In this document: positions 1 through 26,661 of the stretch, in pieces
Numbering within the stretch: the stretch's first letter is position 1
Layout of the letters: every line of letters starts with the position of its first letter
Source: a virus
IMG/VR virus record: IMGVR_UViG_3300025141_000618
Coordinates: 1-26,661 of that record
Reading direction: 5' to 3' (one strand)
Length of the DNA stretch: 26,661 nucleotides
The notes under the pieces: generated by a model
The model's database searches: none
Told to the model about the DNA's origin: nothing
What the model saw: only the letters and a program-made list of their open reading frames with translations
Made by a program: the position numbers and the translations under genes

Positions 1-320
1 ACTAAGACGGGTGAGAAGAAACGACTTTTGGCGTTCAACTGGCGCGCCATCGCTTTGGATTCGTCATCACCTTCACGGTAAAGACTTTTCACAAAGTTAC
101 AGACGGGACAGTCGTCGCCGAAATTATTATTCGGACATAGGAAACCATTTTCCTTGCCGATGTTGTAGTGAAAATGAAAACTCTTGAATGGATCCCCATC
201 ATCCGTTGGAAGAATGCGAATAGTTTGCACCCCATCTTGCGGTTTCCACCAAGAACCTCCAGCACTACGTGCTTTCAAATTATTAAATTTACTTTGCATT
301 TTCTTCATATCAATTGCCAT
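1..320 (-). CDS. gp32: gp32-like single-stranded DNA-binding protein (3' end cut by window edge)
   Basis: I translated this by hand from the ATG at 320; the frame stays open to base 1, so only the first 106 residues are visible. The protein starts MAIDMKKMQSKFNNLK and has WWKPQDG-QTIRILPT (24-38) and a zinc-type cluster: His49 or His51, Cys62, Cys71 and Cys74 (CPVC), then FFSPV. In T4 gp32 the zinc ligands are His-x12-Cys-x9-Cys-x2-Cys followed by a similar stretch, and the spacing here is nearly the same. The family coats ssDNA during replication, recombination and repair. A GGAG ribosome site (AAGGAGAAAACTAAA-ATG) supports this start, and a strong sigma70 promoter lies just upstream. The acidic C-terminal tail expected of the family lies outside the window. 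Confidence 0.85.
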   Translation of the reverse strand, partial: MAIDMKKMQSKFNNLKARSAGGSWWKPQDGVQTIRILPTDDGDPFKSFHFHYNIGKENGFLCPNNNFGDDCPVCNFVKSLYREGDDESKAMARQLNAKSRFFSPVL

Positions 321-353
321 TTTAGTTTTCTCCTTTTCAATTGTTGATGTCGT

Positions 354-382
354 ATCATAACACAGGCAGAACACTTTGTCAA
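354..382 (-). promoter_or_regulatory. Sigma70-type promoter for the ssDNA-binding protein gene
   Basis: On the minus strand there is a perfect -35 box TTGACA (382-377), a 17-base spacer (376-360) and a -10 box TATGAT (359-354, five of six consensus bases). It sits in the 82-base gap between the exported-protein gene and the gp32-like gene, about 34 bases before the ATG. It should be read by unmodified host RNA polymerase, which fits early or middle expression of a replication protein. Confidence 0.8.
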
Positions 383-402
383 GCCTTTTGTTAAAAATAA
401 TT

Positions 403-1161
403 TTATTTTAGGCGGAGTGCCTCTTCCCACGTCCCATACCCTTTAAAGGGGGTTGCCATCCCCAAAGACACGAGATGGCCACCCAATCCATTACCCACAA
501 AGAGAGAATATGCCTTCCCACGTAAAATGCTTTTTGCATTAGGGATCGGAAACCTTTCACTCCACGCACTCCCATGGCGGCGACGGAGTGTTTCATAGGA
601 GGGCCAGTGCCATGGCACTTCCGCTCTCCACTCTAATTTGCAACGGCGTGCACCTACCGGCGTGGAGGTCACGTGCAACGTCCCCCAATAAAGTCCAAAT
701 ATAGAATCCTTCTGACTGCGGTGGGGCATGTAAAAAGGTGCAGTTGAAAAGGTGCGTCCCTTGGGGCATTGGTGATGCTCTACCAACCGTCTCAAGTGGC
801 GCATGTTCCGTTGAACCAACTTGTTCTCTTTAAAGACATGTGCCTTAATCTGATAATCTTCGCCATTTCCATCTAAATAATGAAACATGAGTCCCCCCGT
901 CTCTCTCAGTATCACTGTAGATTTTCCTCCCCACGCCAAGGTGTGGTAAAAATCATCTAGAAAGATGCGCTCTTGGGGTGTTAAAGATTGAGCAGCGATT
1001 GCTTTTCTTTCAATGGTATCAATACGTGCTTGAAGGTGGGGGGTACCAATGCCGGTCCCCAAGGTAAACGCAAGGGAGGCGCGACTACATGCAGTAGTGG
1101 CGAGCCAAATGCTCCCTATTATCCCCACGAGGAGGAAGCATTTAATAATTTTAAATGTCAT
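403..1161 (-). CDS. Exported or lipid-anchored protein of unknown function
   Basis: This 252-residue protein has a clear export signal: a basic start (MTFKIIKC), a hydrophobic core (about 9-22) and TTACS ending at Cys25. The TTAC sequence is a poor lipobox, so either a lipoprotein or ordinary signal-peptidase cleavage is possible. The rest is rich in His, Trp and Arg (for example VPWHWPSYETLRRRHG) with conserved-looking WGGKSTVILRE near 77-87 and NGLGGHLVSLGMATPF near the C-terminus. I do not recognise the family. It is the last gene before the gp32-like gene and follows the PG-binding protein gene by 29 bases, so a role at the cell envelope (lysis, exclusion or wall processing) is a guess from context. 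The ribosome site (AGAAAGAAG) is weak. Confidence 0.6.
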   Translation of the reverse strand: MTFKIIKCFLLVGIIGSIWLATTACSRASLAFTLGTGIGTPHLQARIDTIERKAIAAQSLTPQERIFLDDFYHTLAWGGKSTVILRETGGLMFHYLDGNGEDYQIKAHVFKENKLVQRNMRHLRRLVEHHQCPKGRTFSTAPFYMPHRSQKDSIFGLYWGTLHVTSTPVGARRCKLEWRAEVPWHWPSYETLRRRHGSAWSERFPIPNAKSILRGKAYSLFVGNGLGGHLVSLGMATPFKGYGTWEEALRLK

Positions 1162-1190
1162 GAAAATTCTTCTTTCTAGGAATCCGCTAC

Positions 1191-2489
1191 TTAGACTTTA
1201 ATCTTAACCGGAAATCCTTCATGATTAGTATAGTGGGCCCACAGCGGTGCAAGATTGCGCGCTGTTCGGTAAATATCTTTATCTTTGGCAGATTGAGCCA
1301 GAGAGTCGATACGCTGGGAGACTACCTTTTCAACTTGCTCGTCATTCTTAGCACGATCAAAGTCATTAAAGTCATAGTGATCAGCGATGGTAAATCCTGA
1401 TTCGGGGTTTCCCTGAAACGTAAATTGTCCTAAAAACTTTTCCATCTGTGCTGCCTTGGAGGGATCTACGAAGAGGGTTTTAAATGATTGCGGCTTGCCG
1501 CTCTGACCATAGTAAATGCCCGTTTCTTCTTCTGGGTTTGTCTCTGCTTTGTAGACGGAGTATGCTTTACCCAGTGTCTTGTCGCCGAAGCGGAAGGTGC
1601 CAGTTTTTTTCCAGTTGCGCCGTTCCTGTCGTAACCGCTGTCTTGTCTTTGTGCTAAGGTTGGGATCTTTTTCGTAGGCGCCGGTGGTGAGATTAGTTAA
1701 AAAGTTTCTAATCCACTTCACTTCATCTTCTGCCATGTCCTTTTCGGTCCATGGATTATTGCGCCATCCCATAAAACTTAAGAAAGCACGCGTATGAAGA
1801 TCTCCTCCAAGAGGCACGTTTGAGGCGAATCGGGTGAACGCACTTTGTATCTTCTTGAAGACTTTGCCCGGAGTTAGTTCCTTCGCCTTGGTAGTAAGAT
1901 CCTTTTCATACTTCGCTCCCAACAACTCTAGGGATGCCTTTTTGTATTTTTCGACGCCTGAAATATTCTGAATGCGTGACACTAAGTCATCCCCCGTCTT
2001 CTCTTTAAATCCGTCCACAAGCGCTTTTTCCCAGGCATCCGTAGATTTATATTTCTTAATAATATTATATATCTCTTCCATCTCTTCTTCGTTTACATAG
2101 GAAAACGTACTCAGGTGAGAATCCAACCTCTCTAGGTCTTTCTCTCCTGCCATGAGTGCGGCGCGTTGTTTGCCCTTTTTTCCCCTTTTGTTGGCGGGGA
2201 TCCCTAACCACTTGCGCGCTGTCGCTCCGCCCAGAACTCCATCAGGTTTTACCCCTAATTTTCTCTGGAGATCCTGAACCGCCTTCTTTGTGCCGGGACC
2301 AAACTTTCCATCGACCTCTAGTCCCAGAGCATTTTGCACTTGAGATACGGCAGCACCACTGCTTCCAACGCGGATGGTGCCTTTGTCTAGGAGAATATCT
2401 TGCATAGATAACTCTTTCTTTTCTAGGAAACGCTGTGTCTCTTCTCGGACAATGCGGTTAAGTTGGTTGGTGGATATCTTCATTTTCAT
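1191..2489 (-). CDS. Peptidoglycan-binding-domain protein with colicin-M-like motif
   Basis: This protein has 432 residues. Residues 1-25 form a basic amphipathic leader (MKMKISTNQLNRIVREETQR). Residues 39-97 are a PG_binding_1 domain: VGSSGAAVSQVQNAL, VDGKFGPGTKKAVQDLQ, VKPDGVLGGATARKWLG, with the usual paired DG-x-(F/L)-G-x-x-T repeats. A charged helical linker follows, then a C-terminal region with GGDLHTRAFLSFMG (228-241) and DHYDFNDFDR (370-379). The latter resembles the colicin M active-site segment (D-x-Y-D-F-N-x3-H-R), but is one residue shorter and has Asp where the His would be. The domain pairing suggests a cell-wall enzyme, either a virion-borne lysin or an endolysin; no standard lysozyme or amidase motif is visible. 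It starts 5 bases after the upstream gene ends and is probably co-translated. The catalytic assignment is inference. Confidence 0.7.
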   Translation of the reverse strand: MKMKISTNQLNRIVREETQRFLEKKELSMQDILLDKGTIRVGSSGAAVSQVQNALGLEVDGKFGPGTKKAVQDLQRKLGVKPDGVLGGATARKWLGIPANKRGKKGKQRAALMAGEKDLERLDSHLSTFSYVNEEEMEEIYNIIKKYKSTDAWEKALVDGFKEKTGDDLVSRIQNISGVEKYKKASLELLGAKYEKDLTTKAKELTPGKVFKKIQSAFTRFASNVPLGGDLHTRAFLSFMGWRNNPWTEKDMAEDEVKWIRNFLTNLTTGAYEKDPNLSTKTRQRLRQERRNWKKTGTFRFGDKTLGKAYSVYKAETNPEEETGIYYGQSGKPQSFKTLFVDPSKAAQMEKFLGQFTFQGNPESGFTIADHYDFNDFDRAKNDEQVEKVVSQRIDSLAQSAKDKDIYRTARNLAPLWAHYTNHEGFPVKIKV

Positions 2490-2494
2490 ATTCC

Positions 2495-3073
2495 CTATCC
2501 CCCCTGGATATCTTTGAATTTCAACAACATATTTTGTAATTGTTCCGTATCGGCATTATTTAATATTTGCTCTATATCTTGGGGACTTCGCTTTTGTTTA
2601 CGTAGAAACGCACCCACGACCTTTTTCAAATCTTCATCCGAGTACTCGGCGCCTTCGATGGGATCTCCAAACATGTCCCCGCTGCGCCCCACGGATCTCT
2701 TAATGCCCTCACCTTCCGCCCACTTATTAATCAGTGGGGCGAGAATCTTATCAAAACCCCTCTCTATATAATAAGGATGCTTCAGCAAGTTTAGTGGATT
2801 TCCTTCGGCATCCATGATGGCATTCGGGTGAAAAGGAGGATGGCCTGATTCGTCGGATGGATCTTCGGATCCCATAACCACTTGCTGGTCCTGCTCGGTC
2901 CATTCACTTCCCATCTGGTCTTTGAGATGGGCGATCCAATCACAAACTGTCTCGGCGGTGTCGGTGGTCAAACCACCCCCTTCGCACCAAGGCGGCGTAA
3001 AGAACTCGGTGAGTTCTTGCTGTTCTTCGTTCACGTATTTTTTAAAGTTTTCTAACAATATCTTCATTTTCAT
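2495..3073 (-). CDS. Acidic small protein with MKMKI leader, unknown function
   Basis: I place the start at the ATG at 3073 (192 residues), not the GTG at 3142. The 23 extra codons would be read through a 20-base tandem repeat in which the frame is not kept, and the ATG has a GGAG ten bases upstream. The protein begins MKMKILLENFKKYVNEEQQ, an amphipathic leader sharing its first 16 nucleotides (ATGAAAATGAAGATAT) with the next gene. The remainder is acidic with no motif I recognise; the C-terminal third is helical (EDLKKVVGAFLRKQKRS, IEQILNNADTEQLQNMLLKF). Leaders of this type followed by L-x-E resemble T4 capsid-targeting peptides, and LTE occurs at residues 21-23, so an internal head protein is possible but unproven. 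Confidence 0.6.
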   Translation of the reverse strand: MKMKILLENFKKYVNEEQQELTEFFTPPWCEGGGLTTDTAETVCDWIAHLKDQMGSEWTEQDQQVVMGSEDPSDESGHPPFHPNAIMDAEGNPLNLLKHPYYIERGFDKILAPLINKWAEGEGIKRSVGRSGDMFGDPIEGAEYSDEDLKKVVGAFLRKQKRSPQDIEQILNNADTEQLQNMLLKFKDIQGG

Positions 3074-3111
3074 AAGGGGTGTGCTCCGTGGATAAGGGGT
3101 GTGCTCCGCTG
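3072..3111 (-). repeat. 20-base tandem duplication containing the ribosome-binding site
   Basis: Two adjacent 20-base units (3072-3091 and 3092-3111) are identical for the first 17 bases (ataaggggtgtgctccg on the plus strand). On the coding strand each carries CGGAGCACACCCCTTAT; the downstream copy ends in the real ATG, whereas the upstream copy ends in ATC and so has no start codon. A complementary GTGCTCCG lies upstream at 3142-3135 on the coding strand and could pair with either copy (8 base pairs), masking the GGAG. This looks like a duplicated ribosome site with a possible hairpin switch. Confidence 0.8.
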
Positions 3112-3122
3112 ATCTATTATTA

Positions 3123-3131
3123 TAAATAGTT
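3123..3131 (-). promoter_or_regulatory. AACTATTTA intergenic motif, copy 1 (candidate late promoter)
   Basis: The coding strand reads GCGAACTATTTATAATAATAG, about 50 bases before the ATG at 3073, in the loop of the potential GTGCTCCG/CGGAGCAC hairpin. The same nine-base core occurs in five other intergenic gaps of the window. The promoter role is inference. Confidence 0.45.
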
Positions 3132-3152
3132 CGCCGGAGCACTTAAGACCCC

Positions 3153-3419
3153 CTACCCAAACAACTTGACTCTTTCATCATCGGTCATCTCAATCTCCCG
3201 TAAGTCTCCCACTTGAGAAGAATAATTAAACACGCGGAAATCTGCGGCATCTAAATCCCAGACCAATTCCATACCTTTAGGCATCGTACGCTCTTTAGTA
3301 CCTTCTTTAATCTTCGTCGACAAAAAAGTCTCTGGTACATCATCTAGTTTCACAAATGTCATGTGCCTTAGATCATCATTCTTTTTCTTAAACATTCCTG
3401 CATATATTTTACTCATCAT
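3153..3419 (-). CDS. Small conserved-type protein, possible partner of the tubulin-like protein
   Basis: This 88-residue protein is MMSKIYAGMFKKKNDD followed by MTFVKLDDVPETFLSTK, GMELVWDLDAADFRVFNYSS and an acidic end. I see no enzyme motif; its alternating strand pattern suggests a small beta-rich domain. The gene overlaps the end of the tubulin-like gene by 11 bases (AATTATGATGAGTAA) and has an excellent ribosome site, AAGGAGTAAATT-ATG. I have an impression of similar small proteins in marine T4-like phages but cannot name one. The tight overlap suggests it is made in step with the upstream protein and may bind it. Met2 (3416) is an alternative start. Confidence 0.7.
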   Translation of the reverse strand: MMSKIYAGMFKKKNDDLRHMTFVKLDDVPETFLSTKIKEGTKERTMPKGMELVWDLDAADFRVFNYSSQVGDLREIEMTDDERVKLFG

Positions 3420-4254
3420 AATTTACTCCTTGTATGATTTTTGTGTTGGTTAAAAGATAAATATAGTTCTCTTCATAGGGTGTGGCATAGACCCCAAATC
3501 CTGCCTTGATTGTGGTGTCATCTTGCTTGACCCGTAACTTAATACGCCCTAAAAGGGCGGCGTCTTCATCTAATTGCTTCTCGTTGATCGCAAAGAAGTA
3601 GGTCTTCTCGCTAATATAATCAAGAGGAAAAAATAGACGATCTGTTACATTCGCCATGGTTCCAATACCCAGCGTCCCAATGCGGCATATACCACTCTCA
3701 TCAATGGGACTCGCAAAGACTGCATCGCTATTGCTATAGACGTTGGTCATATGATAGGTGGAGGCGATAATAGAGTTGAGGCGAGGATAGTAGTGAGCAA
3801 CCGGAATGTTTCCCACTCCCTCCTCCACCGAAGAGTTGGACAGCAAGAGGAGACGCTCTATTACCCCCGAGCGCGCATACTCTTGAAAAACATTAAAAGT
3901 AACATTGTCCATGGTCATTGCACTCTTGGAAATACTCGACCGATCCGGACGAATATATACCACCTCGGTAGGCACGTGCTGTACTGCTTCTAATATACGG
4001 AGGGATGCTGATGAAATCTTGCCACCGCCGGCGACTATTAACACTGCTCTTCCTTCTATTTTCTTCAAGGCATTAATCACACGCTCTGGGAATTTACTTT
4101 CATACTCTTCAGGCGAGTTGCGCTTAGTAATAGAAAAATTATTCTTTGCTTTAGGAATCCCGACGTCCACTTTGAAAATCTTATAAGGAGGATATTCACC
4201 CAATAACTCAGCAATAGCGCATCCGGCGTTACCTAGTCCAATGACATTAATCAT
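3409..4254 (-). CDS. Divergent tubulin/FtsZ-like GTPase candidate
   Basis: This 281-residue protein shows a series of features in the order of the tubulin/FtsZ fold. There is a first strand and nucleotide loop INVIGLGNAGCAIAELL (2-18, GxGxxG), a second strand ending in VD (29-30), and VLIVAGGGKISSASLRIL (71-88), in the place of the GGGTGTG signature but altered to GGGKISS. EVVYIRP (97-103) and YARSGVIERLLLLSN (126-140) follow, the latter resembling FtsZ loop T6 ending in Asn. A core-helix-like LNSIIASTYHMTNVY (159-173) leads into NSD (175-177), matching loop T7 N-x-D, and ESGICRIGTLGIG (186-198) matches the stretch after T7. It is shorter than cellular FtsZ (about 380 residues). The second T7 acidic residue is absent (Phe180). 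It overlaps the MazG-like gene by 8 bases. It might instead be a plain nucleotide-binding Rossmann protein. Confidence 0.55.
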   Translation of the reverse strand: MINVIGLGNAGCAIAELLGEYPPYKIFKVDVGIPKAKNNFSITKRNSPEEYESKFPERVINALKKIEGRAVLIVAGGGKISSASLRILEAVQHVPTEVVYIRPDRSSISKSAMTMDNVTFNVFQEYARSGVIERLLLLSNSSVEEGVGNIPVAHYYPRLNSIIASTYHMTNVYSNSDAVFASPIDESGICRIGTLGIGTMANVTDRLFFPLDYISEKTYFFAINEKQLDEDAALLGRIKLRVKQDDTTIKAGFGVYATPYEENYIYLLTNTKIIQGVNYDE

Positions 4255-4561
4255 CCTCTACTTCTCCTAGAATCCATCGTTCGTTAAAGGCGCCACGCGA
4301 TTCTATCTTTTTGGCGCGCTCATGTCGTAAATCTCCCTGTACATATCCCATCTCCTTAAGAATGGCATTAATCACCTCTTGAACATCTGCAAGTTCTTTG
4401 AGGGAGGGACTTTCAAGAAACTCTCCCACCTCTTCCACTAACTTCTTTTTAAGATAAGAAGGATACTCTTCTTGATCTGCTTGCCACATGGTGAAACTTT
4501 TCTCCTGCTTTTCCATAATCATGGGAATCTTATCTCTTACTAGTTTGTTATAATATGTCAT
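4247..4561 (-). CDS. MazG-like nucleoside triphosphate pyrophosphohydrolase
   Basis: This 104-residue all-helical protein opens with YNKLVRDKIPMIM (4-16), the usual start of the small MazG-like/phosphoribosyl-ATP pyrophosphatase-like family. It carries the metal-binding EExxE (Glu43, Glu44, Glu47) and ExxD (Glu56, Asp59 in ELADVQEV). Enzymes of this family hydrolyse NTPs or dNTPs to monophosphates; phage versions are thought to tune nucleotide pools or alarmones. The start codon overlaps the polymerase stop codon as ATGA, and the end overlaps the tubulin-like gene, so it is translationally coupled on both sides. Its place beside a DNA polymerase fits nucleotide housekeeping during replication. 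Confidence 0.78.
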   Translation of the reverse strand: MTYYNKLVRDKIPMIMEKQEKSFTMWQADQEEYPSYLKKKLVEEVGEFLESPSLKELADVQEVINAILKEMGYVQGDLRHERAKKIESRGAFNERWILGEVEDD

Positions 4562-5814
4562 ACCTTAATCTCCTGCATGGTTCCAAAATCTTTTCCCGCG
4601 CTCACTCCAACCTTATAGTCTCCGAACCGATTGGACGCAAATATGCTTTTGATCTCTGGTATATTATACCGCGCTTCGGCGGGAATGTCAAGCACAAAAC
4701 TGTCGTGGATCAAAAAAACTATGCGCGATGGCATTCCTTCAAGGAATTCGCGTACTTTGAGTACCTGCTCCAAGACTAAATCGCTAGTGGTGCTTTGTAC
4801 TAGATAGTTTAAAGCATAATGCTCACCCGCTTCTATAACGCGCCCGAAAGGAGTTGTCACGCGGGTACCATCCCAATATTTTCCCAATACTTCATCTCTG
4901 TTGTAGGTTTTATTCAACAGGGCGTCGTTGGAGTGGGGATTATACAACCACGCAAAAAGGCGCTTCTTTGCCTCCTCACGGGTGCACGAACCTTTGAAGA
5001 TGTGGCGCATATTCCAATCGTGAATATCTTCGGTGGGTTGCTCTATCTCCATTAGAGAGAGCATCGTCCGCAATTCTGCTGCATTATAATCAAACTCCAC
5101 AAACAAATCATTGGTAGGTTGTAGAACCTTACGGAAATTCTTGGGTAAATTAAGAATAGGAAAACTCCCCTTTTCAAGGATAAGGCGACCCGTTACCGAT
5201 CCAAATTGATTATAGGAGAGAGTGTTATCTACACGGTGTAACTTTTTTAAATTCTTTCTCACCACCAGCGACGAAATCTCTCTGCTCATCGCATTTAAAT
5301 CGACATTGAGGGGGTTGCTCTTAATCTCAGTAAAAAGTTTTTCCAACTCTAACATTCTATGATAGGTGGATGGGCGCTCTTCGTGATTAAATATCCACTC
5401 AATAATATCACACTTAACTTGTGAGTAGTCTCTTATAAACCACCGTGGAAGAATGTCTTCAGTACACACATTTCCTACATCTACTTTAGAAACTCGGACA
5501 GCACTATAAAATGCCTCCTTTCGCTTTTGCATGTGATCCCACTCATCTACTAAGTGCTCCGGACATAAGTCGGTAAGAGATTTCCCTTTCCCGTACAACT
5601 TTACACACTCTACGGGGTCGCCGGCAAACAACGGATTGTAATCCCATGTCACATTCTGACTTTTGCCCCGATATTGTTGGATAGTGCCGTCGTAATAATA
5701 TCCTAAACACTCTTTTTTTGAATCTAAAACAGTGAAAACATTACTCACTCTAATCTCTCTTTCTTTTAAACCGGAAGGTGCCTCGCTGGTATTGCTCGGT
5801 TCGCTCATATTCAT
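4558..5814 (-). CDS. Family A DNA polymerase, palm/fingers only, no exonuclease domain
   Basis: This 418-residue protein has the family A core motifs in order. TGRL is at 208-211. Motif A is VEFDYNAAELR with Asp242 and Glu247. Motif B is R279-x3-K283-x3-F287-x3-Y291, matching the spacing of E. coli Pol I Arg754, Lys758, Phe762 and Tyr766. The Q-helix is LNYLVQSTTSD, with Asn336 and Gln340 matching Asn845 and Gln849. Motif C is LIHDSFVLDIP, with His370 and Asp371, but Ser372 replaces the usual Glu. There is no room for a 3'-5' exonuclease; residues before 200 are thumb-like at best. It overlaps the upstream gene by 65 bases from this ATG; a GTG at 5748 (Val23), directly after that gene's stop, is a credible alternative start. 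Phe287 predicts strong discrimination against dideoxynucleotides. Confidence 0.85.
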   Translation of the reverse strand: MNMSEPSNTSEAPSGLKEREIRVSNVFTVLDSKKECLGYYYDGTIQQYRGKSQNVTWDYNPLFAGDPVECVKLYGKGKSLTDLCPEHLVDEWDHMQKRKEAFYSAVRVSKVDVGNVCTEDILPRWFIRDYSQVKCDIIEWIFNHEERPSTYHRMLELEKLFTEIKSNPLNVDLNAMSREISSLVVRKNLKKLHRVDNTLSYNQFGSVTGRLILEKGSFPILNLPKNFRKVLQPTNDLFVEFDYNAAELRTMLSLMEIEQPTEDIHDWNMRHIFKGSCTREEAKKRLFAWLYNPHSNDALLNKTYNRDEVLGKYWDGTRVTTPFGRVIEAGEHYALNYLVQSTTSDLVLEQVLKVREFLEGMPSRIVFLIHDSFVLDIPAEARYNIPEIKSIFASNRFGDYKVGVSAGKDFGTMQEIKV

Positions 5815-6973
5815 CTGGCGCCCTCTTTACCTCTTTGTTGATAAACTTTAAAGTAGCATTTTCACCCGCATAGCGGAGAAAATCTGTTGCGCGCTTCACA
5901 ATGTGATCAAATTTATACTGATCCCACTCCCGATTTGTTTCCTTTGCCCGTATATAAATGTAAAATCTCACCCAAAACGCATTTGGATACCGATCAAAAT
6001 ACGCCTCACGATCCATTGTAGCACGTTTCTTTACGCGTGTCAAGCTAATATTGCGACCATTGCGGGTTTGTATTTCGACTTGGCGCGTGGTAGGGAATGC
6101 CTCAACAAAAGATTCATAGAAACTACGCATATACACCCTTATGTTAGGGATGTCAAAGAAAGATGAATTATAATAATATTTATCGAAGAGAAGATCGTTG
6201 TTCATATTGTATGCTGCCATAAATTGTTGCATTGGCCAAGATGATATATCTGCAATGAGGCGCCAAGGGGCATTCATATCCACCACAAATCCATTTTGAC
6301 TTGCTATTTCACGGTATAATTCAAAATTAACATTATTGACGAACTGGGTGATCTTGGGGAGGTCTTCCCCGTGTTCTCGCGTATCGAACTCTACCATCAT
6401 GCCGCTCACCAGAGGCGATGCATACTTGCTGACAATATATTCTGTCTTGGTGAAGGGAATAAGGAGCGATGTTCGGTCGACTAAGCGCGCAAACTCCGTA
6501 ACAAAGTCGTCAAAGTTATGTATATCGTTTATGCGTTCGGGAGCAGACATGAAGGGTAAGACAAAATTCTCATAGTACCCTTGAATATAGGTGTTAAAAT
6601 TGTGAGTAGTACTGATCCAACCACTGGTGGGTTGAAAACGATCTTCGAAGGGGGATCCATCTAAATTAACAAAGTGGTTCAGATTCTCTTGTTGCGCCAT
6701 GTCGTTGCGGAAAGACTCGTAAGCATCGGCCACAAAATTGAGAACAAAATAGTTCTGGGGGACACTTGGGCCCCCTCTCAATTGCTTGAGAAACCCTTCT
6801 ACGGGATATACTACATCTCCCTTGCGATTGACGCGACCCCACATTATCTCGTTATACCATAGGTTAATTTCTCTGTAATCACGAATACCCGGAGGATAGT
6901 TGGTGAGATACTTTTGCCTCTCGATGAAGGCATCTTGCGCGGGACTTAAATTAGAAGCAAAACTTATTTTCAT
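5750..6973 (-). CDS. Probable virion protein at the end of the baseplate cluster, unknown
   Basis: This 407-residue soluble protein is rich in aromatic residues. It has LWYNEIMWGRVNRKGDVVYP (38-57), which I associate with unnamed structural proteins of marine phages. Later parts include TTHNFNTYIQGYYENFVLPF, MQQFMAAYNMNNDLLFDKYY and a basic C-terminus (YQRGTFRFKRKRD). No signal peptide, membrane segment or catalytic motif is visible. It starts 3 bases after the hub-like gene ends, with GGAG eleven bases before the ATG, and is the last gene of the tail/baseplate series before the polymerase. A baseplate or hub accessory role is inferred only from position. Confidence 0.6.
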   Translation of the reverse strand: MKISFASNLSPAQDAFIERQKYLTNYPPGIRDYREINLWYNEIMWGRVNRKGDVVYPVEGFLKQLRGGPSVPQNYFVLNFVADAYESFRNDMAQQENLNHFVNLDGSPFEDRFQPTSGWISTTHNFNTYIQGYYENFVLPFMSAPERINDIHNFDDFVTEFARLVDRTSLLIPFTKTEYIVSKYASPLVSGMMVEFDTREHGEDLPKITQFVNNVNFELYREIASQNGFVVDMNAPWRLIADISSWPMQQFMAAYNMNNDLLFDKYYYNSSFFDIPNIRVYMRSFYESFVEAFPTTRQVEIQTRNGRNISLTRVKKRATMDREAYFDRYPNAFWVRFYIYIRAKETNREWDQYKFDHIVKRATDFLRYAGENATLKFINKEVKRAPDEYERTEQYQRGTFRFKRKRD

Positions 6974-6976
6974 ATT

Positions 6977-9910
6977 TTATTCCGCTCCATTAATAGGGGA
7001 TGAAATAATGACAGGCCCACAACTGTTCCCCTCGGTGTCAGTTAGGGTGGCGGGTTCCCCCGACGCCAACGCTTCGGTGGCTTCTGCATCGGGAAGGTAC
7101 CCGTCATTCTGGTAAATGCACTTCAAGGTTGTCTCTAAGATACCGTCCGTCACCATACTAGACACATGGGTAATCAAATAAAATCCCCCGATTCCCAACA
7201 TGCGAGCAATCGATAACCTTTCGGCGCCCGTGCCTAACCCAATGGTGGTAGGATTAATATAAACATAAGTGCCGGGTTGGAAGAATCCGCCCCCAAATAT
7301 TCTAACGGTCGCATTATAAGGTTCCTTAATGCTTCCCAATCCGGCGCCTCCGTTGTTATATGCGCGCATGATGTTGGCATCTCGAATACGCTTATTAGAT
7401 TCACGCTGTAGATCAATCGTCTTCACTAATCCTTTGTCGGCGCCAATCTTTAAGTGATATACCCCCTCCTTAGCATTTTTTTCTTCGTCCACCACTTGAG
7501 ATTCAAAAGGAAGGCGACTGACTGAGAACACAAAAAACTGCCTGTCTTTTTGAAGGGGGTCTACAACTCCCCCCTCCACTGCCTCACTCATAGTGTTACC
7601 GTGTTTAATGTGAAGGGTTTGAGGTTTGATGAGTAAAGTACTTTCCCCCGTGGCGGGATCTACTTTCTCCGTGTTTAAAAATCTTCGCTTTAAGTGGATA
7701 TTTTTTCCATAGACGACCGCTGATTTGACCTGATTGCGTTCTTTCATGAGGCGCCTCAAATCTGAATGTACATAATTTGCCTCTGTTGCCTGCAATGTCC
7801 CTACCAACAATCGAGTCGTAAGGGATTGCACAAAAGATTTAAAAGTAAAAATCTCGTCCCCATTAATTACCTCGTCCGTAAACCATGTAGTGTAGGCAGA
7901 GAAAGAAATAGGAACATGCGCCAAGTTCTTAGTGACGCGGAAAGCACTTTGGTTGGCCAAAATTCCCTCGGCGGCGACTTGGGTGGTTGCTTCGCTCACC
8001 TCGATGTCTTCCGTGACGGCATCGTCTTGCAACTCCTCTACCACTGAACCGCCTACCATTTTATAATCCAAGAACGTGAGATCCCCGAGTAAGATTTCAA
8101 ATTTGTCCACATCATTAGTATCCTCGGCGGGCATCACTCCGCCATAGAAGTTGATCAGATCCCCTAAGTAGAAATATGCCAAAGCATTATAACCCTCTCT
8201 CTTGCCCTTGGTTCGCTTGATGGCGCCATAAACACGAGACTTGATTTTAGTATCAGAGAGGTCACGATCTCCTAATGCTCCATTGCCCGTGGATACATTC
8301 TGCGTGGCACTCACGGTGCCTTCCGCCAACTGCCCGATGGCATTCGTCTTTGCTTTTTCTTGCGCGACTGAGGAGTCTGCCTCTGTAAGAGGAATATTGC
8401 TGTATGCATAATCCTGATCGCTTACATCCAGAAAAAACAATCGCTTTTTTTTGAGCAAGAATTGAGTAAATTTCCCATACAACGACAGTTTTAACTGCTT
8501 AGTGAGCGCAGCTAATTCCTCCTGGAGCTTGTCGATCCTCTTGTCGAGTTTGGCGGCTTTGGCGTCGAGTGCGTTCTGTTGTCGGTTCGTCATCGCCGGG
8601 TTTTCCACACACGCAAACACCCCAGTGGGACTATCAATAGCAGTTTGCATTACCTGAATTTTAGACTTCACGTCTTCCATCTCTTTAGCAACCGCATTAC
8701 TCTTCCCATCGGAAGTTATATTAAGAAGATTGGACCCATAGTCATTCATAATCCCTTCAAGGCGCGCCACATATTCGATATCTAAATCAATAGTGCCTTC
8801 CTCGCGGAACCTAAATTTGTGCTGCACAAGTGTAAGGTTGAGAACAATCCTGCTCGCATCTACTGCATTACGTAGGGCTTGTGATATTTCTGCGTTAACA
8901 CCGTAAGTCCACCCCACTTCGACGACCACGGCAAAATCACTGCCACTTTTCTTATACGCTCTCTCGTCAGCAGAAAACTTAGCTAACTCCGCATGGGTGA
9001 GTTTAGATCGTAACAACGCATTCAGTTCGGGTACCACAGTAGGGCACTCTCGGGATGGTGCAAGTCGGTCGTGCCGAGGAACAATCAAGTCCCACCACCG
9101 TGGACCATTTCCTTGACTGCCGCGTGCACTCTGCGCCAATTCGCTAACTGATTGAAAGTGAAGTGAGATGTTGGCACTTAAAGTGCGTGGTGCACTGAAG
9201 AGATTGGTGCCTGTCGTATCCCACTTAAAGGATTTAAATCCCACTCCCTGCCCATAGGAGGACAGTATATCTCTTTCTCGTCCCCCGCCACCAGCAGACT
9301 CGTGGATGTCGTATTTCCAGTTCAATTTGTCCATAAATTGAAATTCGGTCAACTTCCCCTCCGCGCCTTCTTTCTTGCACATCTTAAAATAGGGGGTTAG
9401 TTGACTTAGTTCAAATGGTGTAGCGTTCATCAGCGGACCAAGTTTGGTGCTGGTGGTAATCTTGTTGACTAGGTTTCCTTTATATTGAGAAACTAAGGTG
9501 AGGTTCTCTAAGTCTTGGGGGCATGGTGCCAAATCTGATTCTGCGAAGGATCGTAAGTTTTCAAGGAGATAATTTTGAGGAGTCTGTCTTTTGAGACGCG
9601 CTGCAAAGTCGGCCTGATCAACTAAAGACTCCTCCTTCTTCTCTGCTACCGTTCTCTTTGCCGGCATGCCACGGCGCCTTTGTGCTTGGAGTGCGGAATC
9701 CAAAAACTCATCTTGACACTTTTGAAATGCCTCATCGCGAGCGGCACCTGCTAGTTGTGATGCTGTATCCTCGCAGGTTGTACGAGTCTTTTCGTATATC
9801 TCTATTTCTTTATTATAATATTGTTCGGCACTCAGTCCATAGCGGTTTATGGCGCTGCCGCCCTTTGGAGTTCCTGCTGCTTTTTTGTCGGATCCTTTTC
9901 CTGTTGTCAC
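6977..9910 (-). CDS. Large baseplate hub-like structural protein
   Basis: This 977-residue protein starts at GTG (9910), preceded by GAGAGGG in the end of the LysM-like gene and one base after its stop. Its N-terminus is charged and disordered. The region 222-256 (GFKSFKWDTTGTNLFS, LSANISLHFQSVSEL) and the segment HKFRFREEGTIDLDIEYVAR (364-383) look like the beta-rich domains of phage hub proteins that carry edGs-x-L-x-IEY patterns. About 405-475 is a strong coiled coil. The C-terminal part (PGTYVYINPT, IGGFYLITHVSSMVTDG, LETTLKCIYQNDG) resembles the end of gp27/gpD-type hubs, where the fold closes with such strands. Its position after a LysM-like protein and the tape measure is the usual place of the hub. 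It is much larger than T4 gp27 (about 390 residues), so it may be a fusion of hub with another baseplate part. Confidence 0.6.
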   Translation of the reverse strand: MTTGKGSDKKAAGTPKGGSAINRYGLSAEQYYNKEIEIYEKTRTTCEDTASQLAGAARDEAFQKCQDEFLDSALQAQRRRGMPAKRTVAEKKEESLVDQADFAARLKRQTPQNYLLENLRSFAESDLAPCPQDLENLTLVSQYKGNLVNKITTSTKLGPLMNATPFELSQLTPYFKMCKKEGAEGKLTEFQFMDKLNWKYDIHESAGGGGRERDILSSYGQGVGFKSFKWDTTGTNLFSAPRTLSANISLHFQSVSELAQSARGSQGNGPRWWDLIVPRHDRLAPSRECPTVVPELNALLRSKLTHAELAKFSADERAYKKSGSDFAVVVEVGWTYGVNAEISQALRNAVDASRIVLNLTLVQHKFRFREEGTIDLDIEYVARLEGIMNDYGSNLLNITSDGKSNAVAKEMEDVKSKIQVMQTAIDSPTGVFACVENPAMTNRQQNALDAKAAKLDKRIDKLQEELAALTKQLKLSLYGKFTQFLLKKKRLFFLDVSDQDYAYSNIPLTEADSSVAQEKAKTNAIGQLAEGTVSATQNVSTGNGALGDRDLSDTKIKSRVYGAIKRTKGKREGYNALAYFYLGDLINFYGGVMPAEDTNDVDKFEILLGDLTFLDYKMVGGSVVEELQDDAVTEDIEVSEATTQVAAEGILANQSAFRVTKNLAHVPISFSAYTTWFTDEVINGDEIFTFKSFVQSLTTRLLVGTLQATEANYVHSDLRRLMKERNQVKSAVVYGKNIHLKRRFLNTEKVDPATGESTLLIKPQTLHIKHGNTMSEAVEGGVVDPLQKDRQFFVFSVSRLPFESQVVDEEKNAKEGVYHLKIGADKGLVKTIDLQRESNKRIRDANIMRAYNNGGAGLGSIKEPYNATVRIFGGGFFQPGTYVYINPTTIGLGTGAERLSIARMLGIGGFYLITHVSSMVTDGILETTLKCIYQNDGYLPDAEATEALASGEPATLTDTEGNSCGPVIISSPINGAE

Positions 9911-9911
9911 G

Positions 9912-10256
9912 CTAGGTCCCTCTCATAAAGAGTGGCAACACCGCATCCAAAGGTAAAGGAATTTGTAGCACATCTCCGGTAGAGACGTGAGACTCAGTAG
10001 GTTTCTGATTGTACCATGCAATAATCCACCACAGTGTTGAGTCGTTATAGTATTCATGTGCTAATTTGTAGAATCGATCTCCCATCTTCCAGGTATAATC
10101 GACATCTCTCAATTGGCGCATTTCTCGATCCGTAGGATAATATACTTTAGGACTCTTATATTGTTTGATAAACTTTACGCCTCTCTTTTTAAAGAGAGAC
10201 TTATACATTTCCAAATTATTAATGGCTGCCATTCTATTGTCATATCGTGAAGTCAT
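9912..10256 (-). CDS. LysM-like baseplate protein (gp53-type)
   Basis: This protein has 114 residues. The second half, WKMGDRFYKLAHEYYNDSTL followed by WWIIAWYNQKPTE and a VSTGDVLQIPLPL end, has the LysM-like pattern (GD, then small residues and Leu-Trp, Ile-Ala-x-x-N, then G-x-x-L-x-I-P). The N-terminus is basic. LysM-like domains occur in T4 baseplate wedge protein gp53 and in P2 gpX or Mu gp43-type tail proteins, which link hub and wedges. T4 gp53 is longer (196 residues). The location between a tube-initiator-like protein and the hub is typical. It is followed at once by the GTG of the hub gene. Confidence 0.75.
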   Translation of the reverse strand: MTSRYDNRMAAINNLEMYKSLFKKRGVKFIKQYKSPKVYYPTDREMRQLRDVDYTWKMGDRFYKLAHEYYNDSTLWWIIAWYNQKPTESHVSTGDVLQIPLPLDAVLPLFMRGT

Positions 10257-10267
10257 TCAGGTCCATC

Positions 10268-11239
10268 CTAGAAGTTTAAGAATTGCTCTGCATCATACAG
10301 AGGTTGCAAAATCTGGTTTGCCCGAACACGGACTCGGCGCACTGCCAAATCGGTCTGGAGATCTAGAAACGCTCTCCAGTCTGCTTCCTTGACATAGGGC
10401 GGGTCGCTCACCTTTCGTCCCGACAGATCGACATTAGTGTTGTTACCGCCATAGGGAAAGCGAGTTGGATGTCCGCTCTCGTTGCGTGGAATCACATTCC
10501 CCTGCCCATCTTCTACCCAACCTAGAGCAGTGTCATGCAAGACCGTAAATTGAATCTGCACTTTCATAATTTTAGGGTAGATTTCGCCTTTCTTTCCGGG
10601 GTCGAAGACACCGTGCTCAAGATCAGGCGTATAAGAAAATCCTTCAATAATTCCTGGTAATCCTTTTTCTTTGGCGGGCCCGGCAGGATCCATATGACCG
10701 GGTTGCATAATGAGGTTCCCCATCTTTACTTTGAAAATGGGTCCCGACTTCATAGTGGTCGCTCCCCCTCCTTCGCTGTCATAGACAGGGTAGAGGAATT
10801 GTGCCATGCGGTTAGCCTTGGCCATGTTTTCTTTTGCTTCGTTGATCCCACTCGCAGGGACATCCCATCCCAAAGTAATAACGCGCCCTGTCCTCTTAAA
10901 GGTAGCGATGGGATCCATTCGGCCGAATACCTCCTCTTTATGATATTGAGTGTTGAAGGTATCTTTGAAGGTAGTTAAGAACGCTTTAAAAAAAAGATTT
11001 TTCTTGCTAGGGATATGGTAAATCTCAATGAAATGTTTGCGGGTGTTGGCAAGGCTATCCGAGGGATCATTATAGGCGGCATAACGCTGGTTTTGGTTTG
11101 GCGCCGAGTTGTCGCTTGCTACCTTAAAAGTGGGCTCTGGGATCGCTCCCGTGTCGCGCACATCTACCTCCGCCGTAGCGCCTAGTCCGCGTTGGGCCGC
11201 AAATAGTGAGTTGTCCATGTCGCTTGTCAATGTTGTCAT
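10268..11239 (-). CDS. Baseplate tail-tube initiator-like protein (gp48/gp54 position)
   Basis: This 323-residue protein has a disordered first 60 residues, then FIEIYHIPSKKNLFFKAFLTTF, EEVFGRMDPIATFKRTGRVI and LGWDVPAS, then MAQFLYPVYDSEGG, PIFKVKMGNLIMQ and GIIEGFSYTPDLEHGVF, ending in IQFTVLHDTALGWVED. This FFKAF-GRMDPIxTF-R-x-LxYP pattern is one I know from baseplate proteins next to the tape measure in many myophages. In T4 the genes after the tape measure (29) are 48 and 54, which cap the baseplate and start tube growth, so that is the likely role; which of the two is unclear. The start has a good ribosome site (AAGGAGTAAATTAAG-ATG). Confidence 0.6.
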   Translation of the reverse strand: MTTLTSDMDNSLFAAQRGLGATAEVDVRDTGAIPEPTFKVASDNSAPNQNQRYAAYNDPSDSLANTRKHFIEIYHIPSKKNLFFKAFLTTFKDTFNTQYHKEEVFGRMDPIATFKRTGRVITLGWDVPASGINEAKENMAKANRMAQFLYPVYDSEGGGATTMKSGPIFKVKMGNLIMQPGHMDPAGPAKEKGLPGIIEGFSYTPDLEHGVFDPGKKGEIYPKIMKVQIQFTVLHDTALGWVEDGQGNVIPRNESGHPTRFPYGGNNTNVDLSGRKVSDPPYVKEADWRAFLDLQTDLAVRRVRVRANQILQPLYDAEQFLNF

Positions 11240-11252
11240 CTTAATTTACTCC

Positions 11253-13622
11253 TTATAATACGCCGTACGATATTCGTTTGGCGCGCCCTTTTACAGTATC
11301 TAGTATGTACTCTCCTAAAACATCGCCATCTATTTCTAAAACAATTTTTGATCCCGCGCCAATGCCACCCGCTGCGCCTCCTGCTGCGGTGGTCGTCAGT
11401 TCAGTGGTACCCGTACCCACTTTCTTTGCGGCAGCGGCGACCCGATTAAGGGAATCTGCCCAAGCGTTGGTGGCGTCTACAATCGCATCCATACTCTTGG
11501 TTAACCCTTGGGGATCCATTCCCTCATTAAATCCATCCACTATCGATTTCCCAATTGCTATAAATGTTTTGGATGGCGACTGTGATTGTAGTGTGTTGTT
11601 TTCAAGATCGTCAATAGCATCCGAAATGGGATCCACGATGCTCTCCTGTGCGCCTGTCTGCATGTTGCTGGCGTTTTTGGTGAGTCCGTCGGACATGCTT
11701 GTGAAGATATTGCCCACTGCGTCAAGACCTTTGGCGGTTAACCAATTGGTGTCATCATTCTTCGCCTTCTTGAGCATGGCGTCGCCCATGTCCTTCAACA
11801 CCGAACTCAGCGGGTCCATGAACATCTCCTTAATTGCTTTGCGCACAGGATTAAAAGTAGGCCCCTTAATAGTGTCCGCCATAGAGGTGGCGCCCGTACT
11901 AAACATATCACTAAGACCGCTAAGAAATCCACCCTCCTCGGTATCGGTGCTCGTAAAGAACTCTTGGACTGCCTGTGCCATGTCATAGATCCAGTCAATG
12001 ACTTTGGCGCCGCCCTCAGTAAACTTGAGTAACCATGGAACGCCCGCTTCAATGACGGTCGCCATCAAGTCGCCAAGAGAATCGGTAACTCTGCGCACCG
12101 TATCCCCCAAAGGACTGCCGGGTTTCATCTTGTCGAACAAAGTATTGAAGGCGAAACTAAATGCTTTCATTAATCCCGTTTTAGCAAACACGGACTGGAA
12201 GAGGTTAGATAAACTTTCCATGATATCGACGGTTTGTCGTACCATCTTATTATAACTCTTCTGTTCCTTTGCTTTACGTTTTGCTTCTCGCGCTGCTTTT
12301 CTACTCTCACGCGTGGAATACCCCATCATCTTAGCGAGATTCGCTTCGTCCGTACCCATCGATTCGGCAATTGCTTTTCTTTCAAATCTTTCCATCTGAT
12401 CGAAACTTCTACCATTCATCTCTAAAGACTTCTTAAGTGCCTCGACCCTCTCCTTCTCAGTCATGTTCATCATTTCGAGCGTGTTGAGATAATCGCCGCC
12501 CATTAAAGCGTTAAGGTTTCCAACCGACGAGGCAGCAGAATCAAAAGTATCGAAGCGATTTGCGATGCCCAAGAGCGCATCCATCTCCATTCCACTCGCC
12601 TTAGCAACCGACTGAAGATCTAAGAACACATCCATCATCTTGGGACCATGAGCTGCCAACACTTTGGTTGCAGACATGAACTCGCTGGCGAATTGTCCCG
12701 GCGTCTTACCAAACTCAGCAGCGGAAACTGCCAACTCTTTCATCTGCTTTTCTGCTTTAGGTAACGCCATTCCAGATGCTTGAGTAAAGTAGGACATCAT
12801 ATCGCCACTCACTTGAGCACTGATTCCCACCCTTTCGAGTGCGGCAGAGGTAGTAATCAACCTCTTTTGAAGGGGGAGCGTCATCGAAGTAAAGGTGGTG
12901 AAACTGCTTGCCAATCCACCTGCTGCTCGTGCAGCGTGCTCAATGTTAACGCCCAGAGACAAATCAAGTGCCTGACCGACTGCTCGCGCTGTGGTACCGA
13001 GATCTCCTGCTGTCGCATTGAATTGGGCAATCGCCTTCGAACTCCGGACAAACAATTCGAATGACGCCTTGAATACAGCATCGGCGGCGGATGTTACCAA
13101 ATTCATCAAACTAAACGCGTCTTTAAGAGATTTTCCTAACTGGATTGCCATGTCTGCGCTTGCGCTCAATGCCGGCGCAATTTTGCCTGCCTCTTCGTGT
13201 GCATCCTTAAGAGCAAGATAGTTCTTCTTTAAAAGTTTAAATTGGGAGGCAATTGCTGAGTTTCCGACGCCGAACCGAGAAGCGAGTCCATCTGCCAGAC
13301 CGTTCATTTGTTCTTGAAGTCCAATCCCCGCCTTGGTAATTTCATTTCTTTTTTCTAAGGTTTCGTTTGCTTGGGACAAACCATTAAGTTGCGCTTGTAT
13401 CCCCGCAGCTGCGGCAGCATCACCATCAATCTGAGCAATTTGTTTCTTGAGGCGCAGTTCTTCAGCGAGTGCGGCATTGTAGGCTTGCGCTAACTCGTTG
13501 AGTTCCTTCTTGTCGCCGAGGTCCTCAACGCGCTTGCTTTTACGCTGCGCCTTTCGCTTAATCGCATCCTTCTTGGCGGCAGCTGCTTGCGCTCTTGCCT
13601 CTAAGTCTTCCCTCTTTGCCAT
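11253..13622 (-). CDS. Tail tape measure protein
   Basis: This 789-residue protein begins with a charged Ala-rich coiled coil (about 1-110) and continues with long amphipathic helices. It has a hydrophobic central part and Gly/Ala-rich stretches (for example TTAAGGAAGGIGAGSK), and ends in IVLEIDGDVLGEYILDTVKG, a typical tape-measure tail. QSPSKTFIAIGKSIVDGFNEG (about 679-699) is also common in this class. It sits downstream of the chaperone pair and upstream of the baseplate genes, as in most long-tailed phages. T4 gp29 has 590 residues for a tail near 100 nm; at roughly 0.15 nm per residue this one would give about 118 nm. No lytic domain is seen in it. Confidence 0.85.
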   Translation of the reverse strand: MAKREDLEARAQAAAAKKDAIKRKAQRKSKRVEDLGDKKELNELAQAYNAALAEELRLKKQIAQIDGDAAAAAGIQAQLNGLSQANETLEKRNEITKAGIGLQEQMNGLADGLASRFGVGNSAIASQFKLLKKNYLALKDAHEEAGKIAPALSASADMAIQLGKSLKDAFSLMNLVTSAADAVFKASFELFVRSSKAIAQFNATAGDLGTTARAVGQALDLSLGVNIEHAARAAGGLASSFTTFTSMTLPLQKRLITTSAALERVGISAQVSGDMMSYFTQASGMALPKAEKQMKELAVSAAEFGKTPGQFASEFMSATKVLAAHGPKMMDVFLDLQSVAKASGMEMDALLGIANRFDTFDSAASSVGNLNALMGGDYLNTLEMMNMTEKERVEALKKSLEMNGRSFDQMERFERKAIAESMGTDEANLAKMMGYSTRESRKAAREAKRKAKEQKSYNKMVRQTVDIMESLSNLFQSVFAKTGLMKAFSFAFNTLFDKMKPGSPLGDTVRRVTDSLGDLMATVIEAGVPWLLKFTEGGAKVIDWIYDMAQAVQEFFTSTDTEEGGFLSGLSDMFSTGATSMADTIKGPTFNPVRKAIKEMFMDPLSSVLKDMGDAMLKKAKNDDTNWLTAKGLDAVGNIFTSMSDGLTKNASNMQTGAQESIVDPISDAIDDLENNTLQSQSPSKTFIAIGKSIVDGFNEGMDPQGLTKSMDAIVDATNAWADSLNRVAAAAKKVGTGTTELTTTAAGGAAGGIGAGSKIVLEIDGDVLGEYILDTVKGRAKRISYGVL

Positions 13623-13639
13623 GTCTCAGTCATCTCCCC

Positions 13640-13984
13640 TTACTTACTAAATGGCCACTTTAGTCCTGTCACTCTTTCGAATCCGCTAATCGCCTTGTTT
13701 AACATGCCCTTATTTTTATAGGTCAGAGGACTATCTAGTCCATTGCTTTTCCATGAATCTAAATATCTCTTCTCTTTACCCAATACATTGGCAAAACTCT
13801 CTACCTCCGCAGGACTTCCCTTGATGGTAACGGGAAGCGCGGAACCGCGATATAATGAGGGCATAATCCAGCGCAACATTGCGCCAAAAGTCAACCACCA
13901 TGATTCATCCAGTTTACCTTCGGCATTGCGTGCCTTCGCGAAATCAATGACCATGGGACTTAAATCTTTCTTATTACCACTCAT
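13640..13984 (-). CDS. Small basic protein before the tape measure, unknown
   Basis: This 114-residue protein has WWLTFGAMLRWIMPSLYRG (29-47), VTIKGSPAEVESFANVLGKE and KRYLDSWKSNGLDSP, and ends in FERVTGLKWPFSK. I recall similar small proteins next to tape-measure genes in marine T4-like phages but no function. The hydrophobic segment is probably a buried helix and not a membrane anchor. The gene has its own ribosome site (GGAGGGAGAGTT-ATG), lies after a terminator and is preceded by a copy of the AACTATTTA motif, so it seems to open a new transcription unit with the tape measure. Confidence 0.7.
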   Translation of the reverse strand: MSGNKKDLSPMVIDFAKARNAEGKLDESWWLTFGAMLRWIMPSLYRGSALPVTIKGSPAEVESFANVLGKEKRYLDSWKSNGLDSPLTYKNKGMLNKAISGFERVTGLKWPFSK

Positions 13985-14005
13985 AACTCTCCCTCCATAA
14001 TATAA

Positions 14006-14014
14006 TAAATAGTT
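14006..14014 (-). promoter_or_regulatory. AACTATTTA intergenic motif, copy 2
   Basis: The coding strand reads AGTAACTATTTATTATATTATGGAGG, 21 bases before the ATG at 13984 and just after the terminator hairpin. A promoter is needed here if the terminator works, which makes this copy the most persuasive. Confidence 0.5.
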
Positions 14015-14023
14015 ACTCTAAAC

Positions 14024-14055
14024 AAATAAAAGGACACCTCAATGCCCTTTTATTT
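14024..14055 (-). terminator. Intrinsic terminator overlapping the chaperone stop codon
   Basis: The coding strand has a 13-pair stem AAATAAAAGGGCA / TGTCCTTTTATTT with one G-U pair and a TTGAGG loop, followed by GTTT. The TAA stop codon of the upstream ORF (14052-14050) lies inside the left arm. Because the A- and T-rich arms are symmetrical it could also work on the other strand. Confidence 0.7.
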
Positions 14056-14208
14056 CTTGCCTTTCATCCCGGCCGCTTCTTTATCTAACTGCTTGCTTAA
14101 GCGTTGAACGAACCAGTTTCTTAATTGAATAGGCAAGTTGTATGCCTCGAACATGCTCCACCCTCCATAATATTTGAGAGCGAAAAACTGTTCATAAACT
14201 CCTTCCAT
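14050..14208 (-). CDS. Second half of tail assembly chaperone pair (frameshift product candidate)
   Basis: From the ATG at 14208 this gives 52 residues, MEGVYEQFFALKYYGGWSMF, a segment with NLPIQLRNWFVQRLSKQ, and a Lys-rich end. The ATG begins four bases after the TGA of the gp26-like gene and has no ribosome site. The frame, however, stays open upstream through GLTPEY to the T7 run at 14233-14227, in the +1 (equally -2) frame of the gp26-like gene. A shift there would give one protein of about 354 residues (296 plus 58). The place between tail tube and tape measure is the classic one for lambda G/GT-type frameshift chaperones. Coupled re-initiation at the ATG is the alternative. A reading from the TTG at 14307 is unlikely. 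Confidence 0.65.
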   Translation of the reverse strand: MEGVYEQFFALKYYGGWSMFEAYNLPIQLRNWFVQRLSKQLDKEAAGMKGKK

Positions 14209-14212
14209 ATAC

Positions 14213-15115
14213 TCAGGCGTCAGGCCAAAAAAACGTGGCGGTAAGAGGAACCTCCAGGTCCTGCTCGTACTCACAATTTGGGCAGACGAACTCCTGCGCC
14301 ATCTCAATGTTGGGGGTAATCTTCGCGAATACTCTACGTAGAAATCGCGAATCAGATGCCGGAATCGACTCTACAAAGCGTCGAATAGCAAGAGTATCGG
14401 TTACTCCATTGACTGAAAGGGTAATCTTGCGAAAGTGATCGGTCAGAGGAGTTTCGGGTAATTTCTTCTTTCGTCGCATTTCTCTTTCTTGGGCGAAAGC
14501 AGTCTCCTCTTTGCCAGTCATCAACCTCACTTCCATTGTCGCATTTGCCTTGGGCAATGTAATGAAGTATCGTCCCGATGTTCCCTCAGAAACATAGGTG
14601 GAGAGTTCTTCGTCCTCAGTCGTCTCTAAGTCAACCGGATGCGTTACTCGGCACTCGTTGAGATCAAAACCAAAGTCTTGTTCGTGTGCGCACGCAGGAC
14701 AAGTGGTGTGCGTCTCATAGATATTTCCATATCCACTGCTGCGCGCTGCAATGAGGAGAGCATTTTTATCTCCGATCAGCAAGTCGCCCACTTTAATAGA
14801 TTTATCTACGATCAAACTTTGGAGAAGTCTCTCAAACACGATACCTTTTTGAATAAAGGACTGTGTGGTGAGAATATCTTCTTCTTTGGCTGTCATCTCT
14901 TTCATCTCAATCTCGTTCACACCATGTAAGGGATGGTCTTCCTCATACAGAGCGCCGTTAGACGGTAGGGGTACCAATTCAGTTGGTACCACATATGCTA
15001 GATTGTTGTCTGGTTGGGATTGTTGGGGGGCAACAATGGGGGATGGAACGTCGGCGGACTGTGCTGCCCCTGAAGTGGGCAGTCCAAGACGCTTCTCATT
15101 ATTTCGTTGTGTCAT
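14213..15115 (-). CDS. gp26: gp26-like baseplate/tail assembly protein with two CxxC pairs
   Basis: This 300-residue protein has a disordered first 40 residues. Then come TELVPLPSNGALY (45-57), MKEMTAKEEDILTTQSFIQK (71-90), LIGDKNALLIAARSSGYGNIY (113-133) and a CPAC pair (Cys139, Cys142) in CPACAHEQDFGFDL. A second pair, CPNC (Cys278, Cys281) in CPNCEYEQDLEVPL, lies near the C-terminus. The LPS-G-Y, MT-x-KEED, D-LL-AR-x-x-xYG and CPxC order fits the T4 gp26-type baseplate family (Pfam T4_baseplate, by memory). The two near-identical CPxCxxEQD segments probably hold one zinc. It lies between the tail tube and tape measure genes and ends at a slippery T7 run, so it is also a tail assembly chaperone candidate. 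Confidence 0.75.
   Translation of the reverse strand: MTQRNNEKRLGLPTSGAAQSADVPSPIVAPQQSQPDNNLAYVVPTELVPLPSNGALYEEDHPLHGVNEIEMKEMTAKEEDILTTQSFIQKGIVFERLLQSLIVDKSIKVGDLLIGDKNALLIAARSSGYGNIYETHTTCPACAHEQDFGFDLNECRVTHPVDLETTEDEELSTYVSEGTSGRYFITLPKANATMEVRLMTGKEETAFAQEREMRRKKKLPETPLTDHFRKITLSVNGVTDTLAIRRFVESIPASDSRFLRRVFAKITPNIEMAQEFVCPNCEYEQDLEVPLTATFFWPDA
14227..14233 (-). other. T7 run, candidate frameshift site
   Basis: The coding strand reads ACG-TTT-TTT-TGG-CCT near codons 294-298 of the gp26-like gene, with its stop 9 bases further on. A +1 slip of tRNA-Phe from TTT to TTT (or a -2 slip) enters the frame of the next ORF. No -1 product is possible beyond two codons, because the -1 frame hits TGA at once. 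Confidence 0.55.
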
Positions 15116-15142
15116 TAAAACCTCGTCTTATTTTTTTATAGA

Positions 15143-15697
15143 CTAGTCGTTGGGCGTGAATGTTTCAAGGTTGAACCAATCATACCGGAGTTCCATGGTA
15201 ATTTCCATCAAACCCTCTGTTTCATAATCCAAATCACCACCGAAATCTACACTCTTAATCCAAGGATTCTCGAGAGTGGTTTTTTCAATTGTATTTCCAT
15301 CGCCATCCAACATCAGAATCACAGCGCTATTCATGGCGCCGGTTCCTAGTCTTTTGCTGATAGTGGATGCCATTGGAGAATCGGCGCCCACGCTATCATT
15401 AATGCCCGAAGGCAATTGATAACCAGAATCTTGAATTAAATTATAAAGTTGTTGTGTAGAGTGAGGATTTGCAGGATCCACCAAGGTTACACTACAAATG
15501 TTATAAGTTACACTTCCTGGGTAATAGAAAGTATGGTTGAGAAATTTGTGCTCTGATTCTCCAATTTCTAATTTAGGTTTAGTAACCTTCTTACAAATGT
15601 ATTGGATATTATCAGATAGGCCGGCAACTCCTAATGAGAGCACCCATCTAAACGATCTTTTAGGATCTGCTACTTGTGCGTCTTTCCAAAATGGCAT
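15143..15697 (-). CDS. gp19: Tail tube protein (gp19-like)
   Basis: This 184-residue protein starts MPFWKDAQVADPKRSFRWVL, followed by CKKVTKPKLEIGESEHKFLN, then HTFYYPGSVTYNICSVTLVD and, near the end, ENPWIKSVDFGGDLDYETEG and ITMELRYDWF. T4 gp19 (163 residues) and its relatives have the same plan: R-F-x-W at the start, K-x-V-x-K-P, a central F-x-x-PG strand, and an ending in ITxxxRYDW. These subunits stack as hexamers inside the sheath to form the DNA channel. It lies directly after the sheath gene, as in T4 (18 then 19). The ribosome site is AGAGGAG; an AACTATTTA-like motif lies 33 bases upstream. Confidence 0.9.
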   Translation of the reverse strand: MPFWKDAQVADPKRSFRWVLSLGVAGLSDNIQYICKKVTKPKLEIGESEHKFLNHTFYYPGSVTYNICSVTLVDPANPHSTQQLYNLIQDSGYQLPSGINDSVGADSPMASTISKRLGTGAMNSAVILMLDGDGNTIEKTTLENPWIKSVDFGGDLDYETEGLMEITMELRYDWFNLETFTPND

Positions 15698-15729
15698 CTT
15701 TTAAATTCTCCTCTTGTCTCAGTATACTA

Positions 15730-15738
15730 TAAATAGTA
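15730..15738 (-). promoter_or_regulatory. AACTATTTA-type intergenic motif, copy 3 (TACTATTTA)
   Basis: The coding strand reads CATTTACTATTTATAGTATACTG in the 55-base gap between sheath and tube genes, 32 bases before the tube ATG. It could give the tube gene its own transcript, as expected for a protein needed in many copies. Confidence 0.45.
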
Positions 15739-15752
15739 AATGTTTTTAAATT

Positions 15753-18635
15753 TTAATCCTCAAAACTTGCACCTGACTTCGTAATAACAAAATCCAAAGC
15801 AATAAATTCAATTGAACGTGCAGGCTTCAAGAATATCTTTGCATACAAGATATTTCTGTCCACCAAATCTGGCGTGGTGGTCGTTTCATCCAAGACCACC
15901 TTATAGTCCGTCAGACCCATTCGCGTCTGGATGCTTCCGAGGAAAGGATTAGCCTTGCCCAAGAAGCGATTCCATGTAGCAGTAACATTCTGATCGAACA
16001 GTAGGGTCGCTGCCATGCGAGAGATTTCTCTCTTTACGTAAATCATCAGTCGTCGCACATTGATGCGGTCTAATGCGGATTGGGTGACTTGCAATGTCTT
16101 TTGTCCAAAGATAACAATCCCTTCAGCAGGAAATTGTGCAATTGGATTAATATTGGCATTATAAAGGGCATCTCTTTCGGAAGAGTTGAGGCGTTGCCTT
16201 ACATTTGTCACCGGCAAACCGGCGCTTCCTTCGGATAATCCGCCTCGATTAAATCCAGCAGGAGCGAACCATAATTCACTCGCCGCCTGACTGCTCGCAA
16301 AAGTACCGAGAGCGACCACACTTGGTGGCACCCACAGGGATCCGCCAGTCGTGACCGTATCTGTCACCTGACACCACGGATAATAAGTACACCCATAACT
16401 ATTGTTAATGTTGCGATTATTAAGGAGGGTAATAGTACCATCCACTGTTCCAAGGCGCGCAGATGGCGATTTGTCCGCGTCTTCCGTAGGTGGTTCATAA
16501 CCACCGGGAAGGTCAATTAATCCTAACGAGTCACCGCGTGCCTCACATACATCCATCACTTTCGTAGTGAGGGTATCTTTAGTGAGTCCCGGTATGGTAA
16601 TCATATTACACTCTACCACCTCGGCGTCTGCCACTGCATCAATTGCTCTATCTAAAGAGGCATACGCGTAGTCAGTACCTGCCGTAGCAGAAGTAAGACC
16701 ACTATTGCGGAAAGGCTCTTTTTCCATGATATCCAACCCGGTGAAGGCGCCATTTAAGACAGTTGTAAATTTATTAAATCCGTTGTCAAGGACTGCCTTG
16801 TATCCAGCGGAAGAACTAATGGCAGTAAATGAGTCGCCGTCTAGACGAGATCCACTTACCCATGTTGCCAGAGTTCCGTCTGATCCGGGTTCGACATCAT
16901 CCAGAGAAAAGACCCAGGAATATTCGAGCGCATCAGGCAATGAACTAAAGTCTTCTAGACTGTCCGCTGGTTTGCGTCTCACAATATCTACAATACTCGG
17001 GTCGGTACGATTGCTCGTTGCCATGTTGGTGGTAGCACCAAAGCATGCATCTTTCTGATTCGTAATGATGCCGCCGTCACTATTCGTCCGCGTGGGGACG
17101 ACGGGAAAGTTGAATGAGGCAGTGAATGCTGAAGCACTCGGTCCGCCATATACAAACCCATCGGTGGGAACGATTGGGCCGTCAGGAATCGATCCTGAAC
17201 CAATCACATATGCATAGGATGCGGCGCTGACGCCCGCTTCGGTGCCACTCGGAGTTCCGAGTTCCATCGCCGTGGTGCCCCCGCTGACGACCGTAAATCC
17301 TTTAAATCGTGCGGGTCCATAGACGCCGAATGGAAGCAATTTTGAATCCATTGTCGCATCTCTGACCCCTGAGTCTAGTTCTACGCGAACATAGCGCGAC
17401 TTATTTGTATAGTCGCCATACGTTCGGTATTGCTTGGTAGAACTATCCCACTCGCGATAAGAATCTCCAATAACACGCGCAATATAATTGGGTGAATTAG
17501 GATTAAGATCTACATTGGGGAAAGTTTCTACAGATTGAACCGTGTTATCGCTATCGCTTATTTGGCGAATTTGGATAGTAAACATTCCAAAGGGAACTGC
17601 CACATTATTAGAAGGAGTAATGTCCGTCACAGAAATTTTAAGATTATCTTGGGTCCATGGACTACCTGCCAATCCTACAAATCGGAACAACTTAGGCATG
17701 GACAAAATGTCATAAGCACTGGAGGTTCCCAAATCTTGAGAGAAGAACCATCCGGTGCGCGTATTGGCCATTGGATTTCGTTGGATGTGTTGCATGACAG
17801 AACCAGAATCGAGTCCTAGAATGCAAGCATATCCGGTGGGATTCGTCTCGCCGTTCCCTGCCAAGTCCGTCACATTACGCTCGAAAGTTTCCCCTAACCA
17901 ATAAGTTTTAAGGTTATCAGCGAGAGTCACATTAGTGTCCGTATTAGCGAGAGTGGGGTTGGTGTTGAAAACATTACGAATGAAGAGTTTACTGTTCTCG
18001 TTAAAATTGAAAACAATCTTCTCCGTCGCGACCCCGGAGTCGTTTTTAACCACAGCGGTAAATTGGTTTTTGGCGGTGGATTTAAATAATGTTGCCGTGC
18101 CTTCTCCGGTGGTGTCATCCAAGAGAGTGCCACTGAGGGAGATCGCTCCGGTTCGTCCATAAAAAATAGCAGCAAGGGATCCTGTCCCTAAGTTGGTAGC
18201 ACTGGTGCCTGAAGTGATGAGAAAGAGTCCGAAGGCCCCTCCTGCCATGGAGGTAGACATGGCATCGCCATTTGCTTGCCATCCTGCTTTACCACCCGCC
18301 GTGGCGTTGGGGTCTTCGATCCCAGCCAATCTCACAAACACCAGAGGCGATTGATTTCTTAAATAAGCTTGAGCAGCATAAGTCGCATAAGAGGGCGCAG
18401 ACACATTAGGTCCGGCGCGCCAAACATCAGCGGCGCCACCTCCATAAATGGGATTTCCAAAAGTCTCTACAAACTCGGAAAAGGAGTCAATTTGAATAGG
18501 TCGTAGGCAAGGTCCCTTAATGGATCTCCCAATCACCACTGGTCCTACCCCTCGAGGTAGTGCAGGGAGTTGAGAATTGTCAATTTCGGAAACAAAGACT
18601 CCAGGGGATACAAATTTAAATTTATTAACTGACAT
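15753..18635 (-). CDS. gp18: Tail sheath protein (gp18-like), enlarged
   Basis: This protein has 960 residues against 659 in T4 gp18. The N-terminus, FVSPGVFVSEIDNSQLPALP followed by GVGPVVIGRSIKGP, and IDSFSEFVETFGNP are typical of sheath proteins. The C-terminal part with QKTLQVTQSALDRINVRRLM, KREISRMAATLLFDQN, TWNRFLGKANPFLGSIQ and ILYAKIFLKPARSIEFIALDF is the conserved contractile core that links neighbouring subunits. The extra length lies in the middle, rich in Gly, Ser and Thr, where surface-exposed domains are inserted in this family. The subunits surround the tube and contract on infection. The gene is followed by the tube gene and starts with AAGGAGAGCACCGTACT-ATG. Confidence 0.92.
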   Translation of the reverse strand: MSVNKFKFVSPGVFVSEIDNSQLPALPRGVGPVVIGRSIKGPCLRPIQIDSFSEFVETFGNPIYGGGAADVWRAGPNVSAPSYATYAAQAYLRNQSPLVFVRLAGIEDPNATAGGKAGWQANGDAMSTSMAGGAFGLFLITSGTSATNLGTGSLAAIFYGRTGAISLSGTLLDDTTGEGTATLFKSTAKNQFTAVVKNDSGVATEKIVFNFNENSKLFIRNVFNTNPTLANTDTNVTLADNLKTYWLGETFERNVTDLAGNGETNPTGYACILGLDSGSVMQHIQRNPMANTRTGWFFSQDLGTSSAYDILSMPKLFRFVGLAGSPWTQDNLKISVTDITPSNNVAVPFGMFTIQIRQISDSDNTVQSVETFPNVDLNPNSPNYIARVIGDSYREWDSSTKQYRTYGDYTNKSRYVRVELDSGVRDATMDSKLLPFGVYGPARFKGFTVVSGGTTAMELGTPSGTEAGVSAASYAYVIGSGSIPDGPIVPTDGFVYGGPSASAFTASFNFPVVPTRTNSDGGIITNQKDACFGATTNMATSNRTDPSIVDIVRRKPADSLEDFSSLPDALEYSWVFSLDDVEPGSDGTLATWVSGSRLDGDSFTAISSSAGYKAVLDNGFNKFTTVLNGAFTGLDIMEKEPFRNSGLTSATAGTDYAYASLDRAIDAVADAEVVECNMITIPGLTKDTLTTKVMDVCEARGDSLGLIDLPGGYEPPTEDADKSPSARLGTVDGTITLLNNRNINNSYGCTYYPWCQVTDTVTTGGSLWVPPSVVALGTFASSQAASELWFAPAGFNRGGLSEGSAGLPVTNVRQRLNSSERDALYNANINPIAQFPAEGIVIFGQKTLQVTQSALDRINVRRLMIYVKREISRMAATLLFDQNVTATWNRFLGKANPFLGSIQTRMGLTDYKVVLDETTTTPDLVDRNILYAKIFLKPARSIEFIALDFVITKSGASFED

Positions 18636-18702
18636 AGTACGGTGCTCTCCTTGTTAAAATTTGAACATAAAATTCTTCACATCTAATGGTTTTTTCTTCA
18701 AG

Positions 18703-18711
18703 TAAATAGTT
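18703..18711 (-). promoter_or_regulatory. AACTATTTA intergenic motif, copy 4
   Basis: The coding strand reads CAAAACTATTTACTTGAAGAA in the 114-base gap upstream of the sheath gene, 67 bases before its ATG. Nothing else of note is seen in this gap besides AT-rich sequence and the ribosome site. Confidence 0.45.
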
Positions 18712-18749
18712 TTGAAAAAATGCAAATGCTGTTTATTCTCTTCTGAAAG

Positions 18750-19595
18750 TTATAATACAACATACTTTCCATTCGCCCATGGGGGCTCCTCCCCCAGAAT
18801 CACTTGTTCGCGAGGAAGCTTTACTTTAACAGCGTTCTCTCTTTCTACAATTTGAGGAGTAGTTTGGTTGTCTCCCCCTCCTATCAAATACCCAAGCACC
18901 TTAACGTCAATAGAGGTCTGATAACTGCGCTCATGGTCTGCCATATCTGCTACATTATTTTCCTGAGAGTATGATGATTGCATAAATCCCTCGTAACGAT
19001 GTCCTGCTTCGCGCAAGATGAAAGCATTGATGCCTCCCGTTGCTACGGCGAAGGGTTGCATTAACTCATTCATCTGCTGTTGATACTCAGTGCGCAACAT
19101 TATTTTATACATCATGGTCACGTAGACGGGCATTGGGACGGAGCGGAAAGTATAGACTACTTGATTACACTTGGGCTTGACCTTGAAATTTAATTGCCCT
19201 GTCTGTTGTTTGGAATTAGCATTTTGGAAGTTCTTGGTCTTCACTTGATTAATCGTACGACTCAAGTTCACAGACCCTCCACGATAATCTTGACGCGGAA
19301 AAATGTTAGACTGTAGTGACCCCTTAAATGCTAAATCTTTATCAACAGAGACGCGCTGAACGGTTATGAGAGGGAGGATGAGCGCCCCTTCCCGATCACG
19401 CAACCCTTTATCGCGCTTCGATTGGTAGGCTCGCTCGGCGGATGTCCAAATGACTGGTACCTTTTCCCATCCCCGATTAGAATTGGCGAATACGTTCAGT
19501 TGGTCGTTAACCCAATTAAAGAGAGCACTGTCGATATTCTCTAAATTCGAGGGTTGTAAATTTATTATAGTTTCTTTGTCTGCTTCAATAGGCAT
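18750..19595 (-). CDS. gp15: Tail completion/sheath terminator protein (gp15-like)
   Basis: This protein has 281 residues; T4 gp15 has 272. It contains VPVIWTSAERAYQ (47-59), ALILPLITVQRVSV, a central VYTFRSVPMPVYVTMMYKIM and LRTEYQQQMNELMQPFAV, which follow the gp15 plan (VPITYA, LPRI, the YELSI-T strand and QIVEQILPYFQP). The end (LPREQVILGEEPPWANGKYV) is Pro/Gly rich. In T4, gp15 caps the finished tail and binds the neck. The position immediately before the sheath gene supports this. The match is by pattern only, since sequence identity to T4 is low. Confidence 0.65.
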   Translation of the reverse strand: MPIEADKETIINLQPSNLENIDSALFNWVNDQLNVFANSNRGWEKVPVIWTSAERAYQSKRDKGLRDREGALILPLITVQRVSVDKDLAFKGSLQSNIFPRQDYRGGSVNLSRTINQVKTKNFQNANSKQQTGQLNFKVKPKCNQVVYTFRSVPMPVYVTMMYKIMLRTEYQQQMNELMQPFAVATGGINAFILREAGHRYEGFMQSSYSQENNVADMADHERSYQTSIDVKVLGYLIGGGDNQTTPQIVERENAVKVKLPREQVILGEEPPWANGKYVVL

Positions 19596-19609
19596 TGCAG
19601 TGTTTCCCC

Positions 19610-20401
19610 CTATGCGGTGTTATAAAATGGACTTACATACCACACACAATTTTCGTTAAAGTACCATTTGTTAGAAATAGTGAAATCCCCCACAGGAGAT
19701 GGTCCCGCATCAGTCAAATAGAATTGATACCCGATGTATTTGCACGGATCTGCCACAAATTCTTCGAGGGTGCGATAATCTAAAGAATCTACTTGTGCGG
19801 CGGAGATTTTAGGAACGCATATTTTGCAGTCATCGGGAATGGTGAGGACGCATACATTCTGCACTGCCTCTTGGGCCAGTTGATATTTGGGAATTCCTGC
19901 TTTCGGAAGCGGCGCGCCTTGAAACACCCCGTCTCGAGCGCGAATACACTCCGCCGAAAGTTCCAGTTTGTGCTCCACTTGTCCAAAGAGTTGGCGCGGT
20001 TGGTTTAATTTAACTATTTCATAAAAAAGGCGCCCGTATAGAATGAAATCTCCTTCCTGCACCTTTAAATCTTGATCTTCCGTCAGGCGTCGGTTATGGA
20101 AGTGGATGGTAATCTTGGAGCGACGGTCAATCCCATAGTTAGTGGTGGTAGTTTCCTGACCTTCCCAACTAATGAGAGCATTTACTTTGACGGGGGAGAG
20201 GAAACTCTTGTGAATTGCCTCCCCATAAAGAGGGTGGAAGTTGGTGTGTTCCAAACTCACCGGATAGTACAGAATAGTTTGGCCAATGACGCGCTCAATA
20301 ATCTCGTCATTAACTTGTTTTACAAAATCCCGCTCTTTAGCTCCTGTAAATAGGGGTGGAGGAGGATTAGTTGGTTGTGTCCATGTAACATTGCTCGCCA
20401 C
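19610..20401 (-). CDS. Neck/head-completion protein candidate (gp14-like)
   Basis: This 263-residue protein has a GTG start at 20401, well supported by AGGAGG seven bases upstream. It contains DEIIERVIGQTILYYPVS, ISWEGQETTTTNYGIDRRSK, LKVQEGDFILYGRLFYEIVK and LFGQVEHKLELSAECIRA, a mixed beta fold without catalytic motif. T4 neck protein gp14 has 256 residues, and related proteins share the YYxP motif near the N-terminus followed by a beta domain. The order capsid, X, Y, gp15, sheath suggests X and Y are gp13- and gp14-type neck proteins. A plain structural label is the safe reading. Confidence 0.55.
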   Translation of the reverse strand: MASNVTWTQPTNPPPPLFTGAKERDFVKQVNDEIIERVIGQTILYYPVSLEHTNFHPLYGEAIHKSFLSPVKVNALISWEGQETTTTNYGIDRRSKITIHFHNRRLTEDQDLKVQEGDFILYGRLFYEIVKLNQPRQLFGQVEHKLELSAECIRARDGVFQGAPLPKAGIPKYQLAQEAVQNVCVLTIPDDCKICVPKISAAQVDSLDYRTLEEFVADPCKYIGYQFYLTDAGPSPVGDFTISNKWYFNENCVWYVSPFYNTA

Positions 20402-20412
20402 TCTTCATCCTC

Positions 20413-21687
20413 CTATCCGGGATATATTGCTAAAGGTATCTTCGCCAACAATGTCTCGGTATTGGCGGCGATAGTAGAGTCTTTCCCAGTTAACTCCACA
20501 TAAGTTAGTTCATCCAAGACCGTTTTTAATTCATCTCGAAGTGCTATTTGTTCTTCTTTAGCACTCTGAATAAGGGCGGGTCCATTCAAAGTAGTATTTT
20601 CACCTGGAATGGGGATGGTGGCGAATTTGCTGCGCGTGAGTCCGAGCATCTCTTTCGCTATCGAGAGGGCAAAGCGTCGAATCCATTGCTTTCCAATAGA
20701 GTTGATATTTTTATAAGGAATGTTGGCGAAGGGAACAGTGTTCATATTGTTCACCCCCTTCGTACCAGTATTCATCCCCGGTTTGTCAAGGATGGGATTT
20801 TCCTCCACTGTGAATTCAATCCACATTGTCTTAAAGTCATAGGGACCGGGAGCGGGGAAGACCCGCAGAATATTATCTCTCAACTCATAGGAATAGTGCG
20901 AGATGCGGGTATACATCGCATCCTCATACGCCATTGCCTGAAGTTTATTCTGCCACACAGGGACTACTTGCCACGTGCTATCGTCAGCATATTGACCATA
21001 GGTCGACATGTTCCCTACAGCGTTGATCCCTCCATAATATCCATAAAATCGCCACATTACACGGGGCGACTTATAATAAACTTTGGTAATGTTAATGCGA
21101 TGATCCCTGTCAATATTACTGTAAGGAACGCTCCCAGATGCTGCACTGGCAGAGATAATAGATTGCAAATTATAATCTTGTACCTTGTCTTGGGTGGCGA
21201 AGGAGGCAGTATAGAACCTATTATCCCCTCCCACTCCTGCCTTCTCGGATAGTCCCATGGCAGCGCGCTTTCCATAAGCAAAGGCAAATTTAGGGAGGCG
21301 CAGTTCGGCGCCGGTGCCACTCAGTGCAGTGGTGAGAGTTCCCGCTTGGAGTTCTCCGTCGCTATCAAACGTGCCTGTCGGTTGTCCCAGCAGATCGGAA
21401 AGTGCATTTTTGGATTGATGGATGTTAACTAAATAGGAATATTCTAATACCGCTTCCTCATAGGCAGTGTACACTTGGTTAGCAGTGAGTTCTATATCTA
21501 GAACTTCCCCTCCGAGTTTGCGATACACGTAGGCCACTTGGTCTACGGCGCCGGAAATAAAATCCGCACTCGTATATACCCCGAAAGGAAGAGAGCCTGT
21601 AACTAACGCCTTGGAACCCGTTGGGGGCAGCGCGACCAGACTAGAGTTTGAGATCGGTGATAAAGTGGGGGGTGCTGTACTTGCCAC
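20413..21687 (-). CDS. Virion structural protein, neck candidate (gp13 position)
   Basis: This 424-residue protein has a GTG start at 21687, preceded by GGAGGAAAGAAC. It has a disordered first 35 residues, then VDQVAYVYRKLGGEVLDIEL, ANQVYTAYEEAVLEYSYLVN, a middle with INITKVYYKSPRVMWRFYG and MAYEDAMYTRISHYSYELRD, and IRRFALSIAKEMLGLTRSKF near the end. I recognise this pattern from unnamed structural proteins next to gp23 in marine T4-like phages. It follows the capsid terminator and has a copy of the intergenic motif upstream, so it opens the neck/tail unit. It may be the gp13-type portal-adjacent neck protein, which I could not confirm. Confidence 0.6.
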   Translation of the reverse strand: MASTAPPTLSPISNSSLVALPPTGSKALVTGSLPFGVYTSADFISGAVDQVAYVYRKLGGEVLDIELTANQVYTAYEEAVLEYSYLVNIHQSKNALSDLLGQPTGTFDSDGELQAGTLTTALSGTGAELRLPKFAFAYGKRAAMGLSEKAGVGGDNRFYTASFATQDKVQDYNLQSIISASAASGSVPYSNIDRDHRINITKVYYKSPRVMWRFYGYYGGINAVGNMSTYGQYADDSTWQVVPVWQNKLQAMAYEDAMYTRISHYSYELRDNILRVFPAPGPYDFKTMWIEFTVEENPILDKPGMNTGTKGVNNMNTVPFANIPYKNINSIGKQWIRRFALSIAKEMLGLTRSKFATIPIPGENTTLNGPALIQSAKEEQIALRDELKTVLDELTYVELTGKDSTIAANTETLLAKIPLAIYPG

Positions 21688-21719
21688 GTTCTTTCCTCCA
21701 TGCTAAAGATTGTACAAAG

Positions 21720-21728
21720 TAATTAGTT
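21720..21728 (-). promoter_or_regulatory. AACTATTTA-like motif, copy 6 (AACTAATTA)
   Basis: The coding strand reads AAAAACTAATTACTTTGTACA, with one base different from the core; it lies immediately after the capsid terminator's T run and 32 bases before the GTG of the next gene. The AACTAxTTACTT extension is shared with copy 4. Confidence 0.4.
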
Positions 21729-21732
21729 TTTT

Positions 21733-21773
21733 AAAAAAAGAAAGAGCCTCCATAATCAATATGAAGACTCTTT
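21733..21773 (-). terminator. Rho-independent terminator after the capsid gene
   Basis: On the coding strand AAAGAGTCTTCAT / ATGGAGGCTCTTT forms a 13-pair stem (two U-G pairs) with an ATTGATT loop, followed by CTTTTTTT. It begins 34 bases past the capsid stop codon. It is expected to isolate the very abundant capsid transcript from the neck and tail genes. Confidence 0.85.
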
Positions 21774-21807
21774 TCTTAAAGTTAGTTGTCTAAAGAACTA
21801 GAAGGTC

Positions 21808-23523
21808 TTAACCTAACAAGTCTTCTACGATAACCAAACCGTACATATCAGGACGCACCATCTTCTTAGCGTAGCGAGTCATCACACCCTTTCTGGGTAC
21901 GAAATCTTCAACGCCGAAGATCGTGGGAGTCACTTGCAACGGAACGTAAGGAGCGTAAACATAACCGCTTTCTAAGAAAGAGTTACCTTTGCGACCAACG
22001 AGGACGACATTACGTGGGAAATAGGGGTCTACATAGACATCCCACTTCTTGGAAATGTTGCCGACGTTTATAGCGCCACCAGTGCCTTTATCATCATCAT
22101 GAGTTACGCGTGCTTTAAAACCAGCGGTAAACTCAAGAATGTTAGATACCTCGGGACCACAAACTAAGAAGTTTGCACCACCGCGAAGCGTCTTACGATG
22201 AATTTGAGCGGAGATGTCGTTAACGGTTTCGAGAAGAGTCTCATACCATTCCGACACGTTCCCGGTGAAATCGCCTGGATCCTGCTCGAGAGCAATGGAC
22301 GCGCCAGTACTTCGATTTACAAATTTACCAGGACGTCGACTCCAATGAGAAACGCCAGCTCGTGCACCTTTAACCAAATCTTCCAAGATTTCTTGGTCGA
22401 TTTCGAGAGCAATTTGTTCAGACAGAATGCTTGTCAATTCAACTTCGGCATCGAGGTTGTGATAAGCGTTCAAGTCTTGTCCCAATTCAGGGGTCCACTT
22501 TGCTTTCAATTTTTTGGTGTTTGCCGTTACAGCCACACTGTCGACCTTGATGTCGATTTCTGGGATATCAGGATTATTCTCCAATCCCCACAATGCATCA
22601 CCTTGGATGGAACCAAGAGCGCCGCCTGCGACGAAATCATCGACCATGGCATAGGTTGTTTCTTGTGCCGTAGTTAAGGCAACTTGAAGATCCCATGCAC
22701 TTTCAGACCCACTAGCGACATTCACAACCAAAATGGATGTTTCAGAAGTGCCACTCAATTGTGATAATCGTCGTGCTTGTCGACCATTGGTAGTAGGAGT
22801 AACTCCGCCTAACCCTTCCATGGTGATAGTAATCAAATCATCAAAATTCAATTGTGCCAAATCGTTACCTGGAGAGGCATCGATTGTAGCAATCGCAACG
22901 CTAGTACCTGAAGCAATATCAGGATCATACTGACACAACTCTGCACACAGGGCGTCCATCGCGGTTGACCCGCCAATAGTGCCTGATGCTAAAGCAACAG
23001 CAGTTACACTGGCATCGGAACCCGTCGGAGATGAATAACCATTGTTCAAGTTGTAAAACGACTTGGACGTGTTATCACCTGTCAACGAGACACCACCAGT
23101 GATTTGGGAACCAACAGCTCCACCACCGTACAGTGAATCACCTACCGCTTGCCCCAGACGAGGCCCGCCATCGGTGTTAGTGCCACCAAATGTAAAGTCC
23201 AGGAAGAAGATAAGACCGCTAGGCAGACTCATCGGTTGGACCGACACTAAATCATTTGCAATCAAACCTGCAAATACGCGACGAACGATAGGAAATGCTA
23301 CCGCTGCGAAACCTTCGACATCGCCACCAGCCATGCTGGATGTGCTTTCCCGAAGAAGTTCCTTCGCTTGGTTTTCGAGAAGAACTGCCATAGCATTACG
23401 CTTAGTGGCGTCCTCCAAACCTTCGAGAAGACCAGTCTTTTCCCACTTATCGAGAAGAGCGTGATTCTCTCGGCTGAGGTCACGATCAACGATACCCTCA
23501 GTCAATTTTTCTAAAATAGACAT
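21808..23523 (-). CDS. gp23: Major capsid protein (gp23-like)
   Basis: This protein has 571 residues; T4 gp23 has 521. The N-terminus has AMAVLLENQAKELLRES (44-60) and then FPIVRRVFAGLIANDLVSVQ PMSLPSGLIFFLDF (77-110), the well-known gp23 signature. The core segment AKWTPELGQDLNAYHNLDAE VELTSILSEQIALEIDQEIL (about 340-380) and the C-terminal YAPYVPLQVTPTIFG and TRYAKKMVRP are also typical. A prohead-protease site of the (L/I)-x-E type, LRE before Ser60, sits where T4 is cut after residue 65, giving a mature chain near 512 residues. The Gly/Thr-rich stretch at 113-330 is longer than in T4 and probably holds an enlarged insertion domain. The ribosome site is AAGGAGGAAAAACACA-ATG, one of the strongest in the window. 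Confidence 0.95.
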   Translation of the reverse strand: MSILEKLTEGIVDRDLSRENHALLDKWEKTGLLEGLEDATKRNAMAVLLENQAKELLRESTSSMAGGDVEGFAAVAFPIVRRVFAGLIANDLVSVQPMSLPSGLIFFLDFTFGGTNTDGGPRLGQAVGDSLYGGGAVGSQITGGVSLTGDNTSKSFYNLNNGYSSPTGSDASVTAVALASGTIGGSTAMDALCAELCQYDPDIASGTSVAIATIDASPGNDLAQLNFDDLITITMEGLGGVTPTTNGRQARRLSQLSGTSETSILVVNVASGSESAWDLQVALTTAQETTYAMVDDFVAGGALGSIQGDALWGLENNPDIPEIDIKVDSVAVTANTKKLKAKWTPELGQDLNAYHNLDAEVELTSILSEQIALEIDQEILEDLVKGARAGVSHWSRRPGKFVNRSTGASIALEQDPGDFTGNVSEWYETLLETVNDISAQIHRKTLRGGANFLVCGPEVSNILEFTAGFKARVTHDDDKGTGGAINVGNISKKWDVYVDPYFPRNVVLVGRKGNSFLESGYVYAPYVPLQVTPTIFGVEDFVPRKGVMTRYAKKMVRPDMYGLVIVEDLLG

Positions 23524-23547
23524 TGTGTTTTTCCTCCTTAAATGAAA

Positions 23548-24771
23548 TTAATTAATGCCTGCAAGTTTCTTCATACGATTAATATGAGGATCTTGCTTTG
23601 CTTTTTGTTGTTTTTGTCTCAGCATCGTCGCCTTTCCTCTAGTGATGGCTTCGCTTAGTGATTGTGGATCTTTTCTCGATTTAAGAGAGGATCCCACCGC
23701 GCTCTGAAGCGTCTCATAGATAGACTTCGCTGCTTCAACTGAATCGGCACTATTAATAGACTCGACAATACGTTGTTTTTGTCGCTCATTCAAGGAGGCA
23801 CTATTAAGAACCTGATTCGTATAAATTAGTTTGGCGTTGGAGAGGTTTACCTCTTCCAAGGTGCCGGAAAGTTTCTTCAACAGACTTTTAAGATCTGTAT
23901 TATCTCGTAAGAGTTGCTTATTTTCGGTAAGCATTTGTGAATTCGTTTTAGTGAGAGTGGTGTTCTCCTTGAGAATCTTTTTGGTGCGTCGGAGCGACTC
24001 CATATACCTTTCTCTTTCCCGATGATCATCTTTAGCATCTCGCTTTAAGTCACGGATGTGAGCATAATCATCTTCAGCGGCGTCACGATGGCGATCTCGA
24101 TCTTCTTCGTCTTCTTCGCCGTCGTCTCGGTGCTCCCGATCATCGTGGGCATCTCTAGCAAGTGCTTTAATATGCGCCCAATCATCTTTGGCGGCGTCGT
24201 CATAATGAATATCTTCTTCGTGCTCATCCTCTTCGGCGAGTTCGGCAGCATGTTCTTCTGCCTCTTGGGATTCTACATCTTCAGGCATTCCCATGTTATC
24301 TACTTCGTTTATGAGATCGTCCAACTCAAACATCATCTCTTCATCATCATCGAGGACTTCTTCGGGGGTAGGTTCAGGGAGCGTTTCCGCATCTTCAATT
24401 TCCATTTCCGCTGCCCCTTCGGGACCGTCTTCTAGTTGCTGCATCATGTCTTGCAGTTCGTCAAAATTAATTTCGATAGTATCTGTCTTGTCCGGGCATG
24501 GGCAAAGTCGTTCCCCATCCACAGCGGCGAGCGTGACTTGATCGTCCACCCCAGACGGAGATAGGGGGACTTCGGCATCTGCCTCTCCAGTGTCCACTAC
24601 ATCCAATTCCGCATCTAGGAGTTCGTCCTCCTGTTCCAACATACTATCTACCGCTTCTTTGATTTGGTTAGAATATTTTTCTACGACAATTGCTTCCGCA
24701 TTCTTAAGCGCGATCTCGCGCAAAGCGTTTGCATCGATAATCGCTTGTTTTAACATATTATTTGATGACAT
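23548..24771 (-). CDS. gp22: Prohead core scaffolding protein (gp22-like)
   Basis: This 407-residue protein is very acidic in the first half (runs of Glu/Asp at 45-75 and 130-240). It carries a charged segment with an internal repeat: DDWAHIKALARDAHDDREH (about 202-220) and DDYAHIRDLKRDAKDDHRE (about 239-257). The second half is a long coiled coil (KILKENTTLTKTNSQMLTEN onward), ending in a basic INRMKKLAGIN. T4 gp22 (269 residues) is also an acidic helical core protein encoded directly before gp23 and degraded during maturation. Assignment rests on position and composition. No prohead protease (gp21) gene is found upstream, unlike T4. The start has GAGGAGACGTGT-ATG. Confidence 0.8.
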   Translation of the reverse strand: MSSNNMLKQAIIDANALREIALKNAEAIVVEKYSNQIKEAVDSMLEQEDELLDAELDVVDTGEADAEVPLSPSGVDDQVTLAAVDGERLCPCPDKTDTIEINFDELQDMMQQLEDGPEGAAEMEIEDAETLPEPTPEEVLDDDEEMMFELDDLINEVDNMGMPEDVESQEAEEHAAELAEEDEHEEDIHYDDAAKDDWAHIKALARDAHDDREHRDDGEEDEEDRDRHRDAAEDDYAHIRDLKRDAKDDHRERERYMESLRRTKKILKENTTLTKTNSQMLTENKQLLRDNTDLKSLLKKLSGTLEEVNLSNAKLIYTNQVLNSASLNERQKQRIVESINSADSVEAAKSIYETLQSAVGSSLKSRKDPQSLSEAITRGKATMLRQKQQKAKQDPHINRMKKLAGIN

Positions 24772-24806
24772 ACACGTCTCCTCATATACAAAGATCTATC
24801 TCCCAG

Positions 24807-24815
24807 TAAATAGTT
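24807..24815 (-). promoter_or_regulatory. AACTATTTA intergenic motif, copy 5
   Basis: The coding strand reads AATAACTATTTACTGGGAGAT in the 67-base gap after the methyltransferase gene, 35 bases before the scaffold ATG. It would drive scaffold plus capsid, ending at the terminator near 21750. Confidence 0.5.
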
Positions 24816-24838
24816 ATTAAAAGTGCTAAACTCTAAGT

Positions 24839-25393
24839 TTATTCCTTATTGCCCCTATCTCTTATAACTTTCCAGCATGGAAAGGTGCCTCCACCCTCTC
24901 TCCCGATGAACCCTTGGGAGTGTAATGTGGCACGCAGGTCCTTGTTTTTGTGCAACAGGTCATATCTATCGTCATAAATTAAATCATAATCTTCTTCCTT
25001 ATATATATGATCCTGTAAAAACTCTTCAATAATTTCAATATCTTGGTGGGGGTATCGCTCTTTCCAGACCCGTGCATCTCGTGCCATTTGAGCATTTGCC
25101 TCTACTATCACATGCTTCTTCACTCCGCATTCTTGAAATTGCGTCGCCGTAAATCCCATGCCAAATCCAACTTCCAACACTTTTTGAGGATTATACTTCT
25201 CGCACAGTGCTCTTACCTCTTCCCTTATCTCTTCCTCTTCCCGTGATGCCATCATAATTCCGCCAGTTTCATGTCCATACTTGTCCAAAAGGTGTACGAC
25301 GAGACACTTCCCCATATATTCGTTGCGGTAGGGCACCTCCAGAGACACCAGTGCGTTTCGAAAATCCTCTTTGCGAATGTGACCAGCGCCCAT
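24839..25393 (-). CDS. GAMT/RMT2-like SAM-dependent methyltransferase
   Basis: This 184-residue class I methyltransferase has motif I KVLEVGFGMGFTATQFQE (71-88), the acidic strand-2 end HVIVEANAQM (94-103) with Glu98, and YDLIYDDRYD (136-145). The wording VLEVGFGMG-x-x-AT-x-x-Q then H-V-I-x-EAN, and DxIxYDxY, is that of the guanidinoacetate methyltransferase/arginine N-methyltransferase 2 group. In its relatives MxxWE precedes motif I; here the matching spot reads GGIMMASREEEEI (44-56), with Trp lost. The chain is shorter at the C-terminus than GAMT. It overlaps the fibre stop codon by one base (TAATG) and precedes the scaffold gene, an odd place for a metabolic enzyme. The substrate is unknown. 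Confidence 0.72.
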   Translation of the reverse strand: MGAGHIRKEDFRNALVSLEVPYRNEYMGKCLVVHLLDKYGHETGGIMMASREEEEIREEVRALCEKYNPQKVLEVGFGMGFTATQFQECGVKKHVIVEANAQMARDARVWKERYPHQDIEIIEEFLQDHIYKEEDYDLIYDDRYDLLHKNKDLRATLHSQGFIGREGGGTFPCWKVIRDRGNKE

Positions 25394-26661
25394 TATGTCG
25401 GATTACTCCTTCCCGTCTCATACCAGTTATCCTCATAAGATACCAGAGAAAGGGTGGCGCCGGGTCGCATTTCGAAATCAACCGCCCCACTTAAAATCAT
25501 TTTGCCGGCAAGCGCAGCGTCATGAGCAGCAATAACAAACACTCCAGCATTGAGAGTCAGGTCTGGGTCACAGAGAAGTACGATCTGTTGTCCCTGCTTA
25601 GGGACGTGATGAATAGATGATATAGTGACGGAGGGTCCCGTTGGACGCATTCCATTTCCCACCAAAACAAATGTCTTTCCTCGCGCATCGATGCTCGTGG
25701 ACATTCCGCTCTCATATGGGGCGCCCCAAGCAACGACGGAGTTAATACCCCATTCCCAATATCCAGCAGTATCGATTTCATAGACGTTCTCATTGCCTCC
25801 TGCCAGCTCGGTGCCTCCCACTTGGAAAGAATAACTATCCCCGTCATCATTATCTACCCCCTCTAGGTAGCGCGCCGTGCTCCCAATAAACCACTGAATA
25901 GTGGTGTCGTCGGCGCTAATGGGAGACGTATCGTTCCCGAGATTGAGGGTGGCGTTGATGTTGGCGCCGTTGGCGGCGCCGATCTGCACAGTCGTTCCCG
26001 TGACCGCCATGACCTTTTGCCCCGTGACGCCCTTAGTGAATACAAATTCGCTGGTAGATGCCGGGAGGGACCACGACATTGTACCACTGACTTCCCATGC
26101 ATTGCCGTTAAGCGTTAGCACATCTGTGTGAGTGTCACTAGAAATGCGGAACGGTGTTGGCGATCCGGTGAGGATGACGCTTCCGGTAAAAATATGATTG
26201 TCGCTGCTTAAGTTTCCAAACCTAGTTGAACCTGAGACATCTAGTGGTCCTCGAACGTCCAACGTGCCTGTAATCTGCGCGCCCGAGGATGCAGATAAAT
26301 GAGCCATTTCTGCTGTGGATTTAAGATATAGACTTCTCCATCGTCGGAATCCACTGCCGGGACTGCTCGTGGGAGTTCTGCCCAAATCGTACGCTTCCGT
26401 AGAGTTGGGGCGCCAATCACCCACACATTCGGCGTAATTATTTATTGTATTGGGAGTGGGAGATATGGCATCATCTCCGAAAGTTAAATTGCGATGAAAA
26501 ACAGTATTAGAATAAAACTCATTATTGTTAGTAGTTATATATTGTCGGATATTGCCGCCCGCAGTGATATGACTTGATGCGGATATCTGCCCATCTTCGG
26601 GACTGATGACGACTGTTTGTTCGTTGTTTGTATCTATCCAATTGGTATTCTTATATATATA
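25393..26661 (-). CDS. Tail fibre-like virion protein (5' end beyond window)
   Basis: The frame is open without a stop from the right edge (26661) to TAA at 25393, about 420 codons; the GTG at 26424 is internal, because the 79 codons upstream of it carry the same kind of sequence (ISASSHITAGGNIRQYITTN). The protein has fibre-like Gly/Ser/Thr repeats (HLSASSGAQITGTLDVRGPL DVSG), a beta-rich body (TDVLTLNGNAWEVSGTMSWS), and a C-terminal part (VTISSIHHVPKQGQQIVLLC; MILSGAVDFEMRPGATLSLV SYEDNWYETGR) of the kind that ends many marine phage fibre or appendage proteins. It likely forms a trimeric stalk for host contact. No chaperone domain is seen. Confidence 0.7.
   Translation of the reverse strand, partial: YIYKNTNWIDTNNEQTVVISPEDGQISASSHITAGGNIRQYITTNNNEFYSNTVFHRNLTFGDDAISPTPNTINNYAECVGDWRPNSTEAYDLGRTPTSSPGSGFRRWRSLYLKSTAEMAHLSASSGAQITGTLDVRGPLDVSGSTRFGNLSSDNHIFTGSVILTGSPTPFRISSDTHTDVLTLNGNAWEVSGTMSWSLPASTSEFVFTKGVTGQKVMAVTGTTVQIGAANGANINATLNLGNDTSPISADDTTIQWFIGSTARYLEGVDNDDGDSYSFQVGGTELAGGNENVYEIDTAGYWEWGINSVVAWGAPYESGMSTSIDARGKTFVLVGNGMRPTGPSVTISSIHHVPKQGQQIVLLCDPDLTLNAGVFVIAAHDAALAGKMILSGAVDFEMRPGATLSLVSYEDNWYETGRSNPT

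Follow-up and report, generated by a model that had tools for sequence, protein, structure and literature searches.

A 281-aa protein encoded in the replication operon of a T4-like phage has almost certainly, to judge from its structural model, the fold of the tubulin/FtsZ superfamily. It is a degenerate and minimal member of it, in which the acidic residues of the T7 loop are not conserved and helices H8 and H9 are missing, and it is smaller than every full tubulin-superfamily chain compared. The phage tubulins known so far come mostly from jumbo phages that form a nucleus, and from plasmid-like prophages. The protein described here, denominated minimal tubulin, represents a different and very abundant family found in T4-like phages. 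Hundreds of unannotated phage genes gain an identity in this way, and a second phage FtsZ, able to share a genome with the minimal tubulin, is also pointed out.

Source and gene layout

The whole stretch of DNA analysed, a 26.7-kb virus record of 26,661 nucleotides, is called here the window. It belongs to a myovirus, with tail sheath (phrog_23, E 2e-69), tail tube, baseplate and major head protein (phrog_138, E 6e-70) genes all present. The tail sheath has some of its best matches in Flavobacterium phage immuto and Rhodothermus phage RM378. The Far-T4 group has RM378 as its cultured reference (PMC4360716), and the window may thus be placed near Far-T4 phages; the main text of the cited paper makes no mention of tubulin or FtsZ. 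The following genes, most of which form a continuous run, are found on the minus strand of the window:

6977-9910, minus strand: 977-aa protein of unknown function, conserved, opening the shared gene block
5750-6973, minus strand: 407-aa protein of unknown function, conserved upstream neighbour
4558-5814, minus strand: short family-A DNA polymerase, 418 aa (PF00476, 6e-12; phrog_17, 5e-17)
4247-4561, minus strand: 104-aa MazG-like protein between polymerase and tubulin, accessory
3409-4254, minus strand: 281-aa minimal tubulin, with predicted tubulin/FtsZ fold
3153-3419, minus strand: 88-aa small protein, accessory and not universal
1-374, minus strand: gp32-like SSB, start only, the gene being cut by the window end (profile match in the reverse-complemented window)

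The 281-aa and 88-aa ORFs exist as originally described, and overlap by 11 bases.

Predicted fold

The 281-aa protein has no significant match in Pfam, PHROGs, NCBIfam or PDB sequences. The window protein has no match to PF00091 above the Pfam gathering score, and 12 of 109 relatives match this profile weakly (E up to 1, best 1.4e-4). Matches to TrkA_N, detected in 27 of the 109 (best 6e-5), are about as weak. In profile comparisons residues 4-106 matched PhuZ with a probability of 88%, and the match to FtsZ was weak (probability 2%). Sequence alone leaves the family open; the predicted fold settles the matter in favour of the tubulin/FtsZ superfamily.

The AlphaFold2 model, obtained without templates from an alignment of 109 members sharing less than 80% identity, has a mean pLDDT of 96.3 and a pTM of 0.93 (an earlier model from 5 sequences, pLDDT 57, was too poor for structure searches). 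The modelled protein features a complete tubulin/FtsZ fold, made up of the core GTPase domain, the long helix H7 and the C-terminal domain. The best 50 Foldseek matches in the PDB are all FtsZ or TubZ chains (E 1e-13 to 1e-11, TM-score by query length 0.65-0.74). In VIA-align the top match is the CetZ structure 3zid (Z 25.1, 256 residues, rmsd 3.1 A, residues 1-278), followed by FtsZ, TubZ and tubulins, all covering residue 1 to about 270-281. Among the top five matches to viral models in BFVD are phage proteins annotated as FtsZ, as cell division protein and as tubulin. The original call of a divergent tubulin/FtsZ-like protein is therefore sustained, as the model has both the N-terminal GTPase core and H7, and the PDB structural matches listed all belong to the superfamily.

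A Rossmann family was named at the outset as the reading that would overturn this call. That the protein is an ordinary Rossmann NAD(P)- or ligand-binding protein, as a TrkA/RCK domain, is very improbable. The TrkA_N matches mentioned above and profile matches to KtrA (E 4e-4, two weak repeats) speak for it. However, the window protein scores 13.5 bits against the TrkA/RCK domain, below the Pfam gathering cut-off of 23.8, and the weak matches, those of the window protein and those to the PDB alike, span just part of the first, nucleotide-binding half. By contrast, H7 and a C-terminal domain are part of the confident model, which matches tubulin structures from residue 1 to 278, and residues N140 and N160 suit guanine binding. 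No RCK, dehydrogenase or other Rossmann chain is found among the PDB structural matches listed, although this is not proof.

Conserved residues and missing elements

Secondary structure elements were assigned by us from DSSP on the model. The N-terminal part reads S1-T1-H1-S2-T2-S3-T3-H3-S4-T4-H4-S5-T5-H5-S6-T6-H6-H7, H7 corresponding to helix 152-174, and S7, S8, H10, S9 and S10 follow. H8 and H9 are missing, because no helix is modelled between residues 175 and 224. The relevant features are:

4219-4239, minus strand: T1 G-loop, residues 6-12, GLGNAGC (G6 98%, G8 100%, G11 96% in 109 relatives)
4165-4167, minus strand: T2 aspartate D30, 92% conserved, in alignment with the T2 Asp that is invariant in PhuZ
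4009-4029, minus strand: T4-equivalent loop, residues 76-82, GxGx[IV]S[GSA], profile-aligned with the T4 of FtsZ and phage FtsZ
3868-3885, minus strand: QxYARS at the C-terminal end of H5 (Q124, R128, S129), 100% in 109 sequences
3775-3837, minus strand: T6 loop and H7 start, N140 to N160, with the putative guanine-site residues N140, Y155/Y156 and N160
3721-3753, minus strand: H7 end and T7 position, residues 168-178, HMxNVY-N, acids not conserved, no H8
3442-3681, minus strand: reduced C-terminal activation-type domain, residues 192-271, with S7, S8, H10, S9 and S10 (DSSP on the model)

Conserved residues fall into two groups. The first corresponds to the nucleotide pocket, and includes G6, G8 and G11 (T1), D30 (T2), G76, G78 and S81 (T4), N140, Y155 and N160. 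Among these, G6, G8, G11, G76, S81, N140, Y155 and N160 are 87-100% conserved in the 109 relatives below 80% identity. The motifs initially noticed by eye, GLGNAG (residues 6-11), AGGGKISS (75-82) and LLLLSN ending at N140, are all present, and conservation of their positions (87-100%) is beyond chance. N140 is found in 98%, Y155 in 94% and N160 in 98-99% of the relatives, and an aromatic residue is found in 100% at position 155 and in 84% at 156. N140 and N160 are in register with the T6/H7 region of FtsZ, PND...F...N, in the hhalign profile alignment. As read from these alignments, the N140, Y155 and N160 pocket appears to fit guanine contact, and it is quite probable that the minimal tubulin binds a guanine nucleotide. 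The H7 stretch [YF][YFW]xx[LI]N resembles YGDLN of beta-tubulin, in which Tyr224 and Asn228 contact guanine.

Residues of the second group, Y24, Q124, R128, S129, M169, G196 and Y260, are strictly invariant, a property shared elsewhere by G8 only; H168 and N171 are 97% conserved. According to the parallel-sheet topology of the model, Y24, the H5-S6 turn and the H7 end would lie on the bottom face, the site of the FtsZ T7 loop. QxYARS should similarly be located at the bottom side of the sheet.

The T4 signature GGGTG[ST]G is not found, and is replaced by the family pattern reported above. No conserved acidic residue corresponding to NxDxxD or an equivalent motif is present in the 172-190 interval of the 109 relatives. 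T7 acidic residues serve GTP hydrolysis in the tubulin superfamily (PMC3678025). The NSD triplet originally assigned to T7 is present at residues 175-177, but only partly conserved: N175 is found in 70% of the relatives, and residue 177 is E in 39%, D in 20% and K in 21%, and thus acidic in only about 60%. The lack of the second T7 acid had been noticed at the outset; the region is more degenerate than that, since neither acid is conserved and H8 is missing. The window protein ends with IIQGVNYDE, and most relatives stop within about 15 residues of strand S10. Purifying selection on the gene is strong (median dN/dS 0.074, 136 close pairs).

Distribution and genomic setting

Two IMG/VR scans identified at least 579 and at least 595 confirmed relatives of the minimal tubulin, and more than 570 IMG/VR contigs encode them. 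No bacterial or archaeal relative was found in the scan of genome contigs, and no convincing match was found in isolated phages. A tblastn search of INPHARED picked a hypothetical protein of the Shewanella phage SppYZU05 (L005:4001-4375; 28%, E 0.08), encoded in a cluster with a PAAR protein; the similarity is probably due to chance. The phage group carrying the minimal tubulin is large and apparently undescribed. The literature covered on phage tubulins deals with PhuZ and TubZ and reports nothing on the minimal family, of which an earlier mention may exist elsewhere.

About 190 loci share one block, in which genes for the 977-aa-like and 407-aa-like proteins, the polymerase, the MazG-like protein (optional), the tubulin, the 88-aa protein (optional), SSB, a RecA/UvsX-like protein, a 5'-exonuclease and DnaB follow each other. 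Genes of the tubulin loci checked always lie on the same strand. In 117 of 163 loci the tubulin frame begins before the upstream gene has ended, 4 bases being the commonest overlap. A scan with the polymerase profile found the tubulin in all 79 newly cut loci, some of them on contigs already seen; as only best matches were taken, this figure describes the clade and not every phage with a short PolA. One minimal-tubulin copy per contig was found in 17 contigs checked, up to 204 kb in length. The arrangement originally proposed, a tubulin beside the polymerase of a T4-like myovirus, is therefore real, and is a constant trait of a large group of phages.

The same does not hold for the 88-aa protein, regarded at first as a tightly coupled partner. 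Coupling is evident in the window, but most relatives do not have the small gene. It adjoins the tubulin in about 39 of about 200 loci, approximately a fifth, and is hence not an obligate partner; a dedicated partnership is not supported. By a weak match, the 88-aa product resembles small phage proteins of the Sm/SH3-like (WYL_2) type.

Related phages lacking the gene

The 160-kb genome of phage immuto has the order pol-gp2-gp3-ssb-recA-exo-dnaB, with no recognisable tubulin at this place. IMG/VR relatives fetched by means of the immuto polymerase have the same operon order, again with no recognisable tubulin there. The tubulin is therefore not a subunit required by the polymerase everywhere. 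In one locus (L294) the order is pol-tub-gp2-ssb, which indicates that the tubulin has been gained or lost as a unit, and that the operon can work without it.

The immuto gp2 (L217:1346-1801, L294:5086-5538) is a conserved protein of about 150 aa, of unknown function, encoded between polymerase and SSB in immuto-like phages, and found once beside the tubulin gene, in L294. The hypothesis that gp2 (about 151 aa) is what remains of the C-terminal domain of the tubulin was discarded, as the hhalign probability is 0.7% and the two genes adjoin each other in L294.

A second, canonical phage FtsZ

By searching large contigs with PF00091, a 364-aa canonical FtsZ-like protein was found in a 166-kb contig (L096):

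L490:4390-5481, minus strand: canonical FtsZ-like protein of the L096 contig, with GVGGGGGK, AGGGGGTGS and FDSKDLER motifs

Its relatives (L492-L571) form a family of about 345-370 aa belonging to the same superfamily as the minimal tubulin, from which they differ in length and in having intact T4 (GGGGTGS) and T7 (FDSKDL, with invariant Asp, D249 and D252) loops. At least 107 IMG/VR stretches encode such proteins, and no match was found in isolated phages. A stop in L532, suspected of recoding, turned out to be the end of the gene.

Six of 24 contigs examined for the canonical FtsZ host also the minimal tubulin, still located between polymerase and SSB; the canonical form alone was seen in the remaining ones, up to 281 kb. 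Altogether, seven of the contigs examined have both, the canonical gene being located elsewhere in the genome. Obligate pairing was considered and rejected, as no second FtsZ was found in 15 of 16 contigs of at least 80 kb chosen for the minimal tubulin, and many contigs hold just the canonical FtsZ; all the contigs checked are fragments, in which absence is not proof.

Comparison with known tubulin systems

The archaeal CetZ proteins (3zid, 4b45, 4b46) are the best structural matches of the minimal tubulin (Z 23-25, 15-17% identity), and share with it the whole fold, H7 and C-terminal domain included. The minimal tubulin differs in having 281 aa, no H8/H9, a degenerate T4 and no acidic T7, and sits in a phage replication operon, whereas CetZ is found among cellular shape genes. 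Bacterial FtsZ is similar in the fold, and T4, T6 and H7 are in register by profile alignment, but the minimal tubulin has no GGGTGTG, no NxDxxD T7 and a shortened T3, lacks H8/H9 in the model, and has no C-terminal tail.

PhuZ is the tubulin of nucleus-forming jumbo phages (PMC4244570, PMC3678025), and has been lost in some lineages (PMC12768965, PMC13282480). It is phage-encoded as the minimal tubulin, and the 88% profile match covers the first 100 residues or so. PhuZ however keeps a GGGSGS-type T4, the two T7 acids (D187, D190) and a tail rich in acidic residues, none of which is conserved in the minimal tubulin; the tail ending DDxxxxDGMV is absent from it. The annotated neighbours of the 201phi2-1 PhuZ encode hypothetical and virion proteins, whereas the minimal tubulin is fixed beside the polymerase in the sampled clade. 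TubZ, the component of TubZRC plasmid and prophage partition systems, also matches in the fold (4ei7 and 2xka, Z 22.5), but its chains of 381-410 residues exceed the minimal tubulin by about 100 residues. No tubC-like iteron array was detected in the window interval 2400-5900 or in the 2500-9500 interval of L039. No TubR-like small DNA-binding neighbour is conserved, the neighbours of the tubulin being polymerase and SSB.

These comparisons bear on the hypothesis that the minimal tubulin forms cytomotive filaments of the PhuZ or TubZ kind, moving or centring phage DNA by dynamic GTP hydrolysis. The common superfamily, the large tailed phage host of the gene and the adjoining replication genes are in keeping with it. 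Yet the T7 acids, invariant in PhuZ (D187/D190) and phage FtsZ (D249/D252), are not conserved, H8 and a PhuZ-like acidic tail are missing, and tubC-like iterons and a conserved TubR-like neighbour were not found. As far as the model can tell, the loss of H8 and of the T7 acids argues against ordinary cytomotive filaments, and this hypothesis is unlikely. The coupling of the tubulin to the polymerase frame may entail low expression, unlike that of abundant filament proteins.

Proposed role

Purifying selection and the fixed position indicate that the minimal tubulin matters to these phages. The loss of the part driving GTP breakdown suggests that phages turned a cytoskeletal protein into a replication-tied factor. 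Adjacency of genes does not prove a role in replication; such a role is nevertheless favoured with some confidence. The balance tips slightly towards a divergent superfamily member that works with the phage replication machinery as a scaffold or holder. The protein would bind GTP or GDP. As the nucleotide face is kept but there is no acidic T7 loop, it would hydrolyse GTP poorly, or by other residues (Q124, R128, S129, H168, N171). It could self-assemble head-to-tail, or cap or scaffold a partner, with the phage replisome or DNA under replication held or positioned in this way. Self-assembly into filaments is conceivable but somewhat doubtful. That the protein might replace a sliding clamp was also considered; the T4 clamp family was matched nowhere, controls included, so that this search does not bear on the idea. 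In a more elaborate and quite speculative version, a T7-less tubulin built into the replisome and regulated by GTP would self-assemble by a re-invented bottom face, and would space or hold forks, sometimes alongside the canonical FtsZ; that this face is made by Q124, R128, S129, H168 and N171 is just as speculative.

The most serious alternative outside replication is that the minimal tubulin attacks host division as a decoy, which during infection would bind the T7 face of the host FtsZ through its intact nucleotide face and cap or block the Z-ring. A kept nucleotide face and a lost T7/H8 continuation element are what a one-sided cap is expected to look like, and phage inhibitors of FtsZ are known, lambda Kil being an example (PMC3961180). 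However, the tubulin gene is nearly always found between polymerase and SSB in the replication operon and not among host-takeover genes, and strict invariance is highest in the residues of the bottom side, for which a one-sided cap has no use. The cap reading is accordingly improbable. The family lets one test directly whether a tubulin can act in replication, and how much of the fold may be lost before assembly fails.

Other features of the operon

The MazG-like pyrophosphatase gene occupies the polymerase/tubulin interval of about 30 loci. The 418-aa polymerase has, by eye, palm and fingers motifs and no 3'-5' exonuclease domain; proofreading may hence be absent or encoded elsewhere. In some phages extra genes separate the 88-aa gene from SSB. 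A peptidoglycan-binding protein is encoded in the window interval 403-3142, and two proteins resembling by eye an L,D-transpeptidase and a D-Ala carboxypeptidase are encoded in L001:6197-8510. Judged by eye, these genes would form a variable cell-wall cassette within the replication operon. A 20-bp tandem repeat in two copies (ATAAGGGGTGTGCTCCG..) is found at 3072-3111 of the window, between the 88-aa gene and a 215-aa gene.
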